Positions 1 through 64,000 of a stretch of 64,000 bases of DNA are shown in pieces. A model generated the notes under the pieces. That model made no database searches. It saw only the letters and a program-made list of their open reading frames with translations, and had not been told where the DNA came from. The DNA comes from Armatimonadota bacterium. GTDB lineage: Bacteria > Armatimonadota > Fimbriimonadia > Fimbriimonadales > Fimbriimonadaceae. Made by a program: the position numbers and the translations under genes. Every line of letters begins with the position of its first letter. Position 1 is the stretch's first letter. The stretch is taken from NCBI GenBank assembly GCA_018268315.1, contig JAFDWU010000001.1, positions 287,280-351,279 on the forward strand, written 5' to 3'.

Positions 1-1195
1 TGCTGGGCACTTCGTACATCACATCCATCATGACTTCTTCGATGATGGCGCGCAGAGCGCGGGCGCCGGTCTTTCGGCGAAGCGCTTCGCGAGCAAACTC
101 GGTGAGAGCCGCAGGCTCTACGATAAGTTCGACGCCGTCAAGTTCGAAGAACTTGGCGTACTGCTTCAGAATCGCGTTCTTCGGCTCGCTGAGGATTCGA
201 ACGAGGGTCTCCTCGTCGAGGTAATCCAAGGTTGCGACTACCGGCAGACGGCCGATGAACTCGGGAATCAGACCGAACTTCAGGAGATCTTCCGGAAGGA
301 TGTGGCGCAGAATGTTTGGATCCTGCTCCGACTTCTTCTCGGGCGCGGCTCGGAAGCCCATGGTGTTCTCCTTCTGGCGACGTCGGATCATCTCTTCGAT
401 GCCCTCGAACGCGCCACCGCAGACGAACAGAATGTTGCTGGTGTCGATCTGGATGTATTCCTGCTGCGGGTGCTTGCGTCCGCCCTGCGGGGGAACGTTG
501 GCAACCGTGCCTTCAAGAATCTTTAGGAGCGCCTGCTGGACGCCTTCACCGCTGACGTCGCGGGTGATCGACGGGTTATCGCTCTTGCGGGCGATCTTGT
601 CGATTTCATCCACGTAGATGATGCCGCGCTCGCAAAGCTGCTTCGCGTTGCGGGCATCCATCGATTCTGCGGCTTGGTAAAGCTTGAGGAGAATGTTCTC
701 CACGTCCTCGCCTACGTATCCGGCCTCGGTGAGGGCGGTTGCATCGGCGATCGCGAACGGCACGTTCAGCATGCGCGCAAGGGTTTGGGCGAGGAGGGTT
801 TTGCCGGAGCCGGTCGGGCCGATCATCAAGATATTGCTCTTGTGAAGCTCGACTTCCCCGTCCACTACTCGCTGAGAAATGCGCTTGTAGTGGTTGTAAA
901 CTGCAACTGCAAGAGATTTCTTCGCAAGATCCTGGCCGACTACGTAGCCGCCAAGATAGCTGACGATTTCCTTCGGCTTGGGCACCTTGTTAAGGGTTGC
1001 CTCACCAGATCGAACCAGCGAAGGCGTTGGCGTAGCCGCCGCACTTCGATCAGGCTCGTTGTGAAGGATATCATTGCAGAGATCCACACAGTCGGAGCAG
1101 ACCGCCCCGTGGAGCCCAACGATGAGTTTACGAACTTGCTCTTTGGTTTTCCCGCATAAGCAACATTGATTTTGTCGTTCCCCGGTTTTGGCCAT
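1..1195 (-). CDS. clpX: ATP-dependent Clp protease ATPase subunit ClpX (3' end cut by window)
   Basis: AAA+ unfoldase that feeds substrates to ClpP. The N-terminus reads [20 protein letters not shown], and a second Cys pair (CSDC) follows, giving the four-cysteine zinc finger of ClpX. The protein continues as AAA+ sequence. At the left edge it still aligns with the C-terminal subdomain (TGARALRAI, then [13 protein letters not shown]), so only about 20 residues are missing. The ATG at 1195 has an upstream AAGGA. It lies 21 bp downstream of clpP in the conserved order tig-clpP-clpX. The reading frame is open to base 1 and no stop is visible. Confidence 0.95.
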
Positions 1196-1216
1196 TAATG
1201 CTTCCTTAGACGAGAA

Positions 1217-1801
1217 TTATCGGCTCCCATGCTCCAAGACCTTATCGATCAAACCGTATTCTACGGCTTCTGATCCCGACATGAAGTAGTCGCGGTCCAT
1301 ATCCTTCCTTAATTGTTCATCAGGTTTACCAGTATGGAAGGCTAGAATTTTCGTCAAAGCGTCCATAGTTCGGTTGACTTCTTTTGCCTGAACGTTGATA
1401 TCCGCCGTGGTACCGCGGAATCCGCCGCTAACCTGGTGGATCATGATGCGCGCGTTGGGGAGAGCAAATCGCTTTCCAGAAGCGCCTCCCGCAAGGAGTA
1501 CTGCGCCCATCGAAGCGGCGAGACCAACGCAAATCGTCGCGACCGCAGGCTTGATGATGCGCATGGTGTCGTAAATCGCTAGTCCAGCGGAAACGCTGCC
1601 ACCCGGGCTGTTAATGTAGAACTCGATGTCCTTTTCAGGGTCTTCCTTTTCCAAGAAGAGAAGCTGTGCAACGATAATATTTGCAACTTGATCGTCAACC
1701 TCGTCACCGAGGAAGACGATGCGGTCCTTCATCAAACGGGACCAAATATCGTAAGCCCTTTCGCCGCGATTAGTGGTCTCTACAACGGTTGGAATTAACA
1801 A
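1217..1801 (-). CDS. clpP: ATP-dependent Clp protease proteolytic subunit ClpP
   Basis: Serine peptidase that forms the barrel-shaped proteolytic chamber used by ClpX. I place the start at the TTG at 1801. A perfect AGGAGG (1809-1814) sits 7 nt upstream, and the 194-residue product then begins MLIPTVVE, as ClpP proteins do. With this start the catalytic triad falls at Ser97 (AASMGA), His122 (IMIHQ) and Asp171 (DRDYF), which is the classical numbering of the family. An in-frame ATG at 1876 would add 25 residues with no counterpart in ClpP. Cotranscription with tig upstream and clpX downstream is likely. Confidence 0.96.
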
Positions 1802-1984
1802 ATCAATGCCTCCTGCACTATTTCCCTTCTGATGACGCCGAAACGCCAGTCCCGGTTGCCCTGGACCTAGCTTCAATTCTACCAGCGCATTCCTCAGAAC
1901 CTGTTAAGAATGCGGGTATGGCTGCCATCACCTTACTATTCCAGTATGGCGAAGTTTGGTTCAAACCGTAGGGGAGAGGGACTG

Positions 1985-3259
1985 CTATTTTAGCTTGGCT
2001 TGATCGATTAGGAAGTCCGAAACCTTGCGGGAAATCGCACGGAACGTAAGTTCCTCGCCCGATTGAGTGCGGCGCAGAACCTGCACGACTTCCTCGGGGC
2101 TCACGCCATATTCGCCGGCCATTTCGATCACTTCTCGCTGAATATCGGTCGGGTCGATCTTCATCTTCTCGGCCGCGAAAACTTCTCGGATAAGGAGGGC
2201 TCGCATTACGTGGACCTTTGCCTTCTCCTTCCAGTTATCGATGAGCTCTTGAAGGGTCATGCCGTTCTCTTCCGCGAACTGCGGGAGCGTTTTGCCCAGC
2301 TTGACCTGCTCCTGCTCGGTTTCCTGCAAGCGGCGGTAGGCAAGCTGCTCGTACATGCCTTCGGGGGCTTCGACCTTGCTCTTTTCAAGCAAGGCGTCCA
2401 GAAGCTTATCGGCGAGGATTTCTCGCGACGCCTGCTTCTTGGCCTCCTCCATCATGGTGCGGACGGTCTTCTTCAGTTCGTCCAGCGATTGGGCCTTCAG
2501 GGTCTTGGCGAATTCGTCATCCAGTTCAGGCAACTTAACGGCGCTGATGGAATTCACGGAAATGATGCATTTCAGCTTCTTGCCGGCCCATTCCTTCTCC
2601 TGGAAGTTCTTCGGGAAGGTGAGTTCGACGTGCTTAAGCTCTTCGATGGCCATGCCATCAAGGTGCTTGTCTAGCTCATCGAAGGTGCTGCCGATGACGG
2701 ACATGAAGTTCTTGCCTTCGCTTTTCTCGCCATCGATGCGGATGTTGACCACCGCGACATCGCCGCTTTGGGCGTTGCGGCCCGTCACCGCTTCGCGAGT
2801 GCTCTTGCGCTTGCGGAACTCCTCGACTTGCTTGTCGACTTCCTCGTCGGTCACCTCGGTGCTTGGCGCCTCAGCCTTCAGGCCCTTGTATTCGCCTAGT
2901 TTAACGATGGGCGGGAGGGCGACGGTGATCGTGAATTCGCACTCGTTCTTCTCTTCGTCCAGCTTCTGAACGTCAACGGCGGGGCGGACGGTGGGCTCGG
3001 GGTTAATCTTGTGCTCTTCAAAAGCGCGCTTAACGGCATCGCGCACGATGGTCTCAGCGGCTTCATCGTTGATGGTCGACTTATCGACAACCTGCTCAAC
3101 AACATGGCGGGGCGCATGGCCAGGGCGGAAACCGGCAACCTTCACCTTCTTGGCAATCTTCTTGTAAGCCTTCGTGTAGCCCTCGCTCACTTCTTGCGGA
3201 GCGCAGACGACGGCAAGCTTTACGGTAACCGGGTTGATATCTTCTCGGGTAGTAGTCAT
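1985..3259 (-). CDS. tig: Trigger factor (ribosome-associated chaperone, peptidyl-prolyl isomerase)
   Basis: Chaperone that binds the ribosomal exit tunnel and shields nascent chains. The N-terminal ribosome-binding domain carries the signature loop GFRPGHAPRHV near residue 45 (family GFRxGKxP). A FKBP-like domain follows (AQSGDVAVVNIRIDG), then a long helical C-terminal domain. The length from the ATG at 3259 is 424 residues, normal for the family. An in-frame TTG at 3280 would add seven residues; the ATG is preferred because the protein then starts just before the first beta-strand (INPVTVKLAVV). It lies upstream of clpP-clpX on the same strand, the usual arrangement. Confidence 0.95.
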   Translation of the reverse strand: MTTTREDINPVTVKLAVVCAPQEVSEGYTKAYKKIAKKVKVAGFRPGHAPRHVVEQVVDKSTINDEAAETIVRDAVKRAFEEHKINPEPTVRPAVDVQKLDEEKNECEFTITVALPPIVKLGEYKGLKAEAPSTEVTDEEVDKQVEEFRKRKSTREAVTGRNAQSGDVAVVNIRIDGEKSEGKNFMSVIGSTFDELDKHLDGMAIEELKHVELTFPKNFQEKEWAGKKLKCIISVNSISAVKLPELDDEFAKTLKAQSLDELKKTVRTMMEEAKKQASREILADKLLDALLEKSKVEAPEGMYEQLAYRRLQETEQEQVKLGKTLPQFAEENGMTLQELIDNWKEKAKVHVMRALLIREVFAAEKMKIDPTDIQREVIEMAGEYGVSPEEVVQVLRRTQSGEELTFRAISRKVSDFLIDQAKLK

Positions 3260-3362
3260 AACTGTGATGGATCGAATCAAGGCAGAAATCTGGACGATCC
3301 TGTCTCCTTAATTTACCTAGCCTGGGGCAAGTGAAACCCTGGCAATGTTAGCAAGACGGAAG

Positions 3363-4268
3363 TTAGGCTCGAATTAGGTCGTTTAGGGCTAACTCAAGCG
3401 TTCGGAATTGGAACTGAAACCCGCCGTGCTCCGACTTAAGCGGCAGAACCCGCTGCCCCCGAAGGATGAGCTCCGGTTCGACGCCGGTAAGCGGTTCCAG
3501 CAGCGAGAACATGAATGCAGGCGCAGGTGGGCACCACGGGCGATGGCAGGCTCTGCGGAGTCCGGCCATGAACTCGCCGTTTGTGACCGGCACGGGGGCG
3601 GTGCCGTTGAGCGGGCCCTCGATATTGGGGTTATTCATCGCCCAAACAGTCATCTGGGTTAGGTCGTTGATATGAATCCAGGACATGTACTGCTTGCCAT
3701 TCCCTGCGGCGCCACCAAGAAACTTTCTGGTGATGTTCAGCAATGGTGGCAAGAGGCCATCTTGGGTTGAAAGCACGTGGCCGGTCCGCAGGAAAACGCG
3801 CCGGACGTCCGGGACGTGGGCGTTGCGGGTGGCATCTTCCCACTGCCGACAGACTTCTGGCAAGAATCCTCGGCCAAGCGGTGAGGCTTCGTCGAACGCC
3901 TCGCTAAGCCCGTAGCCGTAGTAGCCGATCGCGCTGCCGTTGATCCAAACCTTTGGCTTGTTCGGCACGGTTTCAATGGCTTCCCCAATCGCGAGCGTGC
4001 TACGAACGCGAGAATCAATGATCCTTCGCTGGGCATCGGCGGTCCATCGCTGAGCAATGCGTTCGCCGACGAGATTGATGACGGCATGGGCCTCGTCCAG
4101 CGCGGAAACCCACGGGCCAACGGTTACGCCATCCCAAGCAACGCCGGTGGTCCCTACCGGGCCCTTGCCCGAGCGGGACAGAACGAAAACGGAGCAAGAA
4201 TTTGCCACCAAAGCTTTACAGATCGACGAACCAATGAGGCCGGTGCCACCGGCGACCACGACTTTCAT
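3363..4268 (-). CDS. TIGR01777 family NAD(P)-dependent epimerase/dehydratase-like protein
   Basis: Extended short-chain dehydrogenase fold protein of the YfcH/SDR39U1 type. It begins with the nucleotide-binding motif VVAGGTGLIGSSI (GxxGxxG). Further family hallmarks are INLVGERIAQRWT, WINGSAIGYYG and the C-terminal DUF1731-like end (EPELILRGQRVLP). The 301-residue length is normal. The substrate of the family is unknown. Its start codon overlaps the stop of ubiX by 4 bp, so the two are translationally coupled. Confidence 0.85.
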   Translation of the reverse strand: MKVVVAGGTGLIGSSICKALVANSCSVFVLSRSGKGPVGTTGVAWDGVTVGPWVSALDEAHAVINLVGERIAQRWTADAQRRIIDSRVRSTLAIGEAIETVPNKPKVWINGSAIGYYGYGLSEAFDEASPLGRGFLPEVCRQWEDATRNAHVPDVRRVFLRTGHVLSTQDGLLPPLLNITRKFLGGAAGNGKQYMSWIHINDLTQMTVWAMNNPNIEGPLNGTAPVPVTNGEFMAGLRRACHRPWCPPAPAFMFSLLEPLTGVEPELILRGQRVLPLKSEHGGFQFQFRTLELALNDLIRA

Positions 4269-4864
4269 TCTTCAGCCATCCATTGTTTCTGCAAGGGGTC
4301 TTCGATACCGAGGTTTTGGAGGATGCGGGCAACCACGGTGTCGGCAAGTTCCTCAAGGGAGCCCGGGCGGTTATACCAAGCCGGGCATGCGGGGATGATC
4401 TGAGCTCCCGCCTCGGCAAGGGTGGTGAGATTGCGCAGCATGATGACGTTCATGGGCATCTCGCGGGGCACGAGGATGAGGTTACGGCGCTCCTTCAGGC
4501 AGACGTCGGCCGAGCGGGTCAGCAAATCGTTGGAGATACCATGCGCGATTCTTCCTACCGTTCCCATCGAGCAAGGGACGATCACCATGCCATCGTGGCG
4601 AAAAGAGCCGCTGGCCGGAGGCGTGAAATAGTCCCGCGAGTCCAAGAGCCGGATGTTTGGTAGGTCTTCACCCAACCAGTCCTTGAGGGTGAAGGATTTG
4701 CGATCCAGCTTTACGCCGAGCTCCTGATGGGCGACCTGCAGCGCCTGATCGCTCAGGATAAGGAAGATCTCCTTGTAATGCCTTGCGGCATGAATCAGGA
4801 AGCGCTGAGCATAAATCGCTCCGCTCGCTCCCGTTATTCCGACGACAAGCTTGCCTGTACTCAT
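4265..4864 (-). CDS. ubiX: UbiX-family flavin prenyltransferase
   Basis: Makes prenylated FMN, the cofactor of UbiD-type decarboxylases. The N-terminus LVVGITGASGAIYAQRFL is the flavin-binding signature. The centre has VPCSMGTVGRIAHGISNDLL and the C-terminal third has LVPREMPMNVIMLRNL, both diagnostic of UbiX. The 199-residue length is typical. No ubiD lies next to it. Because mqnE is only 0.8 kb away and the futalosine pathway ends in a UbiD-type decarboxylation of 1,4-dihydroxy-6-naphthoate, supplying that step is a reasonable inference. Confidence 0.9.
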   Translation of the reverse strand: MSTGKLVVGITGASGAIYAQRFLIHAARHYKEIFLILSDQALQVAHQELGVKLDRKSFTLKDWLGEDLPNIRLLDSRDYFTPPASGSFRHDGMVIVPCSMGTVGRIAHGISNDLLTRSADVCLKERRNLILVPREMPMNVIMLRNLTTLAEAGAQIIPACPAWYNRPGSLEELADTVVARILQNLGIEDPLQKQWMAEE

Positions 4865-4912
4865 AAGGGCCGCGGCATTTGCGCGGCTCCTTAGAATCTA
4901 CTCGCAATGAGG

Positions 4913-5530
4913 TTACTGTGTGGCGAAGCTCGTGAAGTAAATCTTGAGAATCGGCCCCTCATCGGAGTCCCATTCATGCTCGTGCTTCTTCAGCACGTGC
5001 TTACCTTTGGCGTCCTTTGCGGGCTCTTCCGCAGCATCCTTTTTATCCGCTTTCTTGGGGTCGTCGCTTAGTTTGCTATCGGAGGCTTCCGGCTTGTCTG
5101 GCTTCTTGGCGTTTGCTTCAAGAACCTTATTGACAGCCTCGCACAGGTCCTGCTTGAGAAGCGCCGTTCCCGCGGAGTCGCGAATATCATTGCTTGTGGT
5201 GGAGCGGAGAACGGTGATAATGGCGTCTTTGATCGCCGGCATGTTCTCTTCTAATTCCTTCTTTTCCACGCCCTTCTTTAGCAGAACTGCGATTTCGGTT
5301 CGGCAATAAACCTGGCCGCCCCCGGCAAGATTCACGAGGAACTCTCCGACCGGCTCAATCGTGCCCGCTTCAACCTTCGGCTTGGGCTTGGGCGCCTTCG
5401 ACTTCATCGCGAAGAATCCGCCGCCTGCTAGCACGAGGGCGAGAATAATGATCAGCGGGAGTTTGCCGCCCTTCTTCTTAGGGGCTTCCCCTTCCGGTGT
5501 CGCTTCTTTCTTTTCTGCTTCTTCAGACAT
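4913..5530 (-). CDS. fliL: FliL-like flagellar basal-body-associated protein
   Basis: Single-pass inner-membrane protein of the flagellar motor family. A charged cytoplasmic N-terminus is followed by one membrane helix (LPLIIILALVLAGGGFF, about residues 24-40), a Lys/Pro linker, and the FliL periplasmic signature (GEFLVNLAGG). It ends in KIYFTSFATQ, matching the family ending (VYFTxFVIQ). A Lys/Asp/Glu/Ala-rich insertion of about 45 residues (near 140-185) separates the core from this last strand and is unusual. No other flagellar structural gene is adjacent, so its motor role is inferred from homology. Confidence 0.75.
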   Translation of the reverse strand: MSEEAEKKEATPEGEAPKKKGGKLPLIIILALVLAGGGFFAMKSKAPKPKPKVEAGTIEPVGEFLVNLAGGGQVYCRTEIAVLLKKGVEKKELEENMPAIKDAIITVLRSTTSNDIRDSAGTALLKQDLCEAVNKVLEANAKKPDKPEASDSKLSDDPKKADKKDAAEEPAKDAKGKHVLKKHEHEWDSDEGPILKIYFTSFATQ

Positions 5531-5607
5531 GGTAGGACATCCTTTACTTCGGCAGATTTACCGGCGTTTTCGAGTCCCGAATTGATGAAGGTGGCGTAGT
5601 AACGTGA

Positions 5608-5642
5608 AACTTTCAATTTTTCTTGAAAGTTCAAGGTATAAG
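5608..5642 (+). promoter_or_regulatory. Candidate mqnE promoter with a perfect inverted repeat
   Basis: A perfect 9-bp inverted repeat, AACTTTCAA (5608-5616) and TTGAAAGTT (5623-5631) around a 6-nt T-rich spacer, lies just before a -10-like TATAAG (5637-5642), which is 9 nt before the mqnE ATG. The repeat covers the expected -35 region. It could be a repressor operator or an RNA hairpin; no T-tract follows it, so a terminator is unlikely. Confidence 0.45.
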
Positions 5643-5651
5643 GATGGAGAA

Positions 5652-6818
5652 ATGTCGTTAGCCGTCAGTCGCGTCGTTGGGCCAGAGCTTGAGCCTATTG
5701 CAGAGAAGGTCCTGGCCGGGGAGCGGCTAAGCTTTGAGGACGGCCTAACGCTGTACCGAACCCACAACCTGACGGGAGTGGGCTATCTGGCCAACATCGT
5801 ACGCGAGCGGCTGCACGGGGCGAAGACGTATTACGTTCGCAACCAGCACATCAACTACACAAACATCTGCAACAAGTTCTGCAAGTTCTGTAGCTTCTAT
5901 GCAAAGCGCGGCGGCCCCGCACCTTACGAGATGAGCCTGGACGAGGTTCGGCAGCGGTTGAGCTGGCATTCCGATGTGCGGATCACGGAAGTGCACATGG
6001 TGGGCGGCATCAACCCACGTCTTCCCTATCAGTACTACATGGATTTGGTGCGCGCGGTGAAAGAAACGCGGCCCGGCGTTCACGTTAAGGCATTCACTGC
6101 GGTTGAGATCGTTGAGATTGCCCGCGTTGGCGGCGTGACCATTGATCAGGCGCTCGCGGACCTCATTGAAGCTGGCCTAGACAGCCTGCCGGGCGGTGGC
6201 ATTGAAGTGCTTAGCGACCGCGTTCATCACGAGCTGTTTGGCAAGAAGCTGAACGGCGAGGAATGGAAAGATGTGGCGCGGGCGGCGGCTAAGCTTGGCC
6301 TGAAGCAGTACGCAACCATGCTTTACGGGCATATCGAGACCGATGAGGAGCGCGTTGACCATCTGGTGCAGTTGCGCGAGTTGCAGGACGAGACAAAGCA
6401 CTTCCTGACCTTTACTCCGCTTTGCTTCCACCCGGAAAAGACTGAGCTTGAGCATCTCGCCCTGCCGACGGCGGACACGGATTTGCGCAACATCGCGGTG
6501 AGCCGTTTGATGCTGGATAACTTCGAGCATGTGAAGTCGTTCTGGATCATGAACTCGGTTCCGGTGACCCAGATGGCGCTTTGGTACGGGGCGGACGACG
6601 CTGACGGCACCGTGCATGAATACGAGATCACGTACAAGGATGGCGAGTTTGGAAACAAGAGCCAGGTTCTTACCCGCGCGAACATGATTCGCATGATTGA
6701 GGAAGTTGGCAGGGTCGCAATTGAGCGAGATTCGCTGTACAACGAGATCGTGGACAACGAGCCGGAAAAGCCCGTAACTGCACGCCGGCTTGAACCTGTG
6801 CCAATGATCAAGTCCTAG
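5652..6818 (+). CDS. mqnE: Aminofutalosine synthase MqnE (radical SAM)
   Basis: Joins 3-enolpyruvyl-benzoate to S-adenosylmethionine by radical chemistry, giving 6-amino-6-deoxyfutalosine in the futalosine route to menaquinone. The radical-SAM cluster motif is Cys73-x3-Cys77-x2-Cys80 (CNKFCKFC), preceded by RNQHINYTN, which is typical of MqnE. MVGGINP and the C-terminal HEYEITYKDGEFGNKSQ also fit the family. I chose the ATG at 5652, preceded by GGATGGAGA and by TATAAG 9 nt upstream; it gives 388 residues. A GTG at 5604 is in frame but lies inside the inverted repeat. It pairs functionally with mqnC at 37047. Confidence 0.93.
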   Translation: MSLAVSRVVGPELEPIAEKVLAGERLSFEDGLTLYRTHNLTGVGYLANIVRERLHGAKTYYVRNQHINYTNICNKFCKFCSFYAKRGGPAPYEMSLDEVRQRLSWHSDVRITEVHMVGGINPRLPYQYYMDLVRAVKETRPGVHVKAFTAVEIVEIARVGGVTIDQALADLIEAGLDSLPGGGIEVLSDRVHHELFGKKLNGEEWKDVARAAAKLGLKQYATMLYGHIETDEERVDHLVQLRELQDETKHFLTFTPLCFHPEKTELEHLALPTADTDLRNIAVSRLMLDNFEHVKSFWIMNSVPVTQMALWYGADDADGTVHEYEITYKDGEFGNKSQVLTRANMIRMIEEVGRVAIERDSLYNEIVDNEPEKPVTARRLEPVPMIKS

Positions 6819-6913
6819 CAAATTACCGGGTTTTTCTAAAGCGGCTTCTTCGGACGAATTATCACTGCGTCCTAACCAGTCTCTGAGATATTCTTTTCGG
6901 ACTCGGAGGATAA

Positions 6914-7951
6914 ATGTCCAAAATTTTTAAGATTGCTTCTTTGGCGATCGCCACCTGCATGGCAGGCTCGGCTCTCTCGCTTCAAATCAACTTCACTTAT
7001 CGACCAGATCTTGACGCCAAGGTTGTGCAAGATTTCCAGATGGCAGCGAACATTTGGGAAGGGTATTTCACGAACGACGTCAGCGTGAATATCAATATCG
7101 ACTACATCAACTATGGCGCCGGCTTCCTTGGCGCGGCATCCGACAATATTGGCGTGTACAGCTATTCATCCGTTAAGGGTGGATTGGCGGCCAACGCAAA
7201 TACGACTGCGGCCCAAACTGCGGTGAACCATCTCCAGCCGGGCAACAGCCTCAATTTCTGGATTAATCATACGGCTGAGAACGGAGATTCGGGGACCCCC
7301 TATTTCGACAACAACAACAGCACGAACAACCAGAACGTTCAAGTAACGAATGCGAACGCAAAGGCTCTGGGCCTGATGGACGCGCATGCCGGCGGCCAGG
7401 ACGCCTACATCTCATTCAACAGCTTTTACGACAATATCTTCGCCTTCCACCGTCAGGGTTTCATCGATCCGGTAGTCGGCGTCGATTTTGTATCTGTGTG
7501 CGAGCACGAGATTGGCCATGCGATGGGCTTTTACAGCGGCGTCGATGACGTCGACGAGGTCGAGGGATATGGCGAGGATAACTATTTCGCTTCCGTGCTC
7601 GACCTTTTCCGCAAGAGCCGCAACGCAGCTGGCGGGCTTGACATGGATATGAGCGCCGACAATCGGGAGAAGTATTTCTCGATCGACGGCCAGAACACGC
7701 TCGCCCAGTTCTCGCGCGGCGTTGTGTACGGCGACGGCTGGCAAGCCAGCCATTGGCAACATTTCAATGATGCGGCGAGTCGCTATGGAATCATGGATCC
7801 TCGCGCTTTGCGCGGCGCGTTCTACCATGAGACTCCGCTTGATGTTGAGGCTTTGAACGTGATTGGATGGCAGACGGCGGTACCGGAGCCGACATCAATG
7901 GCAGTTCTTGGTCTTGGCGTTATTGCTCTCATCAAGCGACGCAAGAAGTAA
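6914..7951 (+). CDS. Secreted zinc metalloprotease with PEP-CTERM sorting signal (NF038122-like)
   Basis: Exported protein with a signal peptide (residues 1-22, cleaved near ALS) and a metzincin-like zinc site H198-E-I-G-H202 followed by AMGFYSG. It ends in VPEPTSMAVLGLGVIALIKR, a PEP-CTERM signal: Pro-Glu-Pro, one hydrophobic helix and a basic tail, expected to be processed by an exosortase at the surface. It resembles the PEP-CTERM metalloprotease family NF038122. The third zinc ligand is unclear; Asp or His after Gly205 is the usual position. Translation starts after a strong GGAGGATAA. A terminator hairpin follows the stop. Confidence 0.8.
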   Translation: MSKIFKIASLAIATCMAGSALSLQINFTYRPDLDAKVVQDFQMAANIWEGYFTNDVSVNINIDYINYGAGFLGAASDNIGVYSYSSVKGGLAANANTTAAQTAVNHLQPGNSLNFWINHTAENGDSGTPYFDNNNSTNNQNVQVTNANAKALGLMDAHAGGQDAYISFNSFYDNIFAFHRQGFIDPVVGVDFVSVCEHEIGHAMGFYSGVDDVDEVEGYGEDNYFASVLDLFRKSRNAAGGLDMDMSADNREKYFSIDGQNTLAQFSRGVVYGDGWQASHWQHFNDAASRYGIMDPRALRGAFYHETPLDVEALNVIGWQTAVPEPTSMAVLGLGVIALIKRRKK

Positions 7952-7976
7952 TTAGCAAAGCGAGGTTTCGCGACTC

Positions 7977-8020
7977 GAGGCGCTGGTCAGACTCCAAGGT
8001 TTGACTGGCGCCTCTTCTTT
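7977..8020 (+). terminator. Intrinsic terminator after the PEP-CTERM metalloprotease gene
   Basis: A 17-bp stem (7977-7993 with 7998-8014, three G-T wobbles) with a CCAA loop is followed by TTCTTT. It sits 26 bp after the stop codon at 7951. Confidence 0.8.
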
Positions 8021-8022
8021 GA

Positions 8023-8055
8023 CAAAAAGAAAGCCTGGTGGTTGCTCCACCAGGC
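8023..8055 (-). terminator. Intrinsic terminator reading leftward, probably for the scpA-scpB-dac-rluB operon
   Basis: A perfect 9-bp inverted repeat GCCTGGTGG-TTGCT-CCACCAGGC lies at 8033-8055. On the minus strand it is followed by TTTCTTTTTG (8032-8023). It faces the terminator of the converging gene. The 375-bp interval 7952-8327 otherwise holds only about 270 bp of minus-strand 3' sequence in which I see no gene. Confidence 0.7.
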
Positions 8056-8327
8056 CCAATTGCTTTGCTGTGCCGTTTCTTTTTAGTGCGGTCTCGAAAA
8101 GGTTTAGTGTTGCTTGTCAACCTAGCAGAGGTGAGACTGGGAGGACCATGCCCGCCAGCAAAACCGGCGGACGATAATCAAAATAGCCTCTACTCTCCGT
8201 GGATCAAAGTCAGAACCACCAACTGGCTCATATTGTACACATGGAATCTTCATTTGCGGCACCAATTTTTAACAAAATAGCCAGCAATTTAACGGGTTTT
8301 CGATGGCGAGTGTCACAAAACGGCCAA

Positions 8328-9098
8328 TTACGAGTCTGAACCTAAGCCCACAAGAGCCCGTAGTTCGTTCACTTCCTTTATGCCCAGTCTGCGAACCTCG
8401 CCTTTTCGCATGCCCTTAACATAGAGCGGGCCGTAGCGCGTTCTCTTAAGCGCGAGCACCTTGTGTCCCACCGCTTCGCACATCAGCCTTACCTGTCTCT
8501 TGCGCCCCTCGTGAAGGACAACCTTCAGCGACGTGCTGTTCTTGGTCGGCTCCGCGTGGATGATGTCTACTTTGGCGGGCGCTGTCTTGCCGCCCTCGAT
8601 GTAAACGCCTTTGCGGAGCTGCGTCAAAGCCTTCTCGTCAGGGATGCCGTTGACGATGACGTGATATTCCTTCTCGACCCCATAGCGCGGGTGCATGAGG
8701 CGCATGGCAAGGTCGCCGTCGTTCGTGCAGATCAGCAGGCCCTCGGTGTCCATGTCCAGGCGGCCAACCGGCTTGAGCATGACACCGTACTCGCTTAGGT
8801 AGCGGGCGATGGTGGGGCGGCGCTGAGGGTCGCTTAGCGTGGTGATCACGCCGAGCGGCTTGTTCATGACGACCGTGATGTGCTCAACTACGCGGACAAG
8901 CTCGCCATCGACGCGTACTTCGTCGTTTGAGGAGACTTGGCGGCCCATTTCGATCACGAGCTCGCCGTTGACAGTTACGCGGCCCTCGGCAATGAGTTTT
9001 TCGGCCGCGCGGCGGCTACATAGGCCGCCTCGGGCGATGCGAACGTGCAAGCGAACGGGCTTACCTTCCGGTTTGGGGGTTTTGGGTTTTGCGGGCAT
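8328..9098 (-). CDS. rluB: 23S rRNA pseudouridine synthase, RluB/RsuA family
   Basis: Isomerises uridine in the 23S rRNA peptidyl-transferase region. An N-terminal S4 RNA-binding domain (residues about 16-75, LHVRIARGGLCSRRAAEKLI) precedes the catalytic domain. The active-site motif GRLDMDTEGLLI contains the catalytic Asp, and EGRKRQVRLMCEAVGH closes the fold. It is 256 residues long, similar to RluB. It is the last gene of scpA-scpB-dac-rluB; scpAB next to rluB is a classic arrangement. RluB rather than RluE/F is favoured by length and context. Confidence 0.88.
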   Translation of the reverse strand: MPAKPKTPKPEGKPVRLHVRIARGGLCSRRAAEKLIAEGRVTVNGELVIEMGRQVSSNDEVRVDGELVRVVEHITVVMNKPLGVITTLSDPQRRPTIARYLSEYGVMLKPVGRLDMDTEGLLICTNDGDLAMRLMHPRYGVEKEYHVIVNGIPDEKALTQLRKGVYIEGGKTAPAKVDIIHAEPTKNSTSLKVVLHEGRKRQVRLMCEAVGHKVLALKRTRYGPLYVKGMRKGEVRRLGIKEVNELRALVGLGSDS

Positions 9099-10322
9099 TT
9101 ATGCTCTCCAGCGGATAATGCTCCGCAGCGGACGCAGACGATACCTTTTTGTACGCCGCCTCCATACGCTTACGCCTGCGAAACTGACTAACCCAAGGCC
9201 ACTTGCCTTCAAAATGACAGCGCTTCCCCCAAACGGAGGGATCGCCTTTACCGTGGCAGCCGCCACTAGGGGCCGGGTCACCTTGAAGCCATCCGCATCG
9301 GTGAGCACAACCTCGCCAACCTGTGCGCCCTCCGGTATTGGAGCTTTCAGATTGGGCTCCAGATGAATTTCTTTCGTGAAGGCCGGACCGGTGGCAACCT
9401 GGGTAATGCCGTGGGCGTTTTCGTACGTGAGCGGCGTTTCGCCGTTCGCGACCTTGGTCTCACCGAATTTGGTTTTATCCTCTAAAAGGGTCTGATTTCC
9501 GTAATGAGCGAACGACCAGTTTAGTAGCTCTTCGTGATCCTGCTGCCAGTGAGCTGAATCAAGCACTACCGTGATGACTCGGAAATCGTTGCGTGTGGCA
9601 CTTCCCACATAGCAGTGGCCAGCTGCCACCGTGTAGCCGGTCTTGATGCCATCCGCAGTCTGGTCCTTCTTCAGCCACTTATTCCGGTTCACCATCAAGG
9701 TGTCCTTGGTGTTGATATCGCGGGCGACTTTGTACCTTTGGGTGCGCACCACCTCGCGGAAGAGCGGATATTTCATTGCCTCGCGGGCGATGAGGGCCAG
9801 ATCGTGGGCTGAGGTTGTGTGAAGGGGATCGGTGAGGCCGTTGGGATTGTGGAAATTGGTGTTCGTGCAGCCAATTTGCTTGGCGCGGTTATTCATCATC
9901 GTCGCGAACTTCGGCGTTGAGCCTGCAACCTCTAGTCCAACAAGGACCGCCGCATCGTTGGCGCTTCGCAGCATCAGCGCGTAAAGAAGATCGACCATCT
10001 TGATCTTTTCGCCCGGCTGGAGATGCATGCTGGATTCGGGGATGTCCTTTGGAAAGTCCTTCGGCACCTGGATGACCTGATTCGCTCCAATCGACTCGAT
10101 GAAGAGCAGGGCGGTCATGATCTTTGTGGTGCTGGCGGGAAACCGAGCTGTGTCGGCGTCCTTTTGCCAGAGGATCTTGCCGGAGCGATCATCGATGGCG
10201 ATTGCGCTCTTCGCGGAAACGTTTGGCTGGTCGGCGATTTTGGCCGTCGGCGCATCGCTGGCAAGCAGGACTGCCGACGGGGTGGAGAGCAGAAGCAGAA
10301 TTAGGGCGCGCCTACAAGACAT
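9099..10322 (-). CDS. dacF: D-alanyl-D-alanine carboxypeptidase (DacF/PBP5 type)
   Basis: Periplasmic penicillin-binding protein that trims the terminal D-Ala of peptidoglycan pentapeptides. Signal peptide at residues 1-21. The three active-site motifs are present: S64-T-T-K67, S120-A-N122 and K227-T-G229. A C-terminal beta domain follows, then a hydrophobic segment (SAVILKASGLGLVSFAGV) and an Arg-rich tail, suggesting a C-terminal membrane anchor rather than the usual amphipathic helix. Its start overlaps scpB by 11 bp and its stop abuts the rluB start. Confidence 0.9.
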   Translation of the reverse strand: MSCRRALILLLLSTPSAVLLASDAPTAKIADQPNVSAKSAIAIDDRSGKILWQKDADTARFPASTTKIMTALLFIESIGANQVIQVPKDFPKDIPESSMHLQPGEKIKMVDLLYALMLRSANDAAVLVGLEVAGSTPKFATMMNNRAKQIGCTNTNFHNPNGLTDPLHTTSAHDLALIAREAMKYPLFREVVRTQRYKVARDINTKDTLMVNRNKWLKKDQTADGIKTGYTVAAGHCYVGSATRNDFRVITVVLDSAHWQQDHEELLNWSFAHYGNQTLLEDKTKFGETKVANGETPLTYENAHGITQVATGPAFTKEIHLEPNLKAPIPEGAQVGEVVLTDADGFKVTRPLVAAATVKAIPPFGGSAVILKASGLGLVSFAGVSVWRRRTKRYRLRPLRSIIRWRA

Positions 10323-10842
10323 TGAACTTCCCCAAGTCCGCCTTGCCGTCCTCGGTTAGCGGCGGAAGCTGCTCGAGCGAATTCAGCTTGAACTGATGAA
10401 GAAAGCGATCCGTGGTGCCGTAAAGCAAGGGGCGGCCGGGGGTCATTTTGCGCCCCACCTCTTCGATAAGCTGCCGCTCGACCAGCAGCCGAAGGCCGTA
10501 ATCGCTCTGCACACCACGAATAGTATCCACTTCTGCGAGGGTAACGGGTTGCTTATACGCGACAATTGCAAGCACTTCAAGCTGGCTTCGGCTTAGACGC
10601 TGGGGTCTTGGCTTGAGAAAACGGGCAACCGAATCGGCATATTCGGGCTTGGTGCTGAGCTGATATCCACCGCCGATTTGAACGAGCTGCAAGCCACCTT
10701 TTGCTTCTAATCTTGCTTCCAGCACCTCTAGTCCTTGAGCGATCTGGCCCTCGGAGTAGTTCAGCGCGGCAGCGAGAATTTCCAGTGAAGCCGGGGCATC
10801 GGCGGCGAAAAGAACGGCTTCGAGTTCATCCGCCAAATTCAC
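10312..10842 (-). CDS. scpB: Segregation and condensation protein B
   Basis: Winged-helix kleisin-interacting partner in the SMC-ScpAB condensin. The family motifs are ELEAVLFAADAPASLEILA at the N-terminus, RLSRSQLEVLAIVAYKQPVT in the middle, and the signature IRGVQSDYGLRLLVERQLI. It has 176 residues, normal length. It overlaps the scpA stop by 4 bp and the dac start by 11 bp, so this is a tightly coupled operon. Confidence 0.94.
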   Translation of the reverse strand: MNLADELEAVLFAADAPASLEILAAALNYSEGQIAQGLEVLEARLEAKGGLQLVQIGGGYQLSTKPEYADSVARFLKPRPQRLSRSQLEVLAIVAYKQPVTLAEVDTIRGVQSDYGLRLLVERQLIEEVGRKMTPGRPLLYGTTDRFLHQFKLNSLEQLPPLTEDGKADLGKFNVL

Positions 10843-11591
10843 GCCGCAGCCCTCGCAAAGTGGACGTTGCCGTCATCCAAGCGAAGTCGGGCGGAACCGA
10901 GACGAATGAGTTCAAGGATAGCGAGGAACCAGTAGACCGCGTCCTCACGGGTGAACGGGGCGGGAATGATCTGCTCCAGGGAGCGGTATTCGTGGCTGAT
11001 TGCGTCCAGGACCGATTTCATCATCGAGGCAAGCGAGCGTCGCGCGCGGTGGACGGTCTCGAATGGGCTCGGCTCCGCGCGGCCGAGGATGGCGGCGAAT
11101 GCGGCGGCTAGGTGATCGATTTCGTGGTTGATGATTTCGGGCGGGATGCTGGGGAACGCGCCTTCGGGTCGGAAGAATAGCTTGAGGCGCTCCGCCTCGA
11201 ATTCTGTGAGGGCGGCGATGGCGAATTGGTAGTCGCCGATGCAGCCTTCGCCGAGGGCAGCGCCTTCTTCGACTTCAATCGGCTCTTCTTCCGGAGCGGG
11301 AAGCATGGCCCACGCTTTGCGCTCGATGAGATAGGCAAGAGCCACCAGTGCGGCGGCGGATTCGTCAAGGTTTGACCTATCAGAGCTTAACAAATACAGA
11401 AAATAGGATTCGCAGACTGGGGCGAGGGGGATATCCAGCAGATTCACACGGCGATCTCGAACGAACTCAAAAAGGAGCGCAAGGGGGCCCGAAAAGGTGT
11501 CCGACTCGACCTGGATCGGGGGCGGAGCAACCACTCCTAAAGCGGTCACACAAGGTGGAGAAACACTGAACTTGGCTAACTCGTTGCGCAT
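10839..11591 (-). CDS. scpA: Segregation and condensation protein A (kleisin)
   Basis: Kleisin that bridges the SMC ATPase heads. The N-terminal signature is FSGPLALLFEFVRDRRVNLLDIPLA (family FxGPLDLLLxLIxxxxxDIxxI). The centre is acidic and the C-terminal part forms a winged helix (TREDAVYWFLAILELIRLG). It has 250 residues. The first 25 precede the core and may be an extension; a later start is possible, though none has a good ribosome-binding site. First gene of the operon, with tRNA-Cys just upstream on the same strand. Confidence 0.92.
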   Translation of the reverse strand: MRNELAKFSVSPPCVTALGVVAPPPIQVESDTFSGPLALLFEFVRDRRVNLLDIPLAPVCESYFLYLLSSDRSNLDESAAALVALAYLIERKAWAMLPAPEEEPIEVEEGAALGEGCIGDYQFAIAALTEFEAERLKLFFRPEGAFPSIPPEIINHEIDHLAAAFAAILGRAEPSPFETVHRARRSLASMMKSVLDAISHEYRSLEQIIPAPFTREDAVYWFLAILELIRLGSARLRLDDGNVHFARAAA

Positions 11592-11611
11592 GCGGCAATG
11601 CTAGAGACGCC

Positions 11612-11687
11612 TGGAGGCGTCGAGCGGATTCGAACCGCTGAATAAGGGTTTTGCAGACCCTCCCCTTAACCACTTGGGTACGACGCC
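11612..11687 (-). tRNA. tRNA-Cys (GCA)
   Basis: Full cloverleaf on the minus strand. The acceptor stem is GGCGUCG (11687-11681) with CGACGCC (11622-11616). The D-arm is CCC/GGG, the anticodon stem AGGGU/ACCCU has loop CUGCAAA (anticodon GCA), and the T-arm is AGCGG-UUCGAAU-CCGCU. The discriminator U is followed by an encoded CCA (11614-11612). Confidence 0.97.
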
Positions 11688-11718
11688 TCGTGAGATGAAC
11701 AATTCTACCGTAAGTCGG

Positions 11719-12084
11719 TTATGGCTTAGGAGCCCTTAGCGGACAGCTTCGCTTGCCAAAGAATCGGTAACGGGTTTTTGCGACCACCCAGTAGCCTGCC
11801 ATGAAGAACCAATGAATGATGGGAATGCGGCTGACGAGACCAGCGAGCCGCACGTGAGCAGGCGCAAGCGTGGTTAGCTTGGCCCAGGCGTTCACGCCCT
11901 CGTAGCGCTTGCCATCGGCATCAAGGATCATGGCGTAGGGCGCTCGCCCCTGCATTTCCTCAAGCCACTGAAGCGGCATGGTTTCTAGAGGCTGGCCGCT
12001 CTTCTCGGCCCACTTCTCAACGGAGCTTTTCGCGCCATAGCAAAGATTGCAAACCCCATCGTAGTACAGCTTCCATGGCTCCAT
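11719..12084 (-). CDS. DCC-family (DUF393) thiol-disulfide oxidoreductase-like protein
   Basis: Small protein of the DUF393 family, named for its DxxCxxC motif, seen here near the N-terminus as YYDGVCNLCYGA (residues 8-19). The family is thioredoxin-like and its cysteine pair is thought to be redox active; its physiological partner is unknown. A hydrophobic stretch near residues 84-100 (LVSRIPIIHWFFMAGYWVV) is normal for the family. The gene starts 2 bp after the stop of the glycosyltransferase gene, so the two are probably cotranscribed. Confidence 0.82.
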   Translation of the reverse strand: MEPWKLYYDGVCNLCYGAKSSVEKWAEKSGQPLETMPLQWLEEMQGRAPYAMILDADGKRYEGVNAWAKLTTLAPAHVRLAGLVSRIPIIHWFFMAGYWVVAKTRYRFFGKRSCPLRAPKP

Positions 12085-12086
12085 CC

Positions 12087-13187
12087 CTATTTCCTTCTAC
12101 GTTGCAGGGCGCTTTGATAGACTGCGACCAGGGAATCGACCATCTTGGTGAGGCTGAAGCATTCCATCGCGACCTCGCGACCGCGCTCGCCCATCTTGGT
12201 TGCAAGCTCTGGGTTCTTTCGGAGCTTGATGATGGCGGCGGCGATGCTGCTTGGCTCAAGGGTTGTGAGGATGCCGGTGTCGCCGTCGATGACCGCCTCG
12301 GGCAGGCCGCCGACGTTGTTGGCGACCACCGGCTTGGCGCGGGACATGGATTCGATCGCTACGAGAGGCATGGCCTCGATGTGGGAGGGCATGACGCTGA
12401 TGTCGATGGCGTCGAGCAGGTGGGGCACGTCGTCGCGGGGGCCGGTGATGATGACGCTCTCTTCCAACGCGTGCTGCTTAATTGCTACCTGGAGGCTGTC
12501 TTCGAAGCCCGGCTGAATGCGGCCAATGAGCAGGAGCTTTGTTTTCGGGCACGCATTGAGGATTTCCGGCATAGCGGCAAGCATTTCGAGGTGGCCTTTC
12601 TCGACGGAGACCCTGCCGACTAGCCCAATGAGCGGTGTGCCTGGCGCAATCTTGAATTCCTCGAGAACGCTTTCCTTCGGAGTCTTCGGGACCTCGAACA
12701 TGCTGGTGCCGTTGTGAACGACGGTGATGAGGCGTTCATCCAGGCCGGCTTTGGCTACAAAGCTCTTGATGAAGTTGGACACCGCAACCAACGTTCCACG
12801 TTGCGATGTGGCGATCTTGCGATAGATCACGTCGTCGGTCGCCACATGCACGGTAGCGATGATTGGGGTTCGGGTGAGAGAGCTCACGGCGAAGCCAAGA
12901 TAGGAAGCGCGCGTCAGGTGGGTGTGGATCACCGAGTTTGGCTTGCGAGCACGCTGGGCCAGGAACGCGGCGGTGGAGAACCACTTCTTGCCGCGCATGC
13001 CCCGCACGTGAGTGGGAATATTCGCGCTGCGCAGAAGGTCAGGGAGCCAGCCTTCGACGGGGACAACAACTTCGACCTCGATGCCCCGGTGCTGAAGTTC
13101 CACCGCCAGGCAGTAGATATGCTTTTCAGCGCCGGACATTACAGAACTCGAGATTACGAGAAGTACATGCAAGGGCGCAGGTTCCAA
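12087..13187 (-). CDS. Family 4 glycosyltransferase
   Basis: GT-B fold retaining glycosyltransferase. N-terminal Rossmann domain with SSSVMSGAEKHIYCLAVEL. The C-terminal nucleotide-sugar domain has LIGLVGRVSVEKGH and the E-x7-E motif (EAMPLVAIE), followed by GGLPEAVIDG. It has 366 residues. The donor and acceptor cannot be read from sequence; extracellular polysaccharide or lipid glycosylation is likely. The start is a TTG at 13187 without a Shine-Dalgarno sequence, but TACATT lies 8 nt upstream, consistent with a leaderless mRNA. It is divergent from the MFS gene. Confidence 0.85.
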   Translation of the reverse strand: MEPAPLHVLLVISSSVMSGAEKHIYCLAVELQHRGIEVEVVVPVEGWLPDLLRSANIPTHVRGMRGKKWFSTAAFLAQRARKPNSVIHTHLTRASYLGFAVSSLTRTPIIATVHVATDDVIYRKIATSQRGTLVAVSNFIKSFVAKAGLDERLITVVHNGTSMFEVPKTPKESVLEEFKIAPGTPLIGLVGRVSVEKGHLEMLAAMPEILNACPKTKLLLIGRIQPGFEDSLQVAIKQHALEESVIITGPRDDVPHLLDAIDISVMPSHIEAMPLVAIESMSRAKPVVANNVGGLPEAVIDGDTGILTTLEPSSIAAAIIKLRKNPELATKMGERGREVAMECFSLTKMVDSLVAVYQSALQRRRK

Positions 13188-13230
13188 CTACCGGAAATGT
13201 ACCCCAGGGGTGCGGCATACTGAGAGTTGC

Positions 13231-14427
13231 ATGAGGGCGCTCCGACATCGCGACTTCCTACTTCTTTGGACAGGCGCTCTTGCATCTTTCATTGGCAGTT
13301 GGATTCAGACTGTCGCCCAGGGATATCTCGTGTACCAGATGACGGGCAGCGAGCGACTGCTTGCTGAGGTCACCTTTGCGGGTTCATTGCCGGTTACCAT
13401 TCTTGGTCCGTTTGCCGGATCGCTCACGGACTTGGTGAACAAGCGCCTGCTTCTGAACCTTGCCCAGGCGATTTTTGCGATTGGGGCGCTCTTCCTGGCG
13501 GCAGCAACCTACTACCACTTCGTGCAGTATTGGCACATCGTGGTCACCGCGCTGGTTTTGGGCGTGGTGAGCTGTTTCGAGGTCCCCACCAGGCAATCGA
13601 TCGTGAGCCGGGTGGTGCCGCCTGAAGACTTGGCGGGCGCGATACCGATTAATGCCGCGGCGTTCAATGTTGCACGCCTGATTGGGCCAGCGATTGGCGG
13701 AAAGCTGCTTCAATATTTCGGTCCGGAGACGTGCTACTTCATCAACGGCATTTCCTTCTTCGCCTTGATCTTTGCCGCGCTTGCCATTAAGGCAGACCTT
13801 TCGGCAAGCAAGAAGGAGCCGCAGCCGATTAAGGATCTGCTGGTTGAGGGAATGCTTTACACGTTTCGGAACACGGCGCTCAAGACACTTTTCATCCTTG
13901 AGTGCACCATCTCCGCCTTTGGCCTCTTCTACATCGCGCTAATGCCTGCGTTGGCCAAGAAGGTTCTGCACTTGGACAAGGCGGGCCTGGGCAACTGTTA
14001 CTCAGCGGTTGGTGTCGGGTCCGTCACTTCCCTGCTGCTGCTTAGTTGGCTCTCGGTGAGGCCGATCAAGGCGATGCTGCTGAGGGGCGCAATGTCCGTT
14101 CTTGGGCTGAGCCTGCTGGCTCTCAGCTTTGTGGAGTCACCATGGGTTGCTTATGTTATATTCGCCACCCTTGGGTTCGGCGCAGTGGCCCAATTCAACA
14201 TCACGAATATGGCTTTTCAGACCCTGGCGCCCGACCGCCTGCGGGGCAGGGCGATTGCCATGCACATGTGGGCTCTTAGCGGGGTTGCCCCGTTCGGAAC
14301 CCTGGCAATGGGCTATCTGGCCGAGATGACCTCGATTCAGCTAACTTTGAGGTTGGGCTCCATCATCGTTCTTGCTGGAGCCCTTTATGCAATTGCGTTT
14401 CCGAAGACGCTGCGTGAGCTTCGTTAG
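13231..14427 (+). CDS. MFS transporter (DHA3/EntS-like exporter)
   Basis: Membrane protein of about 12 helices and 398 residues. It opens with LRHRDFLLLWTGALASFIGSW, the beginning typical of EntS-like exporters (Pfam MFS_3). FEVPTRQSIVSRVVPPEDL in the first half and RLRGRAIAMHMWALSG in the second half are shared with that group. The substrate is unknown; siderophore or drug export is common in the family. I use the ATG at 13231; a GTG at 13210 is in frame, but CATACT 9 nt before the ATG suggests a leaderless start. Its stop overlaps the converging gene by 4 bp. Confidence 0.85.
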   Translation: MRALRHRDFLLLWTGALASFIGSWIQTVAQGYLVYQMTGSERLLAEVTFAGSLPVTILGPFAGSLTDLVNKRLLLNLAQAIFAIGALFLAAATYYHFVQYWHIVVTALVLGVVSCFEVPTRQSIVSRVVPPEDLAGAIPINAAAFNVARLIGPAIGGKLLQYFGPETCYFINGISFFALIFAALAIKADLSASKKEPQPIKDLLVEGMLYTFRNTALKTLFILECTISAFGLFYIALMPALAKKVLHLDKAGLGNCYSAVGVGSVTSLLLLSWLSVRPIKAMLLRGAMSVLGLSLLALSFVESPWVAYVIFATLGFGAVAQFNITNMAFQTLAPDRLRGRAIAMHMWALSGVAPFGTLAMGYLAEMTSIQLTLRLGSIIVLAGALYAIAFPKTLRELR

Positions 14428-15908
14428 TACGGCCGGTAAGGGCTTGTACTGTAACCCGAGATCACGTAGCGACCATCATCGTAGGTCATCCGAATTTCGT
14501 GATAGATTGACTGCTGCCGACCCCACGGATCAGTGGTGTCATGGCAAGCCACGATCTTCACATCGTTTCGGTAGGTGTTGACCTCGAGAATCCGGAACTG
14601 ATTTGTGTCCACAGATCGAACGCAGTCAGCGACGAGATCATAGAAATCGTCCGGTCCTAACGAGTAGCTGTAGCGGCCGTCGTCATAGATCGCAACGTCC
14701 TGATTCGAGATGAGTTCGTCGAGATCGCGCATGTTGCCGGTCTCAAAGACCCTGCGCAGGTCTTCGAGTGAGTGGTCGAGAGCCCTCGACCGGCGGTACG
14801 AGAGATCACCGTAGCCCGATCGATACTGATAGGTCGACCATGGCTCATCCCAAGAATACGGGCTGCTGACGATAATGATTCGCGTGATAGTGATGTACGG
14901 CGGAAGCTGGTAGTAGCAATACCATGGCGAAGGTCGGCAACGATCCGTTGGATAGAACACGTAGTGCGGATAGATAAACCGCTGATCTCGCCAGTGGTTA
15001 TCGTGCTGCACGTATCCAACTCGGAAGTTTCCGAACAGGATTGAGCCAGCCGTGGGGTTCGTGCCGTAATCCCAAGGTTCGTTTCGGAACCGCTTGAAGT
15101 CCGACGATCGTGGAACGGTCTGGATGATGTGCGGTGGCTGTGCAACCCTATCCTTGCTCGTTCCGTGGTTACCGTCGTAGCGATTCACGCCACTTCGCGG
15201 GGTTACGCGGTCGGCGCGCGGCGTTCGATCACGGGCAGTATTGTCGCGCTGATCTCGGTCCTTGTTCCGCTGATCCGAACTCTTGTCCTGCCAGGCGTTC
15301 ATGCCGTCGTATCGGTTGCTGTTGCGATCCTGGCCATTCGTTGAATAGCGGATGCTATTTCTGTCGCGATTCTGCTGCTCACGCTGGCTGAAAAGATCCG
15401 AATCCTGGCGGCCGGAATTGCCGTTGCGGGCGCCATTCTGGAACCGGTCACGGTTCTGCTGTTCACGCAGGCTGTACAAGTCTCGATCTTGGCTAGCTGA
15501 GGGGCCGCTGTTGCGGGCATTGTCGCGAGTTATATGGTGCTCCCGATCGAATTCACGCTGGCTGAACTGTTGTTGGTTATGGCTGGAAGAGAGATCGCTC
15601 CTGCGGGAGCCAGTAAAGTCTCGGTTCGTCTCGCGTTGACTGCGTTGAAAGTCGGGCCGTGGGGCGGCTCGGTCATCTCGGCTGGCGCGTCCGCTTCGAT
15701 TGGCGCTCCCGTTGCTTTCTGAACTTCGTCCACTGGTTTGGCCCGAGCGGCGGTCCGAAGTCTGTCGGGAAGCGTTATCGCTCCTGCGTTCTGACTTAGA
15801 TTTGTCCGCGTCGCGATTTTGCGACGACTGGTCGTCGGTATGGGCAATGGACGTCAACGGGAAGCAAACTAATGAAAGCGCAAGTATAAGTCCTAAATTC
15901 TGCTTCAT
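14424..15908 (-). CDS. Secreted Arg/Asn/Gln/Asp/Ser-rich low-complexity protein with C-terminal NTF2-like domain
   Basis: No family recognised with confidence. A clear signal peptide (residues 1-22, cleaved after SIA) leads into about 240 residues of Arg, Asp, Ser, Asn and Gln, with an imperfect duplication (DLYSLREQQNRDR and DLFSQREQQNRDR). A Tyr/Pro-rich stretch follows (PSPWYCYYQLPPYI), then about 115 residues of ordinary sequence (VFETGNMRDLDELI...) that resembles an NTF2/SnoaL-type fold; that last point is an inference. The N-terminal half is probably disordered and strongly charged. A structural or nucleic-acid-binding role outside the inner membrane is possible but unproven. Confidence 0.7.
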   Translation of the reverse strand: MKQNLGLILALSLVCFPLTSIAHTDDQSSQNRDADKSKSERRSDNASRQTSDRRSGQTSGRSSESNGSANRSGRASRDDRAAPRPDFQRSQRETNRDFTGSRRSDLSSSHNQQQFSQREFDREHHITRDNARNSGPSASQDRDLYSLREQQNRDRFQNGARNGNSGRQDSDLFSQREQQNRDRNSIRYSTNGQDRNSNRYDGMNAWQDKSSDQRNKDRDQRDNTARDRTPRADRVTPRSGVNRYDGNHGTSKDRVAQPPHIIQTVPRSSDFKRFRNEPWDYGTNPTAGSILFGNFRVGYVQHDNHWRDQRFIYPHYVFYPTDRCRPSPWYCYYQLPPYITITRIIIVSSPYSWDEPWSTYQYRSGYGDLSYRRSRALDHSLEDLRRVFETGNMRDLDELISNQDVAIYDDGRYSYSLGPDDFYDLVADCVRSVDTNQFRILEVNTYRNDVKIVACHDTTDPWGRQQSIYHEIRMTYDDGRYVISGYSTSPYRPY

Positions 15909-16011
15909 GTTAACCTCTTCACCTGCTTAGACGACAGCTTCGATGGCGCGTTTCAATCGATGGGTATGTCAAGGCAAAGCGTAGGTCTTTTTGGGCATCA
16001 TTAAGGACTAC

Positions 16012-17025
16012 ATGAGTACACGAAGAATTGGCGTCATCCCAGGCGATGGCATTGGACCGGAAATTATGGACGCGACGCTGTCCATCCTCGAAGCCGTGGA
16101 TTTCCACGCCGAATGGGTGTACTTGGAGGCTGGTCTCACCGCGATTGAGAAGGGCCTGCCGGCGGTGCCTCAGGAAACCATCGACGCGATTCGTGAAATC
16201 GGCGTTGCGATTAAGGGGCCAACCACCACACCGGTTGGCGGCGGCCATTCCAGCGCGAACGTAACTCTTCGCAAAGCGCTCGACCTCTATGCAAACGTTC
16301 GCCCCGCCCGAACGATTCCTGGCGTGAGGGGACCGTTCTCGAACCACAAGATCGACATCATCATCGTTCGAGAGAATACGGAAGACCTTTATATGGGGAT
16401 TGAGATGCAGCCCCATCCGGATGTTGCTCAGGCGATCAAGGTGATTACCCGCCCGGGAAGCCGAAGGCTATGCAAGTATGCCTTCGAGATGGCGCGCGAA
16501 CAGAACCGCAAGAAAGTCACGGTGGTTCACAAGGCGAACATCATGAAGCTGACGGACGGCATGTTCCTAGACGAGTTTCGCAAGATGGCGAAGGAGTATC
16601 CGGACATCAAGGCGAGCGAAATCATCGTGGACAACTGCTGCATGCAGCTCGTTACGAATCCGGAGCAGTTTGACGTGCTTGTGACCGAGAACCTGTACGG
16701 CGACATCGTGAGCGATCTCTGCGCAGGCTTGGTTGGCGGTCTTGGACTTGCTCCCGGGGCAAACATTGGAGAGCACACGGCGGTGTTTGAGGCAGTTCAC
16801 GGATCCGCGCCGGATATTGCCGGCCTGGGCGTTGCGAACCCGACCGCGCTGCTGATGTCTGCCACGATGATGCTTCGGCACCTTGGCGAGCATGAGAAGG
16901 CGGACGCGATCGTGAACTCGGTTATTCGAGTCTGCGCGGATGGCAAGTGGCTGACAGTTGATCTGGGGGGTAAAGCGAGTACTCACGAGTACAAAGTTGA
17001 AGTTATCCACCACGCTAAAGCGTAA
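16012..17025 (+). CDS. icd: NAD-dependent isocitrate dehydrogenase (isocitrate/isopropylmalate dehydrogenase family)
   Basis: Beta-decarboxylating dehydrogenase. It contains GDGIGPEI near the N-terminus, the substrate-specificity motif SSANVTLRKAL (S-x-N-x-x-LR, the isocitrate type rather than the isopropylmalate type), ENTEDLYMG with the catalytic Tyr, KANIMKLTDG with the catalytic Lys, and the metal-binding aspartates (ENLYGDIVSD). HGSAPDIAG with Asp-Ile favours NAD over NADP. The ATG at 16012 follows AAGGA and gives 337 residues, close to the NAD-type IDH length. Homoisocitrate dehydrogenase cannot be fully excluded. Confidence 0.85.
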   Translation: MSTRRIGVIPGDGIGPEIMDATLSILEAVDFHAEWVYLEAGLTAIEKGLPAVPQETIDAIREIGVAIKGPTTTPVGGGHSSANVTLRKALDLYANVRPARTIPGVRGPFSNHKIDIIIVRENTEDLYMGIEMQPHPDVAQAIKVITRPGSRRLCKYAFEMAREQNRKKVTVVHKANIMKLTDGMFLDEFRKMAKEYPDIKASEIIVDNCCMQLVTNPEQFDVLVTENLYGDIVSDLCAGLVGGLGLAPGANIGEHTAVFEAVHGSAPDIAGLGVANPTALLMSATMMLRHLGEHEKADAIVNSVIRVCADGKWLTVDLGGKASTHEYKVEVIHHAKA

Positions 17026-17033
17026 GGATGAGT

Positions 17034-17315
17034 ATGAAAACGGGCATCCGCGACGACGCAACGAAACGGCTGAGCCGAATTGCCGGGCAGGTCGCGGGCC
17101 TGCAGCGCATGGTTGAGGAAGATCGCTACTGTGTGGACATCCTCACCCAGATTTCCGCGCTACGCGGATCGCTTGATCAGCTTGGGCTGATTATGCTTAG
17201 CACTCACCTTGAGAGCTGTGTATACGGCCATGATGGGGATACTCAGTGCGCCAATATGACGGCGGAAGAGCGGCTTAACGAGATCAGGGTCACCCTGAAT
17301 CGCTTCCTCAAGTAG
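17034..17315 (+). CDS. csoR: CsoR/RcnR-family metal-sensing transcriptional repressor
   Basis: All-helical DNA-binding repressor. The start at ATG 17034 has AGGA 5 nt upstream; an ATG at 17028 is too close to that site. The product has 93 residues. The ligand set Cys33, His58, Cys62 has the same 25- and 4-residue spacings as the Cu(I) site of CsoR, and the basic motif KRLSRIAGQVAGLQRM is typical. It follows icd closely. No copper ATPase or chaperone gene is nearby, so the target genes are elsewhere. Cu(I) is the likeliest metal; a persulfide-sensing paralogue is an alternative. Confidence 0.87.
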   Translation: MKTGIRDDATKRLSRIAGQVAGLQRMVEEDRYCVDILTQISALRGSLDQLGLIMLSTHLESCVYGHDGDTQCANMTAEERLNEIRVTLNRFLK

Positions 17316-18126
17316 CGCTGTAAGCCTTCGGCTGGCGGGTCGAGAACGTGTTGGTTTCGTATTCGCCGGGAATCACAACTCTCGTCTTCTGCCTGGCTTC
17401 GCTTAGATCAAGATCGGCTTCCAGCACCTCAACGCCTTTCCCGCCTTCCGCGAGAATTTTCATGTCGGGATCAACGATCATGCTGTGACCGATGAAGGTC
17501 GTGCCATGCTCGGTTCCGACTCGGTTACATGCGGCCATGAAAACGCGATTCTCAGCCGCACGCACGGGCATGAAGTGAACGGGCGTCAATTCTGCGCCCT
17601 CGGGCCAGTTCGTGGGAAGGACGATAAGGTCCGCACCCTTCAACGCAAGGGTTCGGGCAGCTTCGGGCACACGCAAATCAAAGCAGATGATAATGCCGAT
17701 TTTGCCAAATGGGGTGTCGAAGACTTCCAGCTCCTCCCCCGGGGTCGCAAAGCGATCCACGCCAAGGACGGGAAGATGCATCTTGCGATAGGTGCGGGGC
17801 TTTTCACCGGGGGCGAAGAGGGTTGCGGAGTTGTAGATGTGCTTGGAAGCGGGGTCCTCTTCGATGTAGCCAAGGATGAGGTGGACGGCGTACTTCTCGG
17901 CGAGGGCTTGCCCCTCTTCGAGCATTTCCGCTCTCAGCGCGCCTTTAAGAGCCAGATTCCTGGCATCTTGCTCATTGCCGACTACGTAGCCGGTCAGGAA
18001 CGCTTCGGGGGTGATCACGAGATCGACGCCTTTCACGCATGCCTCAGCGAGCGCGCCGCGAACTGCCTGCAAGTTGGCGGCAGGGTCACCGAAGTGGACG
18101 TCGAATTGAAGACAAGATACTTTCAT
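17308..18126 (-). CDS. Carbon-nitrogen hydrolase (nitrilase superfamily)
   Basis: Nitrilase-fold amidase with the catalytic triad Glu41 (ITPEAF), Lys115 (YRKMHLP) and Cys148 (IIICFDLR). Its 272 residues match the single-domain amidase branches (omega-amidase, N-carbamoylputrescine amidase, NIT-like). RxxPE after the Cys and NRVGTEHG in the C-terminal part are usual. The exact substrate cannot be assigned. The gene starts 5 bp after accB and is likely cotranscribed with it. Its end overlaps the converging csoR gene by 8 bp. Confidence 0.85.
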   Translation of the reverse strand: MKVSCLQFDVHFGDPAANLQAVRGALAEACVKGVDLVITPEAFLTGYVVGNEQDARNLALKGALRAEMLEEGQALAEKYAVHLILGYIEEDPASKHIYNSATLFAPGEKPRTYRKMHLPVLGVDRFATPGEELEVFDTPFGKIGIIICFDLRVPEAARTLALKGADLIVLPTNWPEGAELTPVHFMPVRAAENRVFMAACNRVGTEHGTTFIGHSMIVDPDMKILAEGGKGVEVLEADLDLSEARQKTRVVIPGEYETNTFSTRQPKAYSAT

Positions 18127-18131
18127 TCGCT

Positions 18132-18596
18132 TCAGCCGATGATCATAAGGGTCTGGCCAAGCTGAACAAGGTCGCCGTTTTCGGCCGTCATCTTCAGAAC
18201 TCGGCCGCTTGTGTGGGCGGTTATCTCGTTGAAAAACTTCATCGCCTCGATGAGACCCACCACTTGGCCGACGGTCACCTCATCGCCTTCCTTGATGAAT
18301 GGGGGCGCGGTGGGCGAGGCAGCGGTAAAGAAGATACCGTTCATCGGGCTGTTAAGGGGACTACCCACCATCTCAGGGGCGGCCTCGTTCACTTCGGCTT
18401 CGATAGCGCCACCTGCCGCATCCGTAAGGGCGTAGGCCGCCTCGCCGGCAACAGGCGCTGTGTGGACGGCGGGGGGCGTCGGGGCCTTGCGTTGGAAGGC
18501 GATGCGCCAACCTGGGCCACACCACTCGGCTTCCCCGAGTTTGAACTCCTCCATAAGAGAAGCTAAATCATCGATCTTCGCGCGAAGCAAATCCAC
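18132..18596 (-). CDS. accB: Biotin carboxyl carrier protein of acetyl-CoA carboxylase
   Basis: Carries the biotin that shuttles CO2 in fatty-acid synthesis. The N-terminal part (LRAKIDDLASLMEEF) is AccB-like, followed by a Pro/Ala linker and the biotinyl domain with SPMNGIFF and the biotinylation motif EAMKFFNEI; the residue after the modified Lys is Phe rather than the usual Met. It has 154 residues. The start is a GTG at 18596 with no good Shine-Dalgarno, but CATAAT lies 9 nt upstream, which fits a leaderless transcript. accC is not adjacent; the biotin carboxylase at 57989 lacks its own carrier domain and could be a partner. Confidence 0.85.
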   Translation of the reverse strand: MDLLRAKIDDLASLMEEFKLGEAEWCGPGWRIAFQRKAPTPPAVHTAPVAGEAAYALTDAAGGAIEAEVNEAAPEMVGSPLNSPMNGIFFTAASPTAPPFIKEGDEVTVGQVVGLIEAMKFFNEITAHTSGRVLKMTAENGDLVQLGQTLMIIG

Positions 18597-18617
18597 CTTG
18601 GCGCTATTATGGCTCAG

Positions 18618-19058
18618 TTAGCGGGATCGCGCGTTAGAGCGCTGGATAACTTCGTAGCTGTATTGGAACACCATCTCGGTGAGAGGGTTCCAGAGGTGGT
18701 ACATGTCGGGCAGTTCCTCAAGGCCGACAAGCTTTCGGCCAAGGGACTCGGTTCGGTGGGTTATTTCCACCAGTTCCTTGATGTTGCCAACGAAGACGTC
18801 CGCCCAGCGAACTTCGCTATCGCTTGCCATCTGGTAGCAGCCGATGTATTGGACATCCGACATGATCGCGCCGCCCTCTTCGCGGGCTTCGCGAAGCGCG
18901 GCTTCCATTGAGGATTCGCCTGGTTCAACGCGGCCGCTGGGAATGCACCAGCCTCGGCGGTCGATATCGCACACAAGCACCTTGTCCTCGCACCACGGGA
19001 ACATGAGCGCCGCAAATGCGCGGATGGGCGTAGTGGACGGCGCCGGATTGAATTGCAT
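18618..19058 (-). CDS. Nudix hydrolase
   Basis: Hydrolyses nucleoside diphosphates linked to another moiety. The Nudix box is complete: GRVEPGESSMEAALREAREEGG (G-x5-E-x7-REAREE-x-G). RGWCIPSG precedes it in the usual position. The ATG at 19058 gives 146 residues; an in-frame TTG at 19097 would add 13. Neither has a clear ribosome-binding site. The substrate is unknown. Confidence 0.85.
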   Translation of the reverse strand: MQFNPAPSTTPIRAFAALMFPWCEDKVLVCDIDRRGWCIPSGRVEPGESSMEAALREAREEGGAIMSDVQYIGCYQMASDSEVRWADVFVGNIKELVEITHRTESLGRKLVGLEELPDMYHLWNPLTEMVFQYSYEVIQRSNARSR

Positions 19059-19106
19059 CCGTTGCCGACCGTATTGACCTGTTGGAAATCGCTTCAAATC
19101 AAGTTT

Positions 19107-19544
19107 CTAGGGCACGACGACTTTTCCGATCACCCGATTGAGCGGTACAGGCCCAAAAGCACGACTATCCTCAGAGACGGCCCGGTTATCTCCGAGCACA
19201 TAGATATTGTCGTCGGGGACCCTGAATTCCCCGTTCTTTAGGGACCAATTCTTCGGGATGTTGTAAAAGTCTACGACCTCGCCAGGGAGTCTATATACCC
19301 GCTTTATTAAGAAATCACCGGGATTGTCGCCTCTTATGACCACCACGTCCTTATGCCGAATGTTGCCGATCAGCCAATAAGCCTTGCTGACCCACACGCG
19401 ATTCCCGCTCTGCAGAGTTGGCAACATCGATGGTCCGCTCACCACCACCCACTTGAACTGGGTGTAGTAGAAAGCGATGAACGCAAAGATGAAGAGCAAG
19501 CTGAAAATGAAGCTGGTTCGTGCGCGTTTCATATTCGTGGACAA
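19107..19544 (-). CDS. lepB: Signal peptidase I (S26 family)
   Basis: Membrane-anchored serine protease that removes signal peptides from exported proteins. One N-terminal membrane helix (SFIFSLLFIFAFIAFYY) is followed by the nucleophile motif SGPSMLPTL (Ser39), the general base Lys81 in FLIKRV, and the C-terminal box DDNIYVLGDNRAVSEDSR. At 145 residues it is short, resembling minimal Gram-positive-type enzymes. The TTG at 19544 has TATAAC 9 nt upstream; an ATG four codons later is an alternative start. Confidence 0.88.
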   Translation of the reverse strand: MSTNMKRARTSFIFSLLFIFAFIAFYYTQFKWVVVSGPSMLPTLQSGNRVWVSKAYWLIGNIRHKDVVVIRGDNPGDFLIKRVYRLPGEVVDFYNIPKNWSLKNGEFRVPDDNIYVLGDNRAVSEDSRAFGPVPLNRVIGKVVVP

Positions 19545-19605
19545 GGCTCAGGAGTTATACTGAGTTCCCTTACTCTAGAGTTCGGCAAATTTAGCAGCCT
19601 TCCGT

Positions 19606-20121
19606 ATGTTAAGACCTATTGCTGAAAATCAGAGCGCGATCATTCTAGCGCTCATTATCCTGAATCTCGGCCTCGGGGCCGTGCTTTTGATGTTTGTCCG
19701 AAGGTTCACACGGTTCCAAGCACGGTGGCGGCAATTGCTGGTTGGGGTTTCTGGCTCCGACCTTGAGACGCTACTGGAAGACCATTTGGAGCAACGGACC
19801 CTCCTGGCAGAGCGCGTGACCGAAATTGAGAAATTTGTTAAAGTTTTGGATGATAAAGCTAGACATTCCAAGCGTCACTTAGGCGTAGTAAGGTTCGACG
19901 CTTTTCCGGACGTCGGTGGTGAGCAGAGCTTCGCGCTTGCGGTGTACGACGACGAAGGCAACGGCGCGGTGCTATCCAGCCTGGTGGGGAGGACCGATAG
20001 CCGGGTTTATTGCAAGCGTATGGAAAGAGGCAAATCGGAGATAGAGCTATCCGAGGAAGAGAAAAGAGCGGTACAGTACGCCGCAGAGAAAACCCTTTCA
20101 CCAAGGGCCGCTATTCGCTAG
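19606..20121 (+). CDS. DUF4446 family membrane protein
   Basis: A protein of 171 residues: an N-terminal membrane helix (IILALIILNLGLGAVLLMF), a predicted coiled-coil segment (DLETLLEDHLEQRTLLAERV), and the conserved DUF4446 core LGVVRFDAFPDVGGEQSFALAVYD with SSLVGRTDSRVY. In many bacteria this family lies near parAB or sporulation genes; its function is unknown. Here it precedes an ECF sigma factor gene by 7 bp, so the two may be cotranscribed. Confidence 0.8.
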   Translation: MLRPIAENQSAIILALIILNLGLGAVLLMFVRRFTRFQARWRQLLVGVSGSDLETLLEDHLEQRTLLAERVTEIEKFVKVLDDKARHSKRHLGVVRFDAFPDVGGEQSFALAVYDDEGNGAVLSSLVGRTDSRVYCKRMERGKSEIELSEEEKRAVQYAAEKTLSPRAAIR

Positions 20122-20128
20122 GGAAACC

Positions 20129-20725
20129 ATGAGCAGCCGCGCAACCGAAGATATGGTGTTGGTCGAACGGGCCAGGCGCGGAGACCGTTCAGCCCTCGAC
20201 GAGTTGATCATGGCCTATGAGGCGAAGGCCTACCAGTACGCTTATCGGCTCACGAGAAATTCTGAAGAAGCAAGCGACGTGGTGGCGGATGCATTTGTGC
20301 GCGTATTCAACGCACTAGGGAACTTCAAGGGTCAAAGCAGCTTCAACACTTGGCTTTACCGAATCATCACGAACTGCTACTTGGACATCAAGAAGAAGGA
20401 GCGCAATCGACCAACCTTAAGCATTGAGACCGCCCTAACCACGGCAGACGGTGAGATCACCCGGGAAATTGAAGATCCAAGCCGCGATCCGTACGAGGAA
20501 ACCGAGCGGAACAGCCGTGAAGCGCGGGTGCAAGATGCGGTAGCCCAGTTGCCGGAATACCAACGGGCGATGATCGTGATGTACCACTCAGAAAACATGA
20601 GTTACGAGGAAATAGCAGCGGCTTTAGATTTACCCATTGGAACCGTGAAGAGCCGACTGAATCGAGCGCGGCTCAGTATTCGAGATTTGTTAATGAAAGA
20701 TGAGGAACTGTTTCGTTTAGGATGA
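20129..20725 (+). CDS. RNA polymerase ECF sigma factor (first copy)
   Basis: Region 2 is present as LIMAYEAKAYQYAYRLTRNSEEASDVVADAFVRVF, with the -10 recognition segment FNTWLYRIITNCYLD. Region 4 ends with MSYEEIAAALDLPIGTVKSRLNRARLSIRDLL. It has 198 residues, and the acidic linker between the regions (TTADGEITREIEDPSRD) resembles that of SigW/RpoE-like ECF factors. The ATG at 20129 follows AGGG. The downstream gene at 20831 has an anti-sigma-like organisation and is the probable regulator. Confidence 0.9.
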   Translation: MSSRATEDMVLVERARRGDRSALDELIMAYEAKAYQYAYRLTRNSEEASDVVADAFVRVFNALGNFKGQSSFNTWLYRIITNCYLDIKKKERNRPTLSIETALTTADGEITREIEDPSRDPYEETERNSREARVQDAVAQLPEYQRAMIVMYHSENMSYEEIAAALDLPIGTVKSRLNRARLSIRDLLMKDEELFRLG

Positions 20726-20830
20726 AGTCAAAGATTTCGGAGAAGAGACATTCAAGCAAGCGTGGGGCATTTAGGGGGCTTCGTACAAAGCTGGATGTAA
20801 ACCAAAGCCGCGAGTGCGGCCGAGGCAAAC

Positions 20831-21706
20831 ATGAACATAGAAAAAGCTAGGGAGCTGTATTCAGCATATTACGAGCGAGTCCAAACGGACGCAAGCGCAG
20901 CGGAAAACGATCCGCTGGCCCTCGTGCTTGCTCGAGACCCCGAAATCCGCGCCGACTACGAGCAGTTTGAGCAGGCAATGGCTCAGCTCGACACTCTTGC
21001 CGACGAAGAAATCCTCATTCCCAACGACCTCCACGCTCGAATTCAAGCACGGCTTGACGACGATGCGAAGGTCATAAAGCCTGCGGCGAGTTTCTGGACG
21101 AGCAGCAAGTTTGCGGTTGCCGGTCTTGTTGCGGCGGGAATTATCTTTGCCACGATTCAGCTAAGGCCCGGCCAATCCGGTGGCGCGCTCCAAAGCGGAA
21201 TAGGATTTCGAACATCGACAGGAAACGTGCCGGAGCGTAGTGTTCCCGAACCCATGGTTTGCCGCAGCACATCGACTGGTGTCTCGCTCGAGTTCAAGCC
21301 GTCGAAGGATCATCTTGTAACCGTCACGGACCTTTCAACGAATGCTTACAAGAGCTACGAAATGAAGAAGGACGTTCCCCTGACGATTCCGCTCGAAAAC
21401 GCCACCGATTTGGCGGTTTGCACGGAAATCAAGATCACCGGCGAACCTCTGAAGATCGTCGCGGTACCCGGGCGAACCAAGGAATCCTTGTCTGCGGGCG
21501 ATGGCACTTTAATTGACTTCGGCCGAGCGCTCGCTGGCTTCTACGGTGTGCCGGTTGTGGTAGATGCTAAGGCCTCTGCTGACCCGATTCGGTGGAAGTT
21601 CCAAGCAGGAACGGCCATTGATGCGGCTACGCAGGCACTGACAACTCAGACTCAGAAGTTTGTAGTTGAGAAGAACGCCGACGGCACGCTTCACATCTCC
21701 GACTAG
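20831..21706 (+). CDS. Probable membrane-bound anti-sigma factor with STN-like C-terminal domain
   Basis: Not assigned to a named family. The N-terminal 85 residues are helical and cytoplasmic (ELYSAYYERVQTD..., DLHARIQARLDDD), followed by one membrane helix (SKFAVAGLVAAGIIFATIQL, about 94-113) and a periplasmic part. The last 65 residues (TLIDFGRALAGFYGVPVVVD... to LHIS) look like an STN/FecR-type domain as found in secretins and TonB-dependent signalling; this is inferred from pattern only. Together with the upstream ECF sigma gene it would form a sigma/anti-sigma pair. GAGG lies 5 nt before the ATG. Confidence 0.6.
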   Translation: MNIEKARELYSAYYERVQTDASAAENDPLALVLARDPEIRADYEQFEQAMAQLDTLADEEILIPNDLHARIQARLDDDAKVIKPAASFWTSSKFAVAGLVAAGIIFATIQLRPGQSGGALQSGIGFRTSTGNVPERSVPEPMVCRSTSTGVSLEFKPSKDHLVTVTDLSTNAYKSYEMKKDVPLTIPLENATDLAVCTEIKITGEPLKIVAVPGRTKESLSAGDGTLIDFGRALAGFYGVPVVVDAKASADPIRWKFQAGTAIDAATQALTTQTQKFVVEKNADGTLHISD

Positions 21707-22527
21707 GGCCTATCGGCAGCCTGCAGGCGTCTGATCGTATCATCCAGCAAGCGGTTTAGCCTTCTCGCAAATGCGCGGGCACTCATGTATTCCATAAAGG
21801 CATCAGTGCCCACATGTTTGCGGCTTGTTGTATCGGTTTGGGCGTGGGCCAGGTAGTTCTCACCGTTCGCTCTTGCCCTTTCCGCCAGCACTTGAGGCGA
21901 TGGATCCGGCGCCTTTTCTAAGAATGCCTGTCTTTCCCGAATCAGGGTTTCGGGCGAGCGAACAGAACCACGAACCTTTTTAAGTTCTTTGAGAGCGACT
22001 AAGCGCTCGGAAGGTGAAAGCTGCAACTTGGTTAGACACGCGATTGCGCGGCGCTGAATAAGGCAGTTCGGGACAAAGGAGGCAAGGTCGCAATACTTGT
22101 AAGCCTCGCCGAAGCGCAGTGTTGTAAGAGCTCCTTTGAGGGCTTGATCGTGATCCTGCGTCTGCGCAGAGAGATCAAGGAGCTGGTTTGCCAGCTTGCT
22201 CTCGGCGCGGATAACTTCCCCCTTCGCACCCTCCGCTGTTGTGTCATCGGCGGCGATCGGCTGAAGGCAAATCAGTGAGTCATGCTCGGCCTTTTCCTGC
22301 CAGCGATTTACCAGACGCTCCGTTATTTGGTAGTCGGCATGAAACTGCAATGCATCCGATGTCTCCTTTAGAAGCGGGCGATAACTGGCCAATCCGATTT
22401 GCTGGGCAGGGGTTAGCTGAACAAACTCAAAAGGATCGGTTTTGATATTTGACCGAACAGCAACACCGGCAATAACAATTGCAGGCGAAAACAATAGAAG
22501 TCGATACCAGCGAATAGCGGACATCAC
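21703..22527 (-). CDS. Hypothetical membrane-anchored protein
   Basis: No family recognised. The protein of 274 residues has one N-terminal membrane helix (YRLLLFSPAIVIAGVAV) and an otherwise helical, soluble extracytoplasmic part rich in Ala, Leu, Arg and Gln. Two cysteines (near 144 and 150) could form a disulfide. It converges on the probable anti-sigma gene with a 4-bp overlap of stops. Codon use looks like that of its neighbours. Confidence 0.6.
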   Translation of the reverse strand: MMSAIRWYRLLLFSPAIVIAGVAVRSNIKTDPFEFVQLTPAQQIGLASYRPLLKETSDALQFHADYQITERLVNRWQEKAEHDSLICLQPIAADDTTAEGAKGEVIRAESKLANQLLDLSAQTQDHDQALKGALTTLRFGEAYKYCDLASFVPNCLIQRRAIACLTKLQLSPSERLVALKELKKVRGSVRSPETLIRERQAFLEKAPDPSPQVLAERARANGENYLAHAQTDTTSRKHVGTDAFMEYMSARAFARRLNRLLDDTIRRLQAADRP

Positions 22528-22648
22528 CGTAAATTTTCGGTATCCGTTCGCAAATTTCTAGGGCGAACCTACTTAGGGCAAAAATGTGAGTCTTTCGTCC
22601 TGATTTGGTTATGCCGACTTTGGGGGGTCTTATACTATTGGATGGCGA

Positions 22649-22661
22649 CCCCTCTGAGGGG
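22649..22661 (+). promoter_or_regulatory. Small inverted repeat covering the ribosome-binding site of the second ECF sigma gene
   Basis: CCCCTC-T-GAGGGG is a perfect 6-bp inverted repeat (effectively a CCCCT/AGGGG stem with a CTG loop). It contains the AGGGG that would serve as the ribosome-binding site 9 nt before the ATG at 22671. TATACT, a possible -10 box, lies at 22631-22636. The stem could limit translation; this is an inference from sequence. Confidence 0.4.
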
Positions 22662-22670
22662 CCGCCACAT

Positions 22671-23225
22671 ATGGCAAAAAAACAAATAGTGGGCTGGGAG
22701 GGACACCTTATCCAGCGTGCTCAAGAAGGCGAGCTTATTGCCTTCGAACTCCTTTCGGAGATTCATCGACCACTTCTCATGAGCCAGGCTCTGAGAACTC
22801 TGCGAAACGCCGACGACGCCCAGGATGCTGTCCAAGAGACGCTTCTGAAGGCGATGCGCGCGATCAAAGAGTTCGATTCAGGCCGGCCGATTCGACCGTG
22901 GCTAGCGCGCATTTGCGCGAATTGCTGCATGGATGTTTTGCGTCAGAGAAAGCGCACTCCAGAATCAATTGAGGGACATGAGCATTTGGTGGCCGACCAA
23001 GCTTCGCTTGAACAGGAGGCAAGCGCAAGAATGGAGCGGGACCAAGTGGTGGAAGCGGTGAATCATCTTCCGGAGACCTATCGTCGAATCATCTTCATGC
23101 GCCATTTCCGGCACATGGACGTAAACGAGATCGCCTCGGCGCTTAACACGCCTGAGGGGACTGTTAAAAGTTGGCTGTTCCGCGCGAGAGCTCAGCTCCG
23201 CAAGGAACTCCTGTTGGCTTCGTAG
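22671..23225 (+). CDS. RNA polymerase ECF sigma factor (second copy)
   Basis: Sigma-70 family regions 2 and 4: LRNADDAQDAVQETLLKAMRAI with RPWLARICANCCMDVLR, then LPETYRRIIFMRHFRHMDVNEIASALNTPEGTVKSWLFRARAQLR. The ATG at 22671 gives 184 residues starting MAKKQIVGWEGH. An upstream in-frame TTG/ATG (22605/22611) would place the likely -10 box TATACT inside the coding region, so it is not used. No anti-sigma gene is adjacent on the same strand. Confidence 0.87.
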   Translation: MAKKQIVGWEGHLIQRAQEGELIAFELLSEIHRPLLMSQALRTLRNADDAQDAVQETLLKAMRAIKEFDSGRPIRPWLARICANCCMDVLRQRKRTPESIEGHEHLVADQASLEQEASARMERDQVVEAVNHLPETYRRIIFMRHFRHMDVNEIASALNTPEGTVKSWLFRARAQLRKELLLAS

Positions 23226-23303
23226 TTTCTGATCCCTTTGAGGGTAGTCGCCCGGCTCAGTCAAGCGGCTGGTTGCGACCTTCTTCCTCTCTGTTCGAAG
23301 CCA

Positions 23304-24014
23304 TTAGGAACTTGCGTTCTCGTCATTCCACTTCTTTGTTGCAAGCTCTGCTTGTTTCTCGTCGATCTCTCTTCCCTGATTCTCGGCAACCCGTTTCACT
23401 TCTTGGGCGGTGACGCCTCGGCCCTTTCTCCACGCCACATGGCTCTTGTAGGCGTACTCGAACATGGGCTGCAGGTCCTCCGGCGTAGCCGTTTTTGGCT
23501 GGCGATTTCCAAGCGCCTCCAGAAAGGCGGCCCAGGTTTCCGCCACGCTCTTGCCTGGGCAGGAAACCCGCTCCCTGCCCGGCATCGGGTCTAGAACGCC
23601 CGCGTTCATGCTGTTGGAGGCGGTTAGATTGAACGTATCCCCCTCGAAATAGCAGAAGAAGTCCTCGAAGACCATCCCCTTGCGGTCGTAAATGCAGGAG
23701 TAGGCATTCTTTTCACGATGGATAAAACCGTAAACGAGAATGTCGTTGAGCTCTGGGATTTTCCATGCCGCAACTCGTTCGAAACCCAACTCTTCGAGGG
23801 CTGTTACGCTCGCTCTGACCATCATTTCATCCCAGTCGGCATCGATTTTGACGAGGTGGATTTCGTCAGCGAGTGAGCCGCTAGATTGTTGACCAGGTTG
23901 CTCAGAGAGAGCCTTGCCTGCCGCTCGTAAGATAAAAACGACAAAGAGGCGTACCGCAAGCCGCGCCAAGAACAGAATAACGACCAACGCCCCAATAAAC
24001 GTTAGGACCCACAT
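23304..24014 (-). CDS. Hypothetical protein with N-terminal membrane helix
   Basis: No family recognised. It has 236 residues: one long N-terminal hydrophobic segment (VLTFIGALVVILFLARLAVRLFVVFIL), then a soluble alpha/beta region (LNDILVYGFIHREKNAYSCIYDRKGMVFEDFFCYF) and a Lys/Glu/Ala-rich C-terminus. The middle resembles a small antiparallel sheet protein but gives no functional clue. Confidence 0.55.
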   Translation of the reverse strand: MWVLTFIGALVVILFLARLAVRLFVVFILRAAGKALSEQPGQQSSGSLADEIHLVKIDADWDEMMVRASVTALEELGFERVAAWKIPELNDILVYGFIHREKNAYSCIYDRKGMVFEDFFCYFEGDTFNLTASNSMNAGVLDPMPGRERVSCPGKSVAETWAAFLEALGNRQPKTATPEDLQPMFEYAYKSHVAWRKGRGVTAQEVKRVAENQGREIDEKQAELATKKWNDENASS

Positions 24015-24076
24015 TGTCCACTTAGCTTACTAAATTGCGCGGTTTTGCGAGTCCGCCACGCGAAAAGGAGCCTCGT

Positions 24077-24883
24077 CTAGGAGGCTTTGAGCAAGCCGCC
24101 GATAACGCCTTTCATTCTTTCAGTGAAGCTCTGGTGCCTTTGTGGAAGACCCTCGCCAAGCAATACGCCAGCAATCCCCTTGATATCTAGGGATGCGGGC
24201 AGATGCGGGTTGGCAATGTAGAACGGTTGTCGCTGACGGATATGGGCCAGTGCCTGCTGATCGCTTCTAACGAAGCCTGCGTACTTCAGAGGCACGCCGA
24301 GGAACTGCTGGCTAATCGATGTCAGCTTCGCATAAATCATGCGGCCCTGCTGCTCGCCGTCAACCATGTTCATCACCACGCGGATGCTGGCATCCGGCTT
24401 GCGGGCGAGGATCGCTTTGGCGGTGGCATAGCCATCGGTCAGCGAAGCGGGGTCTGGCGTGGCGACAAGAAGAATCTCATCGGCGGCGCCAAGGAACGTC
24501 ATGACGTTCTCATCGATTCCGGCGCCGGTATCGAAGATGAGGATATCGGTGGAGCGCTCAAGCTCGTTAAGCTGGGTAAGGAAGGCTTCGGCCTTCGGGC
24601 CGGAAAGATTGATGAGTGATTCAATGCCGCTGCCGCCTGCGATAAGCCGAATGCCACCAGGGCCAACCTGAATGACTTCGCTCAGGCGCTTCTCGCCGGT
24701 CAGTGCTTGCTGAAGCGTGTACTGAGTGCGGGAGCCAAGGACGACGTCGAGGTTAGCGAGGCCAATATCGGCGTCGAATACCACGACCCGCTGCCCGCGA
24801 TCAGCAAGTGCGATCGCAAGGTTGGCGCTGATGTTGGTTTTGCCAACTCCGCCCTTTCCACTGGTTACTGCGTAGGTTCTCAT
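24077..24883 (-). CDS. flhG: FlhG/YlxH-type MinD-family ATPase
   Basis: Deviant Walker A motif GKGGVGKTN near residue 9, with the Asn after Thr that is usual in FlhG, then DADIGLANLDVVLG, IFDTGAGIDENVM and VATPDPASLTDGYA (FlhG has TTPEPTxxxDAY). It has 268 residues and ends in a short Lys/Leu helix (TERMKGVIGGLLKA) that could serve as a membrane-targeting sequence. FlhG controls flagellar number and placement, often with FlhF; no flhF is adjacent. It lies 6 bp after the MshEN-pseudokinase gene in the same transcription unit. Confidence 0.8.
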   Translation of the reverse strand: MRTYAVTSGKGGVGKTNISANLAIALADRGQRVVVFDADIGLANLDVVLGSRTQYTLQQALTGEKRLSEVIQVGPGGIRLIAGGSGIESLINLSGPKAEAFLTQLNELERSTDILIFDTGAGIDENVMTFLGAADEILLVATPDPASLTDGYATAKAILARKPDASIRVVMNMVDGEQQGRMIYAKLTSISQQFLGVPLKYAGFVRSDQQALAHIRQRQPFYIANPHLPASLDIKGIAGVLLGEGLPQRHQSFTERMKGVIGGLLKAS

Positions 24884-24889
24884 GTAAGT

Positions 24890-26176
24890 TTAGGCGGCCT
24901 TGTTGTTCCTTCCAAGAATGCGATCGATGATGCTGATTTGCTTTGGCTGGAAAACCGGCTCGGACACAATCGTGTCGAGAAGATGCTCTCGCTCCTGGGC
25001 GGTGTTCTGATTGAGCGAGTGGCCGAGAGCGGTCCAGTTGAAGGAGCGCAGGGCGCTGGCAACTTCAATCGGCGATCCAAAGCGGTCTTTCGAATCAGAA
25101 GCAAGGCAGTTCGCCAAAATGTCCTTCATCGGCGCGGGAATGTACGGCTCAGGCTTCTGGTTGAAGCCGTAGCAACAATCCTTGAGCAGGCTGCCGAGTG
25201 CGAAGGCGGTGGAAGCACCGGGGTTATCGCCGTCAAACGCTGCGGACGGGCTGCGATAGTGCTCGGGCGGGGCAACAAACGGCACCAGCACCGGACCGCG
25301 AGCCCCCATGAAAATGTTTTGTGCGCAAACCCAGTTCCCTGCTCCGCCCGCCTTTTGGAGGTCGTCAAGGGATTCGGCGATCTTGCCGACAAGCTCGGCA
25401 GACTGGATGAGCTGGCGTCGACCGCGAATTCTTAGGATTCTATCGAGATTTTCACCGGCTACGCGCTGAAGGGTTACCCATCGGAAACCGTTCTCTTCGG
25501 CGATTTCGTAGACGGCGGTCATGACCTCGAACACGCCCTTGGCGCTTGCCTTTACGGCTTCCAGGCAGGTTGCGGCATCCGGGTGATCGAGCGGGACCGC
25601 GATGAGGCTGACGGGGCGGTCCATGAAGCTATCGTAAGCATCGAACAGGGCGATGTTGTTGATCTTGTATCGGGAGAAGAGCTTTTCGTAGCGCTTCGGC
25701 GCCTTGTCGGCTTCAGGAAAGGCTTCGGGAATGAATTCGTCGTTGAGGCCGTAAGCGGACCGGATGCGTCGGGCGAGAGCGCAGCTCGGCGCGACGTGGA
25801 GGATGACGTTGCTTCGTACGAGAGCCATCAGGCGGTCGGTGGCAACGACATCAATGGGGTCGGCGATAGCGACCATGAGGCCGGCGGCGGTTTGAGAGAT
25901 CGGCAGGGCGTTGAGCTGGACTGCCTCTTCGGGAGTCAGCCGTCGGAGAGCATCTGGCTCGATTTCGACTTCAAGCGGATTGATAATCTGATAGCCGTAC
26001 TGATCGGCAAGGCACTGAGCCACCTGCTCCTCAGTAACAAACCCGCGCTCAATGAGAATTTCGCCGAGCCTTCGGTTGCTGACGCGCTGCTCTGCGAGCG
26101 CGATGGACAGTTGCATTTGATTCAGGCATCCTGCCGATGAAAGCAATTCGCCAAGCCGCTTATATGTTTGGATCAT
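24890..26176 (-). CDS. Two-domain protein: c-di-GMP-binding MshEN module plus degenerate protein-kinase fold
   Basis: Residues 7-59 hold two 24-residue motifs, R7LG...Q30 and R36LG...Q59, each fitting RLGxxLxxxGxxxxxxLxxxLxxQ and separated by exactly five residues, as in the c-di-GMP receptor domain of MshE/PilB ATPases. The T2SSE-N fold continues to about 150. There is no ATPase domain. Instead residues 162-379 follow the order of a Ser/Thr kinase: RYEKLF, DRPVSLIAVPLD, an alpha-E-like helix, YRSPSAAF in place of the APE segment, FALGSLLKDCCYG, and DRFGSPIEVASALRSF. The VAIK Lys, HRD and DFG are all absent, so it is a predicted pseudokinase. The C-terminal 50 residues are a tail. It is cotranscribed with flhG. 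Confidence 0.7.
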   Translation of the reverse strand: MIQTYKRLGELLSSAGCLNQMQLSIALAEQRVSNRRLGEILIERGFVTEEQVAQCLADQYGYQIINPLEVEIEPDALRRLTPEEAVQLNALPISQTAAGLMVAIADPIDVVATDRLMALVRSNVILHVAPSCALARRIRSAYGLNDEFIPEAFPEADKAPKRYEKLFSRYKINNIALFDAYDSFMDRPVSLIAVPLDHPDAATCLEAVKASAKGVFEVMTAVYEIAEENGFRWVTLQRVAGENLDRILRIRGRRQLIQSAELVGKIAESLDDLQKAGGAGNWVCAQNIFMGARGPVLVPFVAPPEHYRSPSAAFDGDNPGASTAFALGSLLKDCCYGFNQKPEPYIPAPMKDILANCLASDSKDRFGSPIEVASALRSFNWTALGHSLNQNTAQEREHLLDTIVSEPVFQPKQISIIDRILGRNNKAA

Positions 26177-26239
26177 TCGCCGAAAAAACCTCTCCCTGTG
26201 TTTTTCGGCAATAGCACCAGGTTTTTGCAGGTGCGGTTA

Positions 26240-27532
26240 TTACATCAAGCCGAGAACCTTGAGCGAATGATCCGCGAAGCGCAGGTGGTGATCAAGACTG
26301 AATATCTCTTCGACTTCCTTTTCGCTTAATCGCGCCTTCACGTCTTCATCAGCGGCGACGCAGGCGCGGAAGTCGTGCCCTTCCCAAGCTTTGGCGGCGT
26401 TGCGCTGGGCCACCTTGTAGGCGTCCTCGCGGGACATGCCCTTGCTGATGAGCTGGATCATGACGTGCTCGCTGAAGACGAGGTGGCCCATTTTGTGCAA
26501 GTTTGAAAGCATATTCTGTGGCAGAACCACGAGCCCTTCGAGGATGGTGGTGAGCTTTCGCAGCATGAAATCGGCTAGGTGGCTGGAGTCGGGGAAGATG
26601 ATGCGCTCCAGCGAGGAGTTCGTAAGGTCGCGCTCGTGCCAAGTCGGGACGCTTTCCAGCATCGCATGGGCGTTTGCTCGTAGGAGACGGGACAGGCCGC
26701 ACACCGTCTCGCTGTTCCACGGGTTGCGCTTGTGGGGCATAGCGCTTGAGCCGGTCTGTCCGGAGGCGAACGCCTCTTGAACTTCCAGGATTTCGGTCCG
26801 CTGAAGGTTTCTAAGCTCGGTGGCGATGCGCTCTAGGCCCGCGCCCATTAGCGCGAGGGCGTTCATATAAGCCGCGTGGCGATCTCGGTTGATGATCTGG
26901 GTCGAGGAGGGATCTGGCTTGAGGCCGAGCTTTTCGCAGACTCTCGTTTCCAGTTCAGGCGGGGTGATGGCGTGGATGCCGACTGCGCCGGACACCTTGC
27001 CCACCGCGACGTCTTGTTTGACCGCTTTAAGGCGCTCGATATTTCGGGCGAGCTCGGCATACCAATTGGCCGCCTTTGAACCGAAGGTGATCGGCTCTGC
27101 GTGGATACCGTGAGTGCGGCCGATTTGCGGCGTCTTCACGTGATCCTTCGCTAGCTTGCCGATGACCTGACCAAGCTTGGTGGCGTCGTCGATGAGCACT
27201 TGGCAGGAATCGCGGAGCATCATCCCCAGCGCGGTATCGATGACGTCGTAGCTGGTGACGCCCATGTGAATGTATTTGCCGTTCGCGCCGGTGGTTTCGC
27301 TGAGATTCCGAACGAACGCCATCAGATCATGGCGGGTTTCCTTCTCGATCTCGTCGCAGCGCTCGAGGGTGTACGTGGCGTTTGCCTTGACGTCTTTGCT
27401 GACGCCAGCGGGGATATTTCCAAATTCTTCGTGAGCCTCGACGATGGCTAATTCGACTTCTCGCCATCGGTCGTACTTTGCATTTCTATCCCAAATAGCG
27501 GCCATGGGCGCGGTTGTGTAGCGGTCAATCAT
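26240..27532 (-). CDS. purB: Adenylosuccinate lyase
   Basis: Catalyses two fumarate-releasing steps in purine synthesis (SAICAR to AICAR, adenylosuccinate to AMP). The ATG at 27532 gives 430 residues beginning MIDRYTTAPMAAIW, which matches PurB; a longer open frame upstream has no counterpart. The fumarase/aspartase signature GSSAMPHKRNPWNSE is present, as are HMGVTSYDVIDTA and GRTHGIHAEPITFG with catalytic His residues. AGGGAG precedes the ATG. It diverges from ppk2. Confidence 0.95.
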   Translation of the reverse strand: MIDRYTTAPMAAIWDRNAKYDRWREVELAIVEAHEEFGNIPAGVSKDVKANATYTLERCDEIEKETRHDLMAFVRNLSETTGANGKYIHMGVTSYDVIDTALGMMLRDSCQVLIDDATKLGQVIGKLAKDHVKTPQIGRTHGIHAEPITFGSKAANWYAELARNIERLKAVKQDVAVGKVSGAVGIHAITPPELETRVCEKLGLKPDPSSTQIINRDRHAAYMNALALMGAGLERIATELRNLQRTEILEVQEAFASGQTGSSAMPHKRNPWNSETVCGLSRLLRANAHAMLESVPTWHERDLTNSSLERIIFPDSSHLADFMLRKLTTILEGLVVLPQNMLSNLHKMGHLVFSEHVMIQLISKGMSREDAYKVAQRNAAKAWEGHDFRACVAADEDVKARLSEKEVEEIFSLDHHLRFADHSLKVLGLM

Positions 27533-27574
27533 TCTCCCTAAGGGTACCCGTAGGGTCTTCAGTACAATGAATCC

Positions 27575-28411
27575 ATGTCGTACTGCCACCTTGTTAAGCC
27601 GGGCGAGAAAGTGAAGCTGAAGGATATTCACGCCGGGCACGCGGATTCTGTGACCAAAGAGGAGGCGGCGGCCAGGGTGCTTGAGCTTGGCAAGCATCTG
27701 GATGAATCGGTGGAGCTGATGTACGCGGCGGGCATGAATGGCTTACTGGTTGTGCTGCAGGGCATCGATACAAGTGGCAAGGACGGCACGATTCGCTGCA
27801 TTCTAGGGCATGTTAGCGGGCAGGCTTGCCGGGTTTCGGCTTTCAAAGTTCCTACCACAGAAGAAGCCGCCCATGATTTTCTGTGGCGGGTGCATGGCCA
27901 GACCCCCGGACGCGGCGGCATGACGATTTTCAATCGCTCGCACTACGAGGATGTGCTGGTGGCGAGGGTTCACAAGCTGGTCCGCAAAGAAATTTGGAAG
28001 GATCGCTACGACCACATCAATTCCTTTGAGCAGCTGCTTGCCGACAGCGGAATTTTGGTGATGAAGTTCTATCTGCACATCACGAAAGAGGAACAGGAGC
28101 AGCGTCTGCTGGACCGCGAGAAAGACCCCGACAAGTCTTGGAAGCTAAGCGTGGGCGATTGGAAAGAGCGGGAGCTTTGGCCGGATTACATCAACGCCTA
28201 CGAGGATGCGTTGGAGAAGTGCTCGACGAAGGATGCGCCTTGGCGGATTGTGCCGGCAAATACGAAATGGTTTCGCGACCTTGCGATCATGGAAGCGGTA
28301 ACCGACGAACTAAAGCCATATCGCAAAGTGTGGCGAGAATCGCTGGTAGAACGTGGAGTTCGGGAAGTGGCGGAGCTTAAGGCTTACCGCGCGCAGATGA
28401 AGACTAAATAG
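27575..28411 (+). CDS. ppk2: Polyphosphate kinase 2 (PPK2 family)
   Basis: Transfers phosphate between polyphosphate and nucleotides. The Walker A motif is GIDTSGKDG (residues 63-71), Walker B follows FNRSHYEDVLV, and the lid module is DREKDPDKSWKLSVGDW. WRIVPANTKWFRDLAIMEAV closes the domain. Its 278 residues are typical of one-domain PPK2. The class (ADP versus AMP phosphorylating) is not resolved. TACAAT lies 6 nt before the ATG and no Shine-Dalgarno is seen, suggesting a leaderless mRNA. Confidence 0.9.
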   Translation: MSYCHLVKPGEKVKLKDIHAGHADSVTKEEAAARVLELGKHLDESVELMYAAGMNGLLVVLQGIDTSGKDGTIRCILGHVSGQACRVSAFKVPTTEEAAHDFLWRVHGQTPGRGGMTIFNRSHYEDVLVARVHKLVRKEIWKDRYDHINSFEQLLADSGILVMKFYLHITKEEQEQRLLDREKDPDKSWKLSVGDWKERELWPDYINAYEDALEKCSTKDAPWRIVPANTKWFRDLAIMEAVTDELKPYRKVWRESLVERGVREVAELKAYRAQMKTK

Positions 28412-29660
28412 AATCGGTTAGCGCAATATCGCTGCGATACTGCATGCCTTCAAAGCACACATTCTGTACGCCTTCATAAGCTTTAGCGCGCGCGGCTTCA
28501 CGCGTATCTGCGGTGGCGGTAACGGTTAAGACTCTGCCGCCATTTGTAATCAGCTTGCCATCTCGATTTGCGGTGCCAGCGTGGAACAGGAGGACGTCGG
28601 AAGGCATCGGGCTTAGATGAATCTCTTTGCCATTATCATAGGAGCCGGGATAGCCACCACTCGCCACCACAACTGACACGGTGTTCTTTTGAAGGATTTC
28701 GATTTCGGGTAGGGGTTCTTCTTTCGCGCTGGCGATCAGGCATTCTAGGAAGCCCTTACCTAAGCGGGGCATGACGGATTGCGTTTCGGGGTCGCCGAAG
28801 CGCACGTTGAATTCCAGGCAATAGAGCTTCGCATCCTTCACCATGATGCCGCTGAACAGTAGGCCGTTAAAGGGCTTGCCCTCGGCTCGCATAGCGGCAA
28901 GGCTCGGTCTGACGATGCGGTCCTCGCACTCCTTAACAAGATCATCGGAGATACTGCCGACGGGCGAAAATGAACCCATTCCACCGGTGTTCGGCCCCTC
29001 ATCGTTATCTTGAGCACGCTTGTAGTCTCGGGCGACCGGCAAACTGCGGATGGTGTCGCCAGAACAGATGGTGAGGAGGCTGAATTCTCGGCCGTCAATT
29101 CGCTCCTCGATGACCACGGTTTCGCCGGCGGGGCCGAATATCTTCTCCACCATCGCTTTCTCAACCGCTTCATAAGCTTCCTCCGAGGAGTTGCAGACGG
29201 TGACGCCTTTGCCGAGGGCAGCGCCGCTGGCTTTAACGACAACATGCCAGCCGTTTGCTTCGCAGCTATCGATGTAAGCGCGGGCTTCAACCACGCTTGT
29301 AAACGATTTATATTGCGCGGTTGGCGCCTCAGCTTTCTGCAATATCTCTTTACAGAAGGCTTTTGAACCCTCTAACCATGCGGCTTTGCCGCTGGGTCCA
29401 AAAACGGTGATTCCCGCCGAGCGTAATGCGTCGCCGAGGCCCATAATGAGGGGGTCCTCCGGTCCGACGACTACGAGGTCTACCGCCAACTTTCTTGCTA
29501 GTTCTACGTGGGATGTAATGTCAAGGAGTGGCAATTCAAAGCACGGAGCAATATCGGATATTCCGGGATTACCTGGTGAGGCAAATACTTCTGCTTCTTG
29601 GCTGATTCTCCAAGCAAGAGCGTGCTCGCGAGCGCCAGAACCTATCACCAATACCTTCAT
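28404..29660 (-). CDS. purD: Phosphoribosylamine-glycine ligase
   Basis: ATP-grasp enzyme making glycinamide ribonucleotide. N-terminal MKVLVIGSGAREHALAWR, ATP-grasp segment VVKASGAALGKGVTV and the signature FNVRFGDPETQ are diagnostic. It has 418 residues. GMGSFSPV (family GMGAYSP) is present. It converges with ppk2 with an 8-bp overlap. With purB it forms a loose purine pair on the same strand, separated by ppk2. Confidence 0.96.
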   Translation of the reverse strand: MKVLVIGSGAREHALAWRISQEAEVFASPGNPGISDIAPCFELPLLDITSHVELARKLAVDLVVVGPEDPLIMGLGDALRSAGITVFGPSGKAAWLEGSKAFCKEILQKAEAPTAQYKSFTSVVEARAYIDSCEANGWHVVVKASGAALGKGVTVCNSSEEAYEAVEKAMVEKIFGPAGETVVIEERIDGREFSLLTICSGDTIRSLPVARDYKRAQDNDEGPNTGGMGSFSPVGSISDDLVKECEDRIVRPSLAAMRAEGKPFNGLLFSGIMVKDAKLYCLEFNVRFGDPETQSVMPRLGKGFLECLIASAKEEPLPEIEILQKNTVSVVVASGGYPGSYDNGKEIHLSPMPSDVLLFHAGTANRDGKLITNGGRVLTVTATADTREAARAKAYEGVQNVCFEGMQYRSDIALTDSI

Positions 29661-29688
29661 TATTCTAAGCGGCCATTTTACCCCTTAG

Positions 29689-31137
29689 CTAATCTTGCAT
29701 AACGAGGGCTTTACCTTTGCGAGCGGCGGCCTCCATCTGGGCGGCCCTTTCCTTCTGGCTGGCCCAATAATCGTCTTGCGACTGCTTGGCAAGATCTCTA
29801 AAGCGAGCGTAGGAGGGCTGGAAACCAAGGAGCACGGTGCCGACTTCGCCGTTTCTGTGCTTTTGCACGCTGATCTCGGCAACCTCGGTGCGGTCCTCTT
29901 CCTTGGGGAGCGCGTTGGGGTTTGAGCGGTCCGCGTAGTACTGATCGCGATAGATCATCATGACCATATCCGCTTCCTGCTCGATCGATCCAGATTCGCG
30001 AAGGTCGCTGAGCTGCGGGCGTTTGTCAATTCGCATTTCGACGCCACGGTTCAGCTGGCTGAGGGCGATGACGGGGACTTGAAGGTCCTTTGCGATGCCT
30101 TTAAGGGCGCGGGCGATGTCGCTGATTTCCTGAACGCGGTTCTCCACCTTGCGGTTTGCGCGCATGAGTTGAAGGTAGTCCACGATGATCAGCGAAAGGC
30201 CGTTCTCAACCGCAAGACGGCGGCATTTGCCCTTGATTTCTAGGCCGCTGACTTCCGAGTTGTCATCGATGAAGATTGGGGTGTTGTAAAGAGACTCGCA
30301 TGCGTCGGCAAGGGCGTGGTAGCTCTTCTCTGCCAGCTTCTGGCGCTTAAGCTCGTAGGCGCTGACCCCGGAGATCATAGAGGCAAGGCGCTTGACGAGT
30401 TGGGCGCCGGTCATTTCCAACGAGAAGATGGCGACTGCGCCTTTCTTCTGCTTGGCGACGCGGTTGGCGATATCAAGCACCAGCGACGTCTTGCCCATGG
30501 AAGGGCGGGCGGCCACGATGACGAGATCGCCGGGATAGAAGCCGGTGGTCAGAGCGTCGAGGTCGTAGAAATTAGTTTGAAGGCCCAGCGACGGCTCGCC
30601 GGTCTCCATGAGGGTGTCGACATCGTAGAAGAACTCTTTGGCAAGCTCGCGGGCGTGCTTGAATTCTCTGCCGATTTGGCCCCGGCCGACTTCGAAGAGG
30701 ATTTGCTCGGCTTTATCGACTTTTGCCCGCGCCGCGCTTTCATCGGGATCGTGGGCGAGATCGATGATATCCTTGCCCGCACGCTCCAGGCGGCGCATGG
30801 TGGCGCGATCCTGGACGATCATCGCATAGTGGCGCGCGTTGGCGGCGGTGGGCGTGAACTCGGCTACTTCAAGCAGATAATCTTCCCCGCCGATCTCGGT
30901 GAGGATGCCGCGGGCGGTGAGCTCTTCTTTGACGGTGAGGTAGTCGACGGAGCGGCCCTCATCGACAAGATACTTGATGGCCTTGTAGAGAAGGCTGTGG
31001 GCGTGGCGATAGAAGTCGTTGGCGTCGAGGGTGCCGGCTACTTCTTCAGCGGCGCGCTGAGACAGCAACATCGAGCCGAGGACGCCCATCTCCGCCTCAA
31101 GACTGTAAAGGGGAATCGGTTCATCGGTGTTGGACAT
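29689..31137 (-). CDS. dnaB: Replicative DNA helicase DnaB
   Basis: Hexameric helicase of the replisome. The N-terminal collar domain starts PLYSLEAEMGVLGSMLL; the RecA-like domain has Walker A RPSMGKTS, Walker B IIVDYLQLM, and the motifs SQLNRGVEMR and LRESGSIEQEADMV. It has 482 residues and no intein. TACAAT lies 12 nt before the ATG. A terminator separates it from rplL, so it probably has its own promoter. Confidence 0.97.
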   Translation of the reverse strand: MSNTDEPIPLYSLEAEMGVLGSMLLSQRAAEEVAGTLDANDFYRHAHSLLYKAIKYLVDEGRSVDYLTVKEELTARGILTEIGGEDYLLEVAEFTPTAANARHYAMIVQDRATMRRLERAGKDIIDLAHDPDESAARAKVDKAEQILFEVGRGQIGREFKHARELAKEFFYDVDTLMETGEPSLGLQTNFYDLDALTTGFYPGDLVIVAARPSMGKTSLVLDIANRVAKQKKGAVAIFSLEMTGAQLVKRLASMISGVSAYELKRQKLAEKSYHALADACESLYNTPIFIDDNSEVSGLEIKGKCRRLAVENGLSLIIVDYLQLMRANRKVENRVQEISDIARALKGIAKDLQVPVIALSQLNRGVEMRIDKRPQLSDLRESGSIEQEADMVMMIYRDQYYADRSNPNALPKEEDRTEVAEISVQKHRNGEVGTVLLGFQPSYARFRDLAKQSQDDYWASQKERAAQMEAAARKGKALVMQD

Positions 31138-31189
31138 TGCAGGCTAGATATTGTATCCAGCACTACTGGTCGCGCGTAGGTTCGAGCAC

Positions 31190-31217
31190 AAAAAAGCCCC
31201 GGGTTTGAACCCGAGGC
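31190..31217 (-). terminator. Intrinsic terminator of rplJ-rplL
   Basis: On the minus strand, GCCTCGGGT-TCAA-ACCCGGGGC (31217-31196) is followed by TTTTTT (31195-31190). It lies 27 bp after the rplL stop. Confidence 0.9.
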
Positions 31218-31243
31218 ATTTTTTGAATTGTGGTTTTTGCCGA

Positions 31244-31633
31244 TTATTTGAGATCGACCGTACCGCCGGCTTCGACGATAGCGGCCTTGATCTTCTCAGC
31301 TTCGTCCTTGCTGACGCCCTGCTTGAGCGGCTGCGGAGCGCCATCGACCAGGTCCTTGGCTTCTTTGAGGCCAAGAGCGGTGATTTCGCGGACGACCTTG
31401 ATGACCTGGAGCTTGTTGCCGCCAGCTGCGGTGAGGATGACGTCGAAGGACGTCTTCTCTTCTTCAGCGGCTGCGCCAGCGCCAGCGCCCGGCATTGCCA
31501 TCATCGGCATGCCCATCATCGGAGCAGCGGCGGTGACGCCAAACTTCTCTTCAAGGGCCTTCTTCAGGTCGGACAGTTCGAGAGCGGTCATGCCGCTAAT
31601 CTTTTCAACGATAGTATCTACTGCAGTTGCCAT
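31244..31633 (-). CDS. rplL: 50S ribosomal protein L7/L12
   Basis: Stalk protein that recruits translation GTPases. Short N-terminal dimerisation domain ([29 protein letters not shown]), an Ala/Gly/Met/Pro hinge, and the C-terminal domain [41 protein letters not shown]. It has 129 residues. GGAGT precedes the start. It lies 3 bp downstream of rplJ. Confidence 0.98.
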
Positions 31634-31636
31634 GGG

Positions 31637-32308
31637 TTACTCCGTGGGGGTTTCGGTGGTTTCGGCGGCTTCAGGAGCCTCCTCGGTCGGGGCCGCTTCC
31701 GCGGCAGATTCTTCGACGGGGGCAGCGGGTTCGGCTGCCTTGGCGGGCTCTTCGGCTTTGGCTTCAACCTTCGGCGCGGGAGCAGCGGAGCCTTCGGAGA
31801 GCTTATCGGCAGCGGCGTAGACCGTGCGGATTGGCTCAGCGTAAAGGGCTTCGATGGTTCCAACGAGGTTTGTAAGCGGCGCTGCAATAGCGCCAATAAC
31901 CTGCGCGATCAAAACATCGCGCGGAGGTAGCTCGGAAAGGGCTTCAATTTCCTTATCGGTGAAGGACTTTCCGGCGAAGTAGCCGCCCTTAACTTTCAGA
32001 ATTTTGGATGACTTCGCATAGTCAACGAGGGCTTTCGCGCACTCGGCTTCGTTTTCAAAAACGAAGGCCACGGCGGTTGGGCCGTTGTGCAGCATGTCGG
32101 GCAGGTTTGCTGCGTCGTCACCGGCGGCAATGCGGAAAAGCGTGTTCTTGATCACGTGGAAATCGCCGCCTTTGCTGCGGAGATTCTTTCGCAATTCTTG
32201 AACTTGCTTAACCTTAAGGCCGCGGTAATCGGCGAAGACGACACCTACCGACTTCGAATACCACTCTTTGGCTTGCGCAATCGTTTGTTCTTTTTCTGCT
32301 GTGGGCAT
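31637..32308 (-). CDS. rplJ: 50S ribosomal protein L10
   Basis: Anchors the L7/L12 stalk to 23S rRNA. The conserved core is residues 1-175 (EWYSKSVGVVFADYRGLKVKQVQELRKNLR; KNTLFRIAAGD). About 45 C-terminal residues are almost entirely Ala, Glu, Pro, Lys and Thr and have no counterpart in model L10 proteins (about 165-175 residues); this acidic tail is probably disordered. An L10 leader with an attenuator-like hairpin precedes the gene. Confidence 0.97.
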   Translation of the reverse strand: MPTAEKEQTIAQAKEWYSKSVGVVFADYRGLKVKQVQELRKNLRSKGGDFHVIKNTLFRIAAGDDAANLPDMLHNGPTAVAFVFENEAECAKALVDYAKSSKILKVKGGYFAGKSFTDKEIEALSELPPRDVLIAQVIGAIAAPLTNLVGTIEALYAEPIRTVYAAADKLSEGSAAPAPKVEAKAEEPAKAAEPAAPVEESAAEAAPTEEAPEAAETTETPTE

Positions 32309-32324
32309 TATTTATTCGCCTTAG

Positions 32325-32470
32325 CCCCCTAAGAACAGAAAAGGACACGCATACGGGTATGCGTATCCAGAGTTTCGCGCCGACTAGCGGCGCAGTAAAT
32401 CTTTCTTCGCTTTCCCCTCGGCAGGCTGATCGCGGATGCGACCAATTCTGACTTTGCGTCACCTAGCTGT
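32325..32470 (-). promoter_or_regulatory. L10 leader (rplJ-rplL autoregulatory 5' UTR)
   Basis: The minus-strand 5' UTR contains the L10-binding hallmark CCTGCCGAGG (32425-32416). Just upstream is a stem GGTCGC-ATCC-GCGATC, and downstream a hairpin GCGCCG/CGGCGC (32393-32377). In the L10 leader family, excess L10 binds such a site and lowers expression of its own operon. Assignment rests on the motif, the position and the surrounding stems. Confidence 0.75.
32331..32368 (-). terminator. Attenuator-like terminator in the rplJ leader
   Basis: A 12-bp stem (GGATACGCATAC / GTATGCGTGTCC, one G-T pair, 32368-32343) is followed by TTTTCTGTTCTT (32342-32331) on the minus strand. It sits between the L10-binding motif and the rplJ start, so it could end transcription early when L10 is bound. 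Confidence 0.7.
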
Positions 32471-32496
32471 CTTCAGAGCGCTGATTGCTGGAAGAG

Positions 32497-32527
32497 ATTA
32501 TAGCCTGGCGGCGGGGATGGAAATCAA
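32497..32527 (-). promoter_or_regulatory. Promoter of rplJ-rplL
   Basis: A perfect -10 TATAAT (32502-32497) preceded by GGC, with -35-like TTGATT (32527-32522) at 19-nt spacing. It would give a leader of about 180 nt that includes the whole L10 leader. Confidence 0.7.
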
Positions 32528-32579
32528 CACCCAGTGGTTTCACCGGGCAGTTATTTGTTAGGTTACCTACTTTATTTAA

Positions 32580-33107
32580 TTAGGTATCCTTATTATCTAT
32601 TTTCTTGGACTTGGGTTTCTCCGCTGCCACGACATCCAGTTCCCCGCTGGTTTCCATCACCACATAGCGAGCCTCTTTGAAGTCGTCAAAACCCTGTCTG
32701 CGGATTGCTTCCTGCAAATCGTCGTGGGTCATGCCCGCTCGGTAGAGGTTTTCTTCCACCGGCTCGCCGTTACGAAGGAGGATGAGCGGATCGCCCGAAA
32801 TCATTCGTTTTATATTAGGAAACCTAATAGATATGCGCCCCAAGAGGTAGTCCACCAGCATGAGAGTTAGAGCGGAAACAAGGCCAACGCTCAGGCTCAC
32901 GTTGGGGTCTTTGAGGCCAATCCCCTCGGTGGTCCTCACCCCTATGAGGGAGGTTTCTACGGCGCTGCCGAGAAGCAAGATGATGAGCAGATCGAGGGCG
33001 CTAAGCTGCGCGGACTGGCGACGGCCAAGCGTTCTCAGGCCCACCAGCAGCAACAGGAAGATTCCTGTTGTGCTCAGCGCGGCGCGAAGAAGAGGCTCGG
33101 GGTGCAT
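32580..33107 (-). CDS. DUF421 (YetF-like) membrane protein, copy 1
   Basis: Integral membrane protein of 176 residues from the ATG at 33107. N-terminal helices (STTGIFLLLLVGLRTLGRRQSAQLSALDLLIILLLGSA) carry the family motif R-x-x-G-[RK]-[RK], followed by the soluble domain DPLILLRNGEPVEENLYRAGMTHDDLQEAIRRQGF and a short strand ending DVVAAEKPK. A longer frame to 33251 is open but overlaps copy 2 and lacks family similarity. Function unknown. It diverges from copy 2 with only 22 bp between start codons. Confidence 0.85.
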   Translation of the reverse strand: MHPEPLLRAALSTTGIFLLLLVGLRTLGRRQSAQLSALDLLIILLLGSAVETSLIGVRTTEGIGLKDPNVSLSVGLVSALTLMLVDYLLGRISIRFPNIKRMISGDPLILLRNGEPVEENLYRAGMTHDDLQEAIRRQGFDDFKEARYVVMETSGELDVVAAEKPKSKKIDNKDT

Positions 33108-33129
33108 CGATGCTGTATTGTAACGGAAT

Positions 33130-33672
33130 ATGGATTCCTGGCTGAAGTTAGTTTTCTCGCACCCGGACTCATGGCCCGCCGCCGGGATGATTGTGCTGAA
33201 GACAAGCGTGGTGTACGCGTTCTTAGTTGGCGGACTGCGCTTCTTTGGCAAGCGTCAGCTTGGCCAGATGACCTTGTATGACATTGTACTGATGGTAGTT
33301 CTGGCGAACTCAGTTCAGAACGCAATGGTGGGAGAAGATACGACACTAGCGGGCGGATTGATCTCGGCAACGACCCTGCTGATCCTAAATCGGCTACTTT
33401 TCCTGCTCATTAAGCGCAACAAGAAGGTGGAGCATGAATTGGTGGGTGAGCCGGTGATCTTACTTCGCGATGGAAAGTTACAGCGCCAGGCGATGGAGCG
33501 AGAAGGGATAACGCGAGAGCAAGTGCAAGCGGCACTAAGGGAGCACGGGCTACTGGAGCTGAAAGCTGCTGAACTGATTGTCTTGGAGGTTGACGGCTCC
33601 ATGAGCGTAATTCCCCACGGGGCGGTAGTCCACCGCTCTCGCCGCCACTATCGAGCTTTGCGGACGAACTGA
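33130..33672 (+). CDS. DUF421 (YetF-like) membrane protein, copy 2
   Basis: 180 residues. Membrane helices around 20-95 with LRFFGKRQLGQMTLYDIVLMVVLANSVQNAM, then the C-terminal alpha/beta domain VGEPVILLRDGKLQRQAMEREGITREQVQAALREHG ending in VLEVDGSMSVIP. The DGxxSVIP ending is the family hallmark. Its stop codon overlaps the start of copy 3 by 1 bp (TGATG), so copies 2 and 3 are translated together. Confidence 0.88.
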   Translation: MDSWLKLVFSHPDSWPAAGMIVLKTSVVYAFLVGGLRFFGKRQLGQMTLYDIVLMVVLANSVQNAMVGEDTTLAGGLISATTLLILNRLLFLLIKRNKKVEHELVGEPVILLRDGKLQRQAMEREGITREQVQAALREHGLLELKAAELIVLEVDGSMSVIPHGAVVHRSRRHYRALRTN

Positions 33673-34136
33673 TGATCATTGGTCTCCTTGCTATCGCCAC
33701 CCGCTCGGCCATAGTTTTGCTTTGGCTGTTTGCCGGGGTGCGCATTACTGGACGGAAGCACTTAGCCCAGATGAATATCGCCGACCTAGCGATGCTGATG
33801 CTGATTGCCAACGCGGTGCAGAACGCGATGACGATGGGCAAGGGCAACTTCAGCGTAGGCGCCGTTTCCGCGCTGACGCTGATGCTGGTTGGTTACGGGA
33901 TTACCCGCCTGCTTCTGAAGCGGCAAGATGCGGAGCGGCTGCTGATTGGCGTGCCTGTAACGTTGATCTATAACGGCAAGGTGAACTGGCGGCTGGCGGA
34001 TCGCGAGCAGGTGACAGAGGATGACCTGAACGCGGCGTTTCGAGAGCATCAGCTTGAGAAGGCGTCTGAGGTGAGGCTTGCGGTGCTGGAAGTGGATGGC
34101 AGCATTAGCGTAGTTCCTAAGAAGCATCACATCTGA
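33672..34136 (+). CDS. DUF421 (YetF-like) membrane protein, copy 3
   Basis: 154 residues with the same plan as copy 2: RSAIVLLWLFAGVRITGRKHLAQMNIADLAMLMLIANAVQNAM, then VPVTLIYNGKVNWRLADREQVTEDDLNAAFREHQL and VLEVDGSISVVP at the C-terminus. Overlaps copy 2 by 1 bp. Copies 2 and 3 are clearly more similar to each other than to copy 1 in the NAVQNAM segment. Confidence 0.88.
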   Translation: MIIGLLAIATRSAIVLLWLFAGVRITGRKHLAQMNIADLAMLMLIANAVQNAMTMGKGNFSVGAVSALTLMLVGYGITRLLLKRQDAERLLIGVPVTLIYNGKVNWRLADREQVTEDDLNAAFREHQLEKASEVRLAVLEVDGSISVVPKKHHI

Positions 34137-34201
34137 CGCCTAACGTTGGCTCCATCCAATTCAACATCTAATATCTGCAAGCATTGCGCTACAGGCTCTG
34201 G

Positions 34202-34266
34202 AATCCTGCGAGATTCTACAGGATTTTCCCAGCAACCATTTAGAAGACTCTAACACCTGGTATTAT
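34202..34266 (+). promoter_or_regulatory. Candidate promoter/operator of the toxin-antitoxin pair
   Basis: An inverted repeat AATCCTG (34202-34208) and CAGGATT (34219-34225) lies just upstream of a possible promoter, TTTAGA (34239-34244), 16 nt, TATTAT (34261-34266). CTACAGG also occurs twice (34189-34195, 34216-34222). Such repeats are common binding sites of XRE antitoxins on their own operon; the assignment here is an inference. Confidence 0.4.
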
Positions 34267-34293
34267 ATTTATTGATCCCATCAGGTCGTTGTT

Positions 34294-34665
34294 GTGCGAG
34301 TCTTTTTGAACAAACCATTTCAACGATTTGCACGGAAGGAGAGCATAACGGCAGAGGCGCTTTGGGATGCTGTGACTAGGGCAGAGCGCGGATTGATCGA
34401 CGCCGACCTTGGTGGCGGAGTGATTAAGCAACGAATTCCGCGTCCAAATGAGGGTCGTTCCGGAGGATATCGATCAATAGTCCTCTACCGGACTTCTGAA
34501 TTGGCGTTCTTCGTATATGGCTTTCCCAAAAGCGGGCGGGACAATGTATCGAAGCAGGAGTTGATTGCGTTCCGCGACTTGGCGGAAATCCTTCTTAACC
34601 TTAGCTTGGATGAGGTTCAAAGGGCAGTGAAAAGTGGTGCACTTCAGGAGCTAGAAGAATTATGA
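34294..34665 (+). CDS. RelE/HigB-like toxin of a type II toxin-antitoxin system (COG4737-like)
   Basis: 123 residues. The pattern KPFQRFARKESITAEALWDAVTRAERGLIDADLGGGVIKQRIPRP followed by GGYRSIVLYR and FFVYGFPKSGRDNVSKQEL is that of the RelE-superfamily toxins in COG4737. They are thought to be ribosome-dependent or free mRNA interferases. The start is a GTG with AGG 8 nt upstream. The stop overlaps the antitoxin start by 4 bp (ATGA). The toxin gene comes first, as in higBA. Confidence 0.85.
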   Translation: MRVFLNKPFQRFARKESITAEALWDAVTRAERGLIDADLGGGVIKQRIPRPNEGRSGGYRSIVLYRTSELAFFVYGFPKSGRDNVSKQELIAFRDLAEILLNLSLDEVQRAVKSGALQELEEL

Positions 34666-34979
34666 GTAAAACGTACAAGACGGGCGCGCTCGCTGCCATC
34701 CATGAGACCGCGTCGGACCTGCATGAAGCCGGACTGGTGAGCAAGCGAACCATGCATCGCTTTGACGAGTTGTGCCTGACGCCGGTAGAAGAATTGTCGG
34801 CCTCAGAAATCAGGGCCATCCGCCAGAAGGCGAGAGTCAGTCAAAGCGTGTTCGCCCGTTATCTAAATGTGTCCCCTGGCATAGTCAGTCAGTGGGAGCG
34901 GGGCGAAAAGCATCCCGCGGGCGCATCACTGAAGCTGCTTGTCATCGTTCGCCGAAAGGGCCTAGAGGCGATCGCATAA
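34662..34979 (+). CDS. XRE-family antitoxin (COG2944-like)
   Basis: 105 residues. The C-terminal half is a helix-turn-helix domain, IRAIRQKARVSQSVFARYLNVSPGIVSQWERGEKHPAGASLKLL, which is the standard COG2944 partner of COG4737 toxins. The N-terminal 55 residues probably bind the toxin. It should repress its own operon; an inverted repeat upstream of the toxin gene is a candidate operator. Confidence 0.88.
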   Translation: MSKTYKTGALAAIHETASDLHEAGLVSKRTMHRFDELCLTPVEELSASEIRAIRQKARVSQSVFARYLNVSPGIVSQWERGEKHPAGASLKLLVIVRRKGLEAIA

Positions 34980-35163
34980 AACGGAGCCGGGTCTGCGGTT
35001 GCAGCCCAGCAAGCGACGCAATCGGAAGAAGACAAGGCGGCGCGAAGATTAGATTTCTCACGAATGGATGACTGGCAATTCCTGCTCCGCCCGAATGTCC
35101 TAGGGCGTTGAGGGTTCAATGGCCCGGTTCCCAAGTCTCCGCATTAGCCATAATTCGTAGAGC

Positions 35164-37008
35164 ATGTCTAACGAGATTCGCCGCATAGTCGCTACCGACT
35201 GCGGCTCGACCACTACGAAAGCGATTTTGATTGAGCGAAGCGACAAGGGCGAATACCGCCTTGTTGCCCGAGGCGAAGCGCCCACGACCGTTGAAAAGCC
35301 GTTTGAGGACGTTACGGTTGGCGTTCTGAACTCTATCACCGAGCTTGAGGAAATCACCGAAGAGCACGTTCCCGACGGATTCAAGAAGGGCCGCCGGAAA
35401 CTGATTGAAAATGGCGTGGTGAAGCGCTACCTGAAGGAAGGCAAGCGGTCGGGGACGGCAGCCAATGATTTAGACGGCTCGGACATGTACGTTTCCACCA
35501 GCTCGGCCGGTGGCGGCCTTCAGATGATGGTGGCCGGTGTTGTGAAGTCAATGTCGGCGGAATCGGCCGAGCGCGCCGCGCTTGGCGCGGGCGCGATTCT
35601 GATGGACACGCTTGCGGTGGACGATGGACGTCGCGAGTATCAGAAAGTTGAGAGACTGCGCCAATTGCGCCCGGACATCATTTTGATGTCGGGCGGTACT
35701 GACGGCGGCACGAAGTCTCACCTCATCGAGATGTCGGAAGTCATTCGGCGCGCCGATCCGAAGCCTCGCTTCGGCGACATGAAACTGCCGGTCATTTTCG
35801 CGGGCAACAAGGACGCGCGAGAGGATGTGAAGTCCGTGCTTGGAAGCACGATCGAATTGAAGGTCGTGGATAACATTCGCCCGACGCTGGACAAAGAGAA
35901 TCTTGACCCGGCTCGTGACGAAATTCACGAGATGTTCCTTGAGCACGTAATGCAGCAAGCGCCAGGCTACAGCAAGCTGCTGGACTGGACGAGCGAAGAG
36001 GTTATGGCAACGCCGAACGCGGTCGGCAAGCTGATGAAGCATTACGCGGACCAGGAGAACATTAACATCCTGGGCGTGGACATCGGCGGCGCAACGACGG
36101 ATGTGTTCAGCGTTTTTAGCGGAATCTATAACAGAACGGTTTCCGCAAACCTGGGAATGAGCTACTCGATCTGTAACGTGCTAAAGGAAGCGGGGAGCGA
36201 GAATATCGCGCGCTGGCTGCCGTTTGAGATCGACCCGGCGGAGGTCCGCAATCGGCTCCGCAACAAGATGATTCGCCCGACGACGATCCCGCAGTCTTAC
36301 GAAGACTTGCTGATCGAGCACGCGGTTTCTCGCGAAGCATTGCGCCTTGCCTTTGAGCATCACAAATCACTTGCTCGTGGTCTGACGGGCATGCAGCAGC
36401 AGCGCGACATCGGCCAGATTTTCAATCAAGCCGCCAGTGGCCAAACGCTGGTGAACATGATGGCGCTGAACATGATCATCGGCTCGGGTGGCGTACTTTC
36501 CCACGCTCCGCGCCGCGCTCAATCCGCGCTGATGATGATGGATGCGTATCAACCGGAAGGCGTGACCGACCTGACGGTCGACTCGATCTTCATGATGCCG
36601 CACCTTGGTGTGCTTGCAGAACACTTCTACGACGCCGCCCGCGAGGTCTTCGAGCGAGACTGCATCGTGCGTTGCGGTCCGTGCATCGCCCCGGTAGGCA
36701 CTGGCAAGGACGGCGATCCGTGCGTGACGGTTAAAGGCGGCTCGATCAATACGAGCGTGCCGTTTGGCGAGATTAAGATTCTGCCGCTGGCGACGGGTGA
36801 ATACGTGGATGTCGAGATCGAGCCCGCGAAGGGCTTCGACGTCGGCGCAGGCAAGGGCAACAAGCTAAGCGCCAAGTTGGAAGGCGGAACAGTGGGATTG
36901 ATCATCGATACCCGCGGACGGCCGTTCAACATCGCGTTGAACGCGCCAAATCGCATCCAGAAGCTGCGAAGCTACTTGGAAGCGTTTGGTCTGCCGTTGC
37001 CTAAGTGA
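35164..37008 (+). CDS. MutL/GlmL-family ATPase (glutamate-mutase-associated type), orphan
   Basis: ASKHA-fold protein of 614 residues. It opens with the phosphate-1 motif ATDCGSTTTKAILIE and has LMSGGTDGGTKSHLIEM, ILGVDIGGATTDVFSVF and LNMIIGSGGVLSHAP in order, all hallmarks of the MutL family (Pfam MutL, PF13941). Members are encoded with B12-dependent glutamate or ornithine mutases and may reactivate them. No mutase subunit gene is adjacent here; mqnC follows by 38 bp. CATAAT lies 9 nt before the ATG. Confidence 0.8.
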   Translation: MSNEIRRIVATDCGSTTTKAILIERSDKGEYRLVARGEAPTTVEKPFEDVTVGVLNSITELEEITEEHVPDGFKKGRRKLIENGVVKRYLKEGKRSGTAANDLDGSDMYVSTSSAGGGLQMMVAGVVKSMSAESAERAALGAGAILMDTLAVDDGRREYQKVERLRQLRPDIILMSGGTDGGTKSHLIEMSEVIRRADPKPRFGDMKLPVIFAGNKDAREDVKSVLGSTIELKVVDNIRPTLDKENLDPARDEIHEMFLEHVMQQAPGYSKLLDWTSEEVMATPNAVGKLMKHYADQENINILGVDIGGATTDVFSVFSGIYNRTVSANLGMSYSICNVLKEAGSENIARWLPFEIDPAEVRNRLRNKMIRPTTIPQSYEDLLIEHAVSREALRLAFEHHKSLARGLTGMQQQRDIGQIFNQAASGQTLVNMMALNMIIGSGGVLSHAPRRAQSALMMMDAYQPEGVTDLTVDSIFMMPHLGVLAEHFYDAAREVFERDCIVRCGPCIAPVGTGKDGDPCVTVKGGSINTSVPFGEIKILPLATGEYVDVEIEPAKGFDVGAGKGNKLSAKLEGGTVGLIIDTRGRPFNIALNAPNRIQKLRSYLEAFGLPLPK

Positions 37009-37046
37009 AGCCGAGCCGGGTTCAAAAAGCGTAGAATCAACGTGAA

Positions 37047-38141
37047 ATGATTACCTACGCGCCGGAGCGTTACGCGGGCGCAACGATTGATACGATCGGC
37101 GACAAGGTCTTCTTCGGCAAGCGCATCAGCGAAGAGGATGCCTTATTCCTGCTGGAGCAGGCGAACCCGATTGATCTTGCTACCCTTGCAGATTTTAGAA
37201 GACAGGAGAAGGTTCCTGGCCGCGTCGTCACCTACATCATCGGCCGCATTCTGAACTACACAAACGTGTGCTGGGTGCGGTGCAAGTTCTGCGCGTTCTA
37301 CCGCCCGCCTGGCGACGACGAGGGGTATCTGCACTCCGATGAGGACATTCTTGCCAAGGTTCGCGATACCGTTGAGCAGGGCGGCGTGGAGATTCTTTTC
37401 CAGGGCGGCCTAAACCCCAAGCTGAAGATCGACTACTACGAAGGGATTTTCCGCAAGATTCATGAGCAGTTTCCGCAGGTGATTCTGCACGCGCTTTCGC
37501 CGGCGGAGATCATTTACATCGCGCATATCAGCAAGCTCACCTTACGCGATACGCTGGCCCGGCTGAAAGACGCCGGCCTGCATTCGATACCGGGCGCGGG
37601 CGGGGAAATTCTAGTCGACCGAGTGAGGAAGATCATCGCGCCCTACAAGGACACCACCGACGAGTGGTTGGAATGCATGCGCACGGCGGCGGAGCTTGGC
37701 ATTCGCTCGACCGCGAGCATGATGTTTGGGCACGTTGAGACGCTTGAAGAGCGAATTCAACATTTGAAGCGCATCCGCGATTTACAGGATGAGTGCGCTC
37801 CCTTCCGCGCGTTCATCGCATGGAATTTCCAGCCGGAAGAGACTCAGCTTGCGATTCCCGCGAAGGCTTCGGCGGCTGATTACTTGCGAACGGTTGCGGT
37901 TGCCCGCTTGTATTTGGACAACTTCGATAACTTGCAGGTTTCGATCCTCACTCAAGGGCCGAAGATCGCCCAGCTTGCGCTGGGATACGGCGCGAACGAC
38001 TTTGGCAGCGTGATGATTGAAGAAAACGTGGTTTCCGCAGCAGGAAACAAGTTCATTCTGAACGCCACGGAGTTCGAGCGGCTGATTGAAGATGCCGGTT
38101 ACGAGGCGAAGCGCCGCAACACGCGATACGAGCTGATTTAG
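37047..38141 (+). CDS. mqnC: Dehypoxanthine futalosine cyclase MqnC (radical SAM)
   Basis: Cyclises dehypoxanthine futalosine in the futalosine menaquinone pathway. The cluster motif is Cys75-x3-Cys79-x2-Cys82 (CWVRCKFC), with ILNYTNVC before it. EILFQGGLNPKLKIDYYEGI and HSIPGAGGEILVDRVR are typical, as is the C-terminal LGYGANDFGSVMIEENVVSAAG. It has 364 residues. No Shine-Dalgarno is seen; TAGAAT lies 9 nt before the ATG. It forms a pathway pair with mqnE. Confidence 0.93.
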   Translation: MITYAPERYAGATIDTIGDKVFFGKRISEEDALFLLEQANPIDLATLADFRRQEKVPGRVVTYIIGRILNYTNVCWVRCKFCAFYRPPGDDEGYLHSDEDILAKVRDTVEQGGVEILFQGGLNPKLKIDYYEGIFRKIHEQFPQVILHALSPAEIIYIAHISKLTLRDTLARLKDAGLHSIPGAGGEILVDRVRKIIAPYKDTTDEWLECMRTAAELGIRSTASMMFGHVETLEERIQHLKRIRDLQDECAPFRAFIAWNFQPEETQLAIPAKASAADYLRTVAVARLYLDNFDNLQVSILTQGPKIAQLALGYGANDFGSVMIEENVVSAAGNKFILNATEFERLIEDAGYEAKRRNTRYELI

Positions 38142-38917
38142 GATCTCGGCGCGAGCAGGAAGTCGATCACCTGATTCAGGCTGCTGATCGTCATCGTCGG
38201 CTCAGGCGCGCCTTCGGGCTTTTCCTCTGGCTTTGAATTCACACCTTGGCTGCTTGGGGGAACGTCGCTTGAGCGGCGAATCCAGATTGCTTGCCAGCCG
38301 CGATCAAGCGCGGGGCGAATATCGTGGCCGTAACTGTTTCCCACGAACAGTAGCTCGCTGGGATCGCACTTGAAGTGCTCTTCAGCTCGCCGGAAGACTT
38401 CTTCGTGAGGCTTGCCGATCTTCTGCTCGCCTTCAATCAGAATCAAGTCGAAATACTTCCCTATCTCGAGCACGTTGATTTCATCGCGCTGAACATCGGC
38501 GGGGCCGTTGGTGATGAGCCCAAGCGGATACTTTTGGGCAAGGATTGCCAGAATGGGCTCAGCTTCCGGAAACAGTTCAAGCGCGGCTTGGCGCTCTTTG
38601 TGATAGGTGTCGCCCAAACACTCGGCGAGGACCTGATCGTCGATGCCAACTTCCTGAAGGGCGAGCCACATTTGGTAATTGCGGGTGACTCCGCCTTTCT
38701 CCAGATACTTCTGATACCACTCGCCGGATTTGAAGTCTTTGTAGAACTTGCGGAAGGCTTCCGCCCAATGGCCGATCATTTCCTCGGGAGTGTGGTCGGG
38801 CGGGCCGCAAATCTCAAATGCTCGGTGGAGACCCTTCTTGCTGGCATCCCAATACGCACAGAGGGTGTCATCGAGGTCGAAGCAGATGGCACGTATAGGG
38901 CGTTGGGGTTGCGACAT
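38138..38917 (-). CDS. HAD-superfamily hydrolase (subfamily IA)
   Basis: Phosphatase-like fold with motif I FDLDDTLCAYWD (catalytic Asp pair), motif II LITNGPAD (Thr), motif III Lys in KIGKPHEEVF, and motif IV VGNSYGHDI. The cap lies between I and II, so subclass I. It has 259 residues; a Pro/Glu/Lys-rich insertion (PPSSQGVNSKPEEKPEGAPEP) near the C-terminus is unusual. Substrate unknown. Its 3' end overlaps mqnC by 4 bp in convergent orientation. Confidence 0.83.
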   Translation of the reverse strand: MSQPQRPIRAICFDLDDTLCAYWDASKKGLHRAFEICGPPDHTPEEMIGHWAEAFRKFYKDFKSGEWYQKYLEKGGVTRNYQMWLALQEVGIDDQVLAECLGDTYHKERQAALELFPEAEPILAILAQKYPLGLITNGPADVQRDEINVLEIGKYFDLILIEGEQKIGKPHEEVFRRAEEHFKCDPSELLFVGNSYGHDIRPALDRGWQAIWIRRSSDVPPSSQGVNSKPEEKPEGAPEPTMTISSLNQVIDFLLAPRS

Positions 38918-38953
38918 ATAGCGAAGCTCGTATAGTTTAGCTTCGGTTCAATT

Positions 38954-39928
38954 TTAGCTCATCCCCATGGCTGCACGTACATCAACCATGGTTGCGGCGG
39001 CAACCTCACGGGCTCGCTCTGCGCCCTTCTTAAGGGCGTCCTCAACGTCGGCGTCGGAAATATGGGCGCGGCGCTCCCGCATGGGGCGAAGATTCTCGTT
39101 TACACATTCGATGAGTTCGCGTTTGTTCTGCATACAGCCACGGATGCCTTGGCGGTCCTCCTCCCACTGAGTTTCCCAGTTCGGGCTGTACACGCGAAGC
39201 AGGTTGCAGACGGCGCAAGTTTCGGGAATGCCGGGATCGGTCTTCTTGATCTTGGTCGGGGTGGTGAAAGCGCTGTTGATTTTGGCGGCGGTTTCGTCTT
39301 CGGTGTCCGACAGGTAGATGGCGTTGTCGTAGGACTTGCTCATCTTGCGGCCATCGGTGCCGAGCAGCAAAGGGATGTCGCCAATTACGTTTTCAAATTC
39401 TGGGAAAACCTCGCCGTAAAGGTTGTTGAAGCGGCGGGCAATCTCACGCGAAAGCTCCAGATGGGGGGCCTGATCCTTACCGACGGGAACGCCGTGCGGC
39501 TTGTACATCAGGATGTCGGCGGCCTGAAGGACGGGATAGCCAAGGAATCCATATGACTCCCGCTCTTCACTGCCCATGGCCTCTTTCTTTTCTTTATAGG
39601 TTGGGACGCGTTCCAGCCACCCGAGGGGGGTCACCATGCTGAACAGCAGATGGAGCTCGGCATGCTCCTTCACGTCGCTTTGAGCGAAGATGATTGAGCG
39701 CTTGAGATCGATGCCGCCTGCGATGTAATCCTTAGTGATCTCGCGGGTGTTGTGCTTGATCAGGTGTGGCTCGTGCGCCATTGAGGTGAGGGCGTGCCAG
39801 TCGGCGATGAAGCAGAAGATTTCAAATTCGTCCTGTAAGCGGACCCAATTCCGGAGCGCCCCCTCGATATTGCCGAGGTGGAGACGTGGCTGAGTCGGCT
39901 GCATTCCGCTAAGAAGTCGTTTTGGCAT
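38954..39928 (-). CDS. trpS: Tryptophanyl-tRNA synthetase
   Basis: Class I synthetase. SGMQPTQPRLHLGNIEGALRN carries the HIGH-equivalent (HLGN), and GTDGRKMSKSYDNAI the KMSKS loop. VLQAADILMYKPHGVPVGKDQ is the conserved substrate region. It has 324 residues, bacterial type. It lies 6 bp downstream of the S2P gene, probably in one operon with lysA. Confidence 0.95.
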   Translation of the reverse strand: MPKRLLSGMQPTQPRLHLGNIEGALRNWVRLQDEFEIFCFIADWHALTSMAHEPHLIKHNTREITKDYIAGGIDLKRSIIFAQSDVKEHAELHLLFSMVTPLGWLERVPTYKEKKEAMGSEERESYGFLGYPVLQAADILMYKPHGVPVGKDQAPHLELSREIARRFNNLYGEVFPEFENVIGDIPLLLGTDGRKMSKSYDNAIYLSDTEDETAAKINSAFTTPTKIKKTDPGIPETCAVCNLLRVYSPNWETQWEEDRQGIRGCMQNKRELIECVNENLRPMRERRAHISDADVEDALKKGAERAREVAAATMVDVRAAMGMS

Positions 39929-39934
39929 GGCCTT

Positions 39935-40594
39935 TTAAATGTTCGGAAGGAGTAGTTTAGCCGCTGCGTCCGCAACCGGACCATACACGCGGTAGAAGGT
40001 TTCCGGGAACAGGAGAGCGACCATCAGGAGGCCAGGCATTCCGACCATGTCATTAAACCGAAAGAAGCGGTAGCGAAGCTTCTCTGGCAGAAGAAGGCCA
40101 AGCAACCAGCGGCCGTCGAGCGGCCCAAAGGGAATCAAATTGAAGCAAGCCAAGGCGATGTTGATGTACACCCCGTAATAAAGGAACTTCAACGTGAGAG
40201 CATTGTATTGGTTGATGCCGTTGAAGAAGAGGCCAGATCGCATCATGAGCTGCAGCAACACTGCATAGATGCAGGCTTGCACCATGTTTGAGAGGGGTCC
40301 GGCGGCAACTGCGGCAAAATGATCCCACCGTGGGTTGCGCATCAGTCTGGGGTTCATCGGTGAAGGCCGTCCCCATCCTATGCCGCGCCCAGCGATGGAG
40401 GTTACGATCATCATGATCACACCCAGGGGCTCGAAGTGCTTCGTGAGGTTCAGGGTCACCCTTCCAAACTTGCTTGGCGTGGGATCTCCGGCTAAATCGG
40501 CAACCTTGCAGTGGGCGTACTCGTGCAGTCCGATAGCCAAGAAAAGCACAAGGGCTTGGATCAGGATATTTTCAATGTTTATGTCTTGGAACAT
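39935..40594 (-). CDS. Site-2 protease-like M50 metallopeptidase
   Basis: Membrane zinc protease of the short S2P (YwhC/rip-like) type, 219 residues. The zinc motif H24-E-Y-A-H28 lies in the first helix, and the third ligand region is NLIPFGPLDGRWL (family NLxPxxPLDG). No PDZ domain. The family clips membrane proteins; natural substrates of this short type are mostly unknown. The gene starts 3 bp after lysA. Confidence 0.87.
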   Translation of the reverse strand: MFQDINIENILIQALVLFLAIGLHEYAHCKVADLAGDPTPSKFGRVTLNLTKHFEPLGVIMMIVTSIAGRGIGWGRPSPMNPRLMRNPRWDHFAAVAAGPLSNMVQACIYAVLLQLMMRSGLFFNGINQYNALTLKFLYYGVYINIALACFNLIPFGPLDGRWLLGLLLPEKLRYRFFRFNDMVGMPGLLMVALLFPETFYRVYGPVADAAAKLLLPNI

Positions 40595-40597
40595 GGG

Positions 40598-41854
40598 CTA
40601 CCGGGGAAGAATTTCGCGGGCGAACATATCCTGGTACGTTTCACGGCGCTGTATTAGTTGCACCTCGCCGCTTGAGCGCAGAAATACTTGAGCCGGACGC
40701 GGAAATCGGTTGTAGTTGCTTGCCATCGTGGCGTTGTACGCGCCGGTGCCGTGGACGAGCAGGAGGTCGCCGATTTCGAGGTCGGTGGGGACCTGAATGT
40801 CTTCGAAAAGAAGATCGGTTTCGCAGTGACGCCCAAAGATATCGGCGCTCTCGGTTTGGGCGCTCTTGCGTAGCGGTTCAACATCGTACTTCGCCCCGTA
40901 GAGGGCGGGACGCGGATTGTCGCTAAGACCACCATCGACGCTGACAAGGAGTTTGCCCTGACGGCGCTTTATGGCGGCCACCGAGTACAAGGTCTTTCCC
41001 GCATCGGCAACCATGCTGCGACCGGGCTCAAAGCCGAATTCGAGATCCTTGCGAGGAAATGTCTCCAGCGAAGCCAGCATGTACTCCTTCGGGCTGGGAA
41101 CTCCGTTGGCAACGCCGAGGCCGCCGCCGAAATTCACACTCTTCAAGGCGTGCGGGAATCGACTTTCTACCTCAGCGGCAATCTGCCCGAGGGTCTCGGC
41201 GGACTCCTTGGATGCCTGAAGGTCGATAATCTGCGAACCGATGTGGGCGTGGAGCCCGCTCGGCTGCAAGCCAAGCTCAGTGGCGAGTTCCCAAGCTGGA
41301 ATGACTTCCCCTTCCGGCCAGGAGAAACCGAACTTACTGGCCGCGCCTCCCGTGGAGATCTTGGCGTTCGTTTCCGGGTTCACGCCAGGGGCAACTCTAA
41401 GCGCCAACCTTGGCATTGCCGTTTGTCCGCCGACGCAGGAGGCGATCATTTCAAGTTCTTCCATGTTGTCAGCGATGATCTCGCCGATTCCCGCGCCAAG
41501 CGCGAACTCAAGCTCGCTTTGCAATTTGGCATTGCCGTGGAAGCGGCAGTCAGCCGCGCTGACACCGGCGGTTAGGGCGGCTCGCAGCTCGCCTTCTGAG
41601 GCGACGTCGAGCGACCAGCCGCGGTCTGCAAACCACCGAAGAACTTCCAGCGTGGGGTTCGCCTTGGTTGCGTAGCTGAGGTGCACGGGCTGATTGATGG
41701 CTTCCCAGGAGCTTGATTTTGCTGCGACCACTTCCTCGAAAAGAATGTAAAGGGGCGTGCCAAATTGCTCGCGCAATTTCTCAGCGAATTCAAGATCAAT
41801 CGAGGGTGCTGCCTTCTCCATCGCGGTGTGGGTTACGGACTTCAACCAAGTCAT
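40598..41854 (-). CDS. lysA: Diaminopimelate decarboxylase
   Basis: Fold-type III PLP enzyme that converts meso-diaminopimelate to lysine. The PLP lysine is in HLSYATKANPTLEVL, and the phosphate-binding and active-site segments FHGNAKLQSELEFAL, SVNFGGGLGV, EPGRSMVADAGKTLYSV and CETDLL follow. From the ATG at 41854 it is 418 residues. The frame is open to 41917, but that overlaps the divergent AraC gene. Neither candidate start has a clear ribosome-binding site. Confidence 0.92.
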   Translation of the reverse strand: MTWLKSVTHTAMEKAAPSIDLEFAEKLREQFGTPLYILFEEVVAAKSSSWEAINQPVHLSYATKANPTLEVLRWFADRGWSLDVASEGELRAALTAGVSAADCRFHGNAKLQSELEFALGAGIGEIIADNMEELEMIASCVGGQTAMPRLALRVAPGVNPETNAKISTGGAASKFGFSWPEGEVIPAWELATELGLQPSGLHAHIGSQIIDLQASKESAETLGQIAAEVESRFPHALKSVNFGGGLGVANGVPSPKEYMLASLETFPRKDLEFGFEPGRSMVADAGKTLYSVAAIKRRQGKLLVSVDGGLSDNPRPALYGAKYDVEPLRKSAQTESADIFGRHCETDLLFEDIQVPTDLEIGDLLLVHGTGAYNATMASNYNRFPRPAQVFLRSSGEVQLIQRRETYQDMFAREILPR

Positions 41855-41898
41855 TATGATAGGATGGGGAGCGGGCCCGAGGGCCGCATCTATTCCGC

Positions 41899-42789
41899 AT
41901 GTCGATTCATCACCCAATTAGCGATAAAGACCGGAGCGCCGAATTTGGGTTGGAGACAGAGCGCACGTTCGAATCTGCAATCTACGAGACGCGTGAAATC
42001 CACGGTTCCCCGTTTCATTGCAAGCGTTTTAAGGCTCGCTTCACGCTGAAAGAAAAGGGCGTGCTGCATTCGGCCCGGGATCACCGATTGGTGATTAACC
42101 GCGCGGGATCGGCGGTTATGAATTTGAATAACAAAGCCCGGTCCCTGGTGGTGCCGGGCTCGGTGGCATTTGTTCCCGCGGGAGTTTCAGGGAATGTTCT
42201 GTTCTCGAAAGGCGACCATGAGCTGAGCCTGCTTCACATCCCGATACACGAATTTGCCGCCGTCGAACGATTTGTAAATAGCCGCACGAATTCGCACGGC
42301 GCACGGGCTTGGCCAATCGTGACGCGCCTCGCCATCGAAGGCGGGCTGCTAGAACTTACGGAAGGTGGTAGCGATACGGTGAGCCTTAGCTTGCCGGCTG
42401 GCATATTGAGGGCCATTGCCGATTTGGGACGATTGGGGCGGCCGGTGTGGGTGACGGAAATCCCTTCGGCATTACCTCCCATCTTGGCCGAGCTCATCGA
42501 GGAGATATTGTCGACGTCGCACCTCAAGTGGTCGCTGAAGGATGCCTCGGCCAAGGTCGGCTACTCAACCTTCCACTTCAGCCGGCTATTTAAGAGCTCG
42601 GTAGGGCTGGGATTTCATGAGTTTTTGGAAAGGGCTCGGACGGATACGGCAATTGCGCTGCTGCTGAATACGAACGATCAGCTCGATATCATTTCCTCAA
42701 GGTGTGGGTTTGGGACGACGCAAAGCATGCGGGTAGCGATTAAGCAGCATGTAGGGTTAACCCCAAGCGAGTTCCGCTTCCCCGGCTAA
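41899..42789 (+). CDS. AraC-family transcriptional regulator
   Basis: 296 residues. The N-terminal part looks like a cupin sensor ([20 protein letters not shown]), and the C-terminal 100 residues hold two helix-turn-helix motifs: [39 protein letters not shown] and [31 protein letters not shown]. The spacer [10 protein letters not shown] matches the AraC pattern. The effector is unknown. It diverges from lysA and may regulate it; its 3' end overlaps trpB by 4 bp. Confidence 0.88.
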
Positions 42790-43967
42790 AGCTTGAAAAG
42801 CCGGGCGGCGGTTTCCATGTCTTTATCGCCGCGTCCGCTGAGGTTCACCAGAACGAGCGCGCCCTTCGGGAATCTGTCTTTCATCCAAAGAGGAGCAAAG
42901 GCGTGGGCCGATTCAAACGCGGGGATGATGCCTTCGAGCCTAGCGACTTCCTTGAAGGCGGTGAGCGCCTCGTCGTCGGTGACGGCGAAGTACTCCACCC
43001 GCCCGGTGTCCTTGAGGTGGGAGTGCTCCGCCCCGACGCCGGGGTAATCCAGACCTGCAGAGACCGAGTGGGTGCCCATGATCTGGCCCTCGGCATCCTG
43101 CATGAGGTAACTGAAGGAGCCGTGCAGAACACCCGGCTCACCGGCAGTGAGCGGAGCCGCATGAGAGCCGCTTTCGATGCCAAGCCCACCTGCCTCGACG
43201 CCGAACAGCTTCACTGACGGATCGCCAACGAAACCGGCGAAAAAGCCGATTGCGTTTGACCCCCCGCCGACGCAGGCGATGCCGTACTCGGGCAACGACT
43301 TGTACTCTTCTAGATACTGGGCGCGCGCCTCTTCACCGATGACTTTCTGAAACTCGCGCACCATGTACGGGTAGGGGTGGGGTCCAGCGGCGGTTCCGAT
43401 GACGTAGTGAGTGGTGTTCACGGTGGCCACCCAGTCGCGCATGGCTTCGTTCAGCGCGTCTTTTAGCGTTCTTGTGCCGCTGGTGACTTCGTTCACCTTG
43501 GCGCCAAGGAGCCTCATGCGGAACACGTTGAGCTGCTGGCGGGCGCAGTCATCCACGCCCATATAGACCTCGCACTCCAGACCAAGTAAGGCGCAAATGG
43601 TGGCGGTGGCAACGCCGTGCTGCCCGGCCCCGGTCTCGGCGATGATCCGCTTCTTGCCCATCCGCTTGGCGAGGAGGCATTGTCCGAGGGCATTGTTGAT
43701 CTTGTGGGCGCCGGTGTGGTTCAGGTCTTCTCGTTTGATAGTAACGTGAAGGCCTGTTTGCTCTGAGATTCGGGGGGCGAAAGTGATGGGAGTTGGCCGC
43801 CCAACGTAGTTCTTCAGCAGACCTTGAAATTCGTTGATGAAGGACGGATCTTGCCAGGCCGCGGCAAAGGCTTCTTCGAGCTGATCGAGAGCCGGGATAA
43901 GCGTCTCGGGGACAAAGCGTCCGCCATACGCGCCAAAGCGCCCGCGAGAATCTGGCTGGGTGAGCAT
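42786..43967 (-). CDS. trpB: Tryptophan synthase beta chain
   Basis: PLP enzyme condensing indole and serine. [15 protein letters not shown] opens the protein; [14 protein letters not shown] has the PLP lysine; [14 protein letters not shown] and [13 protein letters not shown] bind the cofactor. It has 393 residues, TrpB1 type. No trpA is adjacent, so the trp genes are dispersed here. TAGAAT lies 6 nt before the ATG with no Shine-Dalgarno. Confidence 0.96.
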
Positions 43968-44150
43968 TGCTCTATTCTACGTGCAACTTGAACCTACTTG
44001 TAGCTGACGGGTTTGGCCACGGGTTTTTAACGCACATCTGCAACCGGAAAAACCTTTGCCCATCCGCCTTGACCAGAGACTATCTTGGGCAAGTCCTTGC
44101 CCATGATAGTGCAAGATTCCAAACTTGCATTTAGTCCAGAATGGGAAGGA

Positions 44151-44720
44151 ATGAGTCTGTGGATACTTACTCGATTTGAGACCAAGGAAGATCGCCTTGT
44201 AGAGGTGCTGGATCTATACACGGAAACAATGCTTCATCGCCCATGGCCGTTGAAGCTCGTCCGCGACTCCCTTTGGCAGCGGGAGCGGTTCCCAAAGCAA
44301 TTTCTTACCCTGCATGGCTTTGCGAACGAGAACGACGCAAAGACCTACCAGCAGAGCATTGGCGCCACGAATTACCCAGAGCAGTTTGCCCAGATATGCG
44401 TCACACCTCCGAATATCGTGTATTTGGAATGCACCCACGCGGTTGGCGGCCACATGCTGGTGAAACCGGACGAGGATTTCCTTTCCATCAGCCACCGGAT
44501 TGCGGAGCCGGGTTATGGAGAACAGCTCGCGGAAGAGATTGAGATGATTTTCTCTGAGCTCACGATGATCGCCGGGTTTCGGGCCGGGCTTGTGTGCGTG
44601 AATCAGGCTTTGGAGGAAGAAGTTTATTCTTTCGCGAGTTGGAGCAAATTGGAGGCGTTTCTGGCTTCACTTCCGGAGATCGAGGTCTACAAAGTGCTGG
44701 CTTACCACCGGCTTAAATGA
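44151..44720 (+). CDS. Hypothetical protein, possible duplicated dimeric alpha/beta-barrel (ABM-like)
   Basis: No firm family. I place the start at ATG 44151 (GGGA just upstream), giving 189 residues; upstream in-frame starts (TTG 44085, ATG 44103) would add up to 22 residues without a ribosome-binding site. The segments MSLWILTRFETKEDRLVEVLDLY and TLHGFANENDAKTYQQS, and again ELTMIAGFRAGLVCVNQALEEEVYSFASWSKLEAFLAS, look like two antibiotic-biosynthesis-monooxygenase-type repeats; this is inferred from pattern. Confidence 0.55.
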   Translation: MSLWILTRFETKEDRLVEVLDLYTETMLHRPWPLKLVRDSLWQRERFPKQFLTLHGFANENDAKTYQQSIGATNYPEQFAQICVTPPNIVYLECTHAVGGHMLVKPDEDFLSISHRIAEPGYGEQLAEEIEMIFSELTMIAGFRAGLVCVNQALEEEVYSFASWSKLEAFLASLPEIEVYKVLAYHRLK

Positions 44721-44751
44721 AATTGGGGATCGCGAAACGCGATCCCCAATT
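44721..44751. terminator. Bidirectional intrinsic terminator
   Basis: A perfect 14-bp inverted repeat, AATTGGGGATCGCG-AAA-CGCGATCCCCAATT, starts 1 bp after the stop of the 44151 gene and ends 20 bp before the converging pilin stop. Its A/T-rich ends make it usable in both directions. Confidence 0.85.
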
Positions 44752-44771
44752 CGGTCTACGTTAACCGTGGT

Positions 44772-45119
44772 TTACGGGAGAACGTGGTTAGCAGTCGTGC
44801 AGGTCGGGTTGGTACCGACTACGTTGATTGCGTAGGTACCGCCGCTCGGGCAGCTCGGCTGCGACTTGATGTAGCCACCGCCACCTGCAGGAATCAGGTC
44901 CGTCCAGGCGACAGCTGCGCCCTGGTCCTTCTTGTTGTCCATTGCCCACTGTTCCTTAGCTGAGTCAATCTGCTTAAGGTTGGCAATGCAGGTGTTCATT
45001 CGGCTGGTGTTACGAGCCGTAACGAAATTCGGGACTGCAATCGCCATCAAGATACCAATGATCAAGACGACGATCATAATTTCGACGAGTGTAAAGGCTT
45101 TCCTTTTGTTGTTCTTCAT
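44772..45119 (-). CDS. Type IV pilin / type II secretion pseudopilin-like protein
   Basis: 115 residues with a class III signal: short basic leader MKNNKRKA, then FTLVEIMIVVLIIGILMAIAVPNF, with Glu at position +5 of the mature chain, cleaved before Phe by a prepilin peptidase. The rest is a small globular domain with two cysteines (PSCPSGG and NPTCTTAN) likely forming the C-terminal disulfide loop. No pilus assembly gene is adjacent. A terminator lies immediately downstream, so it is probably monocistronic and well expressed. Confidence 0.85.
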   Translation of the reverse strand: MKNNKRKAFTLVEIMIVVLIIGILMAIAVPNFVTARNTSRMNTCIANLKQIDSAKEQWAMDNKKDQGAAVAWTDLIPAGGGGYIKSQPSCPSGGTYAINVVGTNPTCTTANHVLP

Positions 45120-45287
45120 TTGACAGCAAACCTCCGGTGCGCTTGTTTAATCCGCGATCCACTTGTCACTTTCCTTCTGGAATCCATTTGTTCCCCAGTA
45201 GAAGTGCGGGTTCGTTATGATTCTTATCGGCGGAATCCGTCCTCATCCTGAGCATGCGACGCGCATTTCAGTCGTCTAATCTCAGTA

Positions 45288-46130
45288 GTGATGCGCACGG
45301 TTATCCTTCCACTCTTTATTCTCGGCTTCTCGGCTTCGGTTCCTGCAGGACCCTTCAAGCCGAGCGTTAAACAGCAAATTCAGCTTGGCCAAGACGCGGC
45401 AAAGCAGCTTCGCAAGCAGGAGAAGGTTCTGTCGGAAAAGGATCCGCGATCGATTTTCGTCCGGCAAGTTGGGGCTCGGCTGGTGAGCACCCTCAAGAAC
45501 AAGGAACCCTGGTCGTATACCTTCGAAGTGATTGAAAACAAGGACGTTAACGCATTTGCTCTTCCAGGCGGCCCAACCTTTGTTTACACGGGGCTGCTGA
45601 GGCACCTAAGGACGGCGGACGAACTCGCGGCGGTCATGGGGCATGAGATGACCCACGTCCGAAGCGAGCACTGGGCACGGAGCTATGAGCAGCAGCAGAA
45701 TCGCGATTTGCTCCTGACGGTGATCGCCACCGCAATCCATGCGAATTCAATGACCGCCAACGTGCTCGATCTCGGGAAGGTCATCGCCGGCGACCTGCCT
45801 TACTCACGCAAAGTTGAGACGGAAGCTGATGATGGCGGCTTCCGGATGATGATTGATGCTAAGTACAACCCTCAGGGAATGATCGACATGTTCCGGGTGC
45901 TAGAGAAGGAAGGCGGCAAGAGCCAGAAGTTCCTGGGCATGGATCTGGGAGACCACCCAGCGGTCCAGCGCCGAATTGCGGATATCAGCGCAAGACTTGC
46001 GAAGGAAACCATGTCGTTTCCGCCTCAAGAGCCGGTTCCGGCAGCAGTAGTTGAGCGCCAAAGAGCAGCCGATGAGGAAGAGAAGCGCAAGGCCGAGAAG
46101 GGCAAGGGCGGCTCTAAAGGCGGCGGCTAG
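45288..46130 (+). CDS. Secreted/periplasmic M48-family metalloprotease
   Basis: 280 residues with a signal peptide (about residues 1-21). The zinc site is GHEMTHVRSEH (HExxH), with the third ligand region VETEADDGGFRMM (ExxxD). NAFALPGGPTFVYTGLL is typical of BepA/YfgC-like M48 proteins that act in envelope protein quality control. The C-terminal 35 residues are Lys/Glu/Gly-rich. Its 3' end overlaps carA by 17 bp, in convergent orientation. Confidence 0.87.
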   Translation: MMRTVILPLFILGFSASVPAGPFKPSVKQQIQLGQDAAKQLRKQEKVLSEKDPRSIFVRQVGARLVSTLKNKEPWSYTFEVIENKDVNAFALPGGPTFVYTGLLRHLRTADELAAVMGHEMTHVRSEHWARSYEQQQNRDLLLTVIATAIHANSMTANVLDLGKVIAGDLPYSRKVETEADDGGFRMMIDAKYNPQGMIDMFRVLEKEGGKSQKFLGMDLGDHPAVQRRIADISARLAKETMSFPPQEPVPAAVVERQRAADEEEKRKAEKGKGGSKGGG

Positions 46131-47220
46131 ACATTTCTTGCACGAACTGCGCGAAATAGGGGCGGCTGTCCCATGGCCCCGGTGCGGCCTCAGGATGGTA
46201 CTGGATGCTGCGGGCTTGGTAATCCGGGCACTCGATACCCTCAACAGTGCCATCGTTCAAGTTTAGCTGGGTTACCACGGCGGCAGTGCCTTTCAAAGAA
46301 TCTTGGTGGACGGCGTAGCCATGGTTCTGCGACGTGATGGTGACCTGACCCGTTTTGAGGTCCTTCACCGGGTGATTTGAGCCTCGGTGGCCGAATTTAA
46401 GTTTGTAGGTGTGACCGCCAACCGCGTGGCAAAGAAGTTGGTTGCCCAGGCAGATGCCGAAGATAGGGCGCTCACCGAGAAGGCTCTTCACCGTTTCGAT
46501 TACTGGTTTGAGGCGCTGCGGATCGCCGGGCCCTGGCGAGAGCAAGATGCCATCAGGCTGCCAATCGAGGATTTCGTCGGCGGGAGTAGTTGCGGGCAAC
46601 ACGATTGGGCGGCATCCGGCGGCCCAGAAGCGGCGCAGGATGTTGTATTTGAGCCCACAGTCCAGCACGACTAGGCGCGGGCGCTTGGGATCGTCTTCAG
46701 TTTCGATTGACTCCCGGCCGGCCGGGCCCCACTTGTATGCCCTTCTCGTGGTGACCTGGTACACGAAATCCAGTTCATCGTATGAGGGCGCCCCGGAAAG
46801 TATCGACTCCGCTTCCTTCTGGGTATCGGCGATTGCCCCAAGGGTTACGCCCTTGCTTCGAATGTGCTTTGTGAGGGCGCGAGTATCGATGCCTTGGATT
46901 GCCACAATGCCGCGCTCAACGAGTAGCTCGTGGAGGGTTTGGCGCGAACGCCAATTAGAAGGGCTCTCGCACGCCTCGTGGACGATAAGGCTGGTGGGTT
47001 GAATTCGGTCGGATTCGAAGTCGTCTTCGTTGATTCCGTAGTTGCCGATGAGCGGATAAGTCAGGATGACCATCTGCCCGGCATAGCTGGGGTCGGTCAG
47101 GATTTCCTGATAACCGGTCATGCCCGTGTTGAAGACTACTTCGCCGGAGGTAGAACCCTCGGCTCCAAGGGATCGCCCCTTGAAAACTGTGCCATCGCTA
47201 AGAAGAAGGAAACGATCCAA
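46114..47220 (-). CDS. carA: Carbamoyl-phosphate synthase small subunit
   Basis: Glutamine amidotransferase subunit that supplies ammonia for carbamoyl phosphate. N-terminal domain LLLSDGTVFKGRSLGAEGSTSGEVVFNTGMTGYQEILTDPSY; class I amidotransferase domain with the nucleophile in GICLGNQLL and the His/Glu pair in YHPEAAPGP. I choose the TTG at 47220 because the product then starts MDRFLLLSDGT, like other CarA proteins; an in-frame TTG at 47274 would overlap the upstream gene. carB is not in the window. Confidence 0.93.
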   Translation of the reverse strand: MDRFLLLSDGTVFKGRSLGAEGSTSGEVVFNTGMTGYQEILTDPSYAGQMVILTYPLIGNYGINEDDFESDRIQPTSLIVHEACESPSNWRSRQTLHELLVERGIVAIQGIDTRALTKHIRSKGVTLGAIADTQKEAESILSGAPSYDELDFVYQVTTRRAYKWGPAGRESIETEDDPKRPRLVVLDCGLKYNILRRFWAAGCRPIVLPATTPADEILDWQPDGILLSPGPGDPQRLKPVIETVKSLLGERPIFGICLGNQLLCHAVGGHTYKLKFGHRGSNHPVKDLKTGQVTITSQNHGYAVHQDSLKGTAAVVTQLNLNDGTVEGIECPDYQARSIQYHPEAAPGPWDSRPYFAQFVQEMSSRRL

Positions 47221-47245
47221 TCTAAAAGCAGAGGATACCTTGGCG

Positions 47246-49957
47246 TCAACGTCCGAGGTCGATGCCCGCCGCAACTTGCCGAACTAGGGGGTCGGGATCG
47301 TTGCGAAGATCAAGCACTCTGCCCCGCGAATCCTTTGGAACGCGGCCATTAATGGCGAGCAGCGCCTGGATTCTAACCGCCGGACGAGAGTCGTCGAGGA
47401 AGGAGGCGGCCTTGCTGACGGCTTCCGAGTCTTGACACTTCCCTAGGAGCTCGAGCGATATGCGGATGAGGCGCTCGTCGAAGGTTTTGAAGCTTGGGTT
47501 AGCCCAGGCAAGGGCACTTGAGGGGAACTTCGCGACGAGCTCCATCGCGCTCCTGCGAACTATGAGGTCATCCGAAAGGAGCAACGCGGTGGCAGTTGAA
47601 ACGGCTTCCGAGGACCCGATTCGGGCAAGGGATTTCATCGCTTCTTCCGCCAGCCGCTTGTCTTGAGAACCGGCGAGAGGCATCAGCTTTTGCACCGTCG
47701 ATTCAGCTTGTAGTTCGCCTGCTGCTTGGACCGCGGCAAGCTGCGTCTCCGGCTTGGACATGGGGCCGCTGAGGAATGCGCCGACTTCTTTGGCGTTGGA
47801 CCGTATCGCCAGTTCGATTGCGTTTTTGCCGACCAGCGCAGAGTCGCTTTGAACGTAAGGCGCTAAAGCCTGTTTTGCCGGTTGCCCAACGGCGGTGATG
47901 ATTTCGGAAATTACGTCGAGGGCATAGCTGTCGGTTGCTCCGAGCTTGTTCTTAAGAATCCACTCAACGGCGGGAGTTCCAATCGCGACCAGGCCATCCA
48001 CCGCAGCGGAACTGCTAAGGGGGTCTTGAAGCATGGCGCGCTCATAAAGGACTTGAAGCTGGGTTTCGGACGGGGTGGGTTCTGATCCAGGTTTGGGATA
48101 CTTACGGTCCGGAAATGCAGGGGCAGAGCCACGGCGTGGGTCTTCCAGACTGGCGGCAACCGAGTAATTCGAAAGGCTGATTTGGTTATCGTGCAATGTG
48201 TCTGCGAACCGATTTGAGCCACCAACGTGGACGAAGATGCCGAGAGCATCGAAGGTCGAAACGCCGGGCGATCCCCAATAGCGGTCGTCGCCTTCGGGGT
48301 CAATGAGGATGCCAAGGCCACCGGCCACGCCGGAGCCGGGTCGCCCATAGGCGGAGGCGTAGATCGTATCACCCTGGCGGTCCAGAAGCACACCGACACC
48401 CTTATCAACGCCAAATCCTTGGCAGCTCCCCTGGCGGACGGTGTATGTATTGCTGCCAACCAGATGCAGCAGATACCCCGAGCCTCCCTGCAGACCGACT
48501 CCTTGCGCCATTGAGGTTGCCGTTAACGTGTCCCCGCCTGCGCCGGAAAAGAACGAGCCTAGGCCCATGTGCTCACCAAAGCCTTGAGCTTTTGAGCTTG
48601 CGGTGGTGGGGTGGGAGCCCTCGCAGGCGGTCAGCAGCCCGATGCCACCTGGCAGTTGCGGGTTTTCACTCAATGTTCCTCCGCCATAACCTTGAGCGCG
48701 GGCGGGTTTGGTTGGGTCGTTGGGAACGCAGTGGAAGGAAGAATCGCCCTTGCGGTCAATCAGCCAACCGAGCCCGCCGGTGAAGCCTGCGCCTTGGCTG
48801 AGGTCTTGGGCGGTGTAGTGGTTCTCTCCGCTGGTGTCGATGAGCATTCCGACACCGAAAGCGCCGTAACCCTGGCTCATGGTCGCGCTGCGGTAGGTTG
48901 CGGCGCCGCCAGACTTGACGAGAACGCCCACTCCGCCGACCCCTGCTCCGCAGTTGAGGCTGCCGGTATGGAAGTGGGCGTTGCCCCCGATGAAGAAGGC
49001 CATGCCAATGCCAAGCACCCCGCAACCGGCGCCCGCATCGGCGGTGTCGATGGTTTCCGAAGAGCCGAAGTCAATGAGGACCGAGCTGTAGCCAATACCC
49101 GCAGCGTATCGCCCAGCGAAGTGGTTTACGCCACCGAAATCGATGCAGAGCATACGGTCGGAGAGTTCATGGGCATCGTTGCCGACACCTGAGATTTCGA
49201 GGTTGACGCCGTCCACTGTAGCAACAACCGAGCCCTTCCAGTCCGTTTTGCGGCCGAACGCTTGCAACGCGGGCAAGCGGCGGCGCACCTCGGTGGCAAG
49301 GGTGATGGAGGCATTGCGGATGGCGGGAAGGTCGACCTTGGAAAGCAGTTCCAGAAGCCTTGTTGTAGTTTCTGGATGGCCCTTAACGAAACCGAGTGAT
49401 TCCTTTGTCCCCTTAAGGGGAAGGGCGGACAGGCCCTCGATAAGCATTCGCCGTTCATCGGGTGCAAGGTTCTTGAGCGCGCCCCTTACGGCCTCATTCG
49501 AGGCAGCGATGAAGTGGACGATTTCTTCGATGGTCGGCCTGATCGCCTCCGGCACATCGGCGGGAAGCTGGCCACGATAATTAGCGGTGTCGAGAGGCGC
49601 GGCTTGCGCCGGGCCAAGAAATGATGACGCCTTGGTCAGCAACTCTGGCAGGGACGCTTCGCGAGCAATGTCGTGCGTGCTCAGGAGATCATCGATGGCT
49701 TCGAGTGGCTTGGCGTTCGCTTCTTGGCAAAGCGAGAGAACCCATGGAGATGAAATCGTCGTGCGATCGAATTCCAAGTCCTTCGGGCGCAGATTCCCCG
49801 CGGTGAGAACGTCGTCAATGGCCTTGTGCTCAACGCTTGTTAGCTGGGCATGTGCCGTCACGCTTAGGAAAGCAAGAAGGGAGGCAAGAAGTAAGCGAAA
49901 GGGCTTTCCCGCCGAGTGGCGGAAAAGCCCGTGTATCGCGACCGAAGAGTTAAACAC
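47246..49957 (-). CDS. Large secreted repeat protein: Gly-rich QG repeats followed by HEAT-like repeats
   Basis: About 903 residues from a GTG at 49957, the last start codon upstream of the signal peptide (FRLLLASLLAFLSVTAHA); the reading frame continues to 50092. After a helical region, about ten imperfect repeats of roughly 35 residues follow a QGxGxxxGxGxLxDxxGxxxY pattern (e.g. QGFGVDKGVGVLLDRQGDTIY), predicted to form a beta-solenoid. The last 250 residues are alpha-helical HEAT-like repeats (e.g. AEEAMKSLARIGSSEAV). A surface or periplasmic scaffold is likely; the function is unknown. Confidence 0.7.
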   Translation of the reverse strand: MFNSSVAIHGLFRHSAGKPFRLLLASLLAFLSVTAHAQLTSVEHKAIDDVLTAGNLRPKDLEFDRTTISSPWVLSLCQEANAKPLEAIDDLLSTHDIAREASLPELLTKASSFLGPAQAAPLDTANYRGQLPADVPEAIRPTIEEIVHFIAASNEAVRGALKNLAPDERRMLIEGLSALPLKGTKESLGFVKGHPETTTRLLELLSKVDLPAIRNASITLATEVRRRLPALQAFGRKTDWKGSVVATVDGVNLEISGVGNDAHELSDRMLCIDFGGVNHFAGRYAAGIGYSSVLIDFGSSETIDTADAGAGCGVLGIGMAFFIGGNAHFHTGSLNCGAGVGGVGVLVKSGGAATYRSATMSQGYGAFGVGMLIDTSGENHYTAQDLSQGAGFTGGLGWLIDRKGDSSFHCVPNDPTKPARAQGYGGGTLSENPQLPGGIGLLTACEGSHPTTASSKAQGFGEHMGLGSFFSGAGGDTLTATSMAQGVGLQGGSGYLLHLVGSNTYTVRQGSCQGFGVDKGVGVLLDRQGDTIYASAYGRPGSGVAGGLGILIDPEGDDRYWGSPGVSTFDALGIFVHVGGSNRFADTLHDNQISLSNYSVAASLEDPRRGSAPAFPDRKYPKPGSEPTPSETQLQVLYERAMLQDPLSSSAAVDGLVAIGTPAVEWILKNKLGATDSYALDVISEIITAVGQPAKQALAPYVQSDSALVGKNAIELAIRSNAKEVGAFLSGPMSKPETQLAAVQAAGELQAESTVQKLMPLAGSQDKRLAEEAMKSLARIGSSEAVSTATALLLSDDLIVRRSAMELVAKFPSSALAWANPSFKTFDERLIRISLELLGKCQDSEAVSKAASFLDDSRPAVRIQALLAINGRVPKDSRGRVLDLRNDPDPLVRQVAAGIDLGR
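49901..49930 (-). terminator. Terminator-like hairpin inside the signal-peptide region of the repeat-protein gene
   Basis: On the minus strand GGGCTTTTCCGCC-ACTC-GGCGGGAAAGCCC forms a 13-bp stem with one G-T pair, followed by TTTCGCTTACTT. It begins 20 bp after the stop of the upstream gene (49950). Because the only plausible start codons of the downstream gene lie before it, the hairpin is also coding sequence. Confidence 0.5.
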
Positions 49958-50702
49958 CGGCGAGCGCTGCGTGATGCTCGTAGTGCTCGCTGGCTGCCTG
50001 AGTAAGGGTTGTGAAGTGCGCGCCCTTCTCCCGGAAGTACTTGATCGTCTTGGTGAGGTCTTCCACGGAATCGTGATAATCGCGGAGGCCAAGGCAGATG
50101 ACTTCGCGCTTCATGTTGGCTTCAAAGAGAGGAAGCAGGCTCTCGAAACCGGCGTCGAGGTAGCCGTGCTTGCCCGCGTGAGTTGCCACCGGGATGTGGA
50201 GAACCTTGTTCGAGCCTTCCTTCTTCAGGTCTTCAGGGTCTGAGTGGTACGGCTCATGGGGCGCGCCATGCCAATCGACGAACATCTTGTATTCCGCATC
50301 GGGAACGATGGAAGAGTCCACAAGCACTCCGATTTCATCGAGATACTTGATGTCGCTCGGAAGCAGGGCAAAGGCGCCAGCTCGGAAAGCGGTCGCCTTG
50401 ATCATGTGAGACTTCAGAGTGTCTTTGGCAATCCAAAGGATATTGCCGCGCTCTTTCGGGTCTTCAACGTAGCCGCGCTCGTTTTCGAAGTTCACCTTCA
50501 TCCCTTGCTCATGCCAGCTAGGAATCTTGTGAACGAACTCGTGGTAGTACAGGTTGGTATTCGCGCTGGGGTCTTTCATTGACACGTGGATGAGCCACGT
50601 GGCAGGGACAAACTCCGATTCGAACACCTTGATGTAGTTCGGGGTGAAGCACCGATCGTGATGCGCGCCTTCGCAATCGATGGTAAAGACAACATTTGGC
50701 AT
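49950..50702 (-). CDS. Polysaccharide deacetylase-like (NodB-fold) protein
   Basis: 250 residues. It starts PNVVFTIDCEGAHHD, corresponding to the NodB motif TxDxE, and continues with VPATWLIHVSMK. AFRAGAFALLPSDIKYLDEIGVLVDSSIVP is the pattern of deacetylase motif 3 in the family (RxGxxxxxxxxLxxLGxxxDSS). The metal-binding His pair of motif 2 is not obvious, so activity is uncertain. It follows the GH65-like gene by 7 bp and likely acts on carbohydrate. Confidence 0.65.
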   Translation of the reverse strand: MPNVVFTIDCEGAHHDRCFTPNYIKVFESEFVPATWLIHVSMKDPSANTNLYYHEFVHKIPSWHEQGMKVNFENERGYVEDPKERGNILWIAKDTLKSHMIKATAFRAGAFALLPSDIKYLDEIGVLVDSSIVPDAEYKMFVDWHGAPHEPYHSDPEDLKKEGSNKVLHIPVATHAGKHGYLDAGFESLLPLFEANMKREVICLGLRDYHDSVEDLTKTIKYFREKGAHFTTLTQAASEHYEHHAALAGV

Positions 50703-50709
50703 GCGTATT

Positions 50710-52833
50710 TTAAGCTCCTACAGTGGCGGTTACCGCCTGATTGGTGATATCCAGGCTGAGTTTCCTGCCCAAGATCGTGATACCGTTTAACTTTACTCGT
50801 TTCCACGCGTCGGGGATGTGGGGTTTTATGCTCAAAATTGCCCCTTCCTTCAAAGGCGTTTGCCAAAGAGCGCCGGGCTGGGCGACCGTGTCGATTCGAA
50901 TGCCACAAAGTCCAAATAAAATTGCCTGGATTGAGCCTGCTGCTCCTGTCGTGAAATAGGTATCGCCAAAGGCGTGACGGCGCTCGCTAAAGAGGCCGAG
51001 CGGCCTGAGATAGGGATAGACAGCCTGCTTCCATTGCTCGTAGGCTGCGCCTCGCTCATCGGCGCGGGCGAAGGCGATGCTCATCAGGCAGTTGGACATT
51101 GCCGGACCGTAGGCGCTCAGCTTCGGACCGAACCTATTCAACATAGTGAGGGCTTGCTTTTCCGCCTCTGGATACTGCAGCGGATAGACGGCAAGAAACG
51201 CGGCTGCCTGCTTGTAGCCCATTACCGGATCTTGCTCGTAGTTAAGCAAAGATTTGTCGTCTCGCGGGAGGAAGAACCGTCCAGCCCATTTGCGGCCGCC
51301 AGTTGCCCAGTCGGCTAGAAGGTTTGTATACAGATCGTTGTTGCCCACCCAGTTCTCGTCCGGGCTGCGGACATTTTGCAGCTCAAGCTTGCCATCACTC
51401 CGCTTTACAGCGAGCTTCTGATAATATGCAGCCACGCCCGAAGCGACCGACGAGACCTTCTGGGGATCAGCCAAACCGAGTTGGGCGGCGAGGTTCAGTC
51501 CCCATAGGACACTGCCGCTTCCATGGATTTCGTTCTGAAACCTGCTTGGCGCGAGTTCTTGGCCCTGTGGACCAGATTCCCAGGGAAAGCGGATTGCTCC
51601 GTTTGAAGCCTTGGCGGTTTGCAGACGAAACGAAGGAATGGTCGCGGCCTTTTCTGGATCAAGCAGCGCGAGGGCTGGGAAAAGAAAGATGTCCGCGTCC
51701 CAAAACATGTGCCCTCCATAAGTGGTTGACGTGACGCCAAACGGCCCCCCGGGAAATGCATTGCTCTTGGCAATACTTTGGCGAACATAAAAGAGGGCGG
51801 CGTTGATTGCCTGGGCATCTTGATCTGAGCCTTCTATTTCGATGTTGGTCTTCCAGAATTGATCCAGGTGGGCTTTGCTCCTCTTCACGATTTCTTCAAA
51901 GGAGCGAAGCGATTCTGGGGGTTTGCCGGGCAGATTCACGGCAAAACGACGGGTAAATGCGCACTTTCCTTCGGGAGCCTCGCCCACTACAGTCGTTAGG
52001 TCGGCAATCGATCCAGAATCGATCGCGGCCGAAAAAGAGAGGTCAACCTTCACCGGCCGAGCCGGAGGAACGGGAGTTCCTACAGGCCGAGGAATGGGCG
52101 CCCCATTTGCGGTGGCATCCACTACGTCGAGAAAAGTGATGGCAACAGTCTGCGCTCGCGGGTGCACGTGTCCCTTGCTTACAACGTTGCCTTCATGCGA
52201 ACCTTTGAAGTGCGGATTGTCGGCATCACCGGCATCCTCCGGCACGTGGTTTGGTGTAAGGGTCCACCGGTCGGCTCCACATGCCGATTCGGGGTCAATA
52301 ACGGTCTCAACCACGACATCTGCATAGGCATTTGAATATGCGGTCGTAAGAATGCCTGTATGAAGGTCCAAAGACTGCCGGTAATTGGAAACCGATGAAC
52401 CTAGTCGGCTGACATTGAATCCGTTATAGAAGACAGAACCTTCAAGCGGATTGGGCAGCGCTTTTAGATTTTGAGTCTTGGCATCCCAAACCTGGGCCGA
52501 GTAGAAGCTATCACCGCGAGTCTTTGGAAAACCGTTGTCGGCAACGTTGTAGCGTGTATCCTTGCCGACCATCATTTTGGATACAAGCAAAGTCGGTGGT
52601 GAACCGCCGGTTCCATTGGGCTCAACTCGAATTCCAATTAGCCCGTTAGTCAAGAGTGCGGGGGCTCTGCGGAGCGTTTCGCCTGAGGCCAGAACAAATG
52701 GGTCTACCTTGGTATGGCTTGGCGAGGCCTTTGGCGGATAAAGGGTTTTTGCGACCTCGACAGGCACGGGCTCTTTAGGCGCGCACCCGATAACGATGAG
52801 AGGGACTATTCCAAGAAGATGGCCTTTGCGCAT
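50710..52833 (-). CDS. GH65-like glycoside hydrolase/phosphorylase lipoprotein
   Basis: 707 residues. The lipobox VIGC puts the acylated Cys at 17, so it is a lipoprotein. A beta-sandwich N-terminal domain is followed by an (alpha/alpha)6 catalytic domain: GGHMFWDADIFLFPALALLDPE and RSPDENWVGNNDLYTNLLA correspond to GH65 motifs (HxFWDTEIF; GPDExxxxxNNxYTN), including the general-acid Glu. It resembles the family branch containing protein-glucosylgalactosylhydroxylysine glucosidase. The sugar substrate is unknown. First gene of a run with the deacetylase-like protein. Confidence 0.75.
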   Translation of the reverse strand: MRKGHLLGIVPLIVIGCAPKEPVPVEVAKTLYPPKASPSHTKVDPFVLASGETLRRAPALLTNGLIGIRVEPNGTGGSPPTLLVSKMMVGKDTRYNVADNGFPKTRGDSFYSAQVWDAKTQNLKALPNPLEGSVFYNGFNVSRLGSSVSNYRQSLDLHTGILTTAYSNAYADVVVETVIDPESACGADRWTLTPNHVPEDAGDADNPHFKGSHEGNVVSKGHVHPRAQTVAITFLDVVDATANGAPIPRPVGTPVPPARPVKVDLSFSAAIDSGSIADLTTVVGEAPEGKCAFTRRFAVNLPGKPPESLRSFEEIVKRSKAHLDQFWKTNIEIEGSDQDAQAINAALFYVRQSIAKSNAFPGGPFGVTSTTYGGHMFWDADIFLFPALALLDPEKAATIPSFRLQTAKASNGAIRFPWESGPQGQELAPSRFQNEIHGSGSVLWGLNLAAQLGLADPQKVSSVASGVAAYYQKLAVKRSDGKLELQNVRSPDENWVGNNDLYTNLLADWATGGRKWAGRFFLPRDDKSLLNYEQDPVMGYKQAAAFLAVYPLQYPEAEKQALTMLNRFGPKLSAYGPAMSNCLMSIAFARADERGAAYEQWKQAVYPYLRPLGLFSERRHAFGDTYFTTGAAGSIQAILFGLCGIRIDTVAQPGALWQTPLKEGAILSIKPHIPDAWKRVKLNGITILGRKLSLDITNQAVTATVGA

Positions 52834-52883
52834 CCGTCACGCATTTTATCGCTAAACAACTGCTTCGGATAAACTTTGCGGCG

Positions 52884-54005
52884 ATGCTTAACGTTGTCGT
52901 GCTTGGTTCCACCGGAAGCATCGGCGCTCAAACGCTTGATATTGTTGAGCGATTTCCCGACCGCCTTCGCGTTGTTGGCCTCGCTGCAGGGCGTAATGCC
53001 GTTCAGCTTAAGGAGCAGGCTGCGCGCTTTGTAGTCAAGCACACGGCCTTGATGCATGACGCGGGAAACGGAATTCCCAGCGGATTAGAGGCGATCTGCG
53101 AGTTAGCAACGTTGCCCGAAGCCGATATTGTTGTCGTATCCGTCGCGGGAGTTATTGGGCTAAAGCCGACACTTGCAGCTATCGAAGCTGGCAAGCGGAT
53201 TGCGCTTGCAAGCAAGGAAGTGCTGGTTGCGGCGGGCGAGGTAGTGATGCCGCTCGTTCGCAAGAAAGGAACCATTCTGACGCCGATCGACAGCGAGCAC
53301 AGCGCGATCTTTCAGTGCTTGCAGGGATATCGGGCGGACCAGGTAGATAAGCTCATCCTCACCGCATCTGGAGGGCCATTCCGTGGCCGCAGCCGCAGAG
53401 AACTGAGCGAAATTACTCCAGAGCAGGCGCTTAACCATCCCACTTGGAGGATGGGCGGAAAGATCACGGTTGACTCCGCCACGATGATGAACAAGGGGCT
53501 GGAAACCATTGAGGCAAGGTGGCTGTTCGACGTAGATTTTGACCATGTGCGAACAGTCGTGCACCCACAATCCGTCGTCCACAGCATGGTGCAGTTTAAG
53601 GATGGCAGTGTGCTTGGCCAGCTTGGCTGGCCCGATATGCGACTACCGATTGCTTACTCGTTGCTGTACCCGGATCGAATTGAGAATGGGCTGCGAGAAT
53701 GGGATCCGGTGATGACGCCGAACCTAACTTTCGAGGAGGTTGATCATGAAGCCTTCCCTTCCATTCGCTTCGCGATGGAGTGCGGAAAAGAGGGTGGAAC
53801 CGTGCCATGCGCAATGAACGCCGCGAACGAAGAAGCGGCAAACGCATTTTTGCAAGGCAAATTGTCGTTCCTTGGTATTTACGATGCAACCGTCGAGGCG
53901 GTGCAGGCGCATAAGAAGAAGGACCCAACGCTGGAGAACCTTCTTGCAACGGATGCGGAGGCCCGGCAAAGAATTCGGGATCACATTGTAGTACCGCAAC
54001 GTTGA
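52884..54005 (+). CDS. dxr: 1-deoxy-D-xylulose 5-phosphate reductoisomerase
   Basis: Second enzyme of the DXP isoprenoid pathway. NADPH-binding GSTGSIGAQTLDIV at the N-terminus, LASKEVLVAAGE, TPIDSEHSAIFQCLQG (metal-binding Asp/Glu), TASGGPFRG, NHPTWRMGGKITVDSATMMNKGLE, and VPCAMNAANEEA in order. It has 373 residues. TAAACT lies 8 nt before the ATG and no Shine-Dalgarno is seen, so a leaderless message is likely. It lies upstream of rseP, a common pairing. Confidence 0.97.
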   Translation: MLNVVVLGSTGSIGAQTLDIVERFPDRLRVVGLAAGRNAVQLKEQAARFVVKHTALMHDAGNGIPSGLEAICELATLPEADIVVVSVAGVIGLKPTLAAIEAGKRIALASKEVLVAAGEVVMPLVRKKGTILTPIDSEHSAIFQCLQGYRADQVDKLILTASGGPFRGRSRRELSEITPEQALNHPTWRMGGKITVDSATMMNKGLETIEARWLFDVDFDHVRTVVHPQSVVHSMVQFKDGSVLGQLGWPDMRLPIAYSLLYPDRIENGLREWDPVMTPNLTFEEVDHEAFPSIRFAMECGKEGGTVPCAMNAANEEAANAFLQGKLSFLGIYDATVEAVQAHKKKDPTLENLLATDAEARQRIRDHIVVPQR

Positions 54006-54021
54006 GAGTATCTGGACTCAA

Positions 54022-55248
54022 ATGATTTCCATAGTTGAACAAGTCCTAGCGTTTGTCCTCCTCATCACCGTTCTCGTGGCCGCCCACGAACTCGGGCACT
54101 ATGCGTTTGCCCGCTGGTTTGGAATGGGGGTCGAGGAGTTTGCGATCGGCTTTGGGCCGAAGCCGCTCTTCACTTGGATGCGCAAGAAACGGCAACTGAA
54201 GCTTTCCAGCACTGATCGCGAGCGGTTAGCCAAACATAGCGGCCTTCCGGTTAGCGAAATTGAAGAGACTCACGAAGATAACACCGTATACACGGTGAGG
54301 CCGATTTTGGTCGGCGGGTTCGTGCGGATCAAGGGCATGATTCCCCAGGAAGACGGCGGTGAAGTTTTCATCCCTTGCGGCTTTTACAGCAAGCCGATTT
54401 GGCAGAGAATCGTGGTGCTTGCGGCAGGACCGATTTTCAGCATTTTGGCGGGCGTACTGCTGCTGTTCATCACCTTCTCGCAGTACGGCATTTTGCAGCC
54501 GCCGCCCGCGATCATCAAAGATGTTACAGCGGGAGGTCCCGCGCAGCTTGCCGGAGTGAAGGTGGGCGATAAGATCACCACTGTCAACGGGGAGCCTATT
54601 AAGGACGCAGGGGAACTTGCGCAGAAGGTATCGGAGCAGGGCGCCAAGACGATCGCACTCGGCATCGAACGAAGCGGCTTTGTCAACCTGGTGGTGCGAG
54701 TTACCCCCAGCGTGAACGCGCCGATTCCGCCTTCGGTACCGGCAGACCAAGCGGCGTATCTGCGGACCCGTCCGCGCATCGCGGTCCAATTCGAGGAAGC
54801 GACGATTGTAAAGCCCTCATTTGGTACGGCCATCGCCGCTGCTTTCACCTCGCCCATCGACGAGTTGAGTGGGGTGGTGCAAATGTTCACCCATCTTAAC
54901 GAGGCCAAGGATAACGTTGGCGGGCCGGTGGCAATCTACGGCGTAACCAAGCAGGCGGTGAACCAAGGCTTTGATCGCGTTTTGCTTCTTGCGGGCCGCT
55001 TGAGCATTTCGCTTGGATTCCTCAACATTCTTCCAGTCCTTCCATTCCTTGATGGCGGTCAGATTGTGATCGCACTCGTTGAGTGGGCTCGCCGCGGGCG
55101 ACGCTTGAGCATTGAAACTCAAAGCTCGATCATGCTTGCGGGCATGATTATGGGAGTTGCTCTCCTATGTTTTGTGACCTACAACGACCTACAGCGAAAT
55201 CTTTCCCGTGGGTCGGAAGCCCCAGCAATAAACCAACCCAAAAAGTAG
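54022..55248 (+). CDS. rseP: RIP metalloprotease RseP/MmpA (M50, PDZ domain)
   Basis: Intramembrane zinc protease acting in regulated proteolysis. HELGH in the first helix, a PDZ domain (GGPAQLAGVKVGDKITTVNGEPI, about residues 170-235), and the C-terminal motif NILPVLPFLDGGQ with the third ligand. It has 408 residues. Substrates in other bacteria include anti-sigma factors; the anti-sigma-like protein at 20831 would be a candidate, but there is no direct evidence. It follows dxr by 16 bp. Confidence 0.94.
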   Translation: MISIVEQVLAFVLLITVLVAAHELGHYAFARWFGMGVEEFAIGFGPKPLFTWMRKKRQLKLSSTDRERLAKHSGLPVSEIEETHEDNTVYTVRPILVGGFVRIKGMIPQEDGGEVFIPCGFYSKPIWQRIVVLAAGPIFSILAGVLLLFITFSQYGILQPPPAIIKDVTAGGPAQLAGVKVGDKITTVNGEPIKDAGELAQKVSEQGAKTIALGIERSGFVNLVVRVTPSVNAPIPPSVPADQAAYLRTRPRIAVQFEEATIVKPSFGTAIAAAFTSPIDELSGVVQMFTHLNEAKDNVGGPVAIYGVTKQAVNQGFDRVLLLAGRLSISLGFLNILPVLPFLDGGQIVIALVEWARRGRRLSIETQSSIMLAGMIMGVALLCFVTYNDLQRNLSRGSEAPAINQPKK

Positions 55249-55253
55249 CTAGA

Positions 55254-55282
55254 TTGACGTTTGGGACTAAATCGGGTAAAGT
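55254..55282 (+). promoter_or_regulatory. Promoter of the outer-membrane barrel gene
   Basis: TTGACG (55254-55259), a 17-nt spacer, and TAAAGT (55277-55282). The expected start of transcription is near 55289, 24 nt before the GTG start and upstream of the GGGAAGGA ribosome-binding site. Confidence 0.65.
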
Positions 55283-55312
55283 TTGCAGACTCTCAGGGAA
55301 GGAAACAAAACA

Positions 55313-55840
55313 GTGAAGAAAGCAACTCTTATTCTCGCACTCAGTTCGTTGTCGATCCTCGCCGTTGCAAACGATGCAATGCCGAAGACCTTTACCATTC
55401 GCGCTGGCTACAGCTATCTGGCTAACAAGGATGCTCGCGATCTGACCAGCACCAGCGGTTTCATCGTCGGCGTTGGCTACGACCTCAGCGGCATGATGAA
55501 GGGCATGGGCGCAAACGGCACGAACGTTTCGCTCGACGTGGATTACGATTACCACAACGGCAACAGCAACAAGATTTCGAACCTCTCGGCTCAGATCGTT
55601 GGTCGATTCCCGTTCTCCCAGGAAACGAAGAAGGGCGGCACCAACTTCTACGGCGGCATCGGCGCTGGCGTGTTCGACACCCAGGTCCCGGGCCAGACCA
55701 AGGCTAACATCGGCGGCACCGTTCTGGTTGGCGCTGACATGGGCGGTCAGTTCTCGCTGGAAGCTAGCTACCGACTGGTTGCAAGCACCAACGGCGTAAC
55801 CCCGGCTACGATCAACTTCACGATCGGCATGAAGTTCTAA
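55313..55840 (+). CDS. Outer-membrane beta-barrel protein
   Basis: 175 residues from a GTG at 55313, chosen because GGGAAGGA lies 8-9 nt upstream. A signal peptide (MKKATLILALSSLSILAVAN) is followed by alternating hydrophobic/polar strands (FTIRAGYSYLA, GFIVGVGYDLS, VSLDVDYDYHNG, FYGGIGAGVFD), and the protein ends in INFTIGMKF, with the C-terminal Phe expected of a BAM substrate. This small barrel supports a diderm envelope. It is flanked by its own promoter and terminator. Confidence 0.83.
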   Translation: MKKATLILALSSLSILAVANDAMPKTFTIRAGYSYLANKDARDLTSTSGFIVGVGYDLSGMMKGMGANGTNVSLDVDYDYHNGNSNKISNLSAQIVGRFPFSQETKKGGTNFYGGIGAGVFDTQVPGQTKANIGGTVLVGADMGGQFSLEASYRLVASTNGVTPATINFTIGMKF

Positions 55841-55860
55841 ACTTTCTCGTCGTATAATCA

Positions 55861-55899
55861 CGGGCGGCAAGGGTCTTCCTTTGCCGCCCGTTTTCATTT
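55861..55899 (+). terminator. Intrinsic terminator after the outer-membrane barrel gene
   Basis: CGGGCGGCAA (55861-55870) pairs with TTGCCGCCCG (55881-55890) around a 10-nt loop, followed by TTTTCATTT. It ends directly at the next start codon (55900), so the downstream gene would need readthrough or a promoter in this hairpin region; TATAAT is present at 55853-55858. Confidence 0.85.
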
Positions 55900-56739
55900 A
55901 TGATCACCGACTGGCAATCCTGGTCTCCCCCCGTTGGTAGTCCGCTGTTTGCCTTGATTTCCGGGCCAACGGAACCGGAGTATTGGCGCGCGTGCCAGGA
56001 AGGGGCGGCGGAATCGCTGGGGCTCGGCGGCCGCTATTTTCACTTTGCGGTTGAACAATCCGACTTTCATCCCCTGGTTGAGCAGCTTCGCGAGTGGGGC
56101 TTCGTCGGGGCGAATGTGGCTGAGCCGTATCTGGTGATGGCGGCGCGGCTAGCGCCGAAGCTGTTTGTCAGCCGGTTTTCGCTTGGCGTTGCGAATGTGC
56201 TCCATTTCTCGGATGAAATCTATGCGATGAACTCTGAGGTTCATGCGTTTGGAACGATCTTGTCAGGGGTGACGCCCGGCAGAGCCTTGATACTCGGATC
56301 TGGGCGTTCTGCACGAGAGGCGGGATTGTATTTGCTGGATGCGGGCTGGAAGGTTCGGGTTTGGAGCCAGAGCTTACGCCGCATGAAGCTGCTGCAATCA
56401 ACGTTGGCGCGCTATGTGCCGATTGAAATTTGCGCCGCGCCGGATCCGAGCGATTGCTCGCTGGTGATTAACTGCACGAACATCGGCAGAAAGGCAGGAG
56501 AGAAGCCTCCACTTGAGTGGAGAGCGGTTCGCCCTCGGACGGCGTTTATCGATACCGTGTACCGCCGGGTGCCGACCGAGTTCTTGCGGGAAGCCTCGCT
56601 ACGGGGTTTCAGGACGGTTGATGGGCGCGAGGTGATTGTAGAGAGCCTGGCGGCCTCTTGGCATTTCTGGATTCAGAAGCGGCCCGATATCAATGCGCTC
56701 CGTGTGCCTGCGGGCCTTAAGCCGTTCTTAAACTCCTAG
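55900..56739 (+). CDS. Shikimate dehydrogenase-like protein lacking the catalytic residues
   Basis: 279 residues in AroE architecture. The substrate segment GANVAEPYLVM (70-80) corresponds to GxNVTxPxK of AroE, but the catalytic Lys is Leu78. The later NTD is N111-S-E113, replacing the catalytic Asp by Glu. The nucleotide loop is kept as LGSGRSAREAGLYLL, and VINCTNIG matches the family INxTxxG. It therefore probably binds a nucleotide but not shikimate in the usual way. Quinate/shikimate paralogues are alternatives, though they keep the Lys. Function unknown. Confidence 0.65.
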   Translation: MITDWQSWSPPVGSPLFALISGPTEPEYWRACQEGAAESLGLGGRYFHFAVEQSDFHPLVEQLREWGFVGANVAEPYLVMAARLAPKLFVSRFSLGVANVLHFSDEIYAMNSEVHAFGTILSGVTPGRALILGSGRSAREAGLYLLDAGWKVRVWSQSLRRMKLLQSTLARYVPIEICAAPDPSDCSLVINCTNIGRKAGEKPPLEWRAVRPRTAFIDTVYRRVPTEFLREASLRGFRTVDGREVIVESLAASWHFWIQKRPDINALRVPAGLKPFLNS

Positions 56740-57192
56740 GGCTTGCTCCAGCTGGGCCGTGTTCTCAATGGTCGGCAGCGCGCTTTTCGGGACGAACGCA
56801 ATTTGGAATTTGCGTGTGACGAGCGCATAGAAGTTGAGGCTGGTGGTGAATCGCCAAATCGACTTCTTTGAGAGCTTCAGGCCTTTGCCCGATTCGCCCA
56901 GGAAGCGCAACTCGCCCTCGCCTATTTGCACCCGTGTTTCGTGGCCGAGAAGGCGGATGGTCTTGGTGGTGTTCATGACGGCGCGGGCCGGGATAGAGAA
57001 CGGCCAGAGGAAACAGACGAGCCCGAAATATCGCAGAACTGGGTCTTTTGAGCCGAAGACCAATAGAGCGACGCCAAAGCTTGGGACTGCAAGGAGGATG
57101 GGCCAGAAGAGCCGCACATAGAGCCACCCTGCCGCATAGGCTAGCTGGGTTCGGCTAAGAGCGAATGGCTCGGATTCGATCACGTCTCTCAT
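56728..57192 (-). CDS. YcxB-like membrane protein
   Basis: 154 residues. Two membrane helices (LFWPILLAVPSFGVALLVFG and RYFGLVCFLWPFSIPARAV) precede a small cytoplasmic beta domain (HETRVQIGEGELRFLG, SIWRFTTSLNFYALVTRKFQIAFVPKSAL), the plan of the YcxB family (PF14317). Function unknown. It converges with the AroE-like gene (12-bp overlap) and diverges from the enoyl-CoA hydratase gene. Confidence 0.65.
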   Translation of the reverse strand: MRDVIESEPFALSRTQLAYAAGWLYVRLFWPILLAVPSFGVALLVFGSKDPVLRYFGLVCFLWPFSIPARAVMNTTKTIRLLGHETRVQIGEGELRFLGESGKGLKLSKKSIWRFTTSLNFYALVTRKFQIAFVPKSALPTIENTAQLEQALGV

Positions 57193-57239
57193 TATGGTCG
57201 CTGGGTGAGGGTTGGCTTGCTTGGGGCATACTTTGCACC

Positions 57240-57992
57240 ATGCTTCAGGTGCAGCAGGACGGCTTCCGGCTAAACGTGACCTTAGACCGCCCGGAAGTCC
57301 GCAATGCCTTTAACGACGAATTGATTGGCGAACTCACCCGCGTGTTTCGCGGAATCCCAGAGGGCGTACGAGCGGTGGTGCTGCGTGGCAATGGGCCAAC
57401 CTTCTGCGCGGGTGGAGATTTGGAGTGGATGCGGCGCGCATCTTCCTATACCAAGGAAGAAAACGTTGCGGATGCATTGAAGCTCGCGCATCTGTTTCAA
57501 AGCATCGCAGAGGCGCCGACGGCAGTCATCGCGATGGTTCAAGGAGCGGCGTTTGGCGGGGGTTGCGGAGTGGTGGCGGCTTCCGACGTGGCGATTGCGA
57601 TCGAGGGGACGAAGTTCAGCTTTAGCGAGGTCAAGCTTGGCCTGATTCCGGGGACGATCTCACCGTTTGTAATGGACAAGATCGGGCGCGGTCATTCTCG
57701 CTCGCTATTCGCCACCGGCGAGGTGTTTCTAACGGATAAGGCGCTTCGGATTGGGTTGGTGCACGATGTGGGCTCGGCGGAAGAAGTTGAGGAAATTTTG
57801 GCGAACAAGCTTGCGGCGCTGAAGATGGCGGGTCCGAGAGCGATTGGGCAGGCCAAGCGGCTCACGCTGGATAAGAATTTGACTTTGGAAGATTGTGCTC
57901 AGCGGCTGGCAGAGGCGCGGGCGAGCGAGGAAGGAAAGGAGGGCGTGGCAGCATTTTTGGAAAAGCGCAAAGCCACGTTCGTGCTGCCTTGA
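57240..57992 (+). CDS. Enoyl-CoA hydratase/isomerase family protein (methylglutaconyl-CoA hydratase-like)
   Basis: Crotonase fold of 250 residues from the ATG at 57240. The oxyanion-hole motifs are FCAGGDLEWM and QGAAFGGGCGVVAASDVAIA, and the catalytic Glu is in FSEVKLGLIPG. GDLEWMRR and pairing with a biotin carboxylase recall LiuC of leucine breakdown, but specificity is not proven. CATACT lies 7 nt before the ATG. Its stop overlaps the start of the next gene by 4 bp. Confidence 0.85.
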   Translation: MLQVQQDGFRLNVTLDRPEVRNAFNDELIGELTRVFRGIPEGVRAVVLRGNGPTFCAGGDLEWMRRASSYTKEENVADALKLAHLFQSIAEAPTAVIAMVQGAAFGGGCGVVAASDVAIAIEGTKFSFSEVKLGLIPGTISPFVMDKIGRGHSRSLFATGEVFLTDKALRIGLVHDVGSAEEVEEILANKLAALKMAGPRAIGQAKRLTLDKNLTLEDCAQRLAEARASEEGKEGVAAFLEKRKATFVLP

Positions 57993-59485
57993 TCAAGAAG
58001 ATTTTGATTGCGAACCGGGGCGAAATCGCCATCCGGGTGATGCGCGCCTGCCAGGAGATGGGCATTGGCACGGTGGCGGTTTACTCGGATGCCGATGCGA
58101 ATGCCATGCACACGGAATTTGCGGATGAGGCGGTATGGATTGGTGAAAGTTCTGCCTCTCATAGTTATCTAGATCACGCGAAAATCCTGAATGTTGCCCG
58201 TCAGACCGGCGCGGAAGCCATCCACCCGGGTTATGGCTTTTTGAGCGAGCGGGCGGAGTTCGTGGAAGCGTGCGATGCGGCGGGGGTTAAGTTCATTGGC
58301 CCATCGGCAGCGGCGATGCGGAAGCTGGGATCGAAGATCGACGCGAAGGCGCTTGCAGTGAAGGAAGGCGTGCCGATTACGCCGGGCTATTTCGAGCCGG
58401 GCGCGACCGCCAAGGACCTTGAAGCAGCGGCGGCAAAGATTGGCTACCCGGTGATGCTGAAGGCATCGGCGGGAGGCGGCGGACGTGGGATGAGGATTGT
58501 GCGCGAGCCATCGGCGCTTGCCCACGAGTTTGAACTGGCTTCGGAAGAGGCGGAAAAGGCGTTTGGCGACCGCGCGATGATGGTCGAAAAGCTGGTGGAG
58601 CAGCCGCGGCACATTGAGGTTCAGGTGCTGGCGGATACCCACGGCAACGTGGCGTGCCTGTTCGAGCGCGAGTGCAGCCTGCAGAGGCGGCATCAGAAGG
58701 TTTTGGAAGAGGCTTGCTCGCCGGTCGTGGGCGAATCTCAGTGGAAGCGGCTGCGCGAGTACTGCATCAAGCTGGTGAAGGCTTCGGGCTATTCCGGCGC
58801 GGGCACGGTGGAGTTTATGTACGACGAGCCGAGCGACTCGTTCTACTTCCTGGAAGTGAACGCTCGGCTGCAGGTTGAGCATCCGGTGACGGAGGCCATT
58901 ACCGGCTTGGATTTGGTGAAGTGGCAGATTCGCATCGCCTCGGGCGAGAAGCTGGAGCTACCCGCGCCCCTGATGGAAGGCGACCGGCGCTCGATTTGCG
59001 GCCATGCGATTGAGGCGCGAATTGTTGCGGAGGACCCGGCGGTGGGCTTTATGCCAAGCATCGGCAAGCTGGTTGCGTGGGCGGAGCCGAAGCGACCGGG
59101 CGTGCGCATTGATTCCGGCTTTGGCGCCGGGCGCGAGATTTCCCGGTTTTACGATTCGCTGATCGCCAAAGCGATTGCCCACGCGCCGACCCGGGTTGAG
59201 GCGATCGATCGCCTGGCGGCGGCGCTGGAAGACTTCCACATTCTGGGAGTGAAAACGAACATCGCCTATCTGCTGGCGATCCTGCGGCATCCGGATTTTG
59301 TGGCGGGCAAGATGGATACCGGCTTCCTTGGACGGGAGTTTGGCGAGTGGAAGGACTCGGACGAGGTTCCCTCGGAATTGCTGGCGATCGCGGAAGCGGC
59401 GGCGGCTCCGTCGGGTGGATCAGCGGTAGCGGCAGTTGAGCCTTCGCCCTGGGATGCTTCTGATCTGTTTCGGAACGCTCGCTAG
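57989..59485 (+). CDS. Acyl-CoA carboxylase biotin carboxylase subunit (AccC/LiuD-like)
   Basis: ATP-grasp enzyme carboxylating biotin. The start is the TTG at 57989, overlapping the TGA of the upstream gene (TTGA), giving MIKKILIANRGEIAIRVMRAC. HPGYGFLSERAEF, the Gly-rich ATP loop KASAGGGGRGMR, ERECSLQRRHQKVLEE and FLEVNARLQVEHPVTE follow in order. The 498 residues cover the biotin carboxylase only; the biotinyl domain present in fused LiuD/PccA is absent. A separate carrier is needed; the AccB at 18132 is a candidate. Coupling with the hydratase favours leucine or acyl-CoA breakdown over fatty-acid synthesis. Confidence 0.88.
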   Translation: MIKKILIANRGEIAIRVMRACQEMGIGTVAVYSDADANAMHTEFADEAVWIGESSASHSYLDHAKILNVARQTGAEAIHPGYGFLSERAEFVEACDAAGVKFIGPSAAAMRKLGSKIDAKALAVKEGVPITPGYFEPGATAKDLEAAAAKIGYPVMLKASAGGGGRGMRIVREPSALAHEFELASEEAEKAFGDRAMMVEKLVEQPRHIEVQVLADTHGNVACLFERECSLQRRHQKVLEEACSPVVGESQWKRLREYCIKLVKASGYSGAGTVEFMYDEPSDSFYFLEVNARLQVEHPVTEAITGLDLVKWQIRIASGEKLELPAPLMEGDRRSICGHAIEARIVAEDPAVGFMPSIGKLVAWAEPKRPGVRIDSGFGAGREISRFYDSLIAKAIAHAPTRVEAIDRLAAALEDFHILGVKTNIAYLLAILRHPDFVAGKMDTGFLGREFGEWKDSDEVPSELLAIAEAAAAPSGGSAVAAVEPSPWDASDLFRNAR

Positions 59486-60648
59486 AGTCCAGAGACTTCG
59501 AACGCCTGCTGAAGGTCCGCGATGAGGTCCTGCGGCGTTTCCAGACCGCAGTAGCAGCGGATAAGCCAGTAAGGCTCGCGGCCATCGTGCGTGATGTGGC
59601 TGGCAATGCAAAGGCTCTCAAAGCCGCCCCAGCTGACGCCGCGTTGGAAGACGTTCAGCGCATCGACGAAGGCAAATATCTTCTTCTTATCCTGAGTCTT
59701 CGGGAGCCAAGAGAACAGGCCGGCTGAGCCTGTCATCTGCTTCAAGTAAAGCTCGCGCTGCGGGAAAGAATGATGGCTTACGTGGTTGATGCGCTCCACG
59801 CTCGGATGGCTGTAGAGCCAGTCGGCAACGAGGTTGGCGGTTTCCTCGTGGCGCTTAATGCGAATTTCAAGGGTTCTTAGGCCGCGGTGAAGCAGCCATG
59901 CCCCAAGCGGGTTGAGGATGGAGCCAAGGAGGGCGACTTCGTAACGCGTGATGCTTGCCATCTGCGCCTTCGAGCCGGTGAGAGCGCCCGCCACAAGGTC
60001 GCTGTGGCCGGATAGATACTTGGTGGCGGTGTGCATCACCAAATCAACCCCCAGAGCGTGTGGCTGCTGGTAGAGCGGGCTGGCATGGGTGTTGTCGATG
60101 AGGGTGGTGATGCGCGCTTCGCGGGCGTAGCGGGTGACCGCCTCGATATCCTGCAAGTGCATGAGCACGCTGCTGGGCGACTCCAAGCAGATTAAGGAGG
60201 TCTCGGGGCGGACTGCATCGAGGATGTTGGAGGTCTCCCGGCCATCGACAAGCGTGTGTGTGATCCCGAACTTGGTGTGGAGGTACTCCAGGAGTTCTTT
60301 GGTTGGCCCATAAAGCGATTTGATGCCGACGATGTGCCCGCCCTGGTTGGCGGCGGCGAAAATTCCCCATGCGGCGGCGGCCATTCCGGAACCTGCCACC
60401 TTGCAAGCCTCTGCGCCCTCCAAGTGGGCGATTTTACGCTCAACGATATCGAGGGTTGGGTTGCTTACTCGGCTGTAAACGGGCGTGGTTTCCGGCTTGA
60501 GGCCGCTGAGGACGTTGTGGAGGTCTTCGAATTGCTCGAAGACGAAAAGCGAGTTCTGGTAGATCGGCGGCGTGACCGCGCCCATCGTTTTGTCTTCTTC
60601 ACCGAAGTGTTGGAGGCGGGTCCCGAAGCCGAGCTTTTCGTAGTCCAC
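59482..60648 (-). CDS. Trans-sulfuration family PLP enzyme (Cys/Met metabolism)
   Basis: 388 residues. Family motifs: YSRVSNPTLDIVERKIAHLEGAEAC, AAAAWGIFAAANQGGHIV, and the PLP lysine in HTATKYLSGHSD. GSILNPLGAWLLHRGLRTLEIRI is conserved. Cystathionine gamma-synthase, gamma-lyase and methionine gamma-lyase cannot be separated here. Last gene of the run repressor-KOW-yajQ-this gene, with 4 bp to yajQ. Its 3' end overlaps the converging carboxylase by 4 bp. Confidence 0.87.
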   Translation of the reverse strand: MDYEKLGFGTRLQHFGEEDKTMGAVTPPIYQNSLFVFEQFEDLHNVLSGLKPETTPVYSRVSNPTLDIVERKIAHLEGAEACKVAGSGMAAAAWGIFAAANQGGHIVGIKSLYGPTKELLEYLHTKFGITHTLVDGRETSNILDAVRPETSLICLESPSSVLMHLQDIEAVTRYAREARITTLIDNTHASPLYQQPHALGVDLVMHTATKYLSGHSDLVAGALTGSKAQMASITRYEVALLGSILNPLGAWLLHRGLRTLEIRIKRHEETANLVADWLYSHPSVERINHVSHHSFPQRELYLKQMTGSAGLFSWLPKTQDKKKIFAFVDALNVFQRGVSWGGFESLCIASHITHDGREPYWLIRCYCGLETPQDLIADLQQAFEVSGL

Positions 60649-60652
60649 GGCC

Positions 60653-61147
60653 TTACCGGAAGTTGATGAAATCGACCGGGTAAGGCAGGTCTAGCCCTTT
60701 GACGTAGGTGATCGTCTTTTGCAGATCGTCCTTGCTCTTGCCGCTCACGCGGACCTCTTCGCCCTGAATTTGGGCATTCACTTTCAGGCCCTTATCTCGA
60801 ATGAGCTTGGTTAGCTCTTTGGCTTTGTCTTGGGCAATGCCCTGCTTGAATTGCAGCTTGGTCTTAAGCGTGACGCCAGTTGCCGGCTCGGGCTTGGTCC
60901 AATCCACTTGGCGGGGGTCGATGCCGCGTTTTACAAGCTTGCTGAAGACGATGTCCTTCATCTGGTCGAGGCGGAATTCATCATCGCCAACCAGCGTGAG
61001 CTCTTCCTTCTCGTACTGCATTTCGCACTTGGAGCCTTTGAAGTCGTAGCGGTTGTCGAATTCCTTCTGCGCTTGGGAGATGGCGTTCTTGACCTCCATC
61101 ATGTTCACGCGCGAAACGATGTCGAATGAGAAATCTGCGGACGCCAT
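60653..61147 (-). CDS. yajQ: YajQ-family nucleotide (c-di-GMP)-binding protein
   Basis: 164 residues of the UPF0234/YajQ family: ADFSFDIVSRVNMMEVKNAISQA at the N-terminus, NRYDFKG, and KLIRDKGLKVNAQIQGEEVRVSGKSKDDLQ in the C-terminal half. In Xanthomonas a homologue binds cyclic di-GMP and affects transcription. The gene lies in a run headed by a LexA-like repressor, an unusual setting. It lies 3 bp downstream of the KOW-like gene. Confidence 0.93.
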   Translation of the reverse strand: MASADFSFDIVSRVNMMEVKNAISQAQKEFDNRYDFKGSKCEMQYEKEELTLVGDDEFRLDQMKDIVFSKLVKRGIDPRQVDWTKPEPATGVTLKTKLQFKQGIAQDKAKELTKLIRDKGLKVNAQIQGEEVRVSGKSKDDLQKTITYVKGLDLPYPVDFINFR

Positions 61148-61150
61148 GGG

Positions 61151-61492
61151 TTAAACCTTCTCGAGGTCTTTGGCCTGCACGAGCTGCACGTAGTTGGCCA
61201 CGAAGTTAAGCTCGTCCGGCTCCAGCTTCTTGCGCTGCTCTTCCGAGACGCTGTCGGCGAATTTCTTGCGCATGCGGTCGTTGGCCTCTTTGTGGAGGTC
61301 CTTGCCGACCTTTGGAAGATCCGCGAGATTGATTTTCACCGCGATCTCTCCGCCTTCGTAGATGTTTTCCACCTTACCGGTGAGACCCGCCATGTGTTCA
61401 AAGTAGCGGTTGTTCTTGCGATCGTCGTCGGTTACCGGGCGGGTGATGATGCGCACCATATCACCTTCTTTCCATTGCGCCATAGGCTTCAT
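61151..61492 (-). CDS. Small KOW/SH3-like domain protein
   Basis: 113 residues from the ATG at 61492 (AGGT 5 nt upstream). The N-terminal part, WKEGDMVRIITRPVTDDDRKNNRYFEHMAGLTGKVENIYEGGEIAVKIN, looks like a KOW-type SH3 barrel as in NusG or ribosomal proteins, followed by a charged helical part (ANDRMRKKFADSVSEEQRKKL). No named family is recognised. An RNA-linked role is plausible but unproven. The gene starts 5 bp after the repressor gene. Confidence 0.6.
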   Translation of the reverse strand: MKPMAQWKEGDMVRIITRPVTDDDRKNNRYFEHMAGLTGKVENIYEGGEIAVKINLADLPKVGKDLHKEANDRMRKKFADSVSEEQRKKLEPDELNFVANYVQLVQAKDLEKV

Positions 61493-61497
61493 TGTAC

Positions 61498-62139
61498 CTA
61501 CGGACGGATTCCCTGAACCGAGTGGTCCTCGACAGCGACGGCGTAGCCGAGTATCTCCCACGAGTCGGCGGAAACCGCGCCGTAGGCGGGGTTTACAGAC
61601 TCTAAAACCCACTCATCTTCAATGCGCTTGAGGACTTTGAGGGTCAGCTCTTTCTGGCCGTTTGCGGCAAGGCTGATGACGCCTTCGCGGGGCTCTTTGC
61701 TGAGGCGGACGGTGACGACCTGGCCTGGCAGAAGCCGTGGCGCCATCGAGTATCCCGCCACTTTGACGGCGACCACGCCGCCGGGATCGATGGCATCCGA
61801 GATTTGCAGCCAATCGCCATCGCCATCGGGGGCTTGCCAATCTCCACACGGCACCTGTCCCCAGTAAGGGGCGAGGTTGATGAGCGGTTCGTTTGGGCGG
61901 TCAATTGGCTTGGCGTTGCCGGGCAGGTCTTCCTCTGCCTGATCCCAGAACCACGACTCCCTGATGCGCCACAGCTTTGAGACTTTGCGGATGATGTGGG
62001 CGGGGGGCTCGGTGCGGCCGTTCTCGTAGTTTGCAATGAGATCGCGGGAGACGCCAAGCGCCGAGGCCAGCTCGGCTTGGGACATTTTGGGCCGTCGGCT
62101 TAGGCGCGATTTTCGCAATTTTGCATGGACGCTCAACAT
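61498..62139 (-). CDS. LexA-like S24-family XRE repressor with predicted self-cleavage site
   Basis: 213 residues. N-terminal helix-turn-helix (residues 19-45, MSQAELASALGVSRDLIANYENGR) and a C-terminal S24 peptidase domain. The nucleophile is Ser131 (AGYSMAPRLLPG) and the base Lys168 (LTLKVLKR); the 37-residue spacing equals that of LexA. A Cys98-Gly99 pair (QVPCGDWQ) lies 33 residues before the Ser, where LexA and UmuD have their cleavage site. It should repress its own operon and perhaps the divergent gene, and be cleaved on DNA damage; the inducer is inferred. Confidence 0.82.
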   Translation of the reverse strand: MLSVHAKLRKSRLSRRPKMSQAELASALGVSRDLIANYENGRTEPPAHIIRKVSKLWRIRESWFWDQAEEDLPGNAKPIDRPNEPLINLAPYWGQVPCGDWQAPDGDGDWLQISDAIDPGGVVAVKVAGYSMAPRLLPGQVVTVRLSKEPREGVISLAANGQKELTLKVLKRIEDEWVLESVNPAYGAVSADSWEILGYAVAVEDHSVQGIRP

Positions 62140-62140
62140 G

Positions 62141-62193
62141 TGTAATTCTTGTGTATACTGAAATTAGATTACTAGACGTATGTCTGTAATTCT
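62141..62193. promoter_or_regulatory. Divergent control region with candidate operators of the LexA-like repressor
   Basis: The 78-bp AT-rich gap between divergent genes holds a direct repeat TGTAATTCT (62141-62149 and 62185-62193) and an imperfect dyad ATTAC-t-AGAC-GTAT-GTCT-GTAAT centred near 62179. TATACT (62154-62159) is a possible -10 element. These are the natural candidate binding sites for the adjacent repressor. Confidence 0.5.
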
Positions 62194-62217
62194 ATCACAC
62201 TTTCCAGGATAAACGAA

Positions 62218-62832
62218 ATGGTTTCAGAGACACTTATTCCTTCCCCGCAGATCAATCGCCTCACCCGAAAAGTTGCCGAGAAATGGCTGCTTGGCTGGGG
62301 AGCGGTGGAGCGCGAGCGCCTTGTTACCGGCGACCCTTCGGCGGTGCCGTTTGGCGGCTGGGAGGTGAAGGGCGGCAAGCGCGGCTCGCCTTCCGATTTG
62401 CCGGGCGTGCTGGAAGTGTGGACCGACGTGGAGATCACGCTTGGGCAGAAACGTCCGATGCTGCGGCTGGCTCTGCTGCACAAGTATCGCGATGGGGTTC
62501 AGGAGCGGCTACTGGATGTTTCATATGAGCTTCCGGATGGCACATGGACGGAGCCCCGCTCGCCTGAGGAGCCCGTACCCGCCAACTTCGTTTCCTGCAA
62601 GCCGACCTTCGAGCGAGTTCGCACTTATTCGTTCAGCTCGGCGGAGTTTCGGGCGATGGTCGGCGAGGAGCGGTGGGCAGTTTGCACGATGGCGATGCGA
62701 GGCAGCGGTCGGGGCGCGAAGTGGCTGTTCGAGAAACTTTGTCGGGACTTTGAGACGGAGCTTGCGGTGGCGAGGGGTTTGGATCAGATTGCGAAGGGGT
62801 ATGCGTCAAGAGGCCTAGACCCACTGGCATAA
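62218..62832 (+). CDS. Hypothetical protein divergent from the LexA-like repressor
   Basis: No family recognised. The product of 204 residues is soluble and has no signal peptide or membrane helix. The centre (VEITLGQKRPMLRLALLHKYRDGVQERLLDVSYELPDG) looks like a beta-rich domain, and the C-terminus is helical. AGGA lies 8 nt before the ATG. It is transcribed away from the repressor across the shared control region and may be its target. Confidence 0.6.
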   Translation: MVSETLIPSPQINRLTRKVAEKWLLGWGAVERERLVTGDPSAVPFGGWEVKGGKRGSPSDLPGVLEVWTDVEITLGQKRPMLRLALLHKYRDGVQERLLDVSYELPDGTWTEPRSPEEPVPANFVSCKPTFERVRTYSFSSAEFRAMVGEERWAVCTMAMRGSGRGAKWLFEKLCRDFETELAVARGLDQIAKGYASRGLDPLA

Positions 62833-62865
62833 CGTCGGGGCCATAGGTCACAATAGCCGTCCATT

Positions 62866-64000
62866 TTGAAACTATTCGGCGATATCCCGGTATGCGGTGA
62901 TCCTATTGATCAAGGCGCGTTGAAGCAGATCCAGCGAACCCGCGCCGTTTGCGACCGGGCGGCGCTGATGGCCGACCACCACAAGGGGTACGGCGTTCCG
63001 ATTGGCGGCGTGATGGCTTGCCGCGAGCATATTTCGCCGACTGCGGTGGGATACGACATCGCCTGCGGGAATAAGGCGGTGCTGACCGACGCCCTGGCCT
63101 CGGATGTGAAGTCGGGCATTGGCCGGATCATGGACGATATCGCCAAGCAGATCAGCTTCGGATTGGGGCGGATTAGCGGCTGGGATATCGACCACCCGAT
63201 GTTCGATTCCCCGCTTTGGGCCGACATGGAGGCTCTCCAGCAGACCGGCAAGGGCGGGCGTCCGCTGAAGGATGCCGCGCGCCGGCAGCTTGGGACGGTC
63301 GGATCGGGCAACCACTATGTGGACCTGTTCGTGGATGAGCAGGAGCGGGTTTGGATTGGGGTCCACTTCGGCTCCCGCGGGCTTGGGCACAAGATCGCCA
63401 CGTTCTTCCTGGAGGCGGCGAACGCCGGGAAAGGCATGGAGGCGGACCCTGCTCTGCTGTCTATTAGCTCTTCAATAGGTGAGGATTACTTGCAGTGCAT
63501 GGAGCTTGCCGGGCAGTACGCCTACGCGGGCCGCGATGCCGTGTGCTCAAAGGTGCTGGAAATCCTCGGCGCGCGCTCGGTGCAAGAGGTTCATAACCAT
63601 CATAATTTCGCCTGGCGCGAGACTCATGGCGGCGTGGATTATTGGGTGATGCGCAAGGGCGCAACGCCCGCGTTTCCGGGTCAGAAGGGGTTTGTGGGCG
63701 GCTCGATGGGAGACAACTCGGTGATCCTGCAAGGAGTCGAGTCGAAAGAATCGAAGGAGCTTTTGTATTCAACGGTGCATGGCGCGGGTCGTGTGATGTC
63801 TCGTACGAAGGCGCATGGGAAGAACTACAAGGGCAAGCAGATGTTCAAGCCAGGAATCAGCCGTGAGGAGATGATGGCTTGGGTTCGCCGGAGCGGGGTT
63901 GAGTTGCGCGGGGCAGATGTGGACGAGGCGCCGCAGGCGTACAAGCGGCTGCACGAAGTGCTGCCGGCGCAGGGTCCGACGATCAAGGTGCTGCACACGT
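62866..64000 (+). CDS. rtcB: RtcB-family RNA ligase (3' end cut by window)
   Basis: GTP-dependent RNA 3'-phosphate ligase. In order: HHKGYGVPIGGVMA, metal-binding GYDIACGNKAVL, LGTVGSGNHYVDL, VHFGSRGLGHK, HNHHNFAW, KGATPAFPGQKGFVGGSMG, and HGAGRVMSR, which includes the guanylylated His. The frame starts at TTG 62866 (in-frame stop at 62854), gives 378 residues and is open at the right edge. No archease gene is visible. It may act in RNA repair or tRNA maturation. Confidence 0.9.
   Translation, partial: MKLFGDIPVCGDPIDQGALKQIQRTRAVCDRAALMADHHKGYGVPIGGVMACREHISPTAVGYDIACGNKAVLTDALASDVKSGIGRIMDDIAKQISFGLGRISGWDIDHPMFDSPLWADMEALQQTGKGGRPLKDAARRQLGTVGSGNHYVDLFVDEQERVWIGVHFGSRGLGHKIATFFLEAANAGKGMEADPALLSISSSIGEDYLQCMELAGQYAYAGRDAVCSKVLEILGARSVQEVHNHHNFAWRETHGGVDYWVMRKGATPAFPGQKGFVGGSMGDNSVILQGVESKESKELLYSTVHGAGRVMSRTKAHGKNYKGKQMFKPGISREEMMAWVRRSGVELRGADVDEAPQAYKRLHEVLPAQGPTIKVLHT

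Follow-up and report, generated by a model that had tools for sequence, protein, structure and literature searches.

A predicted c-di-GMP receptor with a pseudokinase domain is encoded beside an FlhG-type ATPase in Fimbriimonadales

What does a protein that joins a c-di-GMP receptor domain to a kinase-like region do when it is encoded immediately upstream of an FlhG-type ATPase? In this study, we addressed this question for a locus in a 64,000-nucleotide stretch of DNA (hereafter the window) from a member of the Armatimonadota, family Fimbriimonadaceae. The receptor gene (428 aa; 24890..26176, minus strand; called as an open reading frame with its translation and represented by 14 full-length orthologues in the order) is followed after a 6-bp intergenic gap (24884..24889) by the ATPase gene (268 aa; 24077..24883, minus strand), and an earlier, sequence-only reading had placed both genes and their spacing correctly. 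We lean, though not heavily, towards the view that the two genes form a functional pair coupling c-di-GMP to flagellation. Comparison across the order Fimbriimonadales suggests that MshEN proteins act with an FlhG that is independent of FlhF, and that they probably tune flagellation rather than pili.

The N-terminus of the receptor is an MshEN domain. Model NF053729 matches residues 7-59 over its full length (model 1-53 of 53; E=1.1e-18; 66.8 bits, cut-off 38), taking in two 24-residue RLGxx(L/V/I)... motifs with a 5-residue spacer between them; motif 1 spans residues 7-30 (26087..26158, minus strand) and motif 2 residues 36-59 (26000..26071, minus strand), as the sequence-only reading had proposed. 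The C-terminal subdomain follows at residues 60-144 (25745..25999, minus strand), where PF05157 (E=2.3e-10) exceeds its gathering score. Scored against the MshEN consensus of PMC5013675, as extended in PMC11731258, 15 of the 16 key positions agree and one, with V52 in place of Leu, does not; lesser consensus positions deviate at S13 and C17 of motif 1 and at F46 of motif 2. Judged by sequence, the c-di-GMP motifs of the receptor are intact, though not perfect, and the domain is predicted to bind c-di-GMP. Its nearest solved relatives by sequence are the N-terminal domains of PilF, MshE and PilB. The paired motifs, the spacer and the C-terminal subdomain are the same as in the MshEN domains of MshE, PilB, PilF and NfrB, but here they are joined to a pseudokinase rather than to an ATPase or glycosyltransferase.

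Pfam finds no kinase in the window receptor alone, so that a claim of a kinase-like region would look unsupported without the orthologues. We therefore relied on an alignment of 14 full-length sequences, made up of the window protein plus 13 orthologues that are 29-41% identical. Ten of these individually match Pkinase in Pfam (best 1.4e-15) and 13 match the PknB-type Ser/Thr-kinase NCBIfam model (best 2.5e-21), and a 13-sequence profile of the kinase-like region only retrieves Mycobacterium PknE at 2.3e-25, with PknA and PknB near 1e-21. An AlphaFold model of the window receptor (mean pLDDT 81) has PknE, PknB and other kinases as its top Foldseek matches (PknE E=4.9e-12, probability 1.00), with a TM-score of about 0.7 when the kinase is used for normalisation. 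By profile and model, then, the region after MshEN has a bilobal protein-kinase fold, at residues 158-386 (25019..25705, minus strand). Both fold and motif order are shared with Ser/Thr kinases of the PknB/PknE type; what the window domain lacks is the VAIK Lys, the HRD and DFG motifs and most of the activation loop. Indeed, none of the 14 aligned sequences has the VAIK Lys, the Asp of HRD, the Asp of DFG or the activation loop: the Lys is replaced, HRDxKPxN has become GLVCPxNI or similar and DFG has become APF or similar, with only a few residues between the DFG and APE positions in well-aligned members. In the window protein the alignments place WVCAQN at the HRDxKPxN catalytic-loop position (residues 282-287; 25316..25333, minus strand), where the catalytic Asp and Lys are missing. 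Since the catalytic motifs are absent throughout, we class the domain as a pseudokinase rather than an active Hanks-type enzyme, and predict that it binds no ATP. The sequence-only reading, which had seen the order of a kinase without its VAIK, HRD and DFG motifs and had looked to structure comparison with kinases, is borne out on both counts.

The product of the second gene carries a deviant Walker A motif, GKGGVGKT (24836..24859, minus strand). It matches FleN at 7.9e-58, the site-determining protein 4rz2 at 2.1e-43, MinD-1 (1hyq) at 1.2e-36 and MinD (3q9l) at 7.4e-16, and on these scores is nearer to FleN/FlhG than to E. coli-type MinD. Its earlier designation as flhG holds for the FleN/FlhG family but not for a standard FlhF partner. 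The N-terminal DQAxxLR helix, through which FlhG activates FlhF (PMC12826062), was found in none of the 29 MshEN-paired FlhG proteins examined, the window's included, and is present in two FlhG proteins of FlhF-bearing relatives; because it is absent, we call the ATPase FlhG-type, not canonical FlhG. No FlhF scored above the family cut-off in the window genome, which is scored 100% complete, or in 47 of the 50 genomes with the MshEN-linked FlhG type. FlhF and the FlhG type occur together in 3 genomes, the FlhG type alone in 47 and FlhF alone in 19; the MshEN-paired FlhG type largely excludes FlhF. In common with the FlhF-FlhG (FleN) switch of flagellar number and position, the window genome, a flagellated one with an EIEALL-bearing FliM, has an FlhG-type MinD-family ATPase with a predicted C-terminal amphipathic helix, but it lacks the DQAxxLR helix and a recognisable FlhF, and it co-encodes a predicted c-di-GMP receptor. 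In another family of the phylum, locus L154 (genome G099, 2847-6166) has an FlhG gene that precedes an MshEN-kinase protein; the latter has a C-terminal hydrophobic, probable transmembrane segment and keeps a VAIK-type Lys, with HRD and DFG absent. Genome G099 also encodes a canonical DQAxxLR FlhG, to which the FlhG of this pair is sister. This pair is a possible intermediate.

To ask how far the two genes stay together, we represented the order Fimbriimonadales by 113 genomes and counted a receptor as full-length at E<=1e-45, with short forms excluded. All 14 full-length orthologues are followed immediately by an FlhG gene in the same orientation, at spacings that run over the 14 loci from a 4-bp overlap to 36 bp, and the linkage to flhG is thereby kept in relatives at 29-41% identity. 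Named records assign the receptor group to the Armatimonadota, order Fimbriimonadales, and a divergent fifteenth receptor also precedes an FlhG-type gene. In a synteny control, none of 21 other window genes (14.4-39.9 kb) lay near the pair in seven named loci, which rules out shared gene order as the cause of the pairing. A tree of 54 FlhG sequences places the partners of pseudokinase receptors together in a single group, excepting divergent outliers and one receptor-less member. A close FlhG relative in genome G019 has no adjacent MshEN gene and counts against the pairing. A scan of public genomes with the single window protein gave no match; an alignment query found relatives. Among MshEN loci sampled from other phyla, the pseudokinase profile matches 0 of 87 MshEN open reading frames and FlhG-type genes are absent, so that the pairing is confined to the Armatimonadota within the sample.

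Several further loci deserve mention. Genome G062 holds a second, divergent receptor-ATPase pair (locus L153, 2922-5123) in which the kinase-like domain is kept, much of the c-di-GMP motif is lost and the ATPase P-loop deviates to GGRTGLGRT. Two 1.5-Mb genomes (G028 and G047) keep flagellin and the FlhG type with no recognisable MshEN protein adjoining. A record named Methanoregulaceae archaeon isolate SJ84 carries the bacterial pair on a contig of 191,364 bp, the same length as contig C35 of genome G010 from the window's family, and its organism name looks wrong. In the window itself, two sigma-70-family genes, ECF-like by eye, lie on one strand within about 3 kb (20129-20725 and 22605-23225).

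Is the target of the pair the flagellum or the pilus? Of 87 genomes with flagellin, 50 carry the FlhG type, compared with 0 of 14 genomes without flagellin. A Fisher test gives p=4e-5 overall and p=7e-4 for the four families holding the FlhG type; kinship is not properly allowed for in this association, and counting the losses as four events leaves approximately p=0.01. Genes of the pilT family are present in 101/101 genomes, with or without the FlhG type. Since the FlhG type tracks flagellin and pilT is universal, the flagellum is the likelier target, and of the proposed link to pilus or flagellum placement it is the flagellar half that is favoured. Counting against a flagellar role are the 37 flagellin-positive genomes without the MshEN-linked FlhG type. 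We dropped two nearly complete genomes (G011 and G041), in which the pair is present and FlhA gives no match, as candidate non-flagellated carriers, since both have flagellin. The window genome has flagellin, FlhA, FliM and PilT-family ATPases; its flhA (locus L152 on contig C6, 14631-16682) ends an apparent cell-wall and division cluster, judged by eye from mur- and ftsA-like genes, and is separate from fliM and fliN, which are on contig C1. That the pair might instead set the number or place of type IV pili is suggested by the MshEN domain, best known from pilus ATPases, by the several PilB/PilT-type ATPases of the window genome and by the ability of MinD-family ATPases to position other organelles. 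We consider this unlikely, given that flagellin-negative genomes never have the FlhG type while the pilT family is found regardless of it, that the ATPase is closest to FleN and that no pilus gene adjoins the pair in the loci examined.

A role in flagellation leaves the question of which part of the receptor works on FlhG, and here the kinase-free relatives are informative. In many of them, a short MshEN protein of approximately 190-210 residues with no kinase domain lies directly before FlhG. Ten FlhG proteins that form one clade (support 100/99) bear a fused MshEN C-subdomain at the N-terminus, within a single open reading frame, where it is detectable in nine, and in seven further loci a long acidic protein ending in the MshEN C-subdomain precedes FlhG. 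That the C-subdomain is fused to FlhG argues strongly for a functional partnership. It suggests that the C-subdomain is what works with FlhG, the c-di-GMP motif and the pseudokinase being modules present in some partners and absent from others. The idea that the pseudokinase forms the core of the partnership thus fails; its distribution argues that it is an optional, non-catalytic insert.

These same relatives raise the possibility that MshEN regulates FlhG without c-di-GMP as the signal, an FlhG-binding module having been kept and the motifs being a relic. In many short partners motif 1 has degenerated, often with loss of Gln30, and the c-di-GMP motif is wholly absent from the fused and acidic partners, which remain coupled to FlhG; c-di-GMP sensing is therefore not essential to every MshEN-FlhG pairing. 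The motif is, however, best preserved among the pseudokinase forms. It is detected in 14/14 full-length orthologues, which keep 13-15 of the 16 key positions despite their 29-41% identity; Gln59 is found in all of them, as is Gln30 of motif 1 (14/14 long forms versus 5/14 short forms). The window genome also has seven GGDEF matches. For the receptor studied here we thus regard a relic motif as improbable, and favour a pair that responds to c-di-GMP.

Still less probable, in our view, is that the pseudokinase serves as a scaffold for a true Ser/Thr kinase pathway, in which another kinase would make the link to FlhG by phosphorylation. It is common for pseudokinases to act on active kinases (reviewed in PMC7586955 and PMC8141879), yet no kinase gene is conserved next to the pair and kinase-free MshEN partners pair with FlhG as well. 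Finally, that an ordinary MshEN gene with a decaying kinase domain is co-transcribed with FlhG by chance is hardly credible: neighbours can persist by descent in close relatives, but this order is kept in 14/14 divergent loci with no other neighbour conserved, the kinase fold of the clade retains invariant residues, and the synteny control and the C-subdomain-FlhG fusions already disfavour it.

If receptor and FlhG do act together, the C-terminus of the receptor offers a candidate point of contact. The sequence EREHLLDTI (residues 395-403; 24968..24994, minus strand) belongs to a DRDxLL family of motifs common to long and short partners, a DRDxLLx(A/S)(L/I) or close variant standing near the C-terminus of 13/14 full-length and 12/14 short forms, and is a candidate FlhG-binding motif. 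FliM, the C-ring protein that FlhG contacts through the FliM N-terminus (PMC12826062), bears a similar motif, EIDALL, at that terminus; the FliM of the window genome has an EIEALL motif and reads SQAEIEALLNSL. Short helices of this kind are common, and the resemblance is a lead only. In an AlphaFold model of a natural MshEN C-subdomain-FlhG fusion the linker helix has low confidence, so that the model gives no support for docking of the DRDxLL motif on FlhG in the manner of EIDALL. Five of the seven acidic proteins carry 2-7 EIDALL-like motifs (shuffle mean <0.03, maximum 2); these repeats, FliM/FliY-like in character, are found in the proteins of loci L165, L172, L174, L176 and L178.

Both proteins also end in tails that may reach the membrane. 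The amphipathic tail of the receptor (residues 414-428; 24893..24937, minus strand) is a candidate membrane anchor, reading FWRRLFGRKAA or similar in orthologues; the window's own tail, ISIIDRILGRNNKAA, is a weaker version and among the least typical of the clade. In the long receptors the tail is presumably similar to the membrane-targeting sequence at the C-terminus of E. coli MinD. The C-terminal helix of FlhG (24080..24130, minus strand) is amphipathic and cationic by computation, as are the C-terminal helices of the FlhG partners of the other long receptors, and is likewise a candidate for membrane targeting only.

We propose the following model. The receptor would read c-di-GMP through its MshEN domain and act on the neighbouring FlhG-type ATPase, which appears to have lost its FlhF-activating helix in a lineage from which FlhF itself seems to be gone; given these two losses, the MshEN protein probably took over as the main regulator of FlhG. 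The pseudokinase, lying between the sensor and the DRDxLL motif, may serve as a non-catalytic lever or scaffold, and the amphipathic tails of both proteins would probably place the complex at the membrane. There, c-di-GMP may change the ATPase cycle of FlhG or its access to FliM, and in turn flagellar number or assembly. The domains, the missing catalytic residues, the conserved pairing, the fusions in relatives, the absence of FlhF and the co-occurrence with flagellin are observed; we infer the binding of c-di-GMP, the contact between receptor and FlhG, the membrane attachment, the competition with FliM, and the effect on flagella together with its sign. Tentatively, and with somewhat less than even confidence, we suggest that the FlhG of Fimbriimonadales has been rewired, such that the FlhF-FlhG switch is gone and an MshEN-type c-di-GMP receptor controls FlhG, here via a dead kinase that transmits the signal.

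The action of a c-di-GMP receptor together with FleN is already known from FleQ/FlrA, through which c-di-GMP controls flagellar and other genes. In Pseudomonas, c-di-GMP, FleQ and FleN act jointly (PMC10083355), and FlhG inhibits FlrA/FleQ (PMC12826062). FleQ is a transcriptional regulator, whereas domain searches of the window receptor find no DNA-binding or AAA+ domain. The novelty claimed from the sequence holds in part, since MshEN domains with Ser/Thr kinases, CheA, CheX and other domains were already listed by Wang et al. 2016 (PMC5013675), while the dead kinase and its pairing with FlhG are new. Our search of the open-access literature found no report of a pseudokinase form of MshEN or of an FlhG partner for it. 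What appears to be new is the combination of a pseudokinase form, an operon with FlhG, the fusions and the apparent loss of FlhF.

Altogether, this analysis bears on two open questions, namely how FlhG acts outside its partnership with FlhF and how c-di-GMP enters the decision to build flagella, and the conserved operon and natural C-subdomain-FlhG fusions provide a defined protein pair with which both can be tested. It also provides a bacterial pseudokinase with a conserved partner, in a little-studied phylum, the Armatimonadota, and suggests that evolution can separate FlhG from FlhF. If our model is correct, c-di-GMP would set the number or position of flagella in these bacteria by a post-translational route that does not need FlhF.
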